Shown one piece after another: positions 1 to 64,000 of a stretch of DNA of 64,000 nucleotides; within the stretch, counting starts at the first letter, position 1, and each line of letters starts with the position of its first letter. The notes under the pieces are model-generated. The model had not been told where the DNA came from, did no database searches, and saw only the letters and a list, made by a program, of their open reading frames with translations. The position numbers and the translations under genes were made by a program. This DNA comes from Desulfobacca acetoxidans DSM 11109 (lineage in GTDB: Bacteria; Desulfobacterota; Desulfobaccia; Desulfobaccales; Desulfobaccaceae): assembly GCF_000195295.1 (NCBI RefSeq), contig NC_015388.1, positions 930,001-994,000 on the forward strand. Reading direction: 5' to 3'.

Positions 1-1373
1 CCCCTGAAAATGAGGCGTTACGGGCGGCCCTGGAAGTGGCCCTGGGCAAACCCGTAGTTATCCTGCCGGCTCCGGCAGAAGAAATTCTGGAAGTTATCCA
101 AACGGTTTATGAGCCCGGCAGTCCCATGTCACGTCTGGTGGACGACCTGGATGCCGAGGACTTGGATCTGGAAAGTGAAGAGACCTCCGAAATCGGCCAT
201 CTGCGGGATATGGCCCGTGAAGCCCCCATCATTCAATTAGTGAATCTCCTATTACTTCGGGCTATCCAGCTGGGGGCCAGTGATATCCATTTAGAGCCGT
301 TTGAAAATGACTTTCGAGTCCGCTATCGCAAGGATGGCATTCTCCACGAAGCCGAATCTCCTCCCAAGGGACTACAGGCCGCAGTGTTGTCCAGGTTGAA
401 GATTATGGCCCGGCTGGATATCGCTGAACGCCGTCTCCCCCAGGACGGCCGGTTTCGACTCAAAGTTCAAGGTTCGGACATCGATTTCCGGGTCTCCACG
501 GTGCCCACACTTATGGGTGAGTCCATGGTTATCCGGATATTGGATCGGGGTAAGGTCATCCTCGATCTGTCCCGGCTGGGCTTCCCTCCTCGGGAGTTGC
601 AGCAATTCGATGCTCTCATCCACAAACCCTATGGCATGATCCTGGTTACCGGTCCCACCGGCAGCGGCAAAACCACTACTCTTTATGCTGCTCTGGAACG
701 GATTAATTCCCTGGAAAAAAAAATTATTACCATCGAAGACCCGGTGGAATACCGCTTGTCCGGGGTAACTCAGATGCAGGTGAAACCCTCCATCGGCCTT
801 ACCTTCGCCCGGGGTTTACGACATATCGTTCGACAGGACCCGGACGTGGTGCTGGTGGGAGAGATCCGGGACCGGGAAACCGCTGAAATCGCTATTCACG
901 CAGCCCTCACAGGCCACCTGGTCTTCAGTACCCTGCATACCAATGACGCGGCCGGAGCCATCACTCGGCTGCTGGAGATGGAGATTGAGGATTTCTTACT
1001 GGCTTCGGCCATTTTAGGCATTCTGGGCCAACGACTGGTACGGATGATCTGCCCCGAATGCAAAGTTCCTCTCAATTCCGAGGAGAGTAGAAAAGAGGCG
1101 CATCAGATATTTGGCGAATCGCCTCCCCAATTATATTTCGGTCAGGGCTGCCCTGCTTGTGCCCATACAGGCTTTCAAGGGCGTAGCGGTATGTATGAAT
1201 TACTTCTGGTAGATGAAGTATTGCGGAAACTCATCCTGCAGCGAGCCGATGCCAGTTCTTTACGGCAGGCGGCTATCCAGCAGGGTATGCAAACCCTGGC
1301 GGCTGATGGTTGGGCCAAGGTGGCCCAAGGTCTCACCACCAGCCAGGAAGTGCTGCGGGTCACCCAGGAGTAA
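1..1373 (+). CDS. gspE: Type II secretion ATPase GspE (5' end cut by window edge)
   Basis: This is the cytoplasmic hexameric ATPase that drives pseudopilus assembly in type II secretion. The reading frame is open to the left edge (first whole codon at base 3), so the N-terminal part is missing; the GTG at 36 is probably not the real start. Counting from base 36, the protein shows the Walker A motif GPTGSGKT at about residue 206, the Asp box, Walker B (VVLVGEIRD) and His box (GHLVFSTLHTND). A CxxC...CxxC zinc motif (CPEC, CPAC) near residue 340-375 is typical of GspE and absent from most twitching ATPases. The next gene, gspF, starts 2 bases after the stop. The family is clear. Confidence 0.95.
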   Translation, partial: PENEALRAALEVALGKPVVILPAPAEEILEVIQTVYEPGSPMSRLVDDLDAEDLDLESEETSEIGHLRDMAREAPIIQLVNLLLLRAIQLGASDIHLEPFENDFRVRYRKDGILHEAESPPKGLQAAVLSRLKIMARLDIAERRLPQDGRFRLKVQGSDIDFRVSTVPTLMGESMVIRILDRGKVILDLSRLGFPPRELQQFDALIHKPYGMILVTGPTGSGKTTTLYAALERINSLEKKIITIEDPVEYRLSGVTQMQVKPSIGLTFARGLRHIVRQDPDVVLVGEIRDRETAEIAIHAALTGHLVFSTLHTNDAAGAITRLLEMEIEDFLLASAILGILGQRLVRMICPECKVPLNSEESRKEAHQIFGESPPQLYFGQGCPACAHTGFQGRSGMYELLLVDEVLRKLILQRADASSLRQAAIQQGMQTLAADGWAKVAQGLTTSQEVLRVTQE

Positions 1374-1375
1374 CC

Positions 1376-2590
1376 ATGCCGCTTTATCACTACCGGGCTT
1401 CCGACCTCAAGGGCAACATCATTCAGGGAACCCTGGAAGCCCGGGAGGAAGGCCTGGTTGTACTGCATCTGCAGCATGGTGGACTCATCCCTTTACGCAT
1501 TAGCCTCGATCCCGCACCCTCGGCTTGGCAAGGTAAACTTTCTTTCCGGCGAGGTCGACGGGTTTCGTCGCGAGAGGTAGTCCTCTTTACCGAGGAACTG
1601 GCTGACCTCTTGAAAGCCGGATTGCCCCTGGACCGCAGTCTGCAAGCCCTGAAAGAGGTGACTTCCCGATCGGGCATGAAGGAAGTGATCAATCAGATTC
1701 TCCGGGATCTGCAAGGGGGTAAGACGCTCTCCGATTCGCTGAGCCGGCATAAGGCTTTTTCGCCTTTGTACGTCAGCCTGATACAGGCCGGTGAAACCGG
1801 CGGTTTTCTGGATGAATCTCTGTCCCGTCTGAGCGACTATTTGCAGACGGTTAGCGAATTCCGCAGTTACCTTTTCACCGCCTTGATTTATCCTATGATC
1901 CTGGCGGGAATGGGGAGCCTTTCCTTGGTCCTTATGCTCCTGTATGTCGTCCCTCGGTTCGAATCGTTCTTTCAAGAGATGGGCCAGGAACTTTTTTGGA
2001 GCACCCGAATGCTCTTGTGGATTAGCCAAATGTTTCGTTCCTATTGGTGGGTGCTGGCCTTATTCCTGGCTATCCTGATATGGTCAATTAGCCGATTATT
2101 GAGAAGTTCCAAAGGCCAGCTCTGGTTGGATCGTTTCCGCATCCAGGCGCCGTTGCTGGGAACTTTGACCCGGAACGTGGCTGCGGCCTTTTTTGCCAAG
2201 ACTCTAGGGACATTATTAAATAATGGTGTACCCCTGGTTGCCTCTCTCCAGGTGGTCATCACCTCGGTGAATAACCGCTATCTGGCCAGTGCCATAAAAA
2301 GCGTTTTGGATAGCGTCGAAAAAGGCAAACAACTTTCCGTGATGCTGAAAAAAGTAGGGATGTTTCCGGAACTATTCCTGCAAATGGTGGCCATCGGAGA
2401 AGAAACCGGACATCTCGCCGAAATGCTTTTATCAGCCGCGGACTCTCTGGAAAAGGAAGCCAGAAAAGCCATCCGGAGACTGCTGGCCCTTCTGGAGCCG
2501 ATACTTATTCTGGTCACGGCCATGGCAGTGGCTTTTATCATTGTCTCGTTGCTCCTGCCCATTCTCAACCTTTATGAAATCCAAATTTAG
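1376..2590 (+). CDS. gspF: Type II secretion inner-membrane platform protein GspF
   Basis: A polytopic inner-membrane platform protein of 404 residues, the usual GspF length. I chose the ATG at 1376 (MPLYHYRASD...), which matches the family's conserved N-terminus and follows the gspE stop directly; the frame is open further upstream but that part overlaps gspE. It has two T2SSF repeats (about 70-190 and 270-395) and three hydrophobic segments (around 165-190, 220-245 and 370-400). The motif GETGGFLDESLSRLSDYL and its later echo GEETGHLAEML are the family's duplicated signatures. It is part of the gsp operon. Confidence 0.95.
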   Translation: MPLYHYRASDLKGNIIQGTLEAREEGLVVLHLQHGGLIPLRISLDPAPSAWQGKLSFRRGRRVSSREVVLFTEELADLLKAGLPLDRSLQALKEVTSRSGMKEVINQILRDLQGGKTLSDSLSRHKAFSPLYVSLIQAGETGGFLDESLSRLSDYLQTVSEFRSYLFTALIYPMILAGMGSLSLVLMLLYVVPRFESFFQEMGQELFWSTRMLLWISQMFRSYWWVLALFLAILIWSISRLLRSSKGQLWLDRFRIQAPLLGTLTRNVAAAFFAKTLGTLLNNGVPLVASLQVVITSVNNRYLASAIKSVLDSVEKGKQLSVMLKKVGMFPELFLQMVAIGEETGHLAEMLLSAADSLEKEARKAIRRLLALLEPILILVTAMAVAFIIVSLLLPILNLYEIQI

Positions 2591-2605
2591 GCCTGGAGGT
2601 TCACG

Positions 2606-3037
2606 TTGCTTAATAAAGACCGGAAAGATCGAGGGTTTACCCTTATTGAATTAATGATTGTTCTGTTTATCCTGGGCTTGCTGGCTGCCCTTGTGGCGCC
2701 TCGGCTCATGGGGCGAGTCGGGAAGGCGAAACAAAAATCGACGGCAGCCCAGATGCAGTTTCTAGCCACCGCCCTGGATCTTTTTCATCTCGATGTGGGC
2801 CGCTACCCCACCGACGAAGAAGGGCTAAAAGCTTTAAGAGAAAAACCAGGCAACCTGCCTTCCTGGGGGGGGCCTTATCTGGATAAGCCGGTTCCCAAGG
2901 ACCCGTGGGGCAGGGATTATGTCTATAAATCTCCGGGAGAACACGGTGCTTACGATTTATATTCTTTAGGAGCCGACGGCGCGCCCGGAGGAGAAGGAGA
3001 AAATCAGGACATTTCCAACTGGCAGTCCGCTCCCTAA
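2606..3037 (+). CDS. gspG: Major pseudopilin GspG
   Basis: The major pseudopilin that forms the periplasmic pseudopilus, 143 residues. The start is TTG at 2606, with a good ribosome site (TGGAGG, 2594-2599). The prepilin peptidase site is RG/FTLIELMIVLFILGLL, with Glu at +5 of the mature protein. The C-terminal part has the GspG signature: YPT-DEEGL-AL, WGGPYLDKP-PKDPWG and YDLYSLGADG-PGGEGE, the calcium-binding loop region. Processing would be done by the peptidase encoded at 11353-12135. Confidence 0.96.
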   Translation: MLNKDRKDRGFTLIELMIVLFILGLLAALVAPRLMGRVGKAKQKSTAAQMQFLATALDLFHLDVGRYPTDEEGLKALREKPGNLPSWGGPYLDKPVPKDPWGRDYVYKSPGEHGAYDLYSLGADGAPGGEGENQDISNWQSAP

Positions 3038-3074
3038 CGTAACTCTGATAGGAAAAACGGTTTAGGAGGATATC

Positions 3075-3617
3075 TTGCCGGAAACAGAAGGTACTGCGAT
3101 GACAGTACCGAAGGTTGCCGATACTGCGGTGATACGGGGCGCTTCTCAAACTTCCAAACAATTGTTTCGAGGGCAGGAGAGTGGTTTTACTCTTCTGGAG
3201 CTTTTGGCAGTATTGGCTCTGCTGACCCTTCTCATGGGCCTGGTGCTGCCGGACCTGTTAAAAAGTTATAAACGGGAGCAGGAACGGGCAAATATACGCC
3301 GGTTCCTGTCGATTTTGCGGACTGCCAGGAGCGAAGCCGTCACCAGGCATCAACGGGTGCGACTGCGGGTGGACATTAAAGCCGGGCGTTACCGGGTGGA
3401 AGGGTTCGCCAGTCATGGTGCTTTTCCCGGCCTGCGTCTGGAAAACCCGCATCTGGTGTGGGAAGATATTGATAGAAGGACGGGATTCATAATTTTTTAC
3501 CGGGACGGGAGTTCCAGCGGCGGCAGGCTGGGATTCGCAGATTCCACCGGTAGGCAATACCGCGTGGAGATTGAGACCGTAACCGGTAGGATAAACCTCA
3601 AGGTCGAAGGAAGGTGA
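3075..3617 (+). CDS. gspH: Minor pseudopilin GspH
   Basis: A minor pseudopilin of 180 residues. The frame opens with TTG at 3075 after a strong AGGAGG (3064-3069); an ATG at 3111 is an alternative. A rather long leader of about 36 residues precedes the cleavage motif SG/FTLLELLAVLALLTLLMGL. The rest fits GspH: a long N-terminal helix, then RTARSEAVTRHQRVRLRVD and a beta-rich domain ending IIFYRDGSSSGGRLGF. Its position between gspG and gspI agrees. Assignment as GspH rather than another FimT-like pseudopilin rests mainly on gene order. Confidence 0.85.
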   Translation: MPETEGTAMTVPKVADTAVIRGASQTSKQLFRGQESGFTLLELLAVLALLTLLMGLVLPDLLKSYKREQERANIRRFLSILRTARSEAVTRHQRVRLRVDIKAGRYRVEGFASHGAFPGLRLENPHLVWEDIDRRTGFIIFYRDGSSSGGRLGFADSTGRQYRVEIETVTGRINLKVEGR

Positions 3618-3636
3618 ATGGGGCGGGCGGGCTTAG

Positions 3637-4056
3637 ATGAATTATCGCCCAAAAGCCAGGTCTCATACTTCAGGTGCGGCGGGTTTCAGTCTCCTGGAAG
3701 TTTTAGTCGCGACTACTCTGGTAGGCCTGATGCTGGTAGTCCTTCTCCAGATTTTAAGCTCCACTTTTCGGGTTGAAGCAGGGATTTGGAAAAATAATCA
3801 AGCTCTCCTGATAGCTGAAAAGGTGCTGCAGAAAAACTGTGAACTCGTCAGTCTGGAGGCCGGCACGTACGAAGGCCAGGAGGAAGAATTTGTTTATCGG
3901 ATCAGGGTCACTCCCCAATATGAAATCGGCGAAACTTTGGGAGACCTGAAAATCCTCTGTTCTTTGATACAGGTAACCGTCTTCTGGCAGGAACGAAATA
4001 GCAAAAAGTCACTTGTCCTGGAAACGGTGCGGACCGCGGCCCAAAAGAAAAATTGA
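3637..4056 (+). CDS. gspI: Minor pseudopilin GspI
   Basis: A minor pseudopilin of 139 residues. The leader ends in AG/FSLLEVLVATTLVGLMLVVLLQIL, giving the expected FSLLEVLVA of GspI with Glu at +5. The globular part is short, as is usual for GspI, which with GspJ and GspK forms the tip complex that starts the pseudopilus. It ends 3 bases before gspJ. The family call rests on the motif, length and place in the operon. Confidence 0.88.
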   Translation: MNYRPKARSHTSGAAGFSLLEVLVATTLVGLMLVVLLQILSSTFRVEAGIWKNNQALLIAEKVLQKNCELVSLEAGTYEGQEEEFVYRIRVTPQYEIGETLGDLKILCSLIQVTVFWQERNSKKSLVLETVRTAAQKKN

Positions 4057-4059
4057 TTC

Positions 4060-4656
4060 ATGGCCAGGACTCGAAACAATGCACTTGGTTTTACCCTGCT
4101 GGAATTGGTTGTCGCTTTGACTTTAACCAGCCTGGTGGTTTTGGTGATCTACAGTTCCTTCAACATAACATTGAAGGGTATGCAAAGAGGCTGGGCCACC
4201 GCGGAATTTTTTCAGGAATTGCGGGTGGGCCAGGTAATTTTAGAACGCTCGATAAGCTCGGCGGTTCTTGGTTCGGTGGGCAGACGACTGTATTTTCATG
4301 GAACTTCCCGGGAAATGCGATTTTTTACGGTTGTGCCATTGGAAGCTTCGAACCTGGGGGGCGTCTACCATTGGCGGATTCTGGTGGGGCAGGGCGAACA
4401 AGGGCGGAAAGTTTTGGCCGTAGAGCAGACTAAAAACGTTAATTGGCGGCGCGACCAGGAAGGAGTGGAAGTCAGGCAGATTATTTTCCGTAATTTGACC
4501 TCGGCCCACATAACGTATGGCCGCGGTGAGAATCCATCCGCTACCTGGGATGCAAAAACCCAGGGGATGTTGCCCTCCTGGGTGAAAATCATCCTGACTT
4601 TTAAGGGCCATCAACCGATGATATTGGTCATCCCCATATATGTGGCAGAAAATTAA
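4060..4656 (+). CDS. gspJ: Minor pseudopilin GspJ
   Basis: A minor pseudopilin of 198 residues. A short positive leader (MARTRNNAL) precedes G/FTLLELVVALTLTSLVVLVIYSSF, with Glu at +5. The size and the Ser/Thr-rich beta domain fit GspJ, which binds GspI and GspK at the pseudopilus tip. The 3' end overlaps gspK by 17 bases, suggesting translational coupling. Confidence 0.87.
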   Translation: MARTRNNALGFTLLELVVALTLTSLVVLVIYSSFNITLKGMQRGWATAEFFQELRVGQVILERSISSAVLGSVGRRLYFHGTSREMRFFTVVPLEASNLGGVYHWRILVGQGEQGRKVLAVEQTKNVNWRRDQEGVEVRQIIFRNLTSAHITYGRGENPSATWDAKTQGMLPSWVKIILTFKGHQPMILVIPIYVAEN

Positions 4657-5641
4657 AAGAAACCTAGGTGGTAAAACTAATCTGGTTCCCAGGGATGAAC
4701 GGGGCGCCGTGCTCCTCGTTGTGACCCTGATTTTGGCCTTGATGAGCGTTTTAATTTTGAGTTGGGGGCGGGAATGGCGCTTGGAACTGACCTTGGCTGC
4801 CAATTTTTTGGAAGTACGCAAGTCTCGGCGTCTGGCCGAAGCTGGTGTTTATTATTCTCTGGGAAAATTAGCCCGTGTCCGCAGGGTTGAAGCCGCTGCC
4901 GTTCAGGGTAACCGGATTATTCAGAGCAACGTCAGTGATCAAGATATTTTGCGCCTGGACAACCAACCTCGTATACTGAAATTCCCGGCAGGAGAAGTCG
5001 AAGTACGGGTTGCTGATGAAGGCGGCAAAATCAATCTTAACCAGGCCAAAGAGGAAATTCTACTAAGACTTTTTATGGTGCTGGGTATTCCCGAGATAAA
5101 GACACGAACCATGGTTGATTCCATCATAGATTGGCGTACGCGGGGAGACCAACCCCAGCCATATGGTGCCAAAAGTTCCTATTACCTGCGTCTCGAACCA
5201 CCTTATGTATCTAAAAACGGTAGATTTGAAACGGTTGAGGAACTGGCCTGGGTCCGAGGTTTTGAAAACAGCTCCATCATTCCCATATTAACCGATTTTC
5301 TGACAGTTCAGGCCACCGGTCAGGCTATTAATGTCAATACCGCCCCGCCTCAAGTTCTACGGGCTGTAGGATTGTCAGATGACAATGTTGCCGCCATTGT
5401 CATAGCCCGGCAACAGAAATCGTTGCAGAATCTACAAGAAATGGGGTCCTTACAGTTAGATCCTTGGCTGGGTCAAAGACAACCATTCTCATTTGCCAGT
5501 TCCCTTTTTTTTACAATAAAATCCAAGGGTACAGTAATAAATGGTAAGGGGTCTTATACTACCAAGGCAATAGTTCGATTGCAGCCGAATCAATCGTCTC
5601 CCTGGAGCTTTGTGTCGTGGATGGATGACTTTCCCGGATGA
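4640..5641 (+). CDS. gspK: Pseudopilus tip protein GspK
   Basis: A large minor pseudopilin of 333 residues. The leader ends ERG/AVLLVVTLILALMSVLILSWG; the Glu at +5 is absent, which is normal for GspK. The body carries the GspK/T2SSK signatures, including INLNQAKEEIL, a helix-hairpin-helix-like segment with DSIIDWRTRGD, and INVNTAPPQVLRAVG. It caps the pseudopilus with GspI and GspJ. The start overlaps gspJ and the stop overlaps the start of gspL (ATGA at 5638). Confidence 0.92.
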   Translation: MWQKIKRNLGGKTNLVPRDERGAVLLVVTLILALMSVLILSWGREWRLELTLAANFLEVRKSRRLAEAGVYYSLGKLARVRRVEAAAVQGNRIIQSNVSDQDILRLDNQPRILKFPAGEVEVRVADEGGKINLNQAKEEILLRLFMVLGIPEIKTRTMVDSIIDWRTRGDQPQPYGAKSSYYLRLEPPYVSKNGRFETVEELAWVRGFENSSIIPILTDFLTVQATGQAINVNTAPPQVLRAVGLSDDNVAAIVIARQQKSLQNLQEMGSLQLDPWLGQRQPFSFASSLFFTIKSKGTVINGKGSYTTKAIVRLQPNQSSPWSFVSWMDDFPG

Positions 5642-7071
5642 AGAATCTAACCGATACATTAAGCAGTTTGTGGGGAAACCTGACTGCCACAATATTAAGC
5701 GGGGCCGAAGGGTTAGGTATCTATGTGGATAAACGGAAGCTTACCCTGGTCCAGGTTCAGAAAAATCTTTCGGGGATTAAACCGGAATTTTTCAGGCAGA
5801 TCGCTTATAAAACGGATAACCCGGAAGAAGTGCTCCCTGCACTCCGAGAAACAATTCAAGACTGGAAATCGTTGGGAAGCCCGGTAAGCCTGGCGGTCAG
5901 TTCCGATTTTGGCTTTTTCCAAAAGGGTGTCCTCCCGATTGCTGCCTCGGAAAATCTGGTCCAGGTCGTGGCCTATGAATTGGACCGATTTTTACCCCTG
6001 CCAGCCTCGGATCTCTACTACACGTTTCATGTTGTCAAGGAGACCGATCAGGAAATTCATTTTATGTTTCTGGCTGTGCCCCGACAAAGGATAGAGCGTT
6101 GGTTGAATATATTGAAGGAAGCAGGCTTACGCCCTGTGGGGCTTGAATTAGCTCCTTGTGCCGCTGCCAATGCAGCCCTCTTGCTGGCGGAAAAAAAATT
6201 TCCTCCTTCCTGGCTCTTATTACATACGATGACCGATGGATTTGAGCTGACCCAGATTAACGGACGCGCGGTTAATAATTTTTCTGTGAAACGGGAAATA
6301 CCAAGGAAAGATTTTATCAGGGTGGTCCAGACTCACCTTGCCCGTATAGTGGCGGAGGGGTCGGGAAGCACCACACTGTGCGTTTATGGGAAATTCACCA
6401 GGGATATGGTCAATCGGCTGTCGCAGGAATATGAATTTGAAGTTGTTCATCCCGGCCAAATCGTTCTGCCGGAGTCCCCTGGGCAACGGGAGGAAGGCGA
6501 AAGTCTGACTGCCGTCGGGGCAGCCTTGACCTGTTTGGGAAAACCATCGGTGGAGCATAATCTGTTGCCTTTGACCGAGCGGGAGCCGGTCAGTTTCAGA
6601 TCCTTTTCCCTGATCAAAATTCTATTTTGTTTACTCGTAGCCTTAGGCCTTATTTGGGCTGGTAGTGCTTTGATCCACAAACGCGTACTTCTCTTTCAAA
6701 TAAACCGTCAGATTGCTGCGGTGACACCGGAAGCACGGGAAGTGGAAGGGCTGATAAAAGAAGGTCGAGCCTTGGCGCAGCAGATGGAGAACCTGCGTAA
6801 TATTGGTGCTTCCCCGGATACATTGCTGATGCTCAGAAATCTAACCCAGATTATTCCCCAAAATACCTGGCTTTACTCCGTAAGGCTGAGCAAACAGGTT
6901 CTGGAAATTGGTGGGATGTCCCAATCTGCCTCTGAATTGATTCCTCTTTTGGAGAAATCAGGTTGGTTGAAAAAAACCGAATTCGTTTCACCCATAGTCA
7001 CCGATGCTAATAAACTCGAACATTTTAAAATTAAAGCAGAAATTAAGGGCCTGGAAACAGCTTCTCGATAA
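5638..7071 (+). CDS. gspL: Type II secretion protein GspL (PilM/PilN-like fusion)
   Basis: An inner-membrane assembly factor of 477 residues. The first 300 or so form an actin-like cytoplasmic domain (GLGIYVDKRKLTLVQVQ at the start, resembling PilM/GspL), which recruits GspE. A single membrane segment (ILFCLLVALGLIWAGSALI, about 323-341) is followed by a coiled region and a PilN-like periplasmic ferredoxin-fold domain (LMLRNLTQIIPQNTWLYSVRLS). Start and stop overlap its neighbours, so it is tightly operonic. Confidence 0.88.
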   Translation: MKNLTDTLSSLWGNLTATILSGAEGLGIYVDKRKLTLVQVQKNLSGIKPEFFRQIAYKTDNPEEVLPALRETIQDWKSLGSPVSLAVSSDFGFFQKGVLPIAASENLVQVVAYELDRFLPLPASDLYYTFHVVKETDQEIHFMFLAVPRQRIERWLNILKEAGLRPVGLELAPCAAANAALLLAEKKFPPSWLLLHTMTDGFELTQINGRAVNNFSVKREIPRKDFIRVVQTHLARIVAEGSGSTTLCVYGKFTRDMVNRLSQEYEFEVVHPGQIVLPESPGQREEGESLTAVGAALTCLGKPSVEHNLLPLTEREPVSFRSFSLIKILFCLLVALGLIWAGSALIHKRVLLFQINRQIAAVTPEAREVEGLIKEGRALAQQMENLRNIGASPDTLLMLRNLTQIIPQNTWLYSVRLSKQVLEIGGMSQSASELIPLLEKSGWLKKTEFVSPIVTDANKLEHFKIKAEIKGLETASR

Positions 7072-7642
7072 GCTGCCGGACCGGCAACAGCGTTGGGCCT
7101 GGCTCGGAATAGGCGGCCTGGGTATACTGCTAGCCTATTTGGTAATCATCGGTCCCCTCCTTGACCTGGAGGAATCTTGGGATCAGAAGATTGGTCAACA
7201 ACGCCGACTCTTGGCTAAATACCAGAGCCTATCGGCCAATAGAGCAGTGGCCCAACAAGCAATTACGGCTTTGCAGACGGCTTTTGCCCAGACGGAGAAG
7301 CAGTTTTTGGCCGGGGACAATCCCGCGGTGGCTTCGGCGGATCTCCAAGATATCATTAAGAGTCTGGCTCGTGAACATGGAGTCGAGTTGACCAGCGCCA
7401 AACCCCTGCCGACCCGGGAAGCCGGTCCTTATCTGGAGGTTCCGGTTCAGGTTGCCATGGCCGCCAGAATCGACCAACTGCTCATTATTCTTTTCAATCT
7501 TGAGCATCATAAAAAGTTTCTTTTCATTCCGGAAGTAGAGATCAATGCCCCACGCGTCGTCAGGACTGACAAGGATAAGGCCTTGCTGCAAGTCAGTATG
7601 ATAATTTCCGGAATCCTGCATAAGACAGGAACGCCAAGCTGA
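7004..7642 (+). CDS. gspM: Type II secretion protein GspM
   Basis: A bitopic inner-membrane protein of 212 residues. It has one membrane helix (LGIGGLGILLAYLVIIGPLLD, about 33-53), a coiled segment, then a ferredoxin-fold periplasmic domain (LQDIIKSLAREHGVELTSAKPLP), the GspM/PilO layout. GspM partners GspL to anchor GspE. The ATG at 7004 overlaps gspL by 68 bases; no closer in-frame ATG, GTG or TTG precedes the conserved part, so the overlap is probably real. The sequence is poorly conserved, and the name rests on layout and operon position. Confidence 0.8.
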   Translation: MLINSNILKLKQKLRAWKQLLDKLPDRQQRWAWLGIGGLGILLAYLVIIGPLLDLEESWDQKIGQQRRLLAKYQSLSANRAVAQQAITALQTAFAQTEKQFLAGDNPAVASADLQDIIKSLAREHGVELTSAKPLPTREAGPYLEVPVQVAMAARIDQLLIILFNLEHHKKFLFIPEVEINAPRVVRTDKDKALLQVSMIISGILHKTGTPS

Positions 7643-8130
7643 TGGGTGGTCGTAGAATTGGGCATTGGTTAGTCATTGTTCTGCTGGTTCTCAATTGTCT
7701 TGCCTTGTTTGGGATCGTTAATGTCTGGTTCGACGAGAAGGAGGCTCCTGATCCGGCCCAATCACGGGAAACTCCTGAAATTCCGGTGGCCCCAATGCTA
7801 AGGAGTAAGCAGAGCTTGAATGAGTTTCGGGTAGTCGCCACCAAAAACCTGTTTAGCCAGGACCGTACAGGTCCCGACCTCGGCCCTGATGCCACCCAGC
7901 AGTGCCAGGGGAGTCTGGAAGGAAAGATTTTGCTGGGAACCATGATTATCGGCAATCAAAGGGTGGCATTGATCGGCCACAGTTCCACAAAGAAAAAAAC
8001 CAAAGACGATCCAGTGGATACCCTGCGTTTGGGAGAACAGTGGGAAGGTTATAAAGTAATGGAAATAACCAATGATGCCGTGGTCTTTCAAGGCAGGGAC
8101 GGTAAGACGACGCTAAATTTTCCAGAATGA
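7642..8130 (+). CDS. gspC: Type II secretion protein GspC (short, no PDZ domain)
   Basis: An inner-membrane protein of 162 residues that links the platform to the secretin. It has a short cytoplasmic tail, one membrane helix (GHWLVIVLLVLNCLALFGIVNVW), a Pro-rich linker, then the homology-region domain (VATKNLFSQDRTG...LEGKILLGTMIIGNQRVALI) that binds the secretin N0 domain. It ends straight after this domain, so the PDZ or coiled-coil extension of classical GspC is missing, as in many Gsp systems outside the gammaproteobacteria. The start overlaps the gspM stop (TGATG). Confidence 0.82.
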   Translation: MGGRRIGHWLVIVLLVLNCLALFGIVNVWFDEKEAPDPAQSRETPEIPVAPMLRSKQSLNEFRVVATKNLFSQDRTGPDLGPDATQQCQGSLEGKILLGTMIIGNQRVALIGHSSTKKKTKDDPVDTLRLGEQWEGYKVMEITNDAVVFQGRDGKTTLNFPE

Positions 8131-8169
8131 AACCAAGGAAGGAGAAAAATATTTGACGGGAAGTAAAGT

Positions 8170-10554
8170 ATGCTTCTAAATAAGGCAATAATAAAAGGAA
8201 TAATTGGTTTTCTCTTTTTTTTGGGAGGGCTTGAATTATATGGTTGCGCGCCCACCAAGGTGGTGACGGCGCCTCCGGAACCAACCCAGGTTAGACCTCC
8301 GGTGAGGGTCTTTACAACCCCCCCAAAGACCCCTCCATCCGAAACCACCAAGTTGTCTCCTAATGATGAAGTTATGCATTATGAACGTGATATTGCCAGT
8401 TACGGGTCTGTTTTGAAAAAAATCCCCCAAACCCGTCGAACTCGCAACAAAGGCGAAAAAGTTTATCCCATAGATTTAAACCTTAAAAATGCCGATCTAG
8501 TAGAAGCGGTCCGGGTCATTGCCGATGTCATCGGCCTCAATTATTCCATCGATCCCAAAGTTAAGGGCACCGTTTCGGTGCGGGCCACAGGCAGGCTGGG
8601 ACAGAGCGAATTGTTGTCCATCATGGAAACCCTGCTATCCATTAATGGGGCCACCATGATTAGAGCCGACGGGCTGTATAAAATTGTTCCGTCCGATAAA
8701 GCTTTTACTCAAGGTATGCCTGTCTATAGCCAGGGGACAGTCCCAGCCGGGATGAGAACTCAGGTAGTCTTTTTGGATCAGACCCCTGCCAAAGAAATGG
8801 CCGATGCCTTAAAGCCCCTGGTGTCGCCAGCCGGTGCCATTAGCGCCGTCGGCCATAATTTTATTGTCCTGTCGGATAACCCGGATAATCTGGATCGCCT
8901 GGTCAATCTGATTACCCTTTTAGATTCAAGGGGTCTGGCAGAAAGCTCGGTTAAGGTCATCAGGGTAAAAAACACCGGCCCCGGCGAGGTCATCAAAGAA
9001 TTGGAAACCATTTTCTCATCATATGGGACCGGCGGTGAGAAAGGAAGGTTCGGGGTAAGTTTTATGCCGGTGGAACGCCTCAACGCCGTAATGATCCTTG
9101 CTCCCTCCCGGGCCTTGATGGATCGGGCTTCCTACTGGATTAAGCAGCTCGATATGCAAACCGACCTGCTGGCCAACATGCACGTCTATCAAGTGGAAAA
9201 CTATAAGGCCAAGAATCTGGCCAGTCTCTTGACTCAGGTTTACGGCGGCACGCCTGCTGCTGACGCCATCAAGGAGACTGGGCCGGAGAGAACAACCACT
9301 GGTGGAACTTCCGGTCTCGAGGGTGGCCTGGGAACCTCTGGTGGCTTGGGGGGAGGTAGGTCCGGTCAGACGGGCACTGCCATGCAGACAACCTCCGGCA
9401 CGCTGGGGACCGGCGCTAATATGTTGTCTGCCCCGGGCGAGGCAAGCCCTCTCAGCGGCGCCTCGGCCTCGGCAGCGCCCTTAAAGGAAAGAGCAACCGC
9501 CCTGGATGCCGCCAGCGGCACGACCCCCAAAGAGGGCGTCAGGATCATCCCCGATGAAGAAAACAATCTGCTGGTAATTATGGCCCCGCCCTATGAATGG
9601 AAAATCATCTCCCGGCTCCTCAAACAGTTGGACATCATGCCCCGCCAGGTGCTCAACGAGGTTTTAATCGCCGAGGTCCGTCTCACCGACGACCTTAAAT
9701 ACGGGTTGGAATTTCTCCTTGGCCAATCTCCAACAACTGCAACCGAAAGCACCTCCGACAACAGCGGGGCGCTGGTGGCCAGCAGCACTTCCACTACCAT
9801 AGTTCCAGGCACGATTCAGGGAGTAGATATTAACAGTCCGGCCTCAGCTCAATTTGCCGCGGCCAGCGGTTTGACCTTCGTGGCTTTGGATACGGCCAAC
9901 AAATTGAAGGGCCTGATCAATCTCCTGTCCTCCGAGGGTAAAGTCAATATTTTGGCCTCTCCCCACATTATGGCCGCCAATAACCAGGAAGCCCGTATCA
10001 TGATTGGCGAAGAGGTCCCAATTCTCAGTTCCCAATCCATACCTTTGGTTAGTCAGACGACTTCCTTCCAAACCAACACCGTCCAGTATCGCAACACCGG
10101 CATTATATTAACGGTAAAACCCCAGATTAATGCCAAGGGACTGGTGACTCTGGAAATTGCCCAGGAAGTGAGCAACGCCACGGCCACCACAACTGGAGTG
10201 ACCAGCAGTCCCACCTTTACAGTGCGTCATGCCAAGACTCAACTCATCACCGGGGACAACCAGACCGTGGTCCTGGGTGGTCTCATTCGCGAGGACCTAA
10301 CCGAAACCCAGGCGGGCATCCCTGGCTTGCGCCGTATCCCCCTTTTGGGACCTTTATTCGGTTCCACCGGGGTCAGCAGACAGAAGACCGAGTTAGTAGT
10401 CTTGATCACACCGCATATCGTCACTAATTTACAGGAAGGTGCCAGAGTTACCCACGAAATGAAAGAAAAAGTTGGGGTGCAGGAGATAAAAACCGAACGC
10501 CGGACCCCGGAACCCTCAACCTACCCCCGGGAGGTGGCTCCCCCAGCCTATTAA
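8170..10554 (+). CDS. gspD: Type II secretion outer-membrane secretin GspD
   Basis: The secretin that forms the outer-membrane channel, 794 residues. The signal peptide ends in a lipobox-like LELYGC, so the mature protein is probably a lipoprotein that could self-pilot to the outer membrane. Next come N0 (LNLKNADLVEAVRVIADVIG), N1, N2 and N3 domains. N3 is interrupted by a Gly/Ser/Thr-rich stretch (about 370-450). The C-terminal secretin domain carries VPILSSQ, VQYRNTGIILTVKPQI, VVLGGLIRED, IPGLRRIPLLGPLFG and ELVVLITPHIV. It is the last gene of the gsp operon. Confidence 0.96.
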   Translation: MLLNKAIIKGIIGFLFFLGGLELYGCAPTKVVTAPPEPTQVRPPVRVFTTPPKTPPSETTKLSPNDEVMHYERDIASYGSVLKKIPQTRRTRNKGEKVYPIDLNLKNADLVEAVRVIADVIGLNYSIDPKVKGTVSVRATGRLGQSELLSIMETLLSINGATMIRADGLYKIVPSDKAFTQGMPVYSQGTVPAGMRTQVVFLDQTPAKEMADALKPLVSPAGAISAVGHNFIVLSDNPDNLDRLVNLITLLDSRGLAESSVKVIRVKNTGPGEVIKELETIFSSYGTGGEKGRFGVSFMPVERLNAVMILAPSRALMDRASYWIKQLDMQTDLLANMHVYQVENYKAKNLASLLTQVYGGTPAADAIKETGPERTTTGGTSGLEGGLGTSGGLGGGRSGQTGTAMQTTSGTLGTGANMLSAPGEASPLSGASASAAPLKERATALDAASGTTPKEGVRIIPDEENNLLVIMAPPYEWKIISRLLKQLDIMPRQVLNEVLIAEVRLTDDLKYGLEFLLGQSPTTATESTSDNSGALVASSTSTTIVPGTIQGVDINSPASAQFAAASGLTFVALDTANKLKGLINLLSSEGKVNILASPHIMAANNQEARIMIGEEVPILSSQSIPLVSQTTSFQTNTVQYRNTGIILTVKPQINAKGLVTLEIAQEVSNATATTTGVTSSPTFTVRHAKTQLITGDNQTVVLGGLIREDLTETQAGIPGLRRIPLLGPLFGSTGVSRQKTELVVLITPHIVTNLQEGARVTHEMKEKVGVQEIKTERRTPEPSTYPREVAPPAY

Positions 10555-10633
10555 ACATGAACCCGAGCAAGTATTTTCAGGAACCCGAGAACTAAAACTA
10601 AAGAACTATCTTTGCTGGTGAGGAGAATGTCCC

Positions 10634-10996
10634 ATGAAAAGAAATCGTTTGATTCTTATTTTCGGCATAATGTTTATCTGTGTCTGGGCAAATCCGGCGT
10701 TGGCCGGAGATGTCGGCTATCGTTTTCGGCCTTCTAAATTTAACCTGAAATCCGACGCTTTGCCACGCTCGGGTATAGTATTCTTCGATGCGGTCGTCGG
10801 ACGGCCTCTTGGACTGGCTACGACCATTGCCGGGACCGGTATTTATGTCGCAACGTTGCCGATGACCCTGCCCACCGGCAGCGCCGGGGAAGCAGGGTGG
10901 GAACTGGTGGCCCGGCCTGGCGGCTGGACCTTTGTTCGGCCAATTGCGGAGGAAGATGATCGCTTTGATGAGAAGGGTCTGACCGGCGGGCCTTAA
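10634..10996 (+). CDS. Small exported protein of unknown function
   Basis: A 120-residue protein with a Sec signal peptide (MKRNRLILIFGIMFICVWANPALAG, cleavage after ALA). The mature part has one hydrophobic glycine-rich segment (VVGRPLGLATTIAGTGIYVATLPMTLPTG) and a C-terminal WTFVRP motif. I recognise this layout from small exported proteins of sulfate reducers that are sometimes labelled 'multidrug transporter' without support. The function is unknown. A GGTGAGG ribosome site lies at 10617-10623. It follows gspD by 79 bases in the same direction and may share its transcript. Confidence 0.7.
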   Translation: MKRNRLILIFGIMFICVWANPALAGDVGYRFRPSKFNLKSDALPRSGIVFFDAVVGRPLGLATTIAGTGIYVATLPMTLPTGSAGEAGWELVARPGGWTFVRPIAEEDDRFDEKGLTGGP

Positions 10997-11075
10997 GGAG
11001 CTGGTGTATAACTTGAATCCTGAGCTACTTCAGCTCGAAAGAGTCAATGACCAAAACTATTTTTGGCCAGAGAAA

Positions 11076-11319
11076 TTATATAAGTTCACATGTTCTCAAG
11101 AACACAACGAAGCATGAAAACAGAATCGTGGCGGCTGCTCACAATAATGTTTTTGCGGCTCACGGCTCACGGCTCACGGCTCACGGCTCACTGTTTTTAT
11201 ATAAGTGCACATGTTCTGCCGAACCCAACGAAGCATAAAAACAGAATCGTGGCGGCTGCTCACAATAATGTTTTTGCTGCTCACGGCTCACGGCTCACGG
11301 CTCACTGTTTTTATATAAG
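11076..11319 (+). repeat. Two-unit tandem repeat with GGCTCAC heptamer array (MITE-like)
   Basis: Two near-identical units lie head to tail, at 11076-11196 (121 bases) and 11197-11310 (114 bases), each starting TTATATAAG; a third TTATATAAG closes the array at 11311-11319. They differ by one 7-base step: unit 1 has five GGCTCAC copies, unit 2 has three plus a degenerate one. Inside each unit, ATGAAAACAG or ATAAAAACAG near the start and CTGTTTTTAT at the end form imperfect inverted ends. A related copy in the other orientation lies at 57055-57131. Open frames across it are translations of the repeat, not genes. Confidence 0.85.
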
Positions 11320-11352
11320 AAGGGTAGCGGATGTGTTATATGAGCCGCTGGC

Positions 11353-12135
11353 TCAGAATAACCCCCCTGTTTCCAGGAATCTCAGCAGATATTCTTTTCC
11401 AAAAAGGTAAAAAAGACCCCCAATCGCCAGAAACGGTCCGAAGGGAATGGGAAGGCTTCTCAACGTTTCCTTCGGGTGCCGCCCTTTTCTCAAAACCAGG
11501 ATAATCCCTGTCAACGTGCCGAGGCTGGCACTCAAGAAAATCACCCACGGTAACGATTGAATGCCCAGAAATGCACCTATCATTGCCAGCAATTTAACAT
11601 CTCCGCCTCCCATGCCTTGTTTGCCCGCCCATTTTGCATAAATCCAGGCAATTCCCTGAAACACTGCGGCCCCGGTCAGAGCGCCCACCAAGGCGCTGAA
11701 AAAACTCAATTCCTGGAAAACCAACGAGGAAAGCAAACCAAACCCAATACCTGGGAGGGTGATAACATCAGGGAGCAGTCCCTGTTCCAAGTCGATGACG
11801 CTGAGGGTAAGCAGGGCCAGGGCAAATGGGACATAGGCCAACAGTAGAATATTACCGGGAAATTTTATCCAGAGAGCGAGGGTCAACAAAGCGCTGGCTA
11901 ACTCCACCAGTGGATACCGCCAGGGAATGGCGACCCCGCAATATCGGCACCTCCCTTGAAGCCAAAGGTAACTAAGCAGAGGGATATTGTCATACCAGGT
12001 AAGATCATGGCGGCATTCCGGGCAACGGGATCGTCCCAGGCCCAAAGCTTCTCTCTGAGGCTCCCGGGTGATGACCACGTTGAGGAAACTTCCCAGGATC
12101 AGACCCAACCCACCGGCCAGAACATACTCCAGCAT
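11353..12135 (-). CDS. pilD: Prepilin peptidase / N-methyltransferase (type IV leader peptidase)
   Basis: A membrane aspartic peptidase of 260 residues that cleaves and methylates prepilins, here presumably the Gsp pseudopilins of the neighbouring operon. The N-terminal half has two CxxC pairs (CPEC, CRYC) typical of the bifunctional enzyme. The catalytic aspartates lie in IDLEQGLLPD and GGGDVKLLA. Seven or eight membrane helices are visible. I chose ATG at 12135; a GTG at 12144 would add three residues. It is convergent with the gsp operon across the repeat. Confidence 0.94.
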   Translation of the reverse strand: MLEYVLAGGLGLILGSFLNVVITREPQREALGLGRSRCPECRHDLTWYDNIPLLSYLWLQGRCRYCGVAIPWRYPLVELASALLTLALWIKFPGNILLLAYVPFALALLTLSVIDLEQGLLPDVITLPGIGFGLLSSLVFQELSFFSALVGALTGAAVFQGIAWIYAKWAGKQGMGGGDVKLLAMIGAFLGIQSLPWVIFLSASLGTLTGIILVLRKGRHPKETLRSLPIPFGPFLAIGGLFYLFGKEYLLRFLETGGLF

Positions 12136-12172
12136 TATTACCACTCAATTTAAGCCCAACATGGCGGCGTTC

Positions 12173-12583
12173 TCAATCAGAGCCGATATCGACGGCTTCG
12201 ACCTTACTCATTGGGATATTCCAATACCCTTGGTCAGAGGTGCCCTCTATAATGAAATCCACGAAAAGCTCACCTTCGAGCCTGCCGCCTCTGAGCAGGA
12301 AAATTCTCGCCGGGCGATATTGATCGCAAACCGGACCGGTAAAACGGATATTCGCGATATCAGCCAAGGGTATCCAAGTAATCGCCCCGCCTTCCCTCAT
12401 TTTAACGGCTTGCTTGGTTCCGGGAATTCTCAAATTATAGACAAAATATCCCATGCCATCGCTGGTGACTACCTTACTGGGCCAAGGTTCCACAGGAGGA
12501 AGCACCACCTCCTTGGCGCAACCGATTAACCAAGAGAAAAGAAGCATTAGGAAAATTAAGCTCTTAATGGAGATTCTATACAT
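12173..12583 (-). CDS. Putative lipoprotein of unknown function
   Basis: A 136-residue protein with a lipoprotein signal peptide (IKSLIFLMLLFSWLIGC, lipobox LIGC, Cys at 22). The mature part is beta-rich and ends PMSKVEAVDIGSD. No family is recognised. It is transcribed towards the prepilin peptidase, 37 bases away, so the two may form a pair. An opposite-strand frame over the same bases lacks a signal peptide or any recognisable domain. Confidence 0.6.
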   Translation of the reverse strand: MYRISIKSLIFLMLLFSWLIGCAKEVVLPPVEPWPSKVVTSDGMGYFVYNLRIPGTKQAVKMREGGAITWIPLADIANIRFTGPVCDQYRPARIFLLRGGRLEGELFVDFIIEGTSDQGYWNIPMSKVEAVDIGSD

Positions 12584-12914
12584 AGTTTTAATCTCTATTC
12601 AGTCCAGCCTGTGATCATTTGAAATTAACCTGATGAAACCCCTTGCAGCCGCATAGAAGAAGGTCGTTGAAAAACCCTTATTATAATCACTCACCTAACC
12701 TAACAAATTTCCCTTTGAAAATCATCATATAGTTGTGTTTCTGTCAATAGCAAATACAAATGTCCGGGTCTCTTAGCACATAAAATGTCCATTATATTTT
12801 TGTGTAACCTTGTTGTAAGGTGAGGTTGTCTGGGAGGACCCAGGGCTTTTCTCAATCAAAAGCTAACAGAGCAGCTTTAATAGGCCGATGCGGTCTGTCT
12901 CTCTTTTACCTTGC
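12584..12914. other. Gene-free AT-rich stretch
   Basis: I see no convincing gene here. It separates the lipoprotein gene from the decayed frame that follows. Two short related strings, AAATGTCCGGGTC (12758-12770) and AAAATGTCC (12782-12790), resemble the ends of some transposable elements, but no transposase is present, so this is only a hint of an old insertion. Confidence 0.35.
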
Positions 12915-13390
12915 CCTTCCGATACAGTATAATGGCTCCGTATTTCCAGGACGACACAAACTTGGCGGCGGCGTCTGTCTCAGTTGGCAGACCTACACGC
13001 CTCTCAATGTCGTGATGCGACATTGCTCCATCGCCTGGCCGCAGCCCGAAACGGCTTTTTGATCAGCGTCAACTATTTTATCATGTCAACGACAATTATT
13101 TTTCCCGTTACCCCACCAGTGAATATCTAGATGCCGGACACCCCAGACTCAAGGCGGCAGTTCGGGAGGCGGAGCAGCTCTTCAGGCTGCGATTCCCTGA
13201 AGAGGCCATATCTTCCCAAGGGGCGGCGGAGATTACGGGGCAGTTGGCGAAAATCATCACGCACCCCGGCTACGCCGACGCGAGTCACCCCCAGCACAAG
13301 AGACCGGTGAATGAGGCGGCTTGGGAGTTTGAACGGCAGGGCGGTGAACTAATGGAAAGCGGAATTGTGGGGATTAAGGTGAGGGTGTAA
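12915..13390 (+). pseudogene. Decayed protein-like reading frame, family unknown
   Basis: The longest stop-free part (13016-13390, 124 codons) has no start codon near its upstream end. It reads like real protein (FDQRQLFYHVNDNYFSRYP, later ITHPGYADASHPQHKRP and AAWEFERQGGELMESG). Just upstream, another frame also reads protein-like (TWRRRLSQLADLHASQ, then LLHRLAAARNGF) up to a T5 run at 13056-13060, where a one-base shift would join it to the first. This pattern suggests a gene broken by frameshifts. I do not recognise the family. Confidence 0.35.
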
Positions 13391-13626
13391 GTGCACATAG
13401 AGATTGAGATTGAAGTTAGGAGAAGGCCCCCCCCCGCTAGAACCTTCTCTATCCATGCCTGTCATGGGGTGAGCGGGGCACCATCCAGCCATGACTTTCT
13501 AAAGAACTGCTTTGGGAACGTAGCGCAAACGCTGCAACCCCTCCCGGGGAGGCTACTTCTTCGGGTACCCGCTCCGCATTGCCGGGGGACCAGGGCCAAG
13601 GCGCTGAAGTCCAGAGCAGTATCTTC

Positions 13627-13893
13627 TCATGCTAGCATTTTTAACAAACCCACTACCACGGCCCCCTGACCGATAATAAGCGGGATAAGCCATTTCAAGA
13701 TATCGTATTTTATGCGGTAAATTTCTGCTCTCAATCCGGCCATTTCCTCCTTGAACTCGCTTTTGGTAACAAGATGGTCAACCCCTGTCTCTTGGGCGGT
13801 CTTAACTACTTCCAAAATTGCCTTTGCTTGCTCTTCTGGCAATTTGGCGGCCAGGAGGATTTCATAAGCCTTGAGAGTATCAACAGAAATCAT
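13627..13893 (-). CDS. Small coiled-coil protein with C-terminal membrane helix (DUF1640-like)
   Basis: An 88-residue protein starting MISVDTLKAYEILLAAKLPEEQAKAI (ATG at 13893; an ATG at 13914 would add seven residues). The layout is an N-terminal helix with a conserved EEQAKAI-like motif, a heptad-rich coiled coil (FKEEMAGLRAEIYRIKYDI) and a C-terminal membrane helix (WLIPLIIGQGAVVVGLLKML). This matches DUF1640/CCDC90-like proteins, common in sulfate reducers and often found near mobile or toxin-like regions. The role is unknown. It stands alone. Confidence 0.65.
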   Translation of the reverse strand: MISVDTLKAYEILLAAKLPEEQAKAILEVVKTAQETGVDHLVTKSEFKEEMAGLRAEIYRIKYDILKWLIPLIIGQGAVVVGLLKMLA

Positions 13894-13914
13894 GATTAAA
13901 TTATCTGATATCAA

Positions 13915-14338
13915 CAGGAATACGTCAAGATAAAAAGAAATTACTCAGCATGAATACTTTTTCTTGACCAGGCGGGTGAGTGTCTTCTAATCCGAATGTC
14001 AATAACAAAAACGGAAAGGCTCTCCGTTATGCGGCCATTTTTATTTATAGACTAGCGGTTGCCTGAAAATCTCGTTTGCCTTGAGGGGCGGCGTTTTGTC
14101 CGTTGACAATTCTCAGGCTTTTTTATTTGGAGCAGAGAAAAGCATGGCACTGACCGCATTAGACAACACCGAGACGATGTTGAAACAGGCCGATGCAGTA
14201 TTGAAGGGTCCATACCGGGAAACAAAAAATCCGTATCAAAGATATCAAAGGTATCGGACTCAATGCGGGTATGAACAATTATAGGGGGGGAGAAAATTTG
14301 ACGCGTATTCATGTATGTATTCACCAGGGCAAAAATGA
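13915..14338. other. Intergenic stretch without a supported gene
   Basis: Between the DUF1640-like gene and the tRNA terminator I see no supported gene. Short overlapping frames on both strands (67 codons on plus, 90 on minus) lack ribosome sites and recognisable features. Confidence 0.4.
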
Positions 14339-14363
14339 GGGGTTAGCCAATTCAGCTAACCCC
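14339..14363 (-). terminator. Intrinsic terminator downstream of tRNA-Arg
   Basis: A perfect 9-base inverted repeat, GGGGTTAGC and GCTAACCCC, surrounds a 7-base loop. On the minus strand it begins 11 bases after the tRNA CCA end and is followed by TCATTTTTG, a short T run. It fits a rho-independent terminator of the tRNA transcript. Confidence 0.75.
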
Positions 14364-14373
14364 TTAATATCAC

Positions 14374-14450
<77 letters not shown>

Positions 14451-14597
14451 CTGAATGAGAGTATGTTTCAGAAAGCAAGAGAATGCTCATTAACCCGATG
14501 CTTAAGTTATGATATTGCGTCTACCTAAGTTATTATAATACGTCTCGGGCTCTGGGTGAAGACTTTTTCAGCGGACCCCCTAGCCTCCCGGTCAGTT

Positions 14598-16298
14598 TTA
14601 TAACGTCAAGATCAAGGGCAGAATCATCGGCCGTCTCTCCAACAGCTTGAAAAAATATTTCCGCAACGCCTTGCCTATCTGAATCTGAATTTCCAGCCAG
14701 TCCTGGGTCGGTTCGGCCAAGGCCCGGGAGATGATCTCCAGAATAATTTCCCTGGCGGCGTCCAGCATATCGGACTGTTCCGCTTCGAAGACGAATCCTT
14801 TCGAGATCAGATCAGGTCCAGAAATTAGTCTTTTGGAGGTGGCATCTACCGCCACCAAGGCCAGAAACAGGCCGTCGGCGGCCAGGTGCTGCCGGTCCCG
14901 CAGCACGATATTGCCCACGTCTCCCACCCCTTTGCCATCTACGAAAATTCGGCCTACCTCAATCCTGGTCAGTCTTTGAGCTCCCTGGACATCGAAGCGG
15001 AAGCGGTCGCCGTTCGTGGCCAGCAACAGTTGCGCGTCTATCATTCCCAAGGACCGTCCCAGCCGGGCATGTTTCACCAGGTGGCGAAGTTCCCCGTGAA
15101 TAGGAATAAGATAGCGAGGTTTGGTCAACTGCAGGAGCAGTTTCAGCTCTTCCTGGGAGGCGTGCCCGGAGACGTGGATGTCGGCCACCTCGTGATAGAC
15201 CACTTCCGCCCCCAGACGGTAGAGATTATTGATGACCGTGCTGATGGCTTTTTCATTGCCGGGGATAAATTTTGAGGACAGGATCACCAGATCACCGGAC
15301 CTGATCCGGATCTGTTTGTGCGCATCCAGGGCGATGCGTGCCAGGGCGCTCATGGCCTCACCCTGGCTGCCGGTGGTGACGATGATGATCTCGTGGTCGG
15401 GCAGACTCTTCAACTGCGCCGTGGTCATCTCTTGTTCCGGCGGCATCTGCAGAAAACCCAGTTGGCGGGCCAGGCCGACATTGGTCACCATGCTCCTGCC
15501 GTGAAAGAGGACCTTACGCCCCTGTTTGGCGGCAATAGCAATAATCTGCTGCAGCCTGGGTATGTGCGAGGAGAAAACCGCAACGATCACCCGCCCCGGG
15601 GCCTCGCGGATCAGGTTTTCAAGGGTGCAGCCGATATCACGCTCCGAGAGGGTGTAACCGGGGCGTTCGGCATTGGTGGAATCAGACAGCAGGGCCAGAA
15701 CCCCTTTGTTGCCGTAATCGGCAAAAGAGTTAAGATCGGTGACCTCCCCGGCAGTCGGGGTGGCATCGATTTTAAAATCCCCGGAGTGGATAAAGGTGCC
15801 CACCGGCGTGGTTAGGGCAAAACCCACTCCGTCCACAATGCTATGGGTCACCGGGATGAAATTGAAGACAAAGGGCCCCACCACCAACTGTCGCCGAGGG
15901 TCGATCAGGTGCAGTTCGGACTGCTCCAGGAGATGATGTTCCTTTAGCTTTTCCCGCAGCAAGGCCAGGGTCAGGGGCGTCCCGTAGACCGGCAGGTTGA
16001 GCTCCTTGAGCAGGAAAGGGACGGCGCCGATATGGTCTTCATGCCCATGGGTGAGGATAAGGGCGGCGATCTTATCCCGGCGTTCTCGGAGATACGAGAA
16101 ATCGGGGATAACCATATCGATGCCCAGCATGTAGTCCTCGGGGAACATGATGCCGGCATCGACGACCACCAGGTGGTCGGAGGTTTCAAAGACCATGGAA
16201 TTGAGGCCGATTTCCCCCAACCCTCCCAGAAACATCAGGTCAACCCAGGCTTCCTGCTCCTGGTTGAGTTGCTGGTGGAGGTGAGGTTCGGGATTCAT
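14598..16298 (-). CDS. rnj: Ribonuclease J
   Basis: A metallo-beta-lactamase / beta-CASP ribonuclease of 566 residues with endo- and 5'-exonuclease activity in mRNA and rRNA processing. The active-site motif HGHEDH (LILTHGHEDHIGAVPF) and later histidines in THSIVDGVG, SGDFKID and SGHASQEEL are present. The C-terminal domain (about 450 onward) contains GRIFVDGKGVGDVG. The ATG at 16298 (MNPEPHLHQ) lies 6 bases past the plsC stop and I prefer it; an ATG at 16334 would overlap plsC by 31 bases. RNase J in a deltaproteobacterium is well known. Confidence 0.93.
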   Translation of the reverse strand: MNPEPHLHQQLNQEQEAWVDLMFLGGLGEIGLNSMVFETSDHLVVVDAGIMFPEDYMLGIDMVIPDFSYLRERRDKIAALILTHGHEDHIGAVPFLLKELNLPVYGTPLTLALLREKLKEHHLLEQSELHLIDPRRQLVVGPFVFNFIPVTHSIVDGVGFALTTPVGTFIHSGDFKIDATPTAGEVTDLNSFADYGNKGVLALLSDSTNAERPGYTLSERDIGCTLENLIREAPGRVIVAVFSSHIPRLQQIIAIAAKQGRKVLFHGRSMVTNVGLARQLGFLQMPPEQEMTTAQLKSLPDHEIIIVTTGSQGEAMSALARIALDAHKQIRIRSGDLVILSSKFIPGNEKAISTVINNLYRLGAEVVYHEVADIHVSGHASQEELKLLLQLTKPRYLIPIHGELRHLVKHARLGRSLGMIDAQLLLATNGDRFRFDVQGAQRLTRIEVGRIFVDGKGVGDVGNIVLRDRQHLAADGLFLALVAVDATSKRLISGPDLISKGFVFEAEQSDMLDAAREIILEIISRALAEPTQDWLEIQIQIGKALRKYFFKLLERRPMILPLILTL

Positions 16299-16303
16299 AA
16301 TTC

Positions 16304-17089
16304 TCAGGGGGCTTGAGTCAGAACTTTGGCGCACCCGCGGGCGGTTGATTCGGATGAGGTCAGATTATGCGGATAATCCGGGTCGTAGTTCGCTTCAATC
16401 ACCTCCTGCAGGAGAGACATGAGGGCGTCTTTGGTCTTGGTTTTATAGGTGTCGGTTGGTATCGGTTGGCCGAACACGACTCTGAGCGGGCCGGAGCGAA
16501 CCCGGCGCCCGCCGCGCGGCATGATAAAACGGCTGCCGTTGATGCTTACCGGCACGATGGGCTGGCCGGATTTGATGGCCAGGACAAATCCGCCTTTCTT
16601 GAAGGGCAACAACTGCGGGGTTGTGGCGCGGGTACCTTCCGGGAAAATAATGATCGAACTGCCCTGGCGCACTGCTTTGGCGGCCCGATCAATGCTCTTC
16701 ATAGCGGCCTGACGGTTGCTCCGGTCTACGGGCAGACTGCCCGCTCTGCTCAAGGCCTGGCCGAACAGGGGAATGGCGAACAGCTCAATCTTGGCCAGGA
16801 ATTTCACCGTCGGGGGCAGAACCGCCAGGAGCACGAAGATATCAAAGAAACTCTGGTGATTGGCGGCATAGATGTATGGTTGGCCCGGCACAATATTTTC
16901 GAGTCCATACACCTCGGGCTTGACGCCGATGCACTTGATCAGGCAGAAACCCCATAATTTGGTGATCTTGAGGGAAATGCTGCCCTTGGAATCAAAGATG
17001 GAAACGATGATGACCGCCGTCGCAGCAATGACGGTGAGGATAACCAGACAGAAATAGAACCACACGGTCAAGAGCATACATCCCCCCAA
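16304..17089 (-). CDS. plsC: 1-acyl-sn-glycerol-3-phosphate acyltransferase
   Basis: A membrane-bound acyltransferase of 261 residues that makes phosphatidic acid. An N-terminal membrane helix (TVWFYFCLVILTVIAATAVIIVSI) is followed by the acyltransferase motifs NHQSFFD (HX4D catalytic pair), the GSLPVDR region, FPEGTR and VPVSI. A second ATG at 17077 (MLLTVWF) could be the start. It lies immediately upstream of the RNase J gene and is probably co-transcribed with it. Confidence 0.93.
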   Translation of the reverse strand: MGGCMLLTVWFYFCLVILTVIAATAVIIVSIFDSKGSISLKITKLWGFCLIKCIGVKPEVYGLENIVPGQPYIYAANHQSFFDIFVLLAVLPPTVKFLAKIELFAIPLFGQALSRAGSLPVDRSNRQAAMKSIDRAAKAVRQGSSIIIFPEGTRATTPQLLPFKKGGFVLAIKSGQPIVPVSINGSRFIMPRGGRRVRSGPLRVVFGQPIPTDTYKTKTKDALMSLLQEVIEANYDPDYPHNLTSSESTARGCAKVLTQAP

Positions 17090-17334
17090 ACATTATCTGC
17101 CCATATTCTTACCAGGAAATGCCCGTTAGTCAATGACAATTGCAGTAGGCTCGGTCACTGTTCCATTTTATGTACAAGCAGGTAAAACCTTTAAATCCAG
17201 ATAATTCTAATTATTACCATATGATCGCCGGATCAAAAAATTAATCAAGTTCATTTTGTGAAACATTAAAGGCAAGGCCTGAGTTGGAATGCCGTTATTC
17301 ACAATAATATCAATTAGTAATAATATATACAATC

Positions 17335-17350
17335 TGGCATTATAATTGCA
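17335..17350 (+). promoter_or_regulatory. Sigma-54 (-24/-12) promoter for the VPLPG-tailed protein
   Basis: TGGCATTATAATTGCA matches the sigma-54 consensus TGGCAC-N5-TTGCA closely. GG and GC have the required 10-base spacing, and the -12 box TTGCA is perfect. Predicted transcription starts near 17361, leaving about 92 bases of leader before the ATG at 17453. The surrounding 17090-17334 stretch is AT-rich and otherwise empty. Confidence 0.7.
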
Positions 17351-17452
17351 AAATTTATTATGAAGTTTCTTTTCCTCATATCGGGTTTAATTCTCTTTAC
17401 GAGGAGGATTATTCTTTATTATATTAACCTTTTACCCAAAGGAGGAGACAAG

Positions 17453-18445
17453 ATGAGACGCAAAACCCCCAAAAACCTTCTCTGTTTCGTGGTGGTGGCC
17501 GCCCTTTTCTGCCTGTCGACGGCCTTGGCTGGTGCCTCTGAACTCACGTTACATAAGGAGGGCACCGTTCTTCCCGGACCAAACTATGACTGGTGGTACG
17601 GGTGTTCGGCTACCTCCGCCGGTATGATGATGGGCTATTATGACCGCAGCGGCTACGGCGGGCTCTTCTACAGCAACCTGGTACCTGGCGGGGTGGCTGA
17701 AGCTAATACCTTTCCTAAGCTCCCTGCGCCCAACTATAATTGGGGTTATCTAGTGAACAACTCCATCGCCAGTTGGGGACATGTCACCGATTTTTATCGG
17801 TTTTCAAATGGCACGCCGGACTATTATACCGGTGGCGGCGGTGGCGGTGGCGCCTATCTTAATTCAGGCGACGATCAGGCTGCGACTCATTCCTTCAACT
17901 GTCTAGCCGACTTCATGGGCACCAGCCAGGATGCCTATAATAATGTCAATGGCTCCACAACGTTCTATTTTTTTACCAATGGGGCCAAGTTGTATCCCTA
18001 CCAACTTTATGCTGCCGGTCCCGATTTTTATAACAGTGACGGCATGTACGGCATGGCAGAATACTTCTATTATGCGGGCTATGGCAACAATCCATCCACG
18101 GACAATAAGTTTTTTTCTCAATACATTGACGCCAAAATATCTGGCGGATTTACCCTGGCTGAGTATCAGGCCGCAATCGACGCCGGTCAGGTTGTTATGA
18201 TCCACGTCGAAGGCCATTCCATGTTCGGCTATGGCTATATCCCAGGAACGAATACAATTTACATCCATGATACCTGGGCCGACGGTGATCACACCATGAC
18301 CTGGGGGGGATACTATTCCGGACTCCTACATTATGGCGTCACCTGCTTCGAACCTACCGGGGGAGCGGTGCCGCTGCCCGGGGCGGTCCTCCTGATGGGA
18401 AGCGGATTATTTCGCCTCTTGATCTGGAGACGCCGCAACTCATAA
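17453..18445 (+). CDS. Secreted C39-like cysteine peptidase-fold protein with VPLPA-CTERM type sorting signal
   Basis: A 330-residue secreted protein. A strong AAGGAGG (17439-17445) decides the ATG at 17453; the frame is open from 17360, but that part lies at the predicted transcript start. A signal peptide (to about ALAGASE) is followed by a papain-like C39 family core. Visible features are the catalytic-type Cys in WYGCSATSAGMMMGYYD, His in VEGHSMFGYGY and Asp in IHDTW. A Gly run (GGGGGGG) lies mid-protein. The tail is VPLPGAVLLMGSG, a hydrophobic stretch, then RRR, fitting VPLPA-CTERM signals processed by exosortase. No exosortase is in this window. Whether it is proteolytically active is unproven. 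Confidence 0.85.
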   Translation: MRRKTPKNLLCFVVVAALFCLSTALAGASELTLHKEGTVLPGPNYDWWYGCSATSAGMMMGYYDRSGYGGLFYSNLVPGGVAEANTFPKLPAPNYNWGYLVNNSIASWGHVTDFYRFSNGTPDYYTGGGGGGGAYLNSGDDQAATHSFNCLADFMGTSQDAYNNVNGSTTFYFFTNGAKLYPYQLYAAGPDFYNSDGMYGMAEYFYYAGYGNNPSTDNKFFSQYIDAKISGGFTLAEYQAAIDAGQVVMIHVEGHSMFGYGYIPGTNTIYIHDTWADGDHTMTWGGYYSGLLHYGVTCFEPTGGAVPLPGAVLLMGSGLFRLLIWRRRNS

Positions 18446-18463
18446 TATCGTTTGACGTCTGCT

Positions 18464-18498
18464 CCGGCAGGGCCCTGGTTCAAGCCGGGCCCTGTCGG
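18464..18498 (+). terminator. Strong hairpin after the VPLPG-tailed gene
   Basis: A 12-pair stem (CCGGCAGGGCCC with GGGCCCTGTCGG, one G-U pair) around an 11-base loop begins 19 bases past the stop at 18445. No T run follows, so it may be a weak or factor-dependent terminator, or an mRNA 3' stabiliser. Confidence 0.5.
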
Positions 18499-18575
18499 TG
18501 GCAGAGCATATTGAACGATTTATGGTAAACTGATACGCCGTCTTCAGTCCCGCTCCTGATCTCTTCCCTGAGTTC

Positions 18576-19097
18576 ATGACTGCTGGCCCTAGAAAGGAAA
18601 AGACCTTGGTGTTTACCGGAAATTGCCGATGTATTTCGGGACTGTTGATCGCAGCCATGCTGCTGCTGCCCGGAAAGGCTTATGGAATGCTGCCCCCGGA
18701 ACAGATTCAGGCGAAAAATCTCGCGGCCTCCGATATCCTGATCGGCCGGGTGGAGGAAGTTCGGCCCGCCCCGGCCGGCTGGCGAAACCTCCTGCCGCTC
18801 CTGCCCGACGGCGACCCCTGGTCTTTTACCCTCAACCTTACGCATGTGGTCAAGAGCAGCGCCCCTCTCAAGGCGGGGGAACGGGCCACGGTGCTTTTCA
18901 TTCAAGAAAAGGCTGCCGCTGGGGGAATAGCCGCCCTCCGCACCGGTTGGTTGGCGGTACGGGTTGCCCCCGGCGACCTGGTGGTGGTCTATGCCAATCC
19001 GCAGGATCATGAGGGCCAACGCCTCCTGCTTCCTCTTCTGGCCGGCCTCTCTGTAGTCCGGCTTACTCCCCCCAACGCCCCCGCCCCGAAGCATTAA
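18576..19097 (+). CDS. Exported protein of unknown function
   Basis: An up to 173-residue protein with a signal peptide (CISGLLIAAMLLLPGKAYG) and a mature domain with little recognisable homology (SDILIGRVEEV, FTLNLTHVVKS, LAVRVAPGDLVVVYANPQ). The ATG at 18576 is given, but TTG at 18606 has a better ribosome site (AAAGGA, 18594-18599) and gives a more typical signal peptide. A 235-codon opposite frame over the same bases looks like a GC-driven shadow. The function is unknown. Confidence 0.55.
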   Translation: MTAGPRKEKTLVFTGNCRCISGLLIAAMLLLPGKAYGMLPPEQIQAKNLAASDILIGRVEEVRPAPAGWRNLLPLLPDGDPWSFTLNLTHVVKSSAPLKAGERATVLFIQEKAAAGGIAALRTGWLAVRVAPGDLVVVYANPQDHEGQRLLLPLLAGLSVVRLTPPNAPAPKH

Positions 19098-19259
19098 CCC
19101 TTCGGGGCCTTCCCTCCGGACCGGATACTCCGGCAAACAATTTTTTACCAGCCCCACATACTCTATAGGGAGAAGCCCGGTCGCCACCTACCTGATATTC
19201 TGGCGCAGCAGATCGGGGGGAAGGCGGGTCTTAAGCGAAAGCGGACAGACTTCTCGGGA

Positions 19260-20468
19260 TCACCCGAACCTCAGCGCTTCCGGTTTGACCAGCAGCAGGA
19301 TACCGATGGCTATCATGATGAGGCTGCCGACCAGATTGGACCATCTTTTGTATCGCGTGGAAAGACCGGTGATCTGCAAAGTAATCATGGCGCCGAAGAA
19401 AACCAGCAGGTCATCCAGCATAAAAATCAGGATATACAGGATGATATACAGGTAGTACTGCCATACCGGCAGGGCATTGAAACTCAGAATCTGCAGGTAT
19501 ACTACCGGCAGACCGGCAGAGCAGAGGAGCTCTATCACGTTCGCGGCAAAGGCCAGCAGGATCATGCCCCCCAAGGCCAGCCAGAGGCTCTGCTTCCGGG
19601 TGACCTCATGAATTCTGTCAGTGAGGCGTTGCCGACGCGGTCCCCCGGTGACCTTGCAGGCACCGGCCCGGTTGGTGAAATAGTCCCGTAAATTGTAATA
19701 CCCCACGCCCAGGGCCACCAGGGCAATGATAATCCTGACCCACAGAACCAGTCCGAGAAACAGAAACAGGTTGAGCCAGGCGCACATAATGAGAAAGTAG
19801 ACCAGGGCCGAGACTGCTATGAACACAGTTCCCAAGATCCAGCGCCGGTGGACGTTTTCCATGCCCAGAAGCAGCCCCAGCAACAATACCAGAACCCACA
19901 TGGCGCAGGGATTGAAACCGTCCAAGGCTCCAAACAGGATGGTCAGGAAGCCCAGAGAAAGCTGCCTGATCTGTACCTCCCCCCATAAAGGCACCGTAAT
20001 AGTTCCTGGAAGAGTTTTCGGCGCCGGTGCGGCCACTTCGACCGGGACCGGGGAACTCGGAATGAATCCCTCCAAGGGATTGGTGATTTCTTGATCCAGG
20101 GCTTTTTGCACCGCAGCTTCGAGGATGGCCCCGGTAGTAGCCTCGCCCTGCCAGCCTTGAATATATTCGCCCCCCACTACGGTCGCCGGGACACCGCCCA
20201 GGCTCATATTGAAATGTTTGGCCACCCGGCGGAGCAACTCCAGATTGGCCCGGCTTTCCGTGATATCAATGGAGTTAATCTTTAGATGAGGGTATTTTTT
20301 TTCGAGCCGGTGTAAGAATACCTTCTCGCGGTCGCAGTGAGGACAGCCGCTAGACCGGAAGAAATAGAGCCGGACCGTTTTTTCAGTGGATAAAGCCGGA
20401 ATAGGGGCTATCAGAAGCAACAGCAGCGGGACCATGAAAAGCCTTTTCACTCTACCCAGATTCAACAT
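19260..20468 (-). CDS. Glutaredoxin-like domain fused to DsbD/CcdA-type membrane protein
   Basis: A 402-residue protein likely to move reducing power across the membrane. The ATG at 20468, preceded by AGAGGG, gives a clean signal peptide (VPLLLLLIAPIPALS); the frame is open further upstream without support. A thioredoxin-fold domain follows with redox motif CPHC (SSGCPHCDREK, about 44-47) and cis-Pro loop GGVPATVVGGEYIQGW. From about residue 180 there are six or more membrane helices with FNPCAMWVL and a second Cys in ELLCSAGLP, the pair expected for CcdA/DsbD electron transfer. It is probably co-transcribed with the MarR gene. Confidence 0.8.
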   Translation of the reverse strand: MLNLGRVKRLFMVPLLLLLIAPIPALSTEKTVRLYFFRSSGCPHCDREKVFLHRLEKKYPHLKINSIDITESRANLELLRRVAKHFNMSLGGVPATVVGGEYIQGWQGEATTGAILEAAVQKALDQEITNPLEGFIPSSPVPVEVAAPAPKTLPGTITVPLWGEVQIRQLSLGFLTILFGALDGFNPCAMWVLVLLLGLLLGMENVHRRWILGTVFIAVSALVYFLIMCAWLNLFLFLGLVLWVRIIIALVALGVGYYNLRDYFTNRAGACKVTGGPRRQRLTDRIHEVTRKQSLWLALGGMILLAFAANVIELLCSAGLPVVYLQILSFNALPVWQYYLYIILYILIFMLDDLLVFFGAMITLQITGLSTRYKRWSNLVGSLIMIAIGILLLVKPEALRFG

Positions 20469-20689
20469 ATTTGATATTCCCTCTGCAAGCGGTGTGCTTG
20501 CATCGCCCGGCCCGGCATAAAGGCGTCGCTGGTTGGCGAGCTTTGTCGGGAGAGGCATTGACCGGAGCACCTCGTTTTTCTCTCCTTCAAAGCCGGCAAA
20601 GGTCTTCCTCTTCTCAGAACCTGACCGATCAGACGTTTCCCCGGCTATTGAAGACAACAGTTATTATAATAACTATAAAATGAAAAAAA

Positions 20690-21121
20690 TTATGAGATAT
20701 TCCCATAGATTTTATTAGCAATGCTTTCCAACATTTCTTTTTCCCCTGCTGATATACCATTGAAAGCCTTTGCCTCTAACTGTAGTCGGAGAGGAAGGAT
20801 CTCTTCCGCCAGCTTTTTTCCCTCTTCGGTGAGGAAAATGGAATATCTCCTGCGGTCGGCCGCCTGGCGCCGGATTAGGCTTTTTTTCTCCAGGGCATCC
20901 AACATCCGGCTAATGTTGGGTTTGTCTTTGAAGAGGATATTGCCGATCTGCTTTTGTGAAAGCCCCTCTTCTTCCCGGAGCAGATGCAAAATCCCATATT
21001 GCTCCGGGGTAATATCAAATTCCTGCTCTTTCAAGGCCCTCTGCAAGGCTGCTCTGAGCGCCAGGGCGGTCCGGTAGATAATGAAGCCGGTATTTTTTTC
21101 GATACTGTATCTCTGGTTCAT
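20690..21121 (-). CDS. MarR-family transcriptional regulator
   Basis: A 143-residue winged-helix dimeric repressor. The ATG at 21121 (MNQRYSIEKN) has AAGAGAGA upstream and suits the family length; the frame extends 54 codons further without support. The core shows helix-turn-helix EEGLSQKQIGNILFKDKPNISRMLDALEKKSLIRR and wing DRRRYSIFLTEEGK. It lies 222 bases upstream of the DsbD-like gene and may control it. The ligand is not predictable. Confidence 0.9.
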   Translation of the reverse strand: MNQRYSIEKNTGFIIYRTALALRAALQRALKEQEFDITPEQYGILHLLREEEGLSQKQIGNILFKDKPNISRMLDALEKKSLIRRQAADRRRYSIFLTEEGKKLAEEILPLRLQLEAKAFNGISAGEKEMLESIANKIYGNIS

Positions 21122-21140
21122 ACATCTCTCTTGTTTTAAG

Positions 21141-21169
21141 TTGATATACAAACTGATGCAATTTATCAA
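21141..21169. promoter_or_regulatory. Possible MarR operator (weak)
   Basis: TTGATA (21141-21146) and TATCAA (21164-21169) form an inverted repeat 20 bases before the marR start, the usual place for an autoregulatory MarR operator. The half-sites are short and the match is imperfect beyond six bases. A separate palindrome, GTCGGC-AGC-GCCGAC (21191-21205), lies just upstream. Confidence 0.3.
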
Positions 21170-21432
21170 GGAAATAAGTTCTGATTGAAAGTCGGCAGCG
21201 CCGACCTCCAGGTCTGCGTCCTGAGGAGCCCATAATGACCACGGACTTGAAGGTTTGCGCCCTTTAATTGGATAAGGAAGCATCCCGATCTCTCATTCTC
21301 CTCTTCCAACTGCCCCTCCTATCCGGAGAAGCGGTCCTGGGGACCTTGCGGATGGGTGAGAAACGCCGGGCTAAGCTTGGGGTGAGCTACAGAGAGGAGA
21401 GGGGCAGGCGCGCCCGCTAAAAGAATGATGCC

Positions 21433-22728
21433 TTAATCCCTGGCTGGAGGCAGTGGTTCGAAATACAGTTTCTTTCCCTGGAGCTCCTGCTCCCGGTGGG
21501 CCCGGGCGATTTCCGCTTCATTCCAGGGTTCGATAATCAGCGAGTCGGCCACCAGTTCCCAGAGATACTTAACTTCAATGTCGAGATCATATTCTTTGGC
21601 CAGGCTCTTCATAATCTGGTCCCGGCAGTTGTGGCAGGGTGTGACCACCAATTTTGCGCCGGTCTCCCTGATCTGGCCGGCTTTAACCCTGCCGTAGTAG
21701 ATGCGTTCCTTATCATAGGGCATGGCCCAGGCCCCGCCTCCCGCTCCGCAGCAGAACTGTTCGACCCGATTGGGATACATCTCCACCCAATGCTCCACAC
21801 ATTGGGAAAGGATGTAGCGAGGTTCATCAAAATAACCGTGGCCGAAGGCTCGCAGCGACTTGCGGCCGTAGTTGCACGGATCATGGTAGGTAGCCAGCTC
21901 CGGGTGTCTGGATTTATCCACCCGGATGCGACCGCTCTCCAAATAATGTTTGAGCACGTCAAAGACACTCCAGATCTTGAAGTGCTGCATTTCCTCTTTG
22001 AACCATGTCTCGAGACCCAACCTGGTCGCGAAGTAGGCGTGTCCTCATTCCGGCAAGAGTAGATTGGGGATTTGCAGCCGCTGCATGTTGGCAACAATCC
22101 GTCCTACCAGCTCCCGCATGGATTCATCGTCGCCGGAGAACAGCCCCCAATTAACGCCCTCCCAGTGTACTGCCGGGACCGTCCAACTCTCTTTGGCGGC
22201 GTAGAAAATCTTCCACCAGAACTTCAAATCATCAGGCTCGGCGAAGGGTTCTTTGGAGTTGATGGTAACCATAAAGTCGGCCCCTTCCCGGTCAATCGGC
22301 ACATAAAAACCGGGCAGGCCCTCATCTTCCAATTCATAACCCAGGTCATTAAGCAGATAGAGGAAGTCTTCCCGGGGGATGCCCAGGTTGTTGCCTCTCT
22401 CCAGGTCCATGACCACACCCTTGTGAATCGGCCCGGGCACCTTATTCCTCTCCCTCAGGCCGCGGGTGGTACGCAAAATTTTTAGGAGGGGGACGTTCAT
22501 GGGGCAGGCCGACTCGCAGCGGCCGCATAAGGTGCAGATCCAGGGAAAGCGGGAATCAATCAGTTCTTGTGCCCTGCCATAAGCGATCATCCGGATAGCC
22601 TGGCGGGGATCAAGACCATCGACGCCGGAGACCGGGCAACGGGAGGAACAGGTACTGCAGGTATAGCAGGCGTGCGGAATACTCAGGGCTTCGGGAAGGT
22701 GCCGGGCCAAGTCAATGTCGGCCATCAT
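21433..22728 (-). CDS. Selenocysteine-containing DsrK/TmcB/HdrD-like iron-sulfur protein (UGA at codon 228)
   Basis: A 431-residue electron carrier if the in-frame TGA at 22047-22045 is read as selenocysteine; otherwise it would be split into 227- and 195-codon pieces. The N-terminus has two 4Fe-4S motifs (CYTCSTCSSRCP, CTLCGRCESACP). The C-terminal part has CCG-type motifs (YHDPC, FCCGAGGGAW, TPCHNC) that hold a non-cubane cluster in HdrB-type proteins. The codon context LPE-UGA-GHAY matches the family motif PECGHAY, so UGA stands where cysteine is conserved. The window's own paralogue (34524-35789) has LPDCGG at this spot. A SECIS-like hairpin follows. It is last in the Hdr-MetF-Qmo array, probably a disulfide-reducing or membrane-linked partner. 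Confidence 0.85.
22009..22032 (-). promoter_or_regulatory. SECIS-like hairpin for UGA decoding
   Basis: In the mRNA, 9-base arms UUCGCGACC and GGUCUCGAG pair with one C-U mismatch and a terminal U-G pair around loop AGGUUG. The loop starts 22 bases after the UGA and has G in its first two positions, as expected of bacterial SECIS elements (loop 16-37 bases downstream). Confidence 0.7.
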
Positions 22729-22792
22729 TATTTCCTTTATGAGTTGGAAAACAACCTCTGCACAGGCTGGATAAAGGTTTCAAGTTTCCAAA

Positions 22793-22880
22793 AAATAAGT
22801 TCTGCACAGGTTGGAAAGCCTGCGCCGCCGGCAGATGATTTTCATGGTTCGCGGATGACTTACTAGTCATGAAAATTAAT
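22793..22880 (+). repeat. Dispersed repeat, copy A
   Basis: An about 88-base sequence closely matches 53602-53692 and, inverted, 58931-59005. Its 3' half has an inverted repeat ATTTTCATG...CATGAAAAT. A partial second copy (CTCTGCACAGGCTGGA) starts at 22757. It lies between the selenoprotein gene and the QmoB-like gene. Confidence 0.8.
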
Positions 22881-22944
22881 TAAAAATAATAGTTAGTTAA
22901 TAAAAATCGGCCAGCTAATGAAAATTAACCAGAAAATACCTTCC

Positions 22945-25095
22945 TTAAATCCCTTTTCCCTCCGGAAGAGGATTAGGGTGAGGGAAATTAGACTTTTCCC
23001 GATTGTTTGCTCGGCGTAGAGGACTTTGGCCGAACTCTTGGAGTCTGTTGGCCAACTGCCGGGCCATATGGGCAAATTCCTGGCTCATGCCTGAGGCCAG
23101 ACCTCCGTATACCAGGCGCTCCGGCTCCAAACCGACTTCCTGCAAATATTCCTGCAGCAGGGCCACCCGCTCCTGGGCCCGCGGGCTGCCCCGGTAGGAC
23201 CGGCAGCTCTCCGGATGGCAGGCCAACACCATCACCCCATCGGCGCCTGCTTTAAACCCGGTCATGACGTAATTGGGGTCCACTTTCCCGGCGCAGGGGA
23301 CTTCGATCAGTCCCAGCCCCGGAGGAAGCGCCAGCTTCCGCTGGATGGCCAGACGGGCCGCCTCCAGGGCCGAATTCCGGCAGCAGATGGCCAGGATCAG
23401 AGGATAGTCGGCGTCTGAGGCTATGGTTGGCTGAGAAACCAGTACTGAGAGTTCGGCCTGAATTTGCCGGTCATTGTAGTTGTGAATCTGAAGCGCCTCC
23501 ATGGGACATTCAGCGGCGCACAGGCCGCAGACTTTACAGGCCAGGTCGGAAAACACCGGTCGGCGGTTAACCACGGAAATGGCCCGGTGCGGGCAAAGGC
23601 GGTAGCAGGTCAGGCAGATGGCGCACTTTCTGCGGTCCAGGCTGATCCGATTCAGGGCCGCCCTGCTAGAACCCGACCCGAGCAGTTCCCAGAGATGAAG
23701 GGCGGCCTCCCTGACCTCCTGAAAGCTCCCCGCCAGGCTGATAGGTCCGCGGGCCGGACCGACTGCCAGAATCCCGGTGCGGTTCGTGTAAATCGGCAGG
23801 TTATAGATATGATCCCCCTGAATAAAACCGTAGCTATCGGACTGCAGGTCCAGAACCTTTGCCAGTTCCCGTGCCTCACCCGGTGGTTGGATGGCTTCTT
23901 CCAGGATAAGTAACTCCGGCCTCACCGCCATATCCTGGTTCATGACCTCATCAAAAAAGCGAACCGCCAGGGCGCCATCATCAGTGGTCTCGATCACCGG
24001 CTGTCCCCCGTTGACCTTTGCAAAGACTATCCCCGCCTGCCGGGCCTGCTGGGAAAGCGCTTCCAAACCCTCGTCAGCTACCTTATAGTGGTCGAGCAAC
24101 ACCAACACCCGTTGGCCGTAGCCTTCAGCCAACCGCAGGGCCGCCCGGTAAGCCCGTTGCTGCGATAACGGAGAGGAATGGTGGGTAAATCCCAGCAAGA
24201 AAATCACCGGATGAGGCTCTGCTGCGGTAAGTGTCTGGAATGGCGCCGGTTTATCGCGAGACGGCCACCAGTCTTCGAGGTCGCCCAGAGATATCGCCCG
24301 TCTGCCAGGAGCCGGATTCCAGGCGGCAAAATCGGTGATTAATTCCGGTTCCGGCACCAGAATCACGCCACCTACCTGATATGTTTGAGAACGACCTTCA
24401 TTGTCTGCCACCAATACCCGGTATTGACCGGCAGTCCCCTCAAATTCCATTATCCGGCTGGATAGGTGAACCTCGATTTCGGCAGGGTGATTCGCCTCCG
24501 CCAGCAACTGATCTAACGTCCGGGCGGTTTCCTCGGTATAGCCGCTGGCAGGGCGTTTATCTCCCAATTCGCCCCGGGAGGTGACCAGGAGTACCGTGAG
24601 GCCCAGATTCCTAAGCTGGGTTGCTGCTTGAAGTGCACTCCAGCCGTGGCCGAGCACCAGGACCTTCTGGCAAACGGACATGTCCTCGAATTGTAAGCGG
24701 TCTTTATGAACAAATCGGGCAATGGCCTGGCGGAGCACGGTCTCAACCTGGAGGTTATTCAACTCCGAGTTCTGGTCAGTCAAGTTTAGGTCCCGCCAGG
24801 AAACCGATTCAATCACTTCCGGATCCAGACCGGCGGCCGTTAACTGCAAGGCTAAAGTTTTGACCCCCAGTGCCTGGGAATCGGCCACCAGCATCGCACC
24901 TTCCAGGTTATAGTCGATCATGGCTTCTCTAAGCCGCAAGAGACCTTCAGGACTGTATATCTGCTCCAACTCTTGCACCACATTAACCTGGTTCCAGGAC
25001 TCACCCGCTTTTTTCAGGCGCGCCAGGTCCAATCGAGGCGTGGATTGAGCAGCGCTCCGACCCAGAAACAATCCGATCCGGGTAGGGGGGGTCAT
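22945..25095 (-). CDS. QmoB-like HdrA/MvhD fusion flavoprotein
   Basis: A 716-residue protein resembling QmoB. The order is an N-terminal Rossmann-like segment with VLVLGHGWSALQAATQL (about 149), a degenerate HdrA core, two ferredoxin motifs (CAICLTCYRLCP, CKVCGLCAAECP, about 500-545) and a C-terminal MvhD domain (VPCAGKVDPNYVMTGFKAGADGVMVLACHPESC). The MvhD N-terminal Cys motif is degraded (ICCRNSA). It overlaps the QmoA-like gene by 4 bases. The last residues (SNFPHPNPLPEGKGI) are encoded by a dispersed repeat that has supplied the stop. Classical QmoC is absent; the next gene is the selenoprotein at 21433. Confidence 0.75.
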   Translation of the reverse strand: MTPPTRIGLFLGRSAAQSTPRLDLARLKKAGESWNQVNVVQELEQIYSPEGLLRLREAMIDYNLEGAMLVADSQALGVKTLALQLTAAGLDPEVIESVSWRDLNLTDQNSELNNLQVETVLRQAIARFVHKDRLQFEDMSVCQKVLVLGHGWSALQAATQLRNLGLTVLLVTSRGELGDKRPASGYTEETARTLDQLLAEANHPAEIEVHLSSRIMEFEGTAGQYRVLVADNEGRSQTYQVGGVILVPEPELITDFAAWNPAPGRRAISLGDLEDWWPSRDKPAPFQTLTAAEPHPVIFLLGFTHHSSPLSQQRAYRAALRLAEGYGQRVLVLLDHYKVADEGLEALSQQARQAGIVFAKVNGGQPVIETTDDGALAVRFFDEVMNQDMAVRPELLILEEAIQPPGEARELAKVLDLQSDSYGFIQGDHIYNLPIYTNRTGILAVGPARGPISLAGSFQEVREAALHLWELLGSGSSRAALNRISLDRRKCAICLTCYRLCPHRAISVVNRRPVFSDLACKVCGLCAAECPMEALQIHNYNDRQIQAELSVLVSQPTIASDADYPLILAICCRNSALEAARLAIQRKLALPPGLGLIEVPCAGKVDPNYVMTGFKAGADGVMVLACHPESCRSYRGSPRAQERVALLQEYLQEVGLEPERLVYGGLASGMSQEFAHMARQLANRLQEFGQSPLRRANNREKSNFPHPNPLPEGKGI
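22949..22986. repeat. PHPNPLP-type palindromic repeat at the 3' end of the QmoB-like gene
   Basis: This stretch, containing CCCTCCGGAAGAGG and TAGGGTGAGGGA, has the look of the widespread genomic repeat whose translation reads PHPNPLPEGEG. Here it lies inside the last codons of the QmoB-like gene and could also act as a transcript-end hairpin. Confidence 0.6.
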
Positions 25096-26336
25096 GGCAA
25101 CACTCCTAAATGGCGGGCCAATTGGGCTGCGGCGCGGGAGGCATGGGTAATCGATTCGGCAATATCCCTGGGGCCTTCGACGGTTCCAGCTACCACTACT
25201 CCGGTGGCGTCTGCGGCCGGGTCATTGATGACAAAACCGTGTTCATTCACTTCCAGACCCAGCATCTGACAGAGGACCTGATTTTCCGGCCGGGGCATAA
25301 TTCCCACCGATAGTACCACCAGGTCAAAGGTTTCGCTGACCACTGTCCGTTGTTGAGGCTCAAAATAATGCACCGCAATCCTGTCTTCCGGCGCGGGAAA
25401 ATAATCGCCCGGCAGAGAGCGGATAAACCTGAATCTACTGTTTGCGGCCCTCAGGTAGCGGTCGAAATCCTTGCCGAAATTTTGGATGTCCATATAGAAG
25501 ACCGAAATCTTGGTATCCGGCTGCGCATGACTGAGCCTCAATCCGAGGCGCAGGGCATAGCCGCAGCACACCCGGGAGCAGAAAGTATGGTTGAGGCTGA
25601 GGTCGCGGCTGCCTACGCACTGCACGAAGGCGACCTTCTGCACCGGTTGGCCGTCCGAAGGCCGCAACACCCGGCCCTGATCCCGTAACTGGCGTTCCAG
25701 TTCCTGGCCGGTGAGCATATTGGGATAGGCATCAAAATTAAATTGGGGCTTTTGACGCGGATCAAAAGGCACATAGCCGGTAGCCAGCACCACCGCGTCC
25801 ACTGCCGCCGTAATTTCGGAGTCCTGGCGATCCAGGTCGATGGCCCCTTCCGGACAGGCCGACTGGCATTGGCGGGCCTTGCCCAGACCGTCGCACAGAC
25901 ACTGTTCGGGATTGATAAAGTAGAACGGGTGATTTTTGTGCGAGGGTGCCAGCCGGATAGCCCCTTCGGCCTTTCCCAGACATCTTTCATAGCAGATGCC
26001 ACAGTCGGTGCATCTGTTAGCATCGATATAGTGCGGGCCTTGGCTGAGCAAAACCTGAAACCGGCCATTCTGCCTGGTTACACCGGTAAGCCGGGTCTGC
26101 AACCTGACGTCGATGCCTGGGGCGCCGACCACTTCCCTCAACCGCTGTTCGACCAGACAGGTATTGCATTTGAGGCAGCGATCGATGGCCTTGCAGGCAA
26201 ACTGCGCTGCATGCCCGCCCAAAAAGGGGGCCTGGTCGATAAGAAGTACCTCTACCTGGAGATTGGCCAGCTCCCAGGCCGCGGTCAGGCCAGCAATACC
26301 ACCTCCTACGACTAATACTTTTTTGGCCTCGCTCAT
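25092..26336 (-). CDS. QmoA-like HdrA-family flavoprotein
   Basis: A 414-residue FAD and iron-sulfur protein resembling QmoA. The ATG at 26336 (MSEAKKVLVVGGG) has GGTAGG upstream; the frame extends further without need. The FAD-binding GGGIAGLTAAWEL is at about 11-23. Cys-rich motifs are CKAIDRCLKCNTC, CTDCGICYERC and CLCDGLGKARQCQSACP. The HdrA-family segments VQCVGSRD and CSRVCCGYAL and the QmoA-like FYMDIQNFGKDFDRYL are present. It is 4 bases overlapped with the QmoB-like gene, with metF 126 bases upstream. In sulfate reducers Qmo passes electrons between menaquinone and APS reductase; here the link to MetF suggests a different partner. Confidence 0.8.
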   Translation of the reverse strand: MSEAKKVLVVGGGIAGLTAAWELANLQVEVLLIDQAPFLGGHAAQFACKAIDRCLKCNTCLVEQRLREVVGAPGIDVRLQTRLTGVTRQNGRFQVLLSQGPHYIDANRCTDCGICYERCLGKAEGAIRLAPSHKNHPFYFINPEQCLCDGLGKARQCQSACPEGAIDLDRQDSEITAAVDAVVLATGYVPFDPRQKPQFNFDAYPNMLTGQELERQLRDQGRVLRPSDGQPVQKVAFVQCVGSRDLSLNHTFCSRVCCGYALRLGLRLSHAQPDTKISVFYMDIQNFGKDFDRYLRAANSRFRFIRSLPGDYFPAPEDRIAVHYFEPQQRTVVSETFDLVVLSVGIMPRPENQVLCQMLGLEVNEHGFVINDPAADATGVVVAGTVEGPRDIAESITHASRAAAQLARHLGVLP

Positions 26337-26462
26337 ACACCTACCCGCAAGTCTAACCTTCGATAACAAATAGATAACGCGGCCATACCAGGATAGGCCA
26401 ACCATCTGGCCGGCCTCAAAACTCCCCAAATTAAAACTGCGATAACGTCTGGCTTCATGCCT

Positions 26463-27344
26463 TTACATCTCTGCAGCGGCAATGACCTCAGGGATCATCT
26501 CCGGATGAAGATCCGCCCGCAGGTAGACGCCGTGGGCCAAATTCCTTGTCTTAATACACCGAATCATTTCCACGGCCCGCCGCTTGCCGAGGTCAAAAGC
26601 CCGACTCTCCTCCAGGGACTGAAATTCGCTCATGATTTCCGGGGGAATCAGATTGCCGGGAGGATTGCCGGATGCCTGACGGGCCACGTCGCCGGGGCCG
26701 ATGAGACGCACTCCGGCAATCAACCTTGCTTCCACTAGGTCTATCTGGGCCGCAAAGGCCTCCAACTTCTGGAGATCATAAACATCCAGGGTAATGAGGA
26801 AATCTGCTCTGGCACGAATTTTCTTCAGACATTTCATCACTTGGGGTGGCAGCGGCTTGGCCTCGGGGTTGGCCACCCCGCCCAGGAAGAAGACCGGGGC
26901 GCCGTTCAGATCCTGACCGCCGGGGGCTGTGCCGTTTTCTAAAGACCGGGCCATCTCCAGGACCTGGACCGAATCCAGATCAAACACCGGCATGGCGTGC
27001 GGGCTGTCGCCAAAACTAAGATAGTCGCCGCTGACCGGTAAAATGTTCTCGATTCCCAGGGCATAGGCCCCCAGCAGGTCGGCGGCCAGGGCCAAGCGGT
27101 TGCGATCCCGGCAGTTTAGGGTGCAGATGACCTCGCTCCCCTGTTGCCGGGCCAGGGCGCTGGCAGCCAATGAACTCATAGCCAGATGAGCCCCGCGATT
27201 GTCAGAGATCGTTATGGCGTCTACCCGGTCTTTTAAGGCGTCCACCTGTTGCCGGAAGGGGGCAAGGTTCACCCCTTTAGGTGGCGTCAGTCCCGCCGTG
27301 ACCGCAAATTTTCCCGATTTGAGGGCGTCCTGAAACTTATTCAT
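26463..27344 (-). CDS. metF: Methylenetetrahydrofolate reductase MetF (copy 1)
   Basis: A 293-residue TIM-barrel flavoenzyme interconverting methylene- and methyl-tetrahydrofolate. The ATG at 27344 overlaps the metV stop; an ATG at 27353 is also possible. Family landmarks are the N-terminal VTAGLTPPKG, ITISDNRGAHLAMSSLA, CTLNCRDRNRLALAADLLGAYALGIENILPVSGDYLSFGD with the FAD-site pattern, and an internal FDLDSV. It lacks the NADH-binding features of E. coli MetF and is accompanied by MetV, as in acetogens and sulfate reducers. Confidence 0.9.
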   Translation of the reverse strand: MNKFQDALKSGKFAVTAGLTPPKGVNLAPFRQQVDALKDRVDAITISDNRGAHLAMSSLAASALARQQGSEVICTLNCRDRNRLALAADLLGAYALGIENILPVSGDYLSFGDSPHAMPVFDLDSVQVLEMARSLENGTAPGGQDLNGAPVFFLGGVANPEAKPLPPQVMKCLKKIRARADFLITLDVYDLQKLEAFAAQIDLVEARLIAGVRLIGPGDVARQASGNPPGNLIPPEIMSEFQSLEESRAFDLGKRRAVEMIRCIKTRNLAHGVYLRADLHPEMIPEVIAAAEM

Positions 27345-28017
27345 GGGCCGCATATCTTCTCTTATACGCCTGGTGAATCTGGGTGGCCGGGTGGGCCGCC
27401 AGACGGTGGTCCCGAGGTGGAACAAGGTCTTTCATCTGGTCGAGGCGACCGGAGGCCTCCAGCCGCTCGTAAATCATTGTCCAGGCGCAAGGCTTTTCAG
27501 GGTTCACTTCGCATTTACCGTCCCGGGTCCCGGCACAGGGACCGTTGAGCAGGCTTTTGGGGCACAGGGTGATTGGACACACCGCCCCAGTCAGCGCCAG
27601 ATAACAGGAACCGCACATCCGGCAGCGCTCGGTCCAGTAACCCGGCTCTTCATTGGCGCCGATGAAAGTGGTGTCCACCCCCGGCAATACCACTCTGTCC
27701 GGGTAGAGATCGGACAAGAACTGGACGCCAACCCCGCAGGCCAGGGAGACCAGGATGTCATAATCCTTTACCAAGTGTCGGATGTCGTGGAGAAATTCCC
27801 GATCACACTGGCGCTCCACGGTGACTTCGCCAATGGTCAGAGCTTGGCCGGCCAATCGGGAGGCGATTTCCAGTTGGGAGGCCAGTAGCTTTACCTCGCG
27901 CTCTCCTCCGGCCAGACAGACGGCGACACAGGTACCGCAGCCAACCAGAAGCACCCGCTGATGGCCTTTGAGGCTCTCCTTGATCTCCGGTAAGGGCTTC
28001 CGCCTGGCAATAATCAC
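27337..28017 (-). CDS. metV: MetF partner MetV (MTHFR C-terminal zinc/Fe-S protein, copy 1)
   Basis: A 226-residue protein of the MTHFR_C type. Motifs are VLLVGCGTCVAVCLAGGE, ERQCDREF, LACGVGVQFLSD, and a C-terminal Cys-rich part (CRMCGSC, CPITLCPKSLLNGPCAG, GKCEVNPEKPCAW). MetV supports MetF activity and links it to Hdr or RnfC-type electron carriers in acetogens. It overlaps metF by 8 bases and follows the MvhD gene by 25 bases. Confidence 0.9.
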   Translation of the reverse strand: MIIARRKPLPEIKESLKGHQRVLLVGCGTCVAVCLAGGEREVKLLASQLEIASRLAGQALTIGEVTVERQCDREFLHDIRHLVKDYDILVSLACGVGVQFLSDLYPDRVVLPGVDTTFIGANEEPGYWTERCRMCGSCYLALTGAVCPITLCPKSLLNGPCAGTRDGKCEVNPEKPCAWTMIYERLEASGRLDQMKDLVPPRDHRLAAHPATQIHQAYKRRYAAHE

Positions 28018-28042
28018 GATAAGTTCTCCATATTCTTACACC

Positions 28043-28525
28043 TTAGGCCATTACCCGATTCAGGTTCCCGGTTCCAGTGACGGCTCGAAGTTGACGCAGG
28101 GGATTCGGTCCCAGCCTTTTGACCCGGGCCACCATCTCCTTTACCCGCTCTACCCACTGAGGCGCATCCGAGGCCCCGATGTTATACATCTCCAGCCGTT
28201 CGGCGCCGAAGCCAACTTCTTCCAGCAGCGCCTGGGCGTATTCAACCCGCTCGCGAGCGCGCAGATTGCCTTCCAGGAAATGGCAGTCGCCTACCTCGCA
28301 GCCACCCACCAGAATGCCGTCAACCCCGGTCTGGAAGGTTTTGAGCAGGTGGATGGTGTCGACCTTGCCGGTACAGGGCAACTTGACAATCCTCACTGCA
28401 GGCGGATACTGCAGTCGCAGGGAACCGGCCATATCCGCCGCCGTATAGGTGCAGTAAGTACAAACCAGGGCCACAATTTTAGGCTGCCAATCGCTGCTGC
28501 TGGCAACTACTGTTTCCACGTTCAT
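28043..28525 (-). CDS. mvhD: MvhD-like electron-transfer subunit (cysteine form)
   Basis: A 160-residue hydrogenase/Hdr delta subunit that carries a 2Fe-2S cluster and feeds electrons to HdrA. The N-terminal motif VCTYCTYTAADMAGSLRLQYP is followed by KLPCTGKVDTIHLLKTFQTGVDGILVGGCEVGDCHFLEGN. Unlike the copy at 44782, the position taken by UGA there is a cysteine here (CTYC). It overlaps the HdrA-GltD stop by one base, so translation is probably coupled. Confidence 0.92.
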   Translation of the reverse strand: MNVETVVASSSDWQPKIVALVCTYCTYTAADMAGSLRLQYPPAVRIVKLPCTGKVDTIHLLKTFQTGVDGILVGGCEVGDCHFLEGNLRARERVEYAQALLEEVGFGAERLEMYNIGASDAPQWVERVKEMVARVKRLGPNPLRQLRAVTGTGNLNRVMA

Positions 28526-31500
28526 TATGCCACTTCACTTTGTAGGTCATCGATCATTCTGTCCAGGGAGCAGACCACCATGGTTTCAGCCAGGATCTGG
28601 TCGTCCTTGAGGTGCTGAACCTGTATGAGCCGCCGCGGGCAGGCGCTGGCGCAGTTGCCGCAGCCATGGCATTCGGCCGGGTCGATGTCGATGAATCCAT
28701 CCTCTGCCACCTTCGGTGCGCCAAAGGGGCAGGTACGGGCGCACGTCATACAGACTACGCATTTCTCGCGGTCCACGCGGGCTACCTGGCCACCGACAAA
28801 CATCTTCTCCTGGGCCAGGATGGTGGCCGCCCGGCTGGCCGCGCCCTGGGCCTGGGCAATGGATTCCTCCAGAAACTTGGGGCCGTGGCCCAGACCGCAC
28901 AGGAAATATCCCGAGCTGGCAAAATCCAGGGGGCGCAGCTTGACATGGGCCTCGAGGAAAAAGCCGTCCTGGTCCAGAGGCAGTTTGAGGGCGCCTGCCA
29001 GAACCCTGCTCTCCGGCCGCGGTCGGATGGCGGCGCTCAAAACTACGGCGTCTGCCGGTATTTCCAGCTCGGTACGCATGTTCTGATCCAGGACGTTGAT
29101 CCTCAGCGATTCTCCGGTACGGTTCACCTCCGGTTTCTGGGCCGGATCGAAGCGGACAAACCGGACGCCGGCGGCCCTGGCCTGTTGATAGTGGAGTTCA
29201 TTGAGGCCAAAGCTGCGGATATCGCGATACAACACATAAACAGCCGCCTTGGGATTCAGCTCCTTAAACCGGAGGGAGTTGGTTATGGCCTGGGTACAAC
29301 AGATGCGGCTGCAATAAGGATGCTCCGGCTCCCGCGACCCAACGCACTGGATCATCACCAGGCTGTCAATTCGGTTGAGACGCTCGTCCCTCAGCCCCAA
29401 AAAGCCGTGGAACTCCCGTTGAGTCCAGATGTGGGGGTGATGGCCATACAGGTACTCGGTAGGCCGGTACTCACAACCTCCCGTAGCCACGATGGTGGCG
29501 CCATGTTCTACTTCCTTTTCCTGGCCATTGACCCTGATCCGGGTGACAAATTTACCGATGTGCCCCCTGGTATCAGAGACTTCGGCCGAGGTGAGCAGAG
29601 TGATATGGGGATGGTTTGTCACCCGATGAATCAACTCCTGGACAAAGGCCTGAACTGATTCACCTCGAGTGTTGAAAAAGAGCCTTGCGGCTTCGCCCCC
29701 CAGAGAGTCGGTCTTTTCCACCAGGGTGGTGGGAAAACCCTGTTCGGCCAGGGCCAAGGCCGCGGTCAACCCCGCCACTCCCCCTCCGATCACCAGCCCT
29801 TTCTGGGTCACGGCTACCGGCAGTTCAATGAGAGGCTCCAAACGCGCCGCCCGGGAAACTGACATACGCACCAAATCTTTGGCCTTTGCCGTGGCGGCCT
29901 GAGGCTCCTGCTGGTGTACCCAGGAACACTGGTCCCGGATATTGGCCATATCAAACAGATACTTATTGAGTCCGGCCTGACGCAGGTTATCCTGAAACAG
30001 CGGCTCGTGGGTGCGGGGCGAACAGGAGGCCACCACCACCCGGTTGAGCCGGTACTCGTCGATGATCTGCATCATCTTCGCCTGGGAGTCGGTGGAACAG
30101 GTAAATAGATAGTCCGAGGTATAGACCACGTGGGGCAGGGTCCTGGCGTAGGCTGCCACCTCCTTGACGTCGATCACCCCGGCGATATTGATGCCGCAGT
30201 GACAGACAAAGACGCCGATGCGCGGTTCTTCCCCCGTTACTGACCGCTCCGGCGGATACTCAATGTCGCTGACCAGGGTACGGCGCGCCTCGGTCAGCAG
30301 TCGCTGTGCCTGGCAGGCGGCGCTTGAGGCCTGGGCCACAGTTTCGGGTATGTCTTTCGGCGTCTGGAAGACCCCGGCGGCGTAAACCCCTTCCCTGGAG
30401 GTAGAGATCGGATCGAACGGCCGATGCTGGATAAAGCCGAATCGATCCAGTTCCACATTCATGCGGCGGGCGGTAATTACCCCTGCCGGATGAGGCTTAA
30501 CCCCCACGGAAAGGATGACCAGATCGAAAATTTCATCTTGAAACCGGCCTGCCTCATCCTGAAAATGTATCTCAAGATCATGGGTAAGGGGATTTTCCGC
30601 TACCCGGGAGATCATACTGCGCACGAACCGGACACCGTGCTCACTTCTCGCCCGTTCGTCATAACGGTCAAATCCCTTGCCGTGCGCCCTGAGGTCCATG
30701 AAGAAAATGGTCGGCTCTATCCGGCGATCATGTTCTTTGGCAATGATCGCCTGTTTGATGGCGTACATGCAGCAGACTGAAGAACAATAGTCCTGGCCAT
30801 TGGCCGGGTCGCGGGAACCGACACATTGGATCCAGGCGACCTTAACCGGCTCTTGACCATCAGCCGGGCGCTGGATATGTCCGCGGAAAGGTCCGGAGGC
30901 TGACAGCATCCGCTCGAATTCCAGGCTGGTAATGACATTGGGGTAACGGCCATAGCCGTATTCCCCTTTCCGGCTGGCATCAAAAGGCCGGAAACCCAGG
31001 GTCAGGATCACCGCCCCGACTTCGAGGGTCCGGGTTTGAGGTTTCAGGTTGTGGTTAATGGCCTTGGCCTGGCAGGAAGCCAGGCACTGCATACACTCGG
31101 AACAGACCCCACAGTTGAGGCAACGGGCCGCTTCGGTCAAAGCTGCTGCTTCACCGTAGCCCAGATTGATTTCCTGAAAGCTCTTGATCCACTCCGTCAC
31201 CGGCAGATGGGACATAACGGCGCGGGGTTGCTTTTCTGCGTCTGGGGGGATTTCGCTCCAGTGGCCTTCTAACTTGGGAATGGGTCTGAGTAGCTTTTCC
31301 CGGTCCTCTTTCAGGTCCTGGTCATTGAGATAACGGTCCACGGAAATGGCCGCTTCCCGACCGGCAGCTACGGCGGCGATGGCGATGTAAGGCCCTGAGA
31401 CGACATCCCCGCCGGCAAAGACGCCTTTCCGGCTGGTGGCCAAGGTTTCGGGGTCCGACTTGATGAGGCCTCTTGGGGTGAGCTCAATGCCGTCTTCGGG

Positions 31501-33036
31501 GGTGAGAAACTGCAGGTTGGCCTTCTGGCCTATAGCCATAATGACTACATCCGCCTTCCGGGTGGTGGTCCGGCCTTCAAAATAGGTGGGAGCAAAGCGT
31601 CCCTGTTCGTCAAAGACCCGGTCTACAGCCTTTATTACCAGCCCGGTGACCATGCCGCCCTTGACGCTGATCTGTTTCACCCCCCAGCGGGGAACGATCT
31701 CTACTCCCTCGCGTTCCGCTTCTTCCACTTCCCAAGGGGAAGCCGGCATCTCATCCCGAGACTCCAGGCAGATAAGAGTCACCTGTGAAGCGCCTCGGCG
31801 CCGGGCAGTACGGGCCACATCCATGGCCACGTTACCGCCGCCGACAACTACAGTACTCTTCCCTTTTACAGGATTAGCTCCGGTGGAGGCCGCTTCTTTG
31901 AGATATTCCACTCCCCAGAGTACACCCTCGGCATCGGCCCCAGGCACCGGCAGGCGGATGGAATCCTGGCAGCCGACGCCCAGGAAGACCGCCCTAAAAC
32001 CGTCCCGGATAAGAAGGTCATTGACGGTGAGTCCGGGGCCGATCGGGGTCTGAAAACGGAATTCTATCCCCAGGCGCTTTAAGTAGTCTACCTCTCGCCG
32101 CAGGATGCCCCGGGGCAGGCGGTATTCGGGGATACCATAGCGGAGCCAGCCGCCAGCCTCCGATGCGGCTTCTAAGACCACCACCCGGTAACCCTTCAGG
32201 GCCAGGTGATAGGCGCAGCTCAGTCCCGAGGGGCCGGCCCCCACAATAGCCACCGCTTCGTCCCGCCGGGCCCTTTCAGGCACCGGCAGAACGCTCCAAT
32301 CCACCTGATCTGCCACAAAACGTTTCAGGTTGCAGATGGCGACGGGGGCTTCTATCTCCCGGCGGCGGCAGTCGTTCTCGCACGGATGCGGGCAGATGCG
32401 GCCGATGCTGCCGGGGAGCGGCAGCCGCTCCATGATCAAGGCCAGGGCCTCGGGATATTTCCCGGCCTTGATCAGTTGGACATAGCCCTGGACGCTGAGG
32501 TTAGCCGGACAGGCCCGGACACAAGGAGCCCGGTCGAGTTTTTCAATAGCATAGGCGGAGGGAATAGCCTGGGGAAAGTGCCGATATGCCGCCCGCCGCA
32601 GACCCAATCCCTCATCAAAGGGGGAAGGCAGGGTAACCGGGCAGACTTTGGCGCATTCACCACATGCCGTGCAGATATTCACCTCGACATATCGAGGCCT
32701 AAGCTCAATTTCCAACCTGAAATGGCCCGGCTCGCCTGCCAACGACTGAACCGCAGCCCCGGTAATAATGTCAATATTAGGATTGGCGGCCACCTCGATG
32801 AGCTTGGGCGAAATCATACAGGTGGAGCAGTCGTTGGTCGGAAAGGTCTTGTCCAGTTGGGCCATGACCCCGCCGATGGTAGTGTTCTGTTCCACCAGAT
32901 AGACCTTGAATCCCGTCCGGGCGAGATCCAGGGCCGACTGCATCCCGGCAATGCCCCCGCCCACCACGGCTACCGCCCCGATTATATCAGGAGCTTTTCC
33001 TTGCATGCGGGTAATATGATCTCTGTTATCAGTCAT
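28525..33036 (-). CDS. hdrA: Giant HdrA with inserted GltD-type NAD(P)H oxidoreductase and second HdrA half
   Basis: A 1503-residue flavoprotein and probable electron-bifurcating hub. The first HdrA half begins with FAD motif VVGGGIAGMQSA (24-35), FPTNDCSTC and ferredoxin CTACGECAKVCP (122-132). Around 170-600 a GltD-like module is spliced in: CVRACPANL, CPHPCENDCRR, FAD motif AIVGAGPSGLSCAY (263-276), NAD(P)H motif VVVGGGNVAMDVARTARRRG (395-414) and GVFAGGDVVSGP. HdrA then resumes with CLNCGVCSECMQCLASC (638-654), VQCVGSRD-type and CCMYA motifs. A second HdrA half (FAD motif GLVIGGGVAGLTAAL) and C-terminal ferredoxins (CVVCMTCARTCP, CHGCGNCASACP) follow. It lies in hdrC-hdrB-hdrA-mvhD-metV-metF. 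The NAD(P)H module suggests pyridine-nucleotide exchange with this MetF complex. Confidence 0.88.
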   Translation of the reverse strand: MTDNRDHITRMQGKAPDIIGAVAVVGGGIAGMQSALDLARTGFKVYLVEQNTTIGGVMAQLDKTFPTNDCSTCMISPKLIEVAANPNIDIITGAAVQSLAGEPGHFRLEIELRPRYVEVNICTACGECAKVCPVTLPSPFDEGLGLRRAAYRHFPQAIPSAYAIEKLDRAPCVRACPANLSVQGYVQLIKAGKYPEALALIMERLPLPGSIGRICPHPCENDCRRREIEAPVAICNLKRFVADQVDWSVLPVPERARRDEAVAIVGAGPSGLSCAYHLALKGYRVVVLEAASEAGGWLRYGIPEYRLPRGILRREVDYLKRLGIEFRFQTPIGPGLTVNDLLIRDGFRAVFLGVGCQDSIRLPVPGADAEGVLWGVEYLKEAASTGANPVKGKSTVVVGGGNVAMDVARTARRRGASQVTLICLESRDEMPASPWEVEEAEREGVEIVPRWGVKQISVKGGMVTGLVIKAVDRVFDEQGRFAPTYFEGRTTTRKADVVIMAIGQKANLQFLTPEDGIELTPRGLIKSDPETLATSRKGVFAGGDVVSGPYIAIAAVAAGREAAISVDRYLNDQDLKEDREKLLRPIPKLEGHWSEIPPDAEKQPRAVMSHLPVTEWIKSFQEINLGYGEAAALTEAARCLNCGVCSECMQCLASCQAKAINHNLKPQTRTLEVGAVILTLGFRPFDASRKGEYGYGRYPNVITSLEFERMLSASGPFRGHIQRPADGQEPVKVAWIQCVGSRDPANGQDYCSSVCCMYAIKQAIIAKEHDRRIEPTIFFMDLRAHGKGFDRYDERARSEHGVRFVRSMISRVAENPLTHDLEIHFQDEAGRFQDEIFDLVILSVGVKPHPAGVITARRMNVELDRFGFIQHRPFDPISTSREGVYAAGVFQTPKDIPETVAQASSAACQAQRLLTEARRTLVSDIEYPPERSVTGEEPRIGVFVCHCGINIAGVIDVKEVAAYARTLPHVVYTSDYLFTCSTDSQAKMMQIIDEYRLNRVVVASCSPRTHEPLFQDNLRQAGLNKYLFDMANIRDQCSWVHQQEPQAATAKAKDLVRMSVSRAARLEPLIELPVAVTQKGLVIGGGVAGLTAALALAEQGFPTTLVEKTDSLGGEAARLFFNTRGESVQAFVQELIHRVTNHPHITLLTSAEVSDTRGHIGKFVTRIRVNGQEKEVEHGATIVATGGCEYRPTEYLYGHHPHIWTQREFHGFLGLRDERLNRIDSLVMIQCVGSREPEHPYCSRICCTQAITNSLRFKELNPKAAVYVLYRDIRSFGLNELHYQQARAAGVRFVRFDPAQKPEVNRTGESLRINVLDQNMRTELEIPADAVVLSAAIRPRPESRVLAGALKLPLDQDGFFLEAHVKLRPLDFASSGYFLCGLGHGPKFLEESIAQAQGAASRAATILAQEKMFVGGQVARVDREKCVVCMTCARTCPFGAPKVAEDGFIDIDPAECHGCGNCASACPRRLIQVQHLKDDQILAETMVVCSLDRMIDDLQSEVA

Positions 33037-33069
33037 CTCAATCCGGCCTGCATTCTTAACTCGGGTTCG

Positions 33070-33936
33070 TCAGGGTGCCAGCCCGACCTCGGCTAACAGG
33101 CGAGCGGGCGTCACAAAATGGCTGCCTACCCACTGCCGGGCTTCACTAAGACCAAGGGCCAGTCCGATAAGTTCGGTGAAATAAAATATGGGGAGATAAT
33201 ACGAAAGGCCGAGTTCCTGTAAGATCTTGTCCTGATACAGATCCAGGTTGGCCTGGCACATCTGGCAGGAAACCACCATACAGTTGGCCCCGGCCTCCAT
33301 CGCCTTATCATATAGACGACCTGCCAGCTTAAAAACGATGTCGCGGCGAGCGATCAGGTGGCTGGCACCACAGCAATCCGTTTTGTAGGACCAGGGTTTG
33401 ACCTCCACTCCCACCTGACTCAGAATGCGGTCCAGACTGGTGGGATTTTCGCAGTTGGAGGCCCCGGTAACTTTAGGCGGACGGCTGGCCATACAGCCAT
33501 AGTAACAAACGGCTCTAAGTCCGTTTAGCGGACGCCTGACCATGCTGGCCATGAGTTTGAGGAATCGTTCCCGGGCCAAAAAATCCGCTAGATCGTAAAT
33601 CTTTCTGGCCCACTGCAAGGGATAGCCAGAAGATTTAGGCTTATCTCCTGTAAGTGCCCACGCCGCGGTCTTGAGCCGGTTAAAACAGAGGGGACAGGGA
33701 ACTACCAGGTCGCGGCCCCCTTTCTCGGCCAGCGCCAGATTGCGACCGGCCAAGGCTAAGGCCGCCTGGTGATCAATGGCATGAGCGGCGGTGGCGCCGC
33801 AACAGTTCCAGTCCTGCAGTTCGATGAGCTCCACTCCCAGCGCCCGGCATACGGCGTTAAGAGAGGCGGCGTAATCTCTGGCAGTGCCTTCCAGGGAACA
33901 TCCGGGATAGTAAGTGACTTTCATCGGTGCCATCAT
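33070..33936 (-). CDS. hdrB: Heterodisulfide reductase subunit B (HdrB)
   Basis: A 288-residue protein with two CCG domains that bind non-cubane 4Fe-4S clusters, the site of disulfide reduction in HdrB. Motifs are YYPGCSLEG, DWNCCGAT, PCPLCFNRL, then CYYGCMAS, TDCCGASH and SCQMCQANLD. The start overlaps the hdrC stop; MMAPMKV begins at 33936 and a third ATG lies at 33924. In bacteria without coenzyme B or M the physiological disulfide is unknown. Confidence 0.93.
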   Translation of the reverse strand: MMAPMKVTYYPGCSLEGTARDYAASLNAVCRALGVELIELQDWNCCGATAAHAIDHQAALALAGRNLALAEKGGRDLVVPCPLCFNRLKTAAWALTGDKPKSSGYPLQWARKIYDLADFLARERFLKLMASMVRRPLNGLRAVCYYGCMASRPPKVTGASNCENPTSLDRILSQVGVEVKPWSYKTDCCGASHLIARRDIVFKLAGRLYDKAMEAGANCMVVSCQMCQANLDLYQDKILQELGLSYYLPIFYFTELIGLALGLSEARQWVGSHFVTPARLLAEVGLAP

Positions 33937-34514
33937 CTAGTTGATTGTGCCAACAGTCCTTGTATTTCCGCCCTGCCCTTCATACTAATGCCTTGAGGAT
34001 AGAGCGCCATACGCCCGCGGCGCAACATCCCATAAGCCAATTCCAGGTCATCTTTGAAGTCCAGCTCCCTCAGTTTGCGCCAAGCCTCCCCGCTTTTAAG
34101 CATATAGCGCGGCAGCAACCCGCCTTCGAAAACCCGGCCGCGGCGGCGGATGTCATCCAAAAAAACCTTATGAAAGACATAGGTGCGCCGCTGGGGCAGG
34201 ACTATGCCGCTTTTTAGCGCCTGTGCTTTCAGATAATCCATGATGCCGGCAATATCCACCTCATTGGGGCAGCGGGTGGTACAGGTCTCACAGGCGGAGC
34301 AGACCCATATAGTGCTGCAGGTCAGAACCGCCTGCCGCTGTCCCATCTGCACCAACCTGATGACCTGGTCGGGATAGATGTCCATGGCAAAGGTAACCGG
34401 ACAGCCATTGGTGCACTTTTTACATTGATAACAGGTTGACACCCGGATGCCGCCGTCCTCTTCCACCTGTTCCATGAATCTCACTTCGGGGCTGAGCTGT
34501 CTCTGGGGCTGCAT
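33933..34514 (-). CDS. hdrC: Heterodisulfide reductase subunit C (HdrC)
   Basis: A 193-residue ferredoxin-like subunit with two 4Fe-4S motifs (CYQCKKCTNGCP at about 28-39 and CSACETCTTRCP at about 73-84), passing electrons from HdrA to HdrB. The C-terminal helical part (LKLRELDFKDDLELAYGMLRRGRMALYP-like) fits HdrC. It overlaps hdrB by 4 bases and follows the TmcB-like gene by 9 bases. Confidence 0.93.
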   Translation of the reverse strand: MQPQRQLSPEVRFMEQVEEDGGIRVSTCYQCKKCTNGCPVTFAMDIYPDQVIRLVQMGQRQAVLTCSTIWVCSACETCTTRCPNEVDIAGIMDYLKAQALKSGIVLPQRRTYVFHKVFLDDIRRRGRVFEGGLLPRYMLKSGEAWRKLRELDFKDDLELAYGMLRRGRMALYPQGISMKGRAEIQGLLAQSTR

Positions 34515-34523
34515 GGCAATCCT

Positions 34524-35789
34524 CTACCCCTCGAGGATCAGGGCGTCGGCCACTACCTGCCAGATGTACTTGACTTCGATGTCAAGGTCATAGGCCTTCC
34601 TCAAGTTTCGCATGATCTGATCCCGGCAGTTGGAGCAACCCACCACCACCAGTTCGGCCCCGGTGGCTTTAATGTCTTCAGCTTTATAGCGGCCATGTTC
34701 GGTTTTTTCGGCCTGGAAGGGGCCCGGCCAGTTGCCCGCCCCGGCGCCGCAGCAGTAGGCATTCATCCGGTTACGGGGCATTTCCCGAAAATTCTTCATA
34801 TCAAAACAATAACCGAGTATTTCCCGCGCCTTCTCAAAACAATCGTCTCCCCAATACAGTCGTGGTCCCCGGCCGTGTTTACAGGAGTCGTGCCAGGTAA
34901 AGATACGGTCGGCGTGCACCGTCTTGTCCACCCGGATGCGCCCTTCCTGAAGAAAGGTGAGCAGCACATCAAAGAAATAGACATAATCATGCCCGGTTTC
35001 AGGACCAAACTCATGCTTGAAGTATTTTTCCAGATTAATCCGAGTACCCATCGAGGCCCCGCCGCAGTCGGGCAGGATCATGGTCCTGGCCTGCAGACGT
35101 TTCATATTTTCCACTTTGCGCCGGGCAATTTCTTTGCTGGCCTCGGCGTTGCCGGTAAAAATCCCCCAATCCACTGACTCCCAGTTGGTGGAGGAGGTAG
35201 TCCAATCAACTCGGGCGGCGTAAAAGATCTTCCACCACCACTTCAAGTCCTCGAAATCAGCAAAGACCTCCTTGGAGTTCTCAAAGAAGAGGTAGTCTGC
35301 CCCGATTTTATCCAGAGGAATTTCAAATCCCGGGCATTCTTCCTCGGCCAATTCCGCGGCCAGATCCTGCAGGGTTTCGACGAAATCGGCGGTTGGGATA
35401 CCCATATTGTTGCCGGTCTGAAGACACATCTCCACGCCTTTATGCAGTACCCCGGGAACCTGCTCGCGAGGTCGCAGGGCCTTGGCCCGGGTCCAGATAT
35501 CGGTCAACTTGACCCCCATCGGGCATCCAGCTAGACATCGATAGCAGGCAGTACAGATCCAGGGGAACCGACTGTCTATCAGTTCCTGCTCCATTCCCAA
35601 AAGGACCATGCGGAGGGCCTTGCGGCAATCAAGGCGTTCATCCCGGGTGCTTTCCATGCCAGTCAAAGGACATCCTCCGGAACAGGTGCCGCAGGTATAA
35701 CACGCATTAACATGGGCTGCGGAAATTAAGTCGGCAAAACGACTGGCTTGGCGTTTTTCGGTAATAGTCATAAAATCTAATACTTCCAT
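34524..35789 (-). CDS. TmcB/HmcF/DsrK-like iron-sulfur protein (cysteine paralogue of the selenoprotein)
   Basis: A 421-residue protein. The ATG at 35789 (MEVLDFMTITEKR) has GGGAGAA upstream; the frame opens 13 codons earlier. It has two 4Fe-4S motifs (CYTCGTCSGGCP, CTACYRCLAGCP) and CCG-type motifs (LPDCGGASMGTR, WHDSCKHGR, YCCGAGAGNWPG, GCSNCRDQI). It is collinear with the selenoprotein at 21433, with cysteine where that gene has UGA. It is the first gene downstream of the sigma-54 promoter. TmcB/HmcF/DsrK proteins usually exchange electrons with membrane cytochrome complexes; the partner here is unknown. Confidence 0.85.
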   Translation of the reverse strand: MEVLDFMTITEKRQASRFADLISAAHVNACYTCGTCSGGCPLTGMESTRDERLDCRKALRMVLLGMEQELIDSRFPWICTACYRCLAGCPMGVKLTDIWTRAKALRPREQVPGVLHKGVEMCLQTGNNMGIPTADFVETLQDLAAELAEEECPGFEIPLDKIGADYLFFENSKEVFADFEDLKWWWKIFYAARVDWTTSSTNWESVDWGIFTGNAEASKEIARRKVENMKRLQARTMILPDCGGASMGTRINLEKYFKHEFGPETGHDYVYFFDVLLTFLQEGRIRVDKTVHADRIFTWHDSCKHGRGPRLYWGDDCFEKAREILGYCFDMKNFREMPRNRMNAYCCGAGAGNWPGPFQAEKTEHGRYKAEDIKATGAELVVVGCSNCRDQIMRNLRKAYDLDIEVKYIWQVVADALILEG

Positions 35790-35906
35790 ACGGTTCTCCC
35801 TATCTTGACGTTTCCACCGGCCGCTCAATGGTTTGCGTGGCGAATTCAGCCAACCGCAGCAGTCGGACTTAATTGTCGGCCAAAGCGATGTCTATCAGGA
35901 GATCAA

Positions 35907-35922
35907 AGCAAAGGCCGTACCA
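35907..35922 (-). promoter_or_regulatory. Sigma-54 promoter for the hdr-metF-qmo operon
   Basis: On the minus strand TGGTACGGCCTTTGCT fits the -24/-12 consensus (TGGCACG-N4-TTGCW) with one mismatch and the required 10 bases between GG and GC. It lies about 120 bases upstream of the ATG at 35789. An NtrC-type activator is encoded immediately upstream. Confidence 0.7.
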
Positions 35923-36144
35923 GGGTCATTTCAACAATATGAAATTTTATCGGGACTCTAAGGGATGACTCTTCCTGCTGTCCCGTATGCCGCACAAAAT
36001 TTTAACCTAATGGGAATATTAGGTTCTTCGCTACGCTCACAATGACTATCAGGAGAGTAAGGAGTATTACCGGAGGGGCTATTGAACAGTTATTCTCTAC
36101 TAAACAAGGTTGTGGGAGGTTCGGCCGGTTTTGAGGGAGGGGGA

Positions 36145-36177
36145 AGTAACCCATCAACCGGGTTAGTAACGGATCAA
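36145..36177 (-). promoter_or_regulatory. Direct-repeat pair, candidate enhancer (UAS) for the NtrC-type activator
   Basis: AGTAACCCATCAA (36145-36157) and AGTAACGGATCAA (36165-36177) are 13-base direct repeats differing at two positions, spaced exactly 20 bases apart (about two helix turns). They lie about 225 bases upstream of the sigma-54 promoter. The rest of 35823-36229 holds a small inverted repeat CCTAAT/ATTAGG (36006-36023) and no gene. Confidence 0.45.
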
Positions 36178-36229
36178 TCCTTTGAATTTACTATACAATA
36201 ATAATATTCGGGTAAGATTGCCTCAGATG

Positions 36230-37600
36230 CTACCAGTTTACTCGCAGGTTATATTTTTTGATCCGTTGGCCCAGGGTCTTGCGGTTGATACCCAGGATGC
36301 GGGCTGCTTCCTGGCGCTTCCCTTTGGTGCGGCGCAGAATGAACTGGATATAGCGTTTCTCCAGTTCTTCGAGGCTGTGCTCTTCATCCGAAAAGACCTG
36401 AAACTCTCCGCGGCGCTGCGAAATAAAGCTGGGCAGATGTTCCGGCAGGATGGTATCCCCGTCTTCCAGGATAATCATCCGTTCGATGGTATGCTCCAAT
36501 TCCCGGACATTACCCGGCCAGGAATAGGCGCACAGCATCTTCAGGGCTCGATTTGAGATACCCTTGGCCTGGCGGTTGGTTTTCTGACTGTATTTCTTGA
36601 GAAAATATTCTGCGAGCAAGGGTATGTCCCCGGTCCGTTCCCGGAGGGGAGGCAGGTGAATAGGGATGACGCTCAACCGGTAGTAGAGGTCCTCCCGAAA
36701 TGAGCCGTCCTTAATGGACTCGGTAAGATCCCGATTGCAGGAGGCAATGATACGAATATCCAGTTTGGTGCGCTTCTGGCTGCCCACCCGCATAAATTCC
36801 CGTTCCTGAATGACCCTCAGGAGCTTGGCCTGGATATTTAAACTGAGATTGGTTATCTCATCAAAGAAAAAGGTCCCGTGATTGGCCAATTCGAACAGAC
36901 CGTGTTTGGTCTGATGGGCGCCGGTAAAAGAACCTTTGACATGTCCGAAGAGTTCGCTTTCCAGCAGGGTCTCTACCAGGGCGGAACAGTCTACCGGGAC
37001 AAATTCCCTGTGAGCTCGGGGGCTGAGATCATGGATGGCGCGGGCCACCAGCTCTTTGCCGGTGCCGCTTTCCCCGGTGAGCAGCACTGTACTATCACTC
37101 GGGGCGGCGCGCCGGATTTTGGCAAAAACCTTTTGCATAACCGGACTGCTGCCGATAATCGAAGCAATGCCTTGTTCGGCAGGTTCTTCCAAGGGGGATG
37201 GAGCAGAGGCCGGTCCTCGCTTGAAGAGATCAAGGGCCTTCCTAACCAGGGATTCCAATTCGTCGATCCGGAAGGGTTTAACCAGATAATCCACTGCCCC
37301 CAGTTTCATGCATTCGACCGCTCCCTCAACATCGGGGTGGCCGGTGATCATGATGACCTGAGAGGCGGGATATTCCTGGCGGATGATCTTCAGGACTCCT
37401 ATCCCATCCAAATCGGGCATTTTGATATCAAGCAGAACAACTTCGGGCGGCGCTGCAGCCATCATCTCTAGAGCCTGGCTGCCGTCGGCCGCGGTTCTTA
37501 CCTCAAGATTCTGCCCGGACAGCACCTGGGCAATGCCGCTGCGAACTACCGGTTCATCATCTACCACTAAAATCCGGGGAAGCAAGTCAAGACCGGACAA
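36230..37600 (-). CDS. Sigma-54-dependent response regulator (NtrC family)
   Basis: A 456-residue transcription activator. The receiver domain (1-120) has phospho-Asp in VVLLDIKMPD. The AAA+ domain (about 148-380) has Walker A GESGTGKE and the sigma-54 contact loop GSFTGA (the Ser variant of GAFTGA). The C-terminal Fis-type helix-turn-helix ends QEAARILGINRKTLGQRIKKY. The start overlaps the upstream kinase gene by 14 bases, suggesting a kinase-regulator pair. Likely targets are the two sigma-54 promoters at 35907 and 53731. Confidence 0.95.
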   Translation of the reverse strand: MSGLDLLPRILVVDDEPVVRSGIAQVLSGQNLEVRTAADGSQALEMMAAAPPEVVLLDIKMPDLDGIGVLKIIRQEYPASQVIMITGHPDVEGAVECMKLGAVDYLVKPFRIDELESLVRKALDLFKRGPASAPSPLEEPAEQGIASIIGSSPVMQKVFAKIRRAAPSDSTVLLTGESGTGKELVARAIHDLSPRAHREFVPVDCSALVETLLESELFGHVKGSFTGAHQTKHGLFELANHGTFFFDEITNLSLNIQAKLLRVIQEREFMRVGSQKRTKLDIRIIASCNRDLTESIKDGSFREDLYYRLSVIPIHLPPLRERTGDIPLLAEYFLKKYSQKTNRQAKGISNRALKMLCAYSWPGNVRELEHTIERMIILEDGDTILPEHLPSFISQRRGEFQVFSDEEHSLEELEKRYIQFILRRTKGKRQEAARILGINRKTLGQRIKKYNLRVNW

Positions 37601-39092
37601 AATCAGAACCCTGGCCGCTCGATACCGTCGGCAGGAGCACCCGGAATGTGGTACCCACCCCCGGTTGGCTCTCTACCTGGATTGACCCACGATGCGCCTC
37701 GATAAGGTTTTTGACAATGGCCAGACCCAGGCCGGTGCCGATAACCTGTCTGGTCTGTGGATGTTTGGCACGGTAAAATTTGTCAAAAATTTTTGGGATT
37801 TCCTCCGGTTCGAGACCTACGCCGGTGTCGCTCACCAGCACCTCCAGATACTCGCTATGGGATACCGCGGAAATCTTGACGTTCCCGCCATTGGGCGAGT
37901 AGTTGATGGCATTGCAGAGCAGATTCATAAAGACTTCTTCCATACTGCGGCGGTCCGCCTGAATCAGAGGCAGGTCCGGGGGGGTAATGAGCTGCAATAC
38001 TATTTTCTGGTTGGCTGCCTTGGTCTGTAATAATTCAACCAGATCGGTCAAGACCCCCCCTAACGATAAGGGGACTTGCTCCAGCTGGCAGTAGCCGGCT
38101 TCCATCCGGGCCACGTTCAGCAATTCGTTAATCAGGTCCAACAGACCCTGGATTTTGGCGTGGGCCCGGACGAGCAACTCCCGTTGCTTTTCGGTCAGGT
38201 CTCCGGCCAGTCCGTCCAAAATCACCGTATGCTGCATCTTGATGGCTGACAACGGGGCCCGCAGTTCATGGGATACCATCTGCACGAATTCGTTTTTCAT
38301 TTCATCTAATTCCTTAAATCCGGTGATGTCATGAAAAACGGTGACTACCCCTAATAATTGCAGATCAGGTCCGTAAAACGGCGCCGACAGTGCCCGGAGA
38401 TAGGCCCGCCCTTTGCGAAGCTCTTGAGATATATAAGTTATATTATCCTGCTCCGGGGCAGTGAGTAAAGTGTAAATTGCTTCCTTCAGGGAAGTATCGT
38501 CTAGATAGAAGGACAGGGGACCAGGCTGAGGTGGAGGCGTGGACAGCTCTAGAAGGCGCATCAGCGCCGGATTGCAGAGGACTACCTCGAGATCGCGGTT
38601 GGTCACTAACACCCCGTCCGCCATACAGTTGATAATAGTATGGAGACGGCTCTGTTCGCTGGCCAGAGTATACAGGTTTCTGGCCTGTTCTTCTCTTAAT
38701 TCCCGAGCCTGACGTTCCAGTTTCTGCTTCTCCAGGACCCGTTTGACTACCAGGGTGAGGTGATCAACCCGAAAAGGCTTGGTGACAAAGTCGTAGGCCC
38801 CTTTCTGCATACATTCGACGGCATTTGCCACGGTCCCGTGGCCGGTGATAATGATTATCGGCACCTCCGGATAGTGGGTCCCGGCCACCTCCAGCACCTC
38901 CAAGGCCCCCATCACCGGCATCTTCAGGTCGCAGAGGACAAGGTTTATCGGTTCAGTGCGAAGGATTTCCAGAGCCTCCTGGCCGTTGGCGGCGGTAGCC
39001 ACCTGGTAGCCCTCCGGCTGAAGGATCAGGGCACAACCATCACGGATCACTTTTTCATCGTCTACCACTAATATCGTATAAGGCTCCGACAT
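37587..39092 (-). CDS. Response-regulator/PAS histidine kinase hybrid
   Basis: A 501-residue cytoplasmic signalling protein. The N-terminal receiver (phospho-Asp in LVLCDLKMPV) is followed by a helical linker, a PAS domain (about 155-275, MADGVLVTNRDLEVVLCNPALMRLLEL), HisKA with H-box MVSHELRAPLSAIK, and HATPase_c with N box NLLCNAINYSPNGG and G boxes DTGVGL and [18 protein letters not shown]. No membrane helices are seen. It is co-transcribed with the NtrC-type regulator and the PAS kinase upstream, so signals may pass through a relay. Confidence 0.93.
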   Translation of the reverse strand: MSEPYTILVVDDEKVIRDGCALILQPEGYQVATAANGQEALEILRTEPINLVLCDLKMPVMGALEVLEVAGTHYPEVPIIIITGHGTVANAVECMQKGAYDFVTKPFRVDHLTLVVKRVLEKQKLERQARELREEQARNLYTLASEQSRLHTIINCMADGVLVTNRDLEVVLCNPALMRLLELSTPPPQPGPLSFYLDDTSLKEAIYTLLTAPEQDNITYISQELRKGRAYLRALSAPFYGPDLQLLGVVTVFHDITGFKELDEMKNEFVQMVSHELRAPLSAIKMQHTVILDGLAGDLTEKQRELLVRAHAKIQGLLDLINELLNVARMEAGYCQLEQVPLSLGGVLTDLVELLQTKAANQKIVLQLITPPDLPLIQADRRSMEEVFMNLLCNAINYSPNGGNVKISAVSHSEYLEVLVSDTGVGLEPEEIPKIFDKFYRAKHPQTRQVIGTGLGLAIVKNLIEAHRGSIQVESQPGVGTTFRVLLPTVSSGQGSDFVRS

Positions 39093-39147
39093 GGTTTATC
39101 CTTCCGATGTCAAACGTTGCGGGCTGACTACCTGATATCCTCCCCTC

Positions 39148-41518
39148 CTAAAGAACATGGTCATAATCCTCACCTGGTTCGCTGATGTTTACCGACCCGG
39201 AATGGATCTGTGCAGGTGCATCCAGGGGGAGTTTCATAATAAAGGCGGTACCGCCTTCGGGGGGGCTGGCCACCTCGATGCTGCCGCCATGACGCTGAAT
39301 AATCCCATAGACAATGGCCAGACCCAGGCCGGTGCCTTTCCCGGGAGGCTTGGTGGTAAAAAACGGGTCGAAAATCTTATCCCTGATCGGAGCCGGGATT
39401 CCACTGCCAGTATCCGTAAAAGTCAGAATCACCCCGTCTTCGGCTCTGTTCGGCTGGCTGGTGATAGTAATCCGCCCTCGGCCCCCCATGGCATCCGCCG
39501 CATTCAACAACAGATTGGTAAAAACTTGATGCAATTGACCCGGATCGCCGATGATCTGGGGGAGGTTAGGGTCCAACTGTTGTATTATTTCAATATCATG
39601 AAACAAAGCCTGGTGTTTAACCAGATCGACACAACGGCTGATGACGCTGTTCGGATCAAAGAGGGTTCTCTCTTCCAGGGATTGACGGCTAAATTCCAGC
39701 AGGCGGGTGACAATTTTTTTTGCACCGGAAAGTCTGGTTGATGATCTCTTCGACATTCGGGCGTTCTGGTGTCTGTTCAGTCATCTGCCGAAGCAATAAT
39801 TCGGCGTAGATCAGGATACCGGCCAGGGGATTATTGATTTCATGGGCCACTCCCGCAGCCAGTCGGCCCAGGGAAGCAATCTTCTCAGCCTGCATGAGCT
39901 GGGCCTGGGTTTTTTCCAATTCCTGCCGTATTCGCAAGCTTTCCCGCAGATCGGAGAAAATGCCGACACTGCCAACCTCGTGGCCCTGTTCCCGTATAAT
40001 CGAGGCGGAAAAGTTAACCGGCACTTCTTCGCCATCTTTGGCCCGGAAGATGATGCGGGTGGTCTTTAACTTATCGGGAGGACCAAAATTATCGCTGCGC
40101 ATCCGGCGCATAATCTCGCTGGCCAATTCTTTGGGGTAAAACTGGTGCAGCACTTCGGGATGACCAACGACCTCGACGGCCTGATAACCCAGAATTCTTT
40201 CGGCCCCTTCATTAAAGATCAAGGGATTGCCACGGTGGTCTAACACCACAATGCCATCGACCGAGCATTGGATGAGGTCATGCAAAAATTTGTTGGTCTT
40301 GTGAAGCTCGCGCTTGGTTTGGATGGAATCGCTGAGGTCTCGAAGATAAATGTAGGTCAGGATATTTTTACCGACCTGGGAGACCGCCATGGAAGTCTCC
40401 AGGATGCGACCCCGGCCGGACAGCTTATCAGGTTCATCCAGAGAACTGCAAAATTGCGTTTCCTGGCGAATATGCTTATCAACCATCGAGGTCAATTGCC
40501 GGGCGATTTTCTTATGTAAAGGTCCGAGCACTTTTCCTAACTTATCTCCGATCAGCTTATTTTTCGGACGGCGGACTAGTTCTGCCGCTTTGCAGTTGGC
40601 AAACAGGATCTGTTGCTTCTCATCCACCATCAGGATGCCTTCTTTAGTCAGCTCGGTAACCATCAATACTTTTTTTTCGGCTTCAACCAGGGCGGTGATA
40701 TCGCGGAAGGCCTCAAAGCCGCCAATTACCCGTCCCATCGGATCCGTGATGATAGATGCGGAAACCATCACCGGGATTTCCCGGCCCTGACGATCACGAA
40801 CTACCTGCCGGAGTCCCGAGACAGGCATCTTCCGTTCCATGGACAGCTTCAGCACGCAGCCATCGGTGTTGCACAGACTGGTGTTCAGAATACTGCCGCA
40901 CTTCATCCGACCTATGACTTCTTCGCGCCGATAACCGGTGAGTTTTTCCAAAGGCTCGTTAATGTAAGTAATCACCAGGTCAGGATTGACCGTAAAGAAC
41001 GGGGTGGGGAAATATTCAAGGATACTGGACAACGTGGCTGTCTGGAGTTGCGCCGCAGGATGGGCCAACAGATCGGCGTGCAGATCCCGGAGCACGATAA
41101 AACATCCGGCGGGTTGGCCGCCCGAACTGTGAACCGGGGTGGCGGTAACAGTGAGAGGAATCTCTCTTCCATCAGGAAGCCTCAAACCGATCGGCACCCG
41201 GCTGAGACTCTCGCCGTTTTGCAGGCAGCGTTCCACCCAGTTATAATCTTCCCACCTGATTTCCACTCTTGAGACTGGCGTGCAAATTGGGCAGGCATCC
41301 CCCAAATGCAAAGTACCTCCGAAGAGCTTTTCGGCCTGGCGGTTTATGAATGCCACCCGACGGTCCTGATTCGTGATCAACACCGGGTCCGGGAAGTTCA
41401 TCAGTAGCGGAGAAAACCACTCGGGCAGAATATTCCGGTCGGTTAATCCCTCGGGGGTATGCGGTCCGGCAAGTGTATCGGCTGGGCCGTGATTCATCAC
41501 CTCATCCTCTTCGCCCAT
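39148..41518 (-). CDS. Multi-PAS histidine kinase, interrupted by a -1 frameshift at an A8 run
   Basis: The full protein would be about 790 residues: four PAS-like domains (starts near 35, 165, 290 and 410), then HisKA ([29 protein letters not shown]) and HATPase ([37 protein letters not shown]). It is read in two frames, 41518-39689 and then 39756-39148. On the minus strand the run TGC-AAAAAAAA-TTGTC (39721-39714 on plus) shifts the frame. With seven A the protein would read on as [14 protein letters not shown], normal for this family; with eight it stops after [10 protein letters not shown]. This could be a base-call error, a slippage site or an inactivating mutation. Confidence 0.85.
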
Positions 41519-41571
41519 GATCTTAGAAGGATTTGTAAACCAATCTCAAGAATCAACCAGATCTCCGACAT

Positions 41572-42606
41572 TCACTGATTATCACGGCTCCGGCATTGCA
41601 CGGGCTGGCAGCGAGGTACCTCGAAGGTTTTTTCTAATATCTGCACTGCCGGAGCAAGATCCTGTTGTTTAATGATAACCGAAATGGAAGAAACGGTGCA
41701 ACTCAGGGCCAAGAGGGTTACCTCGGCCCTCTCCAGGGCCTCTACCACAGTGTCGCCGATGCCGTAGCGATCGCCAAAATGGGGACCATGGACAAATATT
41801 GCCGCTACCGGCGACTGACGATATGCTGAGAGGCCGGGGAGGTGGGATTGTATAACCTGTTCTATCGCCGCTACCCGATCACCGGCCGGGAGATCGGCGC
41901 ACAAACCGAAAGAACATCGTAATTCCGGTCTATCCAGGACCGGCAGCGCCACTAAAAAGGGCAGTCTAAAGCCCCGCTTCCCCATAGTCACCAATGCCCT
42001 GCCAAATTCCTCCAGGGCTGGCGACGAGGGCAGGGTTAACTCCCAGAGGTCTATATCGATCTCTTGCACCAAGCAGTAAATCTTGATCACCTTCTCCTGA
42101 TAGGTGGCTACCACAGCCCGTACCAACTCTTGCGGAGGGAGTTGGGCCGCAAAGAATTCGGTCGGCGATCGATATGTGGGAAACTGGAACTGTTTGAATA
42201 ATTGTTGAATCGCCCTGTTCCTGCCGCCCGATGAGATAACTCCGGATACGGCGGAGGGGGAACTGGCCAGACCCCGGAGCACAACCCTGGCCTGAGCTAC
42301 GCAGCGAAGGAAAAGGCCTGTGATATCCGGATGTTGATCATGAGGATACAGCGAGATAATGCAGGTGTCCGAAAATAGCCGGGAAAGGCTGCACCGATCA
42401 TGGAAGGTCTGTACCAGTGAGTGGCTGCTGGCCCCGGCCTCAAGCTCAGTGCAGAAAACGGTGCTGCTGTCCCGATCCAGGTGGCCAGCAATGTGGGTCA
42501 AGAAGGTAAGGTTAATCTTTTGTTGGGCCAAAGGGGCGCAGATGTCTTTCCCCAAGCGGCTGTTGGCACTCGTGGAAGAGGATGCCACACAGGCACCCTC
42601 CTCCAC
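41572..42606 (-). CDS. ACT-domain protein of unknown function
   Basis: A protein of at least 344 residues. The C-terminal part (IFVHGPHFGDRYGIGDTVVEALERAEVTLLALSCTVSSISVII) is a clear ACT fold like the regulatory part of aspartate kinase. The N-terminal part (LAQQKINLTFLTHIAGHLDRDSSTVFC) looks like another ACT unit. No kinase domain is present. The GTG at 42606 is the only usual start in frame, but protein-like sequence (KKQKIGGLKVVEEG) continues upstream without a start, so the true beginning is uncertain and may involve a frameshift. Its place between a CheY-like protein and two kinases suggests small-molecule sensing (inference). Confidence 0.65.
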   Translation of the reverse strand: MEEGACVASSSTSANSRLGKDICAPLAQQKINLTFLTHIAGHLDRDSSTVFCTELEAGASSHSLVQTFHDRCSLSRLFSDTCIISLYPHDQHPDITGLFLRCVAQARVVLRGLASSPSAVSGVISSGGRNRAIQQLFKQFQFPTYRSPTEFFAAQLPPQELVRAVVATYQEKVIKIYCLVQEIDIDLWELTLPSSPALEEFGRALVTMGKRGFRLPFLVALPVLDRPELRCSFGLCADLPAGDRVAAIEQVIQSHLPGLSAYRQSPVAAIFVHGPHFGDRYGIGDTVVEALERAEVTLLALSCTVSSISVIIKQQDLAPAVQILEKTFEVPRCQPVQCRSRDNQ

Positions 42607-42687
42607 AACTTTAAGGCCCCCGATTTTCTGTTTCTTGATGGTCTTCTCTCCAGGCCCACGGTCATCTGGTCCATGCCCGTTGACCGT

Positions 42688-43074
42688 TTAGGCGCCAATC
42701 AGTCGTTCCACCGCCTGCGCCAGGGTGGCCGGGTCTACCGGTTTGGACACATAGTCGTCGGCTTCGGTAGTCATGCCCTGATAATGGCTGTAGGTGGTGC
42801 TGGGTACCGCTTCGGCCACCGCAGTCAACAGCATGATCGGGATGTCCTTGGTCCAATCGTTCGCCTTCAATTCTTTACACAATTCATAGCCGCTCTTCTT
42901 GGGCATCATCACGTCCAGCACCAAGAGGTCCGGCCGGCGCTTCTTAATAGCGTTCTCACCCTCAAGGGCGTCGTAGGCCTTGCCCACTTCATAGCCCTTG
43001 TTCTCCAACAACATGGATACGGTTTCGACAAAATCAGGATCGTCATCAACGATCAGGATATACTCTTTTGCCAT
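42688..43074 (-). CDS. CheY-like single-domain response regulator
   Basis: A 128-residue receiver domain with acidic pocket IVDDDPD, phospho-Asp in LLVLDVMMPKKSG, Thr in MLLTAVAE and Lys in DDYVSKPVD. There is no output domain. GAAGGAGAAA lies just before the ATG. It is the first gene of the signalling group that separates the two Hdr-MetF arrays. It may relay phosphate between the kinases or regulate by protein contact. Confidence 0.93.
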   Translation of the reverse strand: MAKEYILIVDDDPDFVETVSMLLENKGYEVGKAYDALEGENAIKKRRPDLLVLDVMMPKKSGYELCKELKANDWTKDIPIMLLTAVAEAVPSTTYSHYQGMTTEADDYVSKPVDPATLAQAVERLIGA

Positions 43075-43187
43075 GGTATTTCTCCTTCTTGTAGTCGGGG
43101 TTTATAGTTTCGGTAAATTGGATCAAGAGTCATCTGCGGTCTCTTAAACCGCGGCTCATCAGGGTTAAACATCGTAGTGGCCCTGGT

Positions 43188-44120
43188 TTAATTTATCTGC
43201 GGGCGGGGGTATAATCCGGCCCGTTCGACTATTTCCGGAACCTTCTCTTCCCATTCAATGGCCATAATATGGAATCCCCGGACACCTTCCTCCTCTTTCA
43301 ATTCCTGGATCTGCTCAATGGCTAGTTTAATTCCTTCCTCGGCCTGTTTTTCTTTGGGTACGCCGCCGATGCGTTTCACAATCTCATCCGGAACATCGAT
43401 GCCCGGCACCCGGTTCTTCATGTATCTGGCCATGCCGACGTTCTTCATCGGCGTAATTCCGGCCAAAATCGCTACCTTTTCGGTTAATCCGCGCTCGCGT
43501 GCCAGTTTCAGCCAGAGTTTGAATTTTTCCATGTTGTAGATACACTGAGTCTGAATAAACTGGGCCCCGGCCGCCGCCTTCTTCGCCAACCGGGGAACGC
43601 GGATTTCAAAGGGATCGGCAAACGGGTTGGCCGCGGCGCCGATAAACATCTGTGGGCGCGGCTCAACTTGGTGGCCGCCCAGCAGATGGCCTTCATCCCG
43701 CATCATCCGGACCGTCTGAAGTAACTGGGTAGAATCCAGATCAAAGACGTTAACCGCATTGGGATGATCCCCAAAGTGCTGATGATCGCCGGTAAGACAG
43801 AGGATATTGCAGATACCGAAGGAGGCGGCGCCGAGAATATCGCTCTGTAAGGCGATGCGGTTGCGGTCCCGCGTGACCATCTGCAGCACCGGTTCCAGGC
43901 CCATAAGCTTGAGGCGGATACAGGCCGCCAGGCTGCACAACCGGGTCACCGAGGTCTGGTTGTCAGTGACGTTGATGGCATCAACATAATCCTTGATCAT
44001 CTGAGCCTTGTGCTCTATCACGGAGCCATCACAATTACGCGGCGGACCGACCTCGGAGGTGACGGCCTGGTGACCGGCGGCTAGTACTTTCTCCAGTCTG
44101 CTCGGGGTGGTGCTGTTCAT
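43188..44120 (-). CDS. metF: Methylenetetrahydrofolate reductase MetF (copy 2)
   Basis: A 310-residue MetF. Landmarks are VTSEVGPPRNCDG, DAINVTDNQTSVTRLCSLAACI, MVTRDRNRIALQSDILGAASFGICNILCLTGDHQHFGDHP and FDLDSTQLLQTV, with ILAGITPMKNVGMARYMKNRVPG near the C-terminus. This copy has the full-length features of the Wood-Ljungdahl enzyme. It overlaps metV copy 2 by 4 bases and ends the second Hdr array, followed by 113 bases before the response-regulator gene. Confidence 0.92.
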   Translation of the reverse strand: MNSTTPSRLEKVLAAGHQAVTSEVGPPRNCDGSVIEHKAQMIKDYVDAINVTDNQTSVTRLCSLAACIRLKLMGLEPVLQMVTRDRNRIALQSDILGAASFGICNILCLTGDHQHFGDHPNAVNVFDLDSTQLLQTVRMMRDEGHLLGGHQVEPRPQMFIGAAANPFADPFEIRVPRLAKKAAAGAQFIQTQCIYNMEKFKLWLKLARERGLTEKVAILAGITPMKNVGMARYMKNRVPGIDVPDEIVKRIGGVPKEKQAEEGIKLAIEQIQELKEEEGVRGFHIMAIEWEEKVPEIVERAGLYPRPQIN

Positions 44121-44785
44121 AACCTTAAATCCTCTCTAACGATTTTACGCGGTCCGCCATCACGGCTGCTCGCCCAATTTTTCGGCTCCACCGGTTGTTC
44201 GAAACGGTCCAACTGCCCTAAAATCTTCAGCCGGTCAAAAATTAATTGCCAGCCGCAGTCGATATCCGGGTTGACCTCACATTTACCCTTTTCCGACCCT
44301 CCACAGGGACCGTTCAACATCCGCTTGGAACAGCGGGCAATCGGACAGATGCCACCGGTGCTGGCCAGGATACATTTGCCGCAGGCCTGACAACGCTCCG
44401 CGTACACTCCGCGTTCCAGATCCACTCCCATGAAACAGGTATTGACCCCGGGGTAGACGATTTTGTCTTGGTATCTTTCCGCCAGGAATTGTACGCCACA
44501 ACCGCAGGCCAGCGACACTACAGCATCGTAGGCGTCGATCCGATCCTTGAGTTGCCCCAAGTATTCCCTGTCGCACTGGCGGGTAAGGGTCGCCTCGTCG
44601 ATATCCAGCCTCTGCTTCGCCTGAGTAAAGTAAAGCCTGAGAGAGGCAGCCAGAATCTGCACCTCTTTCAAACCACCGGCTTCACACACCGTAACACAGC
44701 CATCACAGCCGACGATCAATACCTTGTGGAAATTTTTGACCAGGTCAATGATTTCTTCTATCGGTTTTGGTACTGCCTTGATCAT
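44117..44785 (-). CDS. metV: MetF partner MetV (copy 2)
   Basis: A 222-residue MTHFR_C-type protein, collinear with the copy at 27337. Motifs are VLIVGCDGCVTVCEAGGLKE, TRQCDREYLGQL, LACGCGVQFLAE, then CQACGKC, CPIARCSKRMLNGPCGG and GKCEVNPDIDCGW. It overlaps both metF (4 bases) and the selenocysteine mvhD (4 bases), so these three are translationally coupled. Confidence 0.92.
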   Translation of the reverse strand: MIKAVPKPIEEIIDLVKNFHKVLIVGCDGCVTVCEAGGLKEVQILAASLRLYFTQAKQRLDIDEATLTRQCDREYLGQLKDRIDAYDAVVSLACGCGVQFLAERYQDKIVYPGVNTCFMGVDLERGVYAERCQACGKCILASTGGICPIARCSKRMLNGPCGGSEKGKCEVNPDIDCGWQLIFDRLKILGQLDRFEQPVEPKNWASSRDGGPRKIVREDLRL

Positions 44786-45234
44786 GCGGTTACCTCCACA
44801 TTCGGCCCGAAGGCCATTTCCCTGGCAATTTTTATAGGGCTGGAACCCAGCTCTAGCACTCTAACGTTCATTTCCCGGGCAATCTCGGCAAATCGGGAGC
44901 CCATACCCGCCGATAGGTTATACATTTCCAGACGCGCACCGCTCAGGCCAACCCTGTCCAGAATTTCTTTAACCCGCTGGACCCGCTTCCTGGCCCGCAG
45001 ATTACCGACCTGATAGTGACAGTCACCTTCGAGACACCCGGCCACGATGACCCCGTCAGCACCCTGCTCGAAGGCCAACAGAAGATGAATAATATCGACT
45101 CTGCCAGAGCACGGAACTTTGATAATCTCTATATTAGCCGGGTATTGCAATCTCATCGAACCTGCCAGGTCCGCAGCCGAATAAGCTCAGTAACTACAAC
45201 AGAAAGCCAAAATTTTCGGTTCAAAAGTTTTCAT
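44782..45234 (-). CDS. mvhD: Selenocysteine-containing MvhD (UGA at codon 16)
   Basis: A 150-residue electron-transfer subunit if the in-frame TGA at 45189-45187 is read as selenocysteine. The ribosome site GAGGAG sits 7 bases before the ATG at 45234. The start reads MKTFEPKILAFCCSY-U-AYSAADLAG; the two Cys paralogues in this window read CTYCTYTAAD and CNWCSYAGAD there. Reading only from the next ATG (45156) would remove the cluster-binding motif. Downstream landmarks KVPCSGRVDIIHLL and GCLEGDCHYQVGN are intact. Selenocysteine forms of this delta subunit are known in methanogens and sulfate reducers. It links HdrA2 to MetVF. Confidence 0.92.
45157..45173 (-). promoter_or_regulatory. SECIS-like hairpin for UGA decoding in mvhD
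   Basis: In the mRNA, CGGACCU and AGGUUCG pair over 7 bases (one G-U) around loop GGC. The loop begins 21 bases after the UGA and starts with G. The position is nearly the same as in the other candidate selenoprotein, whose loop begins 22 bases after its UGA. Confidence 0.75.
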
Positions 45235-45245
45235 TCGCATACTCC

Positions 45246-48200
45246 TCAAAAGGATGCCATGATATTGGCCTTAAACTTTTCGTCTTCATAATGAGCCAAC
45301 TGAATCACCTTGGCCGGACATTCCGAGGCGCAGGTGCCGCATCCCTGGCAGAGTGCCGTGTTGATCTCAGAAACATTATCCTCATTGATGCGCGGCACTC
45401 CAAACGGACACGTCTTGACGCATACCAGGCAGGCAGCGCAGCGGTCTGGCTCAACGTAGGCGATGACACCGCTGATGGTTTGCCTAATATCAGCCAGGAA
45501 AGCTCCGGCCCGGGAAGCCGCAGCCATCGCCTGAGCAATGCTTTCATTGATCAGCTTGGGGCTGTGGGCCATGCCACAGAGGAAAATACCTTCTGAGGCA
45601 AAATCCACCGGCCGCAGCTTGGCATGCGCCTCGATGAAAAATCCATCCGCACTCCGGGGAATTTTTAGCAGCGAGGCCAACTCTTCGGTGTCGGCGGCGC
45701 GGGTCGCGGCGCTCAGAACCACGGCATCTACCGGCATCTTGATAGGACGGTGGAGAACATGGTCGTTGAAGGTGACGCTCAGATCATTGTCCTCGCTCTT
45801 TACCAGGGGCAGGTTATCGAGATCATAGCGGGCAAACATGACCCCTCGGTTGCGAGCCGCAACATAATAATCCTCCAGAAAGCCATACATCCGCATGTCC
45901 CGGTAAAGGATGACCACCTCCAGGTCGGGATTGATATCCTTCAATTGTAAGGCATATTTTACCGCCCCCTGGCAGCAGATGCGGCTGCAATTGGGGTTCT
46001 CGGCATTACGGGAGCCGACGCACTGGATCATTGCCACCCGTTTCCATTTGGCCACCTCGTACCGTTGGCTGATCTTCTGTCCTAATTCCAACAGGGTCAT
46101 GACACCTTCATGCTCGCCGTAGAGGAATTCTCGGGGACGATATTCCTGCGCCCCGGTGGCTACAATTGTGGCCCCGTGATTAATTTTGCGCTCATACATC
46201 CCTGGACCCACCAACACCTCGGTAGTGAAGTTGCCTTTATAGCCGCTGAAACCCACCACGAGCGCTTGAGTCAAAACCTGGAGATTTTTATGGGCCTGCA
46301 CCCTCTCTATGAGTCGATTGAGAAACTTCTGGACCTCCAGGCCTTCGATAGTACGGCCCAGATGACGGGCGTTGCCCCCCAGTTCTTTCTCTTTCTCAAT
46401 GATAATGCTCTCAAAGCCTTGATCGGCCAGATTCAGGGCCGCAGTCATGCCGGCAATACCGCCGCCGATGATCAATGCCCGTTGGGTAATCTCCAACGGC
46501 TTTTCCAGCAGCGGCTTCAATAATGAGGCCCGGGCCACCGCCATCCGCACCAAATCCTTGGCCTTGGCCGTAGCTCTGTCAGGCTCCTTCATATGCACCC
46601 AGGAGTCCTGATTCCGGATGTTGGCCATCTCGAAGAGATATTTATTCAGACCGACATCGGTCAGGGTTTCCCGGAACATCGACTCATGTGTGAGCGGAGT
46701 GCACGCTGCCACTACTACTCGATTGAGGCGGTACTTCTCGATAACACCGGAAATCTTGACCTGTGTATCCTGCGAGCAGGTATAGAGATTATCTTCCACA
46801 TGCACCACGTGAGGGAGGGTGCGGGCATATTCCCGCACCGCCGGGACGTCCACAATGCCGCCGATGTTAATGCCACAGTTACAGACAAAGACCCCGACGC
46901 GAGGGTCATCCTGACCGACAGCGCGCTCCGGGGGCACTTCTTTGGTTTTGGTCCTGGTCCAGCGGGCCTCGCTCAGGGTGGCGCTGCAGGCCGCAGCCGC
47001 AGCCGAGGCCTCCATGACGGACTGAGGAATATCCTTGGGGCATTGAAACGTCCCGCAGACATAAACCCCCGGTCTACTGGTGGCCACTGGCAGAAAGGGG
47101 TCAGTTTTGGCAAAGTGATGCTGATTCAGTTCGACACCCAGTCTCCGGGCCAGGTCTTTGACTGATTCACTGACCTGGAAGCCTACAGAGAGCACCACCA
47201 GGTCAAATACCTCGGATTTCTTCTCGCCCTGTTCATCCACATAGGAGATTCGAAGATCACATTCTCCCTCGGGGTCGATACTGTGCACCCTGGAGCGAAT
47301 AAACCGCACCCCATGTTCATTCCGCGCCCGATTATAATAGTGCTCGAAATCCTTGCCATAGGTTCGCATATCCATATAAAAAATGGCGGTATCCAGGTCG
47401 CCGTGGGCATGTTCTTTGGCGATCACCGCTTCCTTGATGGCGTACATGCAGCACACTGCCGAACAGTAGGGGTTGGTTTTGACGTCGCGCGACCCGACGC
47501 ATTGCAGCCAGGCGATTTTTTTCGGCTCTTCCCGGTCATAGGGCCGCATCAGATGGCCCCGGTAGGGCCCGGAAGCGCTGAGAATGCGCTCAAATTCGAG
47601 ACTGGTGACCACATTGGGCTGATTGGCGTAATTGTAGGATTGCAGCCGGGTGGGATCGAAGACCTCATTGCCGACAGTCAGGATGACCGCCCCGACATCG
47701 ATTTCCCGTTGCCTGGCCGTGTCAAGATAGTTAATAGCCCCGGCCAGACAGACCTGGCCGCACAGCCCACAGCCGATGCATACCTGCCGGTCGATGGCGA
47801 AGGCCAACGGTACTGCCTGGGGATATCTGATATACGTTGCTTCCCGGAGGTCCAGGCCGGCATTAAATTCGTTGACCGCACGAACCGGGCAGACCTTGCG
47901 GCAGTCTCCACAGCCGGTACATTTCACCGGATCGAGGTAACGCGGATAATTGTTCAACACCGCCCGAAAATGGCCCAGGTCGCCATCCAAAGCCTGTACC
48001 TCGGTATCAGGCAAGACCTCGATATTCAGATGCCGCCCGACCTCTACCAATTTGGGCGAAATGATGCACATGGAGCAGTCATTGGTGGGAAACGTCTTGT
48101 CCAGTTGGGCCATAATGCCACCAATAGTAGGAGAGCGGTCAGTCAGATACACATAGTAACCGGAATTGGCCAGGTCCAGAGCGGCCTGCATACCCGCCAC

Positions 48201-48257
48201 CCCGGCTCCCACCACCAACACTGCGCCGATTTTGTCAGTTTCTTTCTGCATTGCCAT
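45246..48257 (-). CDS. hdrA: Double-length HdrA (copy 2)
   Basis: A flavoprotein of about 1003 residues built of two HdrA halves. The ATG at 48257 has GAGG upstream; an ATG at 48269 would add four residues. The first half has FAD motif VVGAGVAGMQAALDLANSG, FPTNDCSMC, ferredoxins CTGCGDCRKVCP and CIGCGLCGQVC, VQCVGSRD and CCMYAIKEA. A central VFVCNCGINIGG precedes a second FAD motif IIGGGIAGMTAALNLADQG and second CVGSRN/CSRICC motifs. The C-terminal ferredoxins are CAACLVCVKTCP and CQGCGTCASECP. It is followed by selenocysteine MvhD, MetV and MetF, so it is the likely flavin hub of that complex. Confidence 0.93.
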   Translation of the reverse strand: MAMQKETDKIGAVLVVGAGVAGMQAALDLANSGYYVYLTDRSPTIGGIMAQLDKTFPTNDCSMCIISPKLVEVGRHLNIEVLPDTEVQALDGDLGHFRAVLNNYPRYLDPVKCTGCGDCRKVCPVRAVNEFNAGLDLREATYIRYPQAVPLAFAIDRQVCIGCGLCGQVCLAGAINYLDTARQREIDVGAVILTVGNEVFDPTRLQSYNYANQPNVVTSLEFERILSASGPYRGHLMRPYDREEPKKIAWLQCVGSRDVKTNPYCSAVCCMYAIKEAVIAKEHAHGDLDTAIFYMDMRTYGKDFEHYYNRARNEHGVRFIRSRVHSIDPEGECDLRISYVDEQGEKKSEVFDLVVLSVGFQVSESVKDLARRLGVELNQHHFAKTDPFLPVATSRPGVYVCGTFQCPKDIPQSVMEASAAAAACSATLSEARWTRTKTKEVPPERAVGQDDPRVGVFVCNCGINIGGIVDVPAVREYARTLPHVVHVEDNLYTCSQDTQVKISGVIEKYRLNRVVVAACTPLTHESMFRETLTDVGLNKYLFEMANIRNQDSWVHMKEPDRATAKAKDLVRMAVARASLLKPLLEKPLEITQRALIIGGGIAGMTAALNLADQGFESIIIEKEKELGGNARHLGRTIEGLEVQKFLNRLIERVQAHKNLQVLTQALVVGFSGYKGNFTTEVLVGPGMYERKINHGATIVATGAQEYRPREFLYGEHEGVMTLLELGQKISQRYEVAKWKRVAMIQCVGSRNAENPNCSRICCQGAVKYALQLKDINPDLEVVILYRDMRMYGFLEDYYVAARNRGVMFARYDLDNLPLVKSEDNDLSVTFNDHVLHRPIKMPVDAVVLSAATRAADTEELASLLKIPRSADGFFIEAHAKLRPVDFASEGIFLCGMAHSPKLINESIAQAMAAASRAGAFLADIRQTISGVIAYVEPDRCAACLVCVKTCPFGVPRINEDNVSEINTALCQGCGTCASECPAKVIQLAHYEDEKFKANIMASF

Positions 48258-48326
48258 GGAAATCCTCATTAACCCTTAATCCCGGACATCCTATGTCGCT
48301 CACCGTGACCAAGTCCGAGTTTTTTC

Positions 48327-49085
48327 CTATGCCGTCAGGAGAGTGAACGTGGGACTGGTCCCTTCGTATGCCTGCAAATCAACCAGGCCGGTTCTCTCCA
48401 GATCATTTAAGCGGCGCGAGACGCAATAAACCGGCAGCCCGGTTATCTTGGCCATCTGACGCACCGTTTGCGGTCCTTCCTGCAGCGCTTCCACCAACAG
48501 GGCCTTTTGATACTCCTGCTCGGCGCACTGTTGCAGTAAATCTTGAAAGTCAACCGGGTTTAGCTGCTGGTCATAGACATTTTTCTTCTCGGTCAGGAAC
48601 CGGTCCATACCCAATAACCACCGCAGTTGGGAGGAATGCAAAGCTCGCTGCACCGCCGCCAAGGAAAGTTGGAACCGGCTAGCCCGCAATGGTCCCAACT
48701 CCCGGATTAATTCGGTCAGTTCGGTAACATAATCAGCAAAGAGCTGTCCCTCGGCGGCGCTGACCCATCGCAGTTGCAGGCGGTTTTTGCCGATTCCGGC
48801 AATATCCAGCATCTGTCCCACCAGTTGCATCCGCCGGGCCGTATGGTAATTACCTTCTAAGTAGTGGCAGTCACCGAAGTGGCAGCCGAAGACAAAGACG
48901 CCGTCAAAGCCACTTTTGAGTCCTTCAATCACATGCACCGGATCCACTCTCCCGGAACACATGGTACGGATGACCCTGATATTGGTGGGATATTGGAACC
49001 GGGAGACGCCGGCCAGATCAGCACCGGCATAGGAGCACCAATTGCACAGGAAGGCCAGGATTTTCGGTTCAAATATATGGTCCAT
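48327..49085 (-). CDS. MvhD fused to a C-terminal winged helix-turn-helix
   Basis: A 252-residue protein. Residues 1-140 are a complete MvhD domain (FLCNWCSYAGADLAG, RTMCSGRVDPVHVIEGLKSGFDGVFVFGCHFGDCHYLEGN) with the cysteine form of the motif. The last 60 residues form a winged helix (GPQTVRQMAKITGLPVYCVSRRLNDLERTGLVDLQ). The fusion could tie electron-transfer state to DNA binding, or the domain may serve only protein contact; neither is shown. It sits between two large HdrA genes. Confidence 0.88.
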   Translation of the reverse strand: MDHIFEPKILAFLCNWCSYAGADLAGVSRFQYPTNIRVIRTMCSGRVDPVHVIEGLKSGFDGVFVFGCHFGDCHYLEGNYHTARRMQLVGQMLDIAGIGKNRLQLRWVSAAEGQLFADYVTELTELIRELGPLRASRFQLSLAAVQRALHSSQLRWLLGMDRFLTEKKNVYDQQLNPVDFQDLLQQCAEQEYQKALLVEALQEGPQTVRQMAKITGLPVYCVSRRLNDLERTGLVDLQAYEGTSPTFTLLTA

Positions 49086-49103
49086 ATTTATCTCCCCGGA
49101 TAT

Positions 49104-52100
49104 TTACTTAGCCTGCGCCTGCTGGCCGCCGGCGTGAATCACTGCCATGATCTGGCGATCGCGGAAATGAATCATATCAATCGCCCGTTGTGGACAGGCG
49201 GCGGCGCACACTCCACAGCCCTTGCAGGAGGCCGTGATATTCTCCGCCCGATAGCCTTTGCCGGGCACCTGGATCAGGCGAATGGCGGCGAAGGGACAGG
49301 AGGCCTCACACAGGCCGCAGCCGATACAGAGATAGGCATCGACCGCTGAAACGATCGGCTCTACTTCGACAAAGCCCCGAGTCAACACACTGGCAGCCCG
49401 GGCCGCAGCCGCCTGCGCCTGGGCGATAGACTCTTCAATAGGCTTGGGATAATGAGCCAATCCACAGACGAACACCCCGTCCGTAGCGAAATCTACCGGC
49501 CGGAGCTTCATATGAGCTTCCAGGAAGAAACCGTCATCGTTGAGCGGCACCTTGAAAAACTTGGCCAGCGTATCCAACCCCCGGGGAATAATGGCGGTGG
49601 CGAGGTTCAAGTAATCCACCGGGATTTTCAGATAATGGTCGAGAATATGATCTTTGACGGTGATCAGCAGTTTCTCCCGACCGTTGATCATGGTGCTCTC
49701 GACTGCCGGTTTCTCCTCCTGGTGATAGCGGATGAACAACACTCCCAACTCCCGGGCCTGGCGATAGAGATGCTCCCGCGGACCGTAGGTGCGCAGGTCG
49801 CGATAGAGGATGTAAACCTGCAACTCCGGTTTCCGTTTTTTCAAGGCAATGGCCTGGGCCACCGAGCTGGTACAGCAGATCTTGGAACAGTAGGGACGCT
49901 GTGGCTCACGGGAGCCGACGCACTGGATGAAGGCTACGGCTTCGGCCTCTTCCAGAAGCCGGGGTTGTTCAATGAAGCGCTTTTCCAGATCATGCCAGCG
50001 AGTGACGCGGTCATTCTGGCCATAGAGGTATTCCGAGGGCTTCAGGGAATGGGCCCCGGTAGCGAGGATCGCGACCCCATGCTGCAACTGGCGTTCGCTC
50101 CCGCCAGAGCGCACCGTGCTCTCAAAGTTGCCTACGAAACCGCTGACCTGGATGAGCTCAGCCCCGGTCAACACTTCAACCCGTTCGTGGCTCAAAAGGC
50201 GCTGGCTCAGATCGTGGATATAGGCCCCTACGTCTTCACCCTTCCAGGTGTGGCCGACTTTACGGGCATGGCCGCCCAACTCGTCTTTCTGCTCTATCAG
50301 GTAGGTAAACAGTCCCTGCTCCGCCAGATTGAGGGCGGCGGTCATCCCGGCCAGGCCGCCGCCGATGACCAGGGCGTTTTGACTGATATCGAGATGGACC
50401 GGCTGGAGCGGCTCCAGGAGCGCCGCCTTGGCAGTTGCCATGCGCACCAGATCTTTGGCCTTTTCGGTGGCCCGCTCGGGTTCCTGTTGATGCACCCAGG
50501 AATCCTGATCCCGGATGTTGGCAAACTCGAACAGATAAGGATTTAACCCTGCGGACCGAATGGTTTCCTGGAACAGCGGTTCATGGGTTCGGGGAGTGCA
50601 GGCGGCGACAACCACCCGATTCAGGTTATTCTCTTTGATCGCTTCTACGATCAGCTTCTGGGTATCTTCACTGCAGGTGAACAGATTATCAGCCACATAA
50701 GCCACGTGCGGTAAAGTTCGGGCATACTCGCGCACCGCTGGGACATCCACTACTCCGGCAATATTAATCCCGCAGTGACATACAAAGACTCCGATACGAG
50801 GCTCCTGATCTTCCACTGGGGCTTCAGGTGGATATACTTTTTCCTGAACCAGGGTCCCACGGGCCGGCGATAACAATGAAGCTGAGGCTGCCGAGGCCGC
50901 CGAGGCCTCCATGACCGCATAGGGAATGTCTTTAGGGCCGGACATGGCTCCACAGACGTAAATGCCGGGCTGAGAGGTCGCCACCGGGGTAAAGGAGCCG
51001 GTTTCCACAAAGCCGTCGGCGTCCAGTGCCACCCCTAGTTTTTCTGCCAAGCCCCGCAAGTTATCGCCTATTTCCAGTCCGACGGAGAGGACTACCAGGT
51101 CAAAGACTTCGCTGGCCTTATCGCCGTTCTCCTGCACCCATTCCAGCCTGAGAGCTTGGGAGGCCTCATCCGTTAAAGTGAGACTGTGGATGCGGGAGCG
51201 GATGAACCTCACTCCGGCTTCGTTACGGGCCCGCTGGTAATAACGCTCGAAGTCCTTGCCATAGGTACGCATATCCATAAAGAAGATCGCCGTCTCCAAA
51301 TCGGCGCCGGCATGCTCCTTGGCAATAACTGCTTCTTTAATGGCGTACATGCAACAGACGCCGGAGCAATACCCATGGGCGCCGGGACGCGTATCCCGGG
51401 AGCCGACGCACTGCAGCCAGGCGATTTTCCTGGGCGGTTGATGATCCGAAGGGCGCACCAGGTGCCCCTCATAGGGCCCCGAAGCGCTCAAGATGCGCTC
51501 GAACTCCAGGCTGGTAATGACGTTTTTGTATCTGCCATAGCCATAGCTTTCATAGAGATGCGGATCAAAGGCTTTAAAACCCGGGGCCAATATGATGGCT
51601 CCCACATTGATCTGCTGTTCCTGGTCCACATCCAGAAAGTTCACCGCCCCGGCCGGACAGAATTTTTCACAGGCGCCGCAGCGGCCGATCTTTCCTTTCT
51701 TATCCGGCTTAAAATAGATGCAGCGGTCGGGATCAATGGCGTATTTGAGAGGCACCGCCTGAGGGTATTTGACGTAGGCGGCTTTGCGCTGATTGAGCCC
51801 TTCATTGAACTCATCAGCCGCTTTATAGGGACATTTTTCGGCGCACACCCCACAGGCAATGCACCGGTCCATATCGATGTAACGGGGTCTCTGGCGGACG
51901 GTAACAGTAAAGTGTCCGGGTTCACCCTCCAGTGCGGTCACGTCCGCCAGGGTGAGCAGGTGGATATTCAGATGCCGTCCGCATTCCACCAGTTTGGGCG
52001 ACAGGATGCACATGGAGCAGTCATTGGTGGGGAAAGTCTTGTCCAGTTGCGCCATAACCCCGCCGATGGCGGCAGAATGCTCCACCAGATAGACGAAAAA

Positions 52101-52232
52101 GCCGGTATTGGCCAGATCTAGAGCGGCCTGGACGCCGGCGATACCGCCGCCCACAACCATGACCGCACCTCGGAGATCGTTGTTTCCCTTCTCGCCCGGT
52201 TTTTTGCTCAAGCTGATTTGTTCGGCTATCAT
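49104..52232 (-). CDS. hdrA: Double-length HdrA (copy 3)
   Basis: A 1042-residue flavoprotein with the same two-half design as copy 2. The first half has VVGGGIAGVQAALDLANTG, FPTNDCSMC, CIACGVCAEKCP, a longer Cys insert (CIYFKPDKKGKIGRCGACEKFCP) and CCMYAIKEA. VFVCHCGINIAG precedes a second FAD motif VIGGGLAGMTAALNLAEQG with CSKICC. The C-terminal ferredoxins are CIGCGLCEASCP and CKGCGVCAAACP. It is flanked by the third MetF and the MvhD-wHTH gene, so these three look like one functional set. No strong ribosome site is visible before the ATG. Confidence 0.93.
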   Translation of the reverse strand: MIAEQISLSKKPGEKGNNDLRGAVMVVGGGIAGVQAALDLANTGFFVYLVEHSAAIGGVMAQLDKTFPTNDCSMCILSPKLVECGRHLNIHLLTLADVTALEGEPGHFTVTVRQRPRYIDMDRCIACGVCAEKCPYKAADEFNEGLNQRKAAYVKYPQAVPLKYAIDPDRCIYFKPDKKGKIGRCGACEKFCPAGAVNFLDVDQEQQINVGAIILAPGFKAFDPHLYESYGYGRYKNVITSLEFERILSASGPYEGHLVRPSDHQPPRKIAWLQCVGSRDTRPGAHGYCSGVCCMYAIKEAVIAKEHAGADLETAIFFMDMRTYGKDFERYYQRARNEAGVRFIRSRIHSLTLTDEASQALRLEWVQENGDKASEVFDLVVLSVGLEIGDNLRGLAEKLGVALDADGFVETGSFTPVATSQPGIYVCGAMSGPKDIPYAVMEASAASAASASLLSPARGTLVQEKVYPPEAPVEDQEPRIGVFVCHCGINIAGVVDVPAVREYARTLPHVAYVADNLFTCSEDTQKLIVEAIKENNLNRVVVAACTPRTHEPLFQETIRSAGLNPYLFEFANIRDQDSWVHQQEPERATEKAKDLVRMATAKAALLEPLQPVHLDISQNALVIGGGLAGMTAALNLAEQGLFTYLIEQKDELGGHARKVGHTWKGEDVGAYIHDLSQRLLSHERVEVLTGAELIQVSGFVGNFESTVRSGGSERQLQHGVAILATGAHSLKPSEYLYGQNDRVTRWHDLEKRFIEQPRLLEEAEAVAFIQCVGSREPQRPYCSKICCTSSVAQAIALKKRKPELQVYILYRDLRTYGPREHLYRQARELGVLFIRYHQEEKPAVESTMINGREKLLITVKDHILDHYLKIPVDYLNLATAIIPRGLDTLAKFFKVPLNDDGFFLEAHMKLRPVDFATDGVFVCGLAHYPKPIEESIAQAQAAAARAASVLTRGFVEVEPIVSAVDAYLCIGCGLCEASCPFAAIRLIQVPGKGYRAENITASCKGCGVCAAACPQRAIDMIHFRDRQIMAVIHAGGQQAQAK

Positions 52233-52268
52233 AGTTTTATCCCATATATATATGTCGTAACCGCGACA

Positions 52269-53144
52269 TCAGGCTCGAGCCGCAGCTAGAATGGCTGGCA
52301 GCCGGTCTTCCCAGCCGAGGGTAGAAATCTGGACTCCGCTGTAGCCCTCGTCCTTTAAACCGGCAATCAACTCAGCGGCAATCATGATACACTCCCGTAC
52401 CCGATCCGGGGCCTTATGAATACGCTCGATGAGTCCGGCCGGAATGTGGATCTGCTCAAGATGACGATCAATGTAGCGGGCCATGCCCACCGACTTCAGC
52501 AGCATGACGGTGGGAATGATTTTGGCCGGGCGGTTGCCCAGGCGCTTGCGGAACTGGTCCAGGACCTTTAGAGCAAAGATCGGCGAAGTGATAAAAAACT
52601 GCGCTCCGACAGCCATTTTTTTATCTAACTCCGCCAATTCCGCCTCCAGAGCCCCGCCGCTTTTGCCGACATTGAGGGAGGCACCGACTAGAAACCGTGG
52701 TGCACCCTGAAGCTCGATGCCGGCCAGATCCCGCCCGGATTGCAAGGTTTGGATAGCGGCCAGCAGTTCCAGCAGATCGAGGTCGTTGACGGCGCGGGCC
52801 CGATGATGGTCCCCATAGCTGATGTCTTCGCCCGTGACTGCCATGACATTGGGAATCCCCAGGGCCTGAGCGGCTAATAGATCAGCCTGCAAGGCCAGCC
52901 GGTTGCGATCCCGGCAACAGACCTGCATGACCGTTTCAAAGCCCTTGCTTTGCAATAGTAAAGCGGTGCCCAGAGAACTCATTTTCATCACCGCATTGTT
53001 CATTTCGGGGGCGACAAAGGCGTCCACTCTTCCTTTGACGTTCGTAGCGTTAGCCACGAGCGATGATACATCAGTCCCCTTGGGGGGCTCCATCTCCGCC
53101 AGGATGATGAACTTTTTAAATTCAAGTTTTTCTTGTAAATGCAT
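52269..53144 (-). CDS. MetF-like protein (copy 3, without MetV)
   Basis: A 291-residue MetF-family TIM barrel. The GGAGGG at 53152-53157 supports the ATG at 53144, which overlaps the upstream regulator gene by 23 bases. Motifs are ILAEMEPPKGTDVSSLV, VCCRDRNRLALQADLLAAQALGIPNVMAVTGEDISYGDH and VGASLNVGKSGG. The Asp-containing DNQ/DNR segment of copies 1 and 2 is replaced by APEMNNAVMKMSS, and there is no adjacent metV. It may be a divergent reductase or act on another folate or C1 substrate. It begins the HdrA3-MvhD-wHTH set. Confidence 0.8.
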   Translation of the reverse strand: MHLQEKLEFKKFIILAEMEPPKGTDVSSLVANATNVKGRVDAFVAPEMNNAVMKMSSLGTALLLQSKGFETVMQVCCRDRNRLALQADLLAAQALGIPNVMAVTGEDISYGDHHRARAVNDLDLLELLAAIQTLQSGRDLAGIELQGAPRFLVGASLNVGKSGGALEAELAELDKKMAVGAQFFITSPIFALKVLDQFRKRLGNRPAKIIPTVMLLKSVGMARYIDRHLEQIHIPAGLIERIHKAPDRVRECIMIAAELIAGLKDEGYSGVQISTLGWEDRLPAILAAARA

Positions 53145-53535
53145 CCACTTTCCCTCCGGAATATGACCGCATCAGGGCATTGGAAATAGCCAGCATAAGC
53201 TCATCCACACCAAACGATTTCACGTGATAGTAGAAAATTCCCTTGCGTCGAATCCGACTTTCCTGTTCCGGGTTATTCTCATCGGCCGTAACGATCACGG
53301 GAAGTCTGCGATAGAGTCCTTTAATGATGGAAATGGCATCATAACCCAGGCTCTCGGGTAAAGAGACGTCCATCACCAGCACATTGACCTTTTCGGTCTG
53401 CAGGGTCATGAGGACATCTTTGATGTTATCCACCTTAAGGCATTGGTGGCCGTTTTCGATCAACCAGGGATGCAAACAATCCGAGAGTTCACAGCCGTGT
53501 TCGGCGATCAAAAGGGTTCCACACTGTTCCATCAT
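53122..53535 (-). CDS. CheY-like response regulator heading the second Hdr-MetF array
   Basis: A 137-residue receiver-like domain with phospho-Asp in VLVMDVSLPES, Thr in VIVTADENN and Lys in YHVKSFGVDEL. The first acidic pair is weakened (LIAEHGCEL instead of xxDD), so phosphorylation may be altered. There is no output domain. It is the first gene after the sigma-54 promoter at 53731 and overlaps metF copy 3. Confidence 0.82.
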   Translation of the reverse strand: MMEQCGTLLIAEHGCELSDCLHPWLIENGHQCLKVDNIKDVLMTLQTEKVNVLVMDVSLPESLGYDAISIIKGLYRRLPVIVTADENNPEQESRIRRKGIFYYHVKSFGVDELMLAISNALMRSYSGGKVDAFTRKT

Positions 53536-53601
53536 TACCTTCTCTTGGGAGTAAAGGAGGATTGGTCAGAAAATAAGGTTTCCGGTTCCCGGCTGTGAGT
53601 C

Positions 53602-53692
53602 AAAAATTAACTTCTGCACAGCCTGGAAGCCTGTAACACCGGCAGATGATTTTCATGGTTTGCGGGTGACTTACAGGCCATGAAAATTAGTT
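53602..53692 (+). repeat. Dispersed repeat, copy B
   Basis: It matches copy A (22793-22880) along its length, sharing CTTCTGCACAG-like, CCGGCAGATGATTTTCATGG and CATGAAAATTA blocks, including the internal inverted repeat. It lies in the leader of the RR-MetF-HdrA operon between the sigma-54 promoter and the first gene, so it will be transcribed. Confidence 0.8.
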
Positions 53693-53730
53693 GCGTTCGA
53701 ATCCCCCATATGTATGACACCTATCTCTTT

Positions 53731-53746
53731 AGCAAGGCATGTACCG
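53731..53746 (-). promoter_or_regulatory. Candidate sigma-54 promoter for the RR-MetF-HdrA operon
   Basis: On the minus strand CGGTACATGCCTTGCT has GG and GC 10 bases apart and the -12 box TTGCT. It resembles the promoter at 35907 (GGTACNNGCCTTTGCT type). The first base is C rather than T and the -24 box is weaker. It lies about 200 bases upstream of the gene at 53535. The rest of 53536-53989 has no gene; it contains the repeat copy B and a CCTAGGCCTAG palindrome near 53960. Confidence 0.5.
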
Positions 53747-53989
53747 GAACCGCAGAGAAGTGAAAATCAACCTTGCCGGGCGGATTTCAACAAGCGCCGG
53801 GGGCAGGAAATGACCTGACAGGCGAGGCAAAGTTACCGAGGGAAAAGAGGGAGGATCGATAAGGCTATGATTATCTTGACATTTTTAGATTATGAGTAAG
53901 AAAGTCCCGATTGCTACCAGCTTACACGTTTTCAAAAAAGAGGCACCATTTTCCTTTTTCCTAGGCCTAGTACCTCTTGTCTGACGGCA

Positions 53990-55450
53990 TTATCTGATTC
54001 CGGCACCGATGGGACAGTCGGCCGGCCGGGGGAGGCCTTGGGCTTCCGCCTGGAGTACCTTGAGTAGACACTGGTAATACGGCGAGGCCCGCAGGAGTTT
54101 GGGCCCGATGGCGGTCAATTTTTCCACCTGTTCCTTGGTCAATTTGAAGGAAGTGGGCAAATCCAGGTAATAGCGCGGGTCTTCTCCGGGAAGCAAGGAT
54201 GCGGCTTCGAAATTGATCTCCACTACGTATGGATCGATGTCGGCTTTGAATGGTTCCGGTCTGGGCGCTTTGGGGCAGTGCTCCGCCAGCAGGCGACGGC
54301 ACTCTTCCAGATCTACTTGAGTCTGCACCCGTTCGGACAGGGTTGAACGGGTGCGATCGGTGCTCTCAAAGCTGAAATTATCCATGGCAATCGTGGCGGT
54401 TTTTTCCGCCACCGTAAGGATCCCCGGGGGGATGCTCTTCCGGCTTATCCGGTCTTCGCTCTCGGTGCGGGCGTTGACGACGATCAGCACTAATTCTTTG
54501 ATCAGACCCTGATTGATCCTTTTTCGGATGAAACCATGATCGTAGGCCTCAAGAATCGCCCTTACGCCGATATTATCGGACAGCCCGCCATCCATCAGGT
54601 GGATATACTCATTATGTTTATCTAAATAAACGTTCAGGTTCTTGGCGGCGGCATAGCGGCGGCTGAACATATCCTCAGGCGCCAGAGCCCCCTTATACCA
54701 CCACGGGGGTTCATATCCTTCTGCCGTCGGATAGTTCTTCAGGCTGATAGGACTTAACAGGAATGGAAAGGCGGAAGAAGCCGCCACGGCACGGGATACC
54801 TGATAATCATCCAGACGTGAGCCGAGGGCGTCAAAGTAATCCTGGGTATGGTCAAAACGCCGACCCGGCCCCAAGTTGGTGGCATTGATGATGATAAAGG
54901 GGCGGCCGTTTTCTTCCAGCCGGGAAAAAGCGGCTCCCTCAAAGAGATCACGATCATATAATTCGACTGCCAGATCAATTCTACTGAACCAGGGGGAGGC
55001 AATCCGCAGCAGATTGAAGGGATTCAGGAGCCTGGCCGTCAGCGCTCCCTGGATATTGCGCTCCAGGAACTTTGGGCGGAACTGATCAAACAGTTTCTCC
55101 CGAAACAGGCCGTAGTAGGCCGAAGTAAAAGAACCTCCGGAAACCGAAGAAATACAGTCCACCTCATCCAAAAGACTCTTTTCTGCACCATTGACCCGGA
55201 TGCGGGTCTGCTGCAGTTCTTCCAGAATACCATAGGCCAACGCCGCGGCACGCGTCCCGCCACCGGAAAACGTCAGACAGATGAAGAGAGAATCTGTATT
55301 CCTGGGACCCGGCTGGAGGTTGTCGAAACGGTAGCCCGCCTGTTTATCAAAGCTGAAACTCTGCTGGTTAAGCGGATAATGAGCGCAGCCGGTGTACCAG
55401 ATAAGAACCAGCAGGAGGCCGACCAGACGTTGTATGAGCTTCGCCGCCAT
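53990..55450 (-). CDS. Patatin-like phospholipase lipoprotein
   Basis: A 486-residue predicted lipoprotein (signal VGLLLVLIWYTGC, Cys at about 22). The patatin domain has the oxyanion loop FSGGGTRAAALAYG, nucleophile motif SSVSGGS (GxSxG-like, Ser in VSGGS) and catalytic Asp in MDGGLSDN. It is likely to hydrolyse acyl lipids in the cell envelope. The start overlaps the stop of the 72-residue gene upstream (TAATG), so the two are translationally coupled. Confidence 0.88.
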   Translation of the reverse strand: MAAKLIQRLVGLLLVLIWYTGCAHYPLNQQSFSFDKQAGYRFDNLQPGPRNTDSLFICLTFSGGGTRAAALAYGILEELQQTRIRVNGAEKSLLDEVDCISSVSGGSFTSAYYGLFREKLFDQFRPKFLERNIQGALTARLLNPFNLLRIASPWFSRIDLAVELYDRDLFEGAAFSRLEENGRPFIIINATNLGPGRRFDHTQDYFDALGSRLDDYQVSRAVAASSAFPFLLSPISLKNYPTAEGYEPPWWYKGALAPEDMFSRRYAAAKNLNVYLDKHNEYIHLMDGGLSDNIGVRAILEAYDHGFIRKRINQGLIKELVLIVVNARTESEDRISRKSIPPGILTVAEKTATIAMDNFSFESTDRTRSTLSERVQTQVDLEECRRLLAEHCPKAPRPEPFKADIDPYVVEINFEAASLLPGEDPRYYLDLPTSFKLTKEQVEKLTAIGPKLLRASPYYQCLLKVLQAEAQGLPRPADCPIGAGIR

Positions 55451-55668
55451 TAGATAACCTCAAACTCGATCCTCAGGGGTCTTGAGGCTGCGGTATGGCG
55501 AAGATCAATCTGGTGTTTCTCCGGCTTGAAATCGGGCGGCGGTCCCAAAGTAACTTCATAGCTGCCCCCCTCCAGCTCGAGTTTCACGTTGGTCTCGCCC
55601 ATGGGTTCGCCATTGAGCAACACCGGCCTTTGCTGTGGAAACTTTACCACCAGGTATTCATATGACAT
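55450..55668 (-). CDS. Small beta-rich protein (PEGA-like)
   Basis: A 72-residue protein with GGGAGGC before the ATG. The sequence (KFPQQRPVLLNGEPMGETNVKLELEGGSYEVTLGPPPDFKP) has the feel of a PEGA-type surface beta domain, but no signal peptide. It is coupled to the patatin-like gene and probably works with it. The function is unknown. Confidence 0.65.
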   Translation of the reverse strand: MSYEYLVVKFPQQRPVLLNGEPMGETNVKLELEGGSYEVTLGPPPDFKPEKHQIDLRHTAASRPLRIEFEVI

Positions 55669-56013
55669 GATCGGCGCCTCCCGGCTTCTTCGGACAACTC
55701 CCAGGATCGATTACACTGTTTCCGGTTTTCGATAAAAAATTGCAGCATTAGATTGTTACGGTCACAGTTGCAGGTCGGACCGCAATTGGTATAACTCATT
55801 GGATTACAGGGCAAACCGGATCTGATATGAATTACTCGTCCCGAGAAAACTTTACACCCGATTTTATTTGCGATCATAGTGCAATATCTTAAAAAATAGC
55901 AAGATAATTTTAAAGGGGTAAGGAGTTTTATTTCACAATGTGGTGATCAGCAGGACTCGCGGCTGGTTTGCTGGTCTGGTAGGAGTTTTAGGGATATCTA
56001 GGGGGATGGAAAA
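55669..56013. other. Intergenic stretch without a supported gene
   Basis: One 77-codon Cys-rich minus-strand frame (55644-55877) lies here, but it has no ribosome site and overlaps the next gene by 25 bases. GGAGTTTTA occurs twice, at 55921-55929 and 55982-55990. I see nothing else. Confidence 0.35.
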
Positions 56014-56613
56014 TTAGTCCCAGGCATGCCGGATGGCTGGCCAGACCTGCGATGTCTCGGAACGGGCGGCGATGATCACGGCCTGCAACTGTAAGACAGC
56101 TTCATTAAAATCATCGTTGATGATGAGATAATCATACCAGGTGATCTGCTTCACTTCTTGCCGGACGCGTGCCAGACGCTGGCGAAGCTCGGTTTCGGGA
56201 AGACTGCCCCGTTGACGCAGCCTTCGCTCTAGTTCGGTCAGTGACGGGGGGAGGATAAAAATATACTTTCCCTGGGGGAAATGGTTCTTGAGCGCCTTAG
56301 CTCCATGAATTTCCACGTCGAAAAGCAGATCCTGTCCGCCTTTGAGGGCCTCTTCGATCCAGGGGCGAGAGGTGCCGTAGTAATTGCCGAACTGTTTGAC
56401 ATATTCGATAAGGAGGCCGTCCTGGATTAATTGTTGAAATTCATCTAACTTAACAAAGAAATAATCTTCGCCATGTACTTCCCCCGACCGGGGTTTGCGG
56501 GTGGTATAGGAAACGGAAAACCCTAATTTAGCATCGCTTTCTTGCAAGGCCCGCACTAAAGAGGTCTTGCCGGAACCGGAGGCACCGGAGACAACGAAGA
56601 TCTGACCGGCCAT
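56014..56613 (-). CDS. gmk: Guanylate kinase
   Basis: A 199-residue enzyme converting GMP to GDP. P-loop GASGSGKTSLV (8-18), GMP-binding SVSYTTRKPRSGEVHGEDYFFV and YGTSRPWIEEAL, and lid RLRQRGSLPETELRQRLA are all present. The start directly follows the remA stop. The order yicC-remA-gmk is common across bacteria. Confidence 0.96.
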   Translation of the reverse strand: MAGQIFVVSGASGSGKTSLVRALQESDAKLGFSVSYTTRKPRSGEVHGEDYFFVKLDEFQQLIQDGLLIEYVKQFGNYYGTSRPWIEEALKGGQDLLFDVEIHGAKALKNHFPQGKYIFILPPSLTELERRLRQRGSLPETELRQRLARVRQEVKQITWYDYLIINDDFNEAVLQLQAVIIAARSETSQVWPAIRHAWD

Positions 56614-56895
56614 CTACAACTCCTTGTTGCCTCGGGAGGAAGTGTTTTCCCCAAAAAATCGCTGGGCCAGGGTCTCGGGCTGCACTGCCGAAAGAATGAC
56701 GTGATTGCTGTCGGTAATGACAATGGCCCGCGTCTTCCGGCCATGAGTGGCATCAATGAGACGCTGCTCATTTTTGGCCTCCTCCCGTAAACGTTTCATA
56801 GGAGCCGAGTTTGGGGTGACAATGGCCACGATGCGGGTGACGACCACGGTATTGCCAAAGCCGATATTAATGAGAGACGAATCTTTTTGAACCAT
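56614..56895 (-). CDS. remA: RemA/DUF370 family regulatory protein
   Basis: A 93-residue protein matching the DUF370/RemA family ([50 protein letters not shown]). In Bacillus RemA is a DNA-binding activator of matrix genes; in other phyla the role is less clear. It lies between yicC and gmk as usual. Confidence 0.92.
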
Positions 56896-56914
56896 TGCCG
56901 CTGAACTCCCGCAA

Positions 56915-57131
56915 GAACATGTATGGAAACAGTGCTCTTAAAGACGGCGGGCGCGGCCCGCCCTATGAGTAAATTGCCGATAAAATATCGAGAATGGGAT
57001 AGGGCGGTCCATGGCCGCCGCTGCTGTTTAATATGGTCGATGAGAAGAAATTTGTATGAAAACAGTGGGCGGTGAGCCGCAAAAACATTATTGTGAGCAG
57101 TTGCCACGCTGCTGTTTTCATATTTTGTTGT
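56915..57131 (-). repeat. Repeat-filled spacer between yicC and remA
   Basis: At 57055-57131 lies an inverted copy of the element at 11076-11319, sharing CTCACAATAATGTTTTTGCG on the minus strand. Its ends TATGAAAACAG (57055-57065) and CTGTTTTCATA (57112-57122) are perfect 11-base inverted repeats. TATGGAAACAG at 56922-56932 is a further remnant. A GC palindrome GGCGGGC-GC-GGCCCGCC (56945-56961) lies between. The stretch interrupts an otherwise compact operon and contains no gene. Confidence 0.75.
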
Positions 57132-57224
57132 GATCCCCAGACCATGCCATTTTATATGAATAGCACAGAAGGCCAGAGATTAGCACTAACGCCCACCACC
57201 TCAGTGATGGTTTGAATGAGCATT

Positions 57225-58109
57225 TTATTCCAGATTTTGTACCTGTTCCCGTAGGCGCTCCGATTCGCTCTTGATTTCGATTACTGCCCTGGAGATGAGC
57301 GCCTCACCTGCTTTGGAGCCTATGGTGTTAATCTCTCGATTCATCTCTTGCAACAGAAAATCCAGTTTACGCCCTATCGAAGCCTCTGCCTCAAGGGTGA
57401 GCTGAAACTGTTGGATATGACAGAGAAGGCGGGCAAGCTCCTCGGCGATATCGGACCGGTCGGCCAGCAGAGCCACTTCCTGAGCCAGTCGCTGAGGGTC
57501 TACCGAGTTGCCTTCGGGCAGGAGTTGGGCCAGTCTGGCTGTCAGCCGATCCCGATAGAGTTGAGGGATCATGGCTGCCCGCTGGCTGATAACTTCCACC
57601 TGCTGCTCGATGCTGGTCAATCGCTGGATCAGCTCTCTTTTGAGATACTCCCCTTCCTGGCGGCGCATGGTGTTCACGATGTCCAAGGCCTGCTGGGTGG
57701 CGCAGGCCAACACCGACCAGAGGGCCTCATAGTCAGCCGGGGTCCGCTCCTGGAGCGAGACTACTTCTGGAAAACTTAGGAGCTGCTCCCAACTCCAGGG
57801 TTGGGGAAGAGAAAGTGTGTTTTGAATTTCGGCCAGCACCGAGGCCGCCTCCTGCAGAAGAGTACGATCCAAAACCAGGGTACGGGGACTCTGGCCGAGA
57901 TATTCCAGGGAGACGCTGAGCTCCAGCCGTCCGCGGGTAATGTTTTCCGAAACCAGCTTCCGCAGCCGGTCTTCGAGTGGGTTGAGAGAACGCGGCAGCC
58001 GCAGGTGCAGGTCTAAAAACCTATGATTGAGGGTACGTAGCTCTGCGACAATCCTGGCCCCAGCACCCTCTGCCTCTCCCCGCCCAAAGGCTGTCATACT
58101 TTTAATCAT
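57225..58109 (-). CDS. yicC: YicC family endoribonuclease-like protein
   Basis: A 294-residue protein. The ATG at 58109 (MIKSMTAFGRGE) is the conserved family start; the frame opens earlier without support. Signatures are the N-terminal SMTAFGR, LRTLNHRFLDLHLRLP, and the C-terminal GRKLDFLLQEMNREINTIGSKA and IEIKSESERLREQVQNLE. YicC of E. coli is an endoribonuclease active on small RNAs. It follows the DUF4416 gene by 13 bases. Confidence 0.95.
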   Translation of the reverse strand: MIKSMTAFGRGEAEGAGARIVAELRTLNHRFLDLHLRLPRSLNPLEDRLRKLVSENITRGRLELSVSLEYLGQSPRTLVLDRTLLQEAASVLAEIQNTLSLPQPWSWEQLLSFPEVVSLQERTPADYEALWSVLACATQQALDIVNTMRRQEGEYLKRELIQRLTSIEQQVEVISQRAAMIPQLYRDRLTARLAQLLPEGNSVDPQRLAQEVALLADRSDIAEELARLLCHIQQFQLTLEAEASIGRKLDFLLQEMNREINTIGSKAGEALISRAVIEIKSESERLREQVQNLE

Positions 58110-58122
58110 AGTTCGAAGACTC

Positions 58123-58695
58123 TCATGGGAGGTTTTCGGGAGCTTTCTCTTCCACCTCCACCTTTCTGGCCAATTGACGCAGTTGCCAGAGGTACTTCTG
58201 CCGGGCCTGAGTGAAAAACCCTCGCAGCGGTTCGCTGGCATAATCCGGATAGGTCCAGGGCAGCGCCCGCCAGGAGCCTTTTTGGTAGATCAGGGTTACC
58301 TCACCATAAAAGCCCTGCCCCAAATAAAGGCGATGGGTATAGTTTTTTCCAGTAGCCAGGACCAATCGCTCCCGGCTCAGGTAGCCTGGGTCCAGGTTCA
58401 CTAATCTACGGCCGCTCAGAGAGAACCGGCGTTCCAGGTCATTAGTGCAGGCCTTCCAGTGGCAGAGATCTGAGGGATCTGCCAGATGCAGGAAGACTGC
58501 CAAACGGCGCTGCAGATTGAGACCCATCTCAGGGGCATAATATCCGGTCTGATGAAAATGCAGCCAGGCGCTGACCATATCTGGGGGCCCTAAAAAAGCA
58601 GCCAGATCACGGAAGACTGCAGTCTCCAGAGCCGGTTGCGAAAAAATCAGACTGACCAGAGGCTTGACCGGCAGCGGCCGACTTGGAAGACTCAT
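58123..58695 (-). CDS. DUF4416 family protein
   Basis: A 190-residue protein of the DUF4416 family found next to yicC in deltaproteobacteria and relatives. Typical segments are FHQTGYYAPEMG, GRRLVNLDPGYLSRERLVLATGKNYTHRLYLGQGFYGEVTLIYQKG and LPWTYPDYAS. The function is unknown; no signal peptide or membrane segment is seen. Confidence 0.88.
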   Translation of the reverse strand: MSLPSRPLPVKPLVSLIFSQPALETAVFRDLAAFLGPPDMVSAWLHFHQTGYYAPEMGLNLQRRLAVFLHLADPSDLCHWKACTNDLERRFSLSGRRLVNLDPGYLSRERLVLATGKNYTHRLYLGQGFYGEVTLIYQKGSWRALPWTYPDYASEPLRGFFTQARQKYLWQLRQLARKVEVEEKAPENLP

Positions 58696-59191
58696 GGATC
58701 TTTAATAAGCAGGTATCAAGCTTTCGGCAATCAGATTGGAGTAGAAGCGTTTAGATTGAATAAACATTCCACTACGAGAATGCTAACGCTCTTTCGTAAA
58801 CTGATGTATTTTGATTAGTAATTCGATTATTAAAAATTATCGTAATATTTCAGCCATCTGAGAGAATACGGCAAGGTAGGGTGGGCGGTGCCCACCTAAC
58901 ATTTAGAAACCTCGATTTCTTGATATTTGCCATTACCTGTGAGTCACCGGCGCACCTTGAAAATCATTTTCCGGTAGCACAGGCTTTCTAGCCGGTGCAA
59001 AACTTATTTTCGGAGAATCCCGGTAGGCGGGATGCGCTCCGCTTTCTCGCTTTACAACACTGCAACACCGGCAGGCTCACCCGTAGGGACGGGTCTTCTA
59101 TTCGCCCCAAACAACTGAAATGCTACAAGTTAGCTAAATTGCAATTATATCATAAAAGGAGTTTCCATTGTAAGAAAACGATTGGTTCAAG
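58696..59191. repeat. Repeat-containing intergenic stretch with dispersed repeat copy C
   Basis: There is no gene in this 496-base stretch. It holds a hairpin AGGGTGGGC-GGT-GCCCACCT (58879-58895 region), the inverted third copy of the dispersed repeat (58931-59005, related to 22793 and 53602 but lacking the CATGAAAAT arm), and a GTAGGGACGGG...TTCGCCCC sequence (59082-59108) related to the palindrome at 61994. Confidence 0.65.
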
Positions 59192-60151
59192 TCAATACCA
59201 TTTTATCGCCGTTGAAACCAAGGTTAAGCAAAGGACGGCGAGGGCGCCGGTGATGTAGAGCAGGCGTATGGCCTTGAGAATGTCTTCCCGATCAGGTTCC
59301 CGGCAGGCTTCTCCTAACCAAGGCTTATCCACCAGTCTGCCGTGATAAACGTTCGGGCCGCCCAAGCGAAGACCCAGCGCTCCGCTCATCGCAGCCTCGG
59401 GCCAACCAGCGTTGGGGCTGGCGTGGAGACGGCCATCGCGCCGAAAAATTTTCCAGGTCTGACGCCAATCCAGGCCGGCCAGCCGGGCTGCTACAGTGAT
59501 AAAACCACCGCTGAGGCGGGCGGGCAGCCAGTTAAAGATATCATCCAACCGGGCTCCGGCCCAGCCGTATTCACGATACCGCACGTTTTTATATCCCACC
59601 ATGGAATCCAGGGTGCTGACAGCCTTGAAGATCCACACCAGGACCGGGCCGCCCAAAGTGGTATAGAATAGAGGTGAGAGGACGCCGTCAACGGTGTTTT
59701 CCGCGATGGTTTCCACCGTAGCGCGAATAACTCCAGCTTCAGAAAGTTGCCCCGTCTCCCGGCCGACGATCTTGGCCAAAGCCTCTCTTGCCCCAGGCAG
59801 ATCGCCTTGACATAAAGGCCGGTGCACTGCCCGGGCATGGTTGACCAAGTCCTGGAGGGATAGAGCCCCGTAAATCAGCCAGACCTCAACTGCCAACCTG
59901 ATGCTGGGAGGCTGGGAAGAGACGAGCTGAAGCGCAATAATCGTTCCTCCGGCGGCCGCGCCGACTACACAGATAGCCAGAACAACGCCCGCCAACCGCG
60001 GATTGGCGAAGGTCCGCCGCAGTGGATCTTCCAAGTGAACAATGAGTCGGCCCAGCCAGCGCACCGGATGCGGCCAGGAGGGAGGGTCGCCCAAGGCCAG
60101 ATCCAGGAGATAAGCCAAAATCAGCTTACATCCCACGCGCCATGACCTCAC
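59192..60151 (-). CDS. cbiB: Adenosylcobinamide-phosphate synthase (CbiB)
   Basis: A 319-residue integral membrane enzyme that attaches aminopropanol phosphate to adenosylcobyric acid. Motifs are LLDLALGDPPSWPHPVRWLGRLI, IVGRETGQLSEAGVIRATVETIAENTVDGVLSPLFY, TLDSMVGYKN, DDIFNWLPARL and SPNAGWPEAAMSGAL. It overlaps the decarboxylase gene by 26 bases. Cobamides are needed for the corrinoid methyltransfer of the Wood-Ljungdahl pathway. Confidence 0.95.
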   Translation of the reverse strand: MRSWRVGCKLILAYLLDLALGDPPSWPHPVRWLGRLIVHLEDPLRRTFANPRLAGVVLAICVVGAAAGGTIIALQLVSSQPPSIRLAVEVWLIYGALSLQDLVNHARAVHRPLCQGDLPGAREALAKIVGRETGQLSEAGVIRATVETIAENTVDGVLSPLFYTTLGGPVLVWIFKAVSTLDSMVGYKNVRYREYGWAGARLDDIFNWLPARLSGGFITVAARLAGLDWRQTWKIFRRDGRLHASPNAGWPEAAMSGALGLRLGGPNVYHGRLVDKPWLGEACREPDREDILKAIRLLYITGALAVLCLTLVSTAIKWY

Positions 60152-61220
60152 GCAAGGCCGCAGCCATGGCCAGATTATCCTCCTGCCGCCGCACTGCCAG
60201 GCGCAGGCAGTGGTCGTCCAACCCTCGATAATTGGAACAATCCCGTAAGAGGAAACCTCTCTGCCCCATTAGTTCCACCACCTTTGGAGCGTTGGGCAGC
60301 TCCGGACTCAGATGACAGAAGATAAAATTTGCCGTGGGCGGTAGTGGGTTGAGTCCGGGAATGTCAGCCAGCAACTCGTATAACTGCTGCCGGGTCTGGG
60401 TCATAAAGGTTCGGGACCGGACAATAAATTCTTTATCCTGGAGGCTGGCGACTCCGGCAACCTGGGCCAGCATATTGATATTCCAAGGGGGTAGCAAGGA
60501 CGCCAGCCGGTTGATGAGGTCGGGGCTACCGACCAGATAGCCGAGACGCAAACCCGGCAGGGAAAAAAATTTGGTCAGGGAACCCAGCACGAGGATTCGG
60601 GGATCTTTGATTGCCTGGGGAATCAGCGTAATCTCCTCCGCCCGGTCGACGAAATCAATGAAGGCTTCGTCCATTATCAACAGGGCTGAGGATGGCAGGA
60701 CCTCCAGAAGGTCGTTCAGGGCGTCTCTTGAAAGGAGAGCGCCGGTAGGATTGTTGGGATTGCACAGGAAGATCAGGCCGCCCTCAGCCACCGCAATTTT
60801 TAACCGGTCTAGATCCCAGGAATAATCCGGAGGAGTCTGATACAGGTAGGTGCATTGAGTAGATGTCAGGCGGACGGCATAATCGTATTCACTAAACCCT
60901 GGGGCTGGCAATGCAGCTCGCTTAAAGCTGGCGAGGCGCGGCAGGAGATAAATCAATTCGACGGAGCCGTTGCCCAGGATTAGGTTGGCAGGCGAAATAT
61001 TAAGATGTTCGGCCAGGGCCTGGCAAAGTTCACGGGCGTAAGGGTCCGGGTAATGCACGATATCCGGCAGATGTTCAGTCAAGGCCCGCCAGACCGAGGG
61101 AGGAGGTCCGAGGGGGTTCATGTTAGCGCTAAAATCAATAAGTTGCTGATGACCGAAACGGATTCGGGCCAGGTTCAAATCACCGCCATGCCAGGGGCGT
61201 TCAGATTCGCTAGAGTTCAT
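60126..61220 (-). CDS. cobD: L-threonine-O-3-phosphate decarboxylase (CobD/CobC-type aminotransferase fold)
   Basis: A 364-residue PLP enzyme that makes aminopropanol phosphate for cobamide synthesis. It starts HGGDLNLARIRFG, with FSANMNPLGPP, FLCNPNNPTG, the MDEAFIDFVDR Asp region and the PLP lysine in GSLTKFFSLPGLRLGYLVG. It resembles HisC, but the HGGD N-terminus and the adjacent cbiB decide the call. Confidence 0.92.
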   Translation of the reverse strand: MNSSESERPWHGGDLNLARIRFGHQQLIDFSANMNPLGPPPSVWRALTEHLPDIVHYPDPYARELCQALAEHLNISPANLILGNGSVELIYLLPRLASFKRAALPAPGFSEYDYAVRLTSTQCTYLYQTPPDYSWDLDRLKIAVAEGGLIFLCNPNNPTGALLSRDALNDLLEVLPSSALLIMDEAFIDFVDRAEEITLIPQAIKDPRILVLGSLTKFFSLPGLRLGYLVGSPDLINRLASLLPPWNINMLAQVAGVASLQDKEFIVRSRTFMTQTRQQLYELLADIPGLNPLPPTANFIFCHLSPELPNAPKVVELMGQRGFLLRDCSNYRGLDDHCLRLAVRRQEDNLAMAAALREVMARGM

Positions 61221-61264
61221 GCCTCATAATTTCTGCTATGGGGGTGGGCCTGTCAATAATTTTT

Positions 61265-61945
61265 TCAAATCTTATCCCAGATGACCAGTAGCCGAGATTC
61301 CTGCCCCAGGGGCAGGACGTAGCGCTGTTGTCTGGGTTCCCGGCAGTTATACTGAGACGTTAGGGCCATTGCCTCGTGCCACTGTTCCTCGTCCAGTTGA
61401 GGACCTTTGAGGGATAGCAGCCGCCCCCCGGATTGTGTCAGGGGAGCAGCCAAGGCCAGAAAGCGGGGCAGGGAAAATGCAGCCCGAGTGATTACCCCGT
61501 GAAACTGCGGCCCCCATTGGCGGGCCAGGCTGGGGGTTAGATAGACCTGCCGCACCTCCACGTTCGCTAGATTCAAGTGAATTGTTAGATACCGGAGGAA
61601 AGTGCTTTTCTTACCGGTGGGCTCCAGCAGTGTCAGGTGAAGGTGAGGTAGGGCCAGTTTGAGTGCCAGTCCGGGAAAACCGGCACCGGTACCGATATCA
61701 GCCAGACTGGTTAGATCGCGCACCCAGGGCCAGACAGCCAGGGAATCCAAAAAATGCTTCACCACCACGTCTGAGGCGGTTTTCAGTCCGGTCAGATTCA
61801 CCCGGGCGTTCCAGCGCAGCAGTTCATCGCAGTAAACGAGAAATTGTCGGATGGTCTCCGGCGATGTCGATAGACCCAGGGCTTCCAGGCCAACGATCAG
61901 GAGATCTTGAGGAGCAGCAGTAGTATAACCGGTTTTCCGGTTCAA
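61265..61945 (-). CDS. rsmG: 16S rRNA (guanine-527-N7)-methyltransferase RsmG
   Basis: A 226-residue SAM-dependent methyltransferase. Motifs are WNARVNLTGLKTASDVVVKHFLDSL, DIGTGAGFPGLALKLALPHLHLTLLEPTGKKSTFLRYL and VITRAAFSLPRFLALAAPL. It lies near mnmE and jag as in many bacteria. Confidence 0.94.
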   Translation of the reverse strand: MNRKTGYTTAAPQDLLIVGLEALGLSTSPETIRQFLVYCDELLRWNARVNLTGLKTASDVVVKHFLDSLAVWPWVRDLTSLADIGTGAGFPGLALKLALPHLHLTLLEPTGKKSTFLRYLTIHLNLANVEVRQVYLTPSLARQWGPQFHGVITRAAFSLPRFLALAAPLTQSGGRLLSLKGPQLDEEQWHEAMALTSQYNCREPRQQRYVLPLGQESRLLVIWDKI

Positions 61946-61993
61946 GGATGCATGCCGTAATCAAAGGTGAGGGGCAAGAGGGCTTCCTTACAT

Positions 61994-62018
61994 AGGGACG
62001 AACACGAGATTCGCCCCT
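61994..62018. repeat. Palindromic dispersed repeat between mnmE and rsmG
   Basis: AGGGACGAA and TTCGCCCCT are imperfect inverted arms around a 7-base spacer. It resembles the common 'GGGGCGAA...TTCGCCCC' repeat of environmental genomes and may act as a transcript-end hairpin. A related sequence lies at 59082-59108. Confidence 0.5.
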
Positions 62019-62118
62019 CCATAACAGTATCTCTTTACATTAAAATGGCTTGCCAGTGGCATAGGGTTCCAGTCCGTGCCGCATCTATATTTGGGCAACC
62101 GGAAACTGAAAACCGCGG

Positions 62119-63489
62119 TTATTTCCCCAGGCAGAAGCGGGCAAAGACGCGGTCCAAGACCTCGTCGTCGACCTCCAGACCTAAGATGGCGCTGAGTTCC
62201 TGCAATGCCGAACGCAATTCCAGAGCCAACAGCTCCCTTGGCTGAGCAGTTTGGATGATCTTCCAGGCCCCTTGGAGATGGTGGCGGCAATGTTCCAGGT
62301 GTCGGCAATGCCTGGCCTGAGTGACGATCTGACCGTCCAGAGGGCTGGCGCCTCCCATCCCGGCCTGAAAAATGGCCTCTTTGAGGGCGGGTATGCCTTC
62401 GCCGGTGAGTGCGGAGATTTCTATTAGGTGATGAGGCCAGGCTGATGGGATTGCCGCTGGCTGTAATACCCGCGGCAGATCGATTTTATTCAGGACGACT
62501 AGGATCGATTGATCTCTTAAGGCTTGCAGTTGGGGTTCATCCTCCACCTGCCAGGGTTGGCTGGCGTCCAGCAGGTAGAGCACCAGGTCGGCCTGCTGCA
62601 GGTGTTCCTGAGTTCGTTGAATACCTATTTCCTCCACCAGATTTTGCGCCGGGCGCAGACCGGCAGTGTCCAGCAGGCAGACAGGCAGTCCCTGGATGAC
62701 CAGATTTTCGGCGATGACATCTCGCGTGGTGCCTGGGATATCAGTGACGATAGCCCGGTCGGTCTGCAGGAGTCGGTTTAATAGACTGGATTTGCCGACA
62801 TTGGGACGTCCGGCGAGGACCACCTGGAGTCCCTGGCGCAGCATCCGACCCTGGGCATAGGATTGACAGAGGGCAGTTATTTCGGATTCAAGTGCTTCCA
62901 ACTGATGAACGAGAGCCGCCAGATCAATCTCGGGTACTTCTTCTCCGAAATCCAGGTCAGCCTCCACCAGGGCCAACAGGTCCAGCAGGTCATCACGCAG
63001 CCGGGTGAGGTGGCGACCCAGACCGCCGGCAAGATGAGCGGCGGCCACTCTAAGACTGGCGTCACTCCTGGCCTGAATAACTTCCAAGACAGCTTCGGCC
63101 TGAGTGAGATCGAGACGGCCGGAGAGGAAGGCACGTAGGGTAAACTCGCCCGGATCGGCCAGCCGGGCACCCGCCTGCAGGGTTAGTTGCAGGATGCGTT
63201 GCAGCACGGCATAGCCGGAGTGGCATTGTATTTCGATGACGTCTTCTCTCGTATAGCTGTGGGGACGGGGCATGAAGGCCAACAGCACTTCATCTACCGC
63301 CTGACCGTCCTCTGGCGAGACGATCTGTCCCAGAATGAGACGGCGGGCCGGCCAAGTCGGGGTATGCGGTCTGGCAGGCCGAAAAATGCGATCGGCAATT
63401 GCCCGAGAGTCAGGACCGCTCAGGCGCACGATGCCGATGCCGCCCTCTCCCGGCGGCGTTGAAATGGCGGCGATGGTGTGGCGCTTCAC
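62119..63489 (-). CDS. mnmE: tRNA modification GTPase MnmE
   Basis: A 456-residue GTPase that, with MnmG, modifies U34 of certain tRNAs. The N-terminal folate-binding domain starts TIAAISTPPGEGGIGIVRLSG. The helical domain encloses the G domain with G1 GRPNVGKSSLLN, G2/G3 PGTTRD and DTAGLR, and G4 NKID. The C-terminus is the invariant FARFCLGK. It overlaps jag by 4 bases. Confidence 0.97.
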   Translation of the reverse strand: MKRHTIAAISTPPGEGGIGIVRLSGPDSRAIADRIFRPARPHTPTWPARRLILGQIVSPEDGQAVDEVLLAFMPRPHSYTREDVIEIQCHSGYAVLQRILQLTLQAGARLADPGEFTLRAFLSGRLDLTQAEAVLEVIQARSDASLRVAAAHLAGGLGRHLTRLRDDLLDLLALVEADLDFGEEVPEIDLAALVHQLEALESEITALCQSYAQGRMLRQGLQVVLAGRPNVGKSSLLNRLLQTDRAIVTDIPGTTRDVIAENLVIQGLPVCLLDTAGLRPAQNLVEEIGIQRTQEHLQQADLVLYLLDASQPWQVEDEPQLQALRDQSILVVLNKIDLPRVLQPAAIPSAWPHHLIEISALTGEGIPALKEAIFQAGMGGASPLDGQIVTQARHCRHLEHCRHHLQGAWKIIQTAQPRELLALELRSALQELSAILGLEVDDEVLDRVFARFCLGK

Positions 63490-64000
63490 TCGTCTTCGTT
63501 CAAGACCTCGGCATTTCGTCTCTTTTTTACCGGATAGATGATGATTTTTTTATAAAGTCCTTCCCCCCGGCTCTTGGTTTTAAGGTCACGGTCCGACTGC
63601 AGGGTTAGATGGATGATCCGCCGGTCATAGGCGTTCATCGGATTCAGAGTCACCGGCTTGCCGAGCCGTTTGGCCTTTTCGCCATATTTCTGGGCCAGAT
63701 CAACAAGGACTTGTTTATGTCGCTCCCGGTAGGATTCGATATCAATGATGACGCGCGGTTTTCTTTTGGTAGATTTAGACAGAATTTTGGTCACTAGGTA
63801 TTGCAGAGCTTCCAGAGTCTGACCCTGCTTGCCGATGAGCAGCCCGGCATCCTCACCTTCAACGATGAGATTAACCTGATTGAGTTCTTGAAAACCGCTG
63901 ATGGTACAGGTCTCGCCCATTTTTTCGAGCAGTTGGCTGAGAATCTCCTGAGCCCGGGGGACGAGATCGACTTCTTTCTCGCCTTCTTCCATTGGCTCGG
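63486..64000 (-). CDS. jag: Jag/SpoIIIJ-associated RNA-binding protein (5' end cut by window edge)
   Basis: At least 168 residues; the frame is open through the right edge, so the N-terminal Jag domain is probably outside and the ATG at 63992 may be internal. The KH domain has loop LLIGKQGQTLEALQYLV and the R3H domain has NAYDRRIIHLTLQ (RxxxH). The acidic linker (EEGEKEVD) before KH fits the family. jag-mnmE-rsmG is the usual order near the origin. Confidence 0.92.
   Translation of the reverse strand, partial: EPMEEGEKEVDLVPRAQEILSQLLEKMGETCTISGFQELNQVNLIVEGEDAGLLIGKQGQTLEALQYLVTKILSKSTKRKPRVIIDIESYRERHKQVLVDLAQKYGEKAKRLGKPVTLNPMNAYDRRIIHLTLQSDRDLKTKSRGEGLYKKIIIYPVKKRRNAEVLNEDE

Follow-up and report, generated by a model that had tools for sequence, protein, structure and literature searches.

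Sec-containing proteins related to heterodisulfide reductases have been described several times in Deltaproteobacteria. A 2026 review lists an 'Fe-S oxidoreductase-like protein' (PTHR43551) with the motif UGH and calls the working partners of this family unclear (PMC13188914). A 2006 survey reported Sec-containing GlpC proteins in Syntrophobacter and Desulfotalea, encoded in operons with hdrA, frhD, frhG and frhA (PMC1794560), and the genome paper of Desulfobacterium autotrophicum notes selenocysteine in HdrD4 (PMC2702500). The nearest structural reference is EtfD of M. smegmatis (PDB 9ojn), in which two [4Fe-4S] clusters are followed by two CCG domains; its linear cluster D1 is held by Cys581, Cys584, Cys503 and Cys538, and the noncubane cluster D2 has an open site that is capped by His583 (PMC13083937).

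Desulfobacca acetoxidans ASRB2T is an acetate-oxidising sulfate reducer (PMC3156406). We analysed a window of 64,000 nucleotides of its chromosome (NC_015388.1, positions 930,001 to 994,000; all coordinates below are those of the window unless another contig is named), in which a gene of 431 codons on the minus strand, 21433-22728, reads through one TGA. An open-access literature search, which is weak evidence, found no paper on Desulfobacca selenoproteins. The gene is a further member of the selenoprotein family described in 2005-2006 and not new in kind, because its UGH motif, its homology and its hdrA neighbours fit the Fe-S oxidoreductase-like or GlpC family. That family has in common with it the Fe-S oxidoreductase type, occurrence in Deltaproteobacteria, Cys homologues, and adjoining hdrA and mvhD/frhD domains (here at 22945-26429), as judged from the published descriptions of motif, domain and neighbours. 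The sequence-only reading had named related Fe-S oxidoreductases as listed deltaproteobacterial selenoproteins, and both surveys bear this out (PMC13188914, PMC1794560). The differences lie in the partners, which in D. acetoxidans are a split hdrA, metF/metV and hdrBC; frhG and frhA, reported in the operons of some family members and not obligatory, do not adjoin. The label GlpC is historical, not functional, since the product scores 28.4 bits with the model for GlpC glycerol-3-phosphate dehydrogenase (TIGR03379), whose cut-off is 279.9. By its published description, HdrD4 of D. autotrophicum is also similar: it is reported to be soluble, Sec-containing and of the HdrD type, with domains like those of HdrC and HdrB. 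The D. acetoxidans protein has only one complete CCG set.

The reading frame and codon 228

The gene had first been read as two in-phase frames parted by a TGA and eight sense codons, and translation of 22728-21433 indeed gives a single frame. It begins with the ATG at 22728, preceded by a likely ribosome-binding site, AAAGGAAA (22731-22738), and ends in TAA; the in-frame TGA, predicted to be read as selenocysteine, is codon 228 (22045-22047), and the eight sense codons after it lead up to the next possible start. The joined product of 431 residues was said to be collinear with the paralogue at 34524, and the two do align in this way, at 49% identity, with the Cys of the paralogue (LPDCGG) opposite the TGA as claimed. 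The family motif given as PECGHAY is found in relatives as PE(U/C)GHAY/F. Genes around the Sec gene end in TGA, TAA and TAG, so UGA is also an ordinary stop in D. acetoxidans.

Relatives were taken from the GTDB genome collection, and in the best 80 of them codon 228 is TGA in 78 and TGC in two. Addition of genomes of the class and phylum, followed by deduplication, gave a clade of 116 distinct members of at least 53% identity; codon 228 is TGA in 113 and TGC in three, so that nothing other than the expected Sec or Cys was found. E227, G229, H230 and A231 are identical in all 116, and E-U-G-H-A is present in each of the 113 TGA members. Over 44 aligned rows, one of them DsrK-like, C/U228 and G229 are unchanged. 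No decay of the downstream half was seen: it is conserved to the same degree as the upstream half in the alignment of relatives, and there is no extra stop upstream of codon 405 in any of the 113.

A sister clade of seven members has TGC within a D-C-G-G motif. Both Cys paralogues of D. acetoxidans belong to it, the one in the window (34524-35828, minus strand) and a second outside the window (G000:C1:552687-553892) that likewise has Cys at the codon-228 site. The tree requires three changes between Sec and Cys. One separates the Sec clade from its all-Cys sister, in a direction that depends on the root, and two are Sec-to-Cys events within the Sec clade.

The restriction of codon 228 to TGA or TGC, the lack of any other stop before codon 405, the Cys sister clade and the tree together exclude, for practical purposes, both a pseudogene and a split gene, and we regard it as very likely that 21433-22728 is intact and encodes the predicted selenoprotein. 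A recent nonsense TGA or an error of sequencing or assembly is negligibly probable. Standard gene calling would cut the frame in two, and the genome paper counts 103 pseudogenes (PMC3156406), but the TGA recurs across genera in 113 of the 116 distinct relatives, whose genomes are independent, and both halves are equally conserved. Wherever UGA is taken as a stop, an energy-metabolism protein drops out of the annotation, of which the Desulfobacca gene is an example.

A scan for promoters and terminators gave no signal exceeding chance. The 216 bases that part the Sec gene from the hdrA half (22729-22944) are A+T-rich and, on the minus strand, hold two alike stretches, AACCTGTGCAGAAC...TTTTTTGG and AGCCTGTGCAGAGG...TTTTCC, which are possibly regulatory.

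Downstream hairpin

Following the TGA, a hairpin at 22009-22031 on the minus strand is the candidate SECIS. Its core stem pairs 22027-22024 with 22017-22014 around the apical loop AGGUUG (22023-22018), that is, GACC-AGGUUG-GGUC, and four further pairs lie beyond a 1x1 internal loop. The hairpin with loop AGGUUG that the sequence-only reading had proposed thus exists at the position of a bacterial SECIS, but its nine-base arm forms eight pairs, not nine. We take its place and loop to resemble those of the SECIS of E. coli fdhF. Its folding energy is no better than that of shuffled sequences (z = +0.52); stability was therefore dropped as evidence, and comparative data carry the case.

Every stem of four pairs that closes a loop of 4-8 bases, 5,615 in total, was scanned across the gene in a codon alignment of the Sec members (113 sequences). 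A single stem combines pairing of at least 93% with double covariation at two pairs; it starts at +20 from the U of the UGA and has a loop of six. Pair 20-33 is GC in 76, AT in 35 and GT in two, and pair 23-30 is CG in 91 and TA in 22; neither has a mismatch among the 113. Both sites of pair 20-33 are synonymous (the third base of an Ala/Gly codon and the first base of a Leu codon), while in pair 23-30 a synonymous Thr base tracks a Gly/Ser change. Pair 21-32 is broken in 31 sequences, of which 30 move to a five-pair register with the loop GGNNN; in all 30 the Arg codon CGG replaces AGG, as the shifted register requires. One or other of the two registers fits 112 of the 113 sequences. Mapped on the tree, the changes recur, four at pair 23-30 and five to seven at pair 20-33, and none is discordant. 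A sign test has three to five independent pairs to draw on, too few for significance, and the gene-wide scan is the stronger control. The apical loop, mostly AGGCUU/AGGUUN or GGNNN, has the G expected of a SECIS, and the distance from the UGA that had been thought right is borne out as a covarying element at +20 to +33. The three TGC members lack the loop guanines, the stem or both; in one of them (L084) a remnant of the stem persists, with no G in its loop.

These observations bear on a further alternative, in which UGA stops translation and the two halves assemble, or in which the TGA serves as an on/off switch without Sec. The frame is open on both sides of the UGA, and a TTG could start the second half. 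We nevertheless consider it very improbable, given a codon that is TGA or TGC and never another stop or residue, paralogues that have Cys, and a covarying hairpin at the place of a SECIS whose loop or stem is gone where the codon is TGC.

Selenocysteine machinery

All four genes that selenocysteine insertion had been expected to need were found in the D. acetoxidans genome over their cut-offs: selA (603 bits), selB (384 bits), selD (367 bits) and the gene for tRNA-Sec, selC (80.5 bits). In a sample of 247 Desulfobacterota genomes, 44 (about a sixth) hold a Sec-clade protein or a close Cys sister (match at E <= 1e-90). All 44 have selA, which is a weak phylum-wide test because 228 of the 247 have it anyway.

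The selD gene at G000:C1:557612-558529 (L018) has one in-frame TGA of its own. Many Sec-containing SelD proteins with an in-frame TGA are known.

Fold and predicted cluster ligands

The protein has two [4Fe-4S] ferredoxin motifs, a degenerate first CCG domain and a complete second one. An HdrC-like dicluster ferredoxin domain (Fer4_8; residues 20-79, 22492-22671, minus strand) matches HdrC chains in the PDB, and the CCG domain (residues 280-372, 21613-21891, minus strand) carries C285, C326, C327, C365 and C368. The AF2 model, which contains no metals (pLDDT 90.3, pTM 0.89), has EtfD of M. smegmatis as its nearest solved fold, then LutA, HdrB and HdrC.

Ligands were mapped by alignment of the family profile with EtfD across 320 residues, with the EtfD ligands taken from PMC13083937. 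The two proteins are alike in having two [4Fe-4S] clusters and then two CCG domains, and the five D2 cysteines and His583 of EtfD are conserved: C285, C326, C327, C365 and C368 align to Cys637, 672, 673, 709 and 712. The motif U228-G-H230-A231 (22036-22047, minus strand) aligns to Cys581-Pro-His583-Cys584 (PMC13083937). The D. acetoxidans protein differs in having no membrane part, in its lack of the D1 ligands Cys503, Cys538 and Cys584, and in Sec in place of Cys581. Near the places of Cys503 and Cys538 stand Ser158 and Trp189, and position 231 holds Ala. Of the first CCG site a single chalcogen, Sec228, would thus be left, two positions before His230, the putative cluster ligand. The sequence-only reading had Sec tune a catalytic or cluster ligand of the CCG site; Sec228 does map to the D1 ligand Cys581, but it would be the lone remnant of the first site, not one of four ligands. 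Because it allows the cluster ligand that Sec would replace to be named, the 2026 EtfD structure makes the function of the protein testable.

HdrB and HdrC of methanogens (PDB 5odc, 7bkb, 8rvu) resemble the protein in their HdrC-like ferredoxin half, HdrB-like fold and HdrA-MvhD partner genes. HdrB has two complete noncubane cluster sites, whereas here, by the same measure used for HdrB/HdrD, there is a single full cysteine set and Sec.

The initial assignment was to a DsrK/TmcB/HdrD-like protein, and for DsrK and TmcB this fails as a statement of membership. Domain order and the E-C-G-H motif at the Sec site are shared with DsrK, TmcB and HmcF, but those proteins mostly have Cys and have other gene neighbours, and all curated cut-offs are missed by far: HmcF (NF045711) scores 192.3 bits against 750, TmcB (NF045724) 169.2 against 735 and DsrK (NF045796) 149.4 against 400. 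That these three are the top NCBIfam matches is what speaks for a place in a membrane complex of the DsrMKJOP, Tmc or Hmc type. Besides the scores, the neighbouring genes for soluble HdrA, MvhD and MetFV, and a separate gene that is the likely DsrK of the genome (L105, motif GGECGHMW), make such a role very improbable.

Gene neighbourhood

The genes before the Sec gene are all on the minus strand. Given from the Sec gene outward, they encode the C-terminal half of HdrA fused to an MvhD/FlpD domain (QmoB-like, 22945-25095) and the N-terminal half of HdrA (QmoA-like, 25092-26429), both likely partners; methylenetetrahydrofolate reductase, MetF (26463-27425, PF02219); the MTHFR C-terminal domain protein MetV (27337-28017, PF12225); MvhD (28043-28525, PF02662); a large HdrA (28525-33036); HdrB, with two CCG stretches (33070-33936); HdrC (33933-34514); and the Cys paralogue described above. 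Hydrogenase genes were not recognised within the cluster 21433-35828.

The closest relative (L022) retains the order hdrA-mvhD-metV-metF-split hdrA-Sec gene. In L099 the Sec gene follows hdrA-mvhD-metV-metF, and L061 and L063 are likewise arranged with one more related gene. Some relatives have the Sec gene beside hdrA-hdrC-hdrB. In others it comes after hdrA-mvhD and an Flx-like NADH module, an FAD/NAD module being present in 17 loci, and in 16 loci a hydrogenase maturation protease gene precedes it. Many loci are short, and hdrA-like neighbours were seen in 39 of 116. Across loci, HdrA with MvhD recurs and the electron donor module varies.

One locus with the FAD/NAD module was followed in detail (L088). 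Its neighbours were considered as hydrogenase genes, after the published glpC-hdrA-frhD-frhG-frhA operon, and rejected: the adjoining gene is an AsrA/HydB- and AsrB/HydG-like fusion, which is the Flx-like NADH module.

The HdrA at 28525-33036 is unusual, with 1,503 residues and an inserted glutamate-synthase-like (GltD-like) NAD(P)-binding module. Together with its neighbours metV/metF, mvhD and hdrBC it is a candidate for a bifurcating complex of MTHFR and Hdr that is linked to NAD(P)H.

In 15 loci (among them L023, L031, L043, L047 and L048, with strain NaphS2 represented) the Sec gene has upstream of it, on the opposite strand, a gene for glutaryl-CoA dehydrogenase, followed in 12 by a decarboxylase-alpha-like gene. 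This suggests a link with aromatic or dicarboxylate degradation in those loci.

Proposed role

The best explanation as a whole, to which we give a probability of roughly 85%, is a SelB-decoded Sec in an HdrBC-like subunit that passes electrons with HdrA-MvhD. SelB and Sec-tRNA would decode the UGA at codon 228, directed by the SECIS hairpin 20-33 nt downstream. Judged from the sequence, the product would be soluble and carry two HdrC-like cubane [4Fe-4S] clusters and one noncubane cluster of the CCG type, with C285, C326, C327, C365 and C368 as its ligands and with Sec228 alone at the place of the second cluster of EtfD and HdrB. It would most likely pass electrons between HdrA-MvhD, as the flavin/Fe-S hub, and a redox partner of the disulfide or another type, and Sec228 may lie beside the CCG cluster, at its open site close to His230, as a reactive or ligating chalcogen. 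The place of the gene, after metVF and two sets of hdrA/mvhD, makes methylene-THF/methyl-THF chemistry the probable input side in Desulfobacca, and the protein is probably tied there to methyl-THF oxidation in a reversed Wood-Ljungdahl pathway. Across the family we favour a subunit of the HdrBC type that serves flavin-based HdrA complexes as output or input; taken separately, an HdrA-linked CCG electron-transfer subunit is likely. Several points count against the best explanation: the folding energy of the hairpin is ordinary; the Sec gene starts 216 nt past the hdrA half, which bears on co-transcription; the window also has hdrB, hdrC and the Cys paralogue as possible HdrA partners; and Cys suffices in three clade members and in sister clades.

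Of the alternatives, the one that survives best makes the Sec protein nothing more than an electron relay that links HdrA with a quinone or another carrier; Sec would only tune or protect the cluster, and there would be no disulfide substrate. EtfD, the nearest solved fold, is such a relay, its CCG clusters fully ligated and His583 closing the site (PMC13083937), and His230 is invariant throughout the Sec clade. The membrane part and the full set of D1 ligands of EtfD are, however, absent from the D. acetoxidans protein, and the Hdr-type partners suggest disulfide chemistry; we hold a pure relay to be possible but on the unlikely side.

Within the HdrBC-like reading, it is conceivable but rather unlikely that Sec228, as a catalytic chalcogen, does the work of the entire second noncubane cluster found in HdrB-type enzymes. 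If so, disulfide cleavage, or the carrying of a persulfide, would take one CCG cluster and one selenol, in contrast to HdrB with its two-cluster mechanism.

Related lineages

In a supported subclade the Fe-S/Sec protein has a helix-turn-helix domain, of the DNA-binding type, fused to its N-terminus, and the gene often stands immediately upstream of hdrA (L159/L193:8574-10010, L078, L083, L098, L066, L069, L084, L086, L087, L093, L150, L152, L160 and L161); PF12728 is over its cut-off in L193. All three Sec-to-Cys members fall in this subclade, where the Sec site could be a selenium-based redox sensor on DNA.

A second HmcF/TmcB-like family, about 33% identical, has TGA at its E-x-G-H site in a few genomes (L055:3307-4467, L063:5560-6720, L163 and L165, and L138 on another branch) and TGC or TGT in most. 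One TGC relative (L061, L162) is 80% identical to a Sec member, apparently a case of sporadic exchange between Cys and Sec in this second family.
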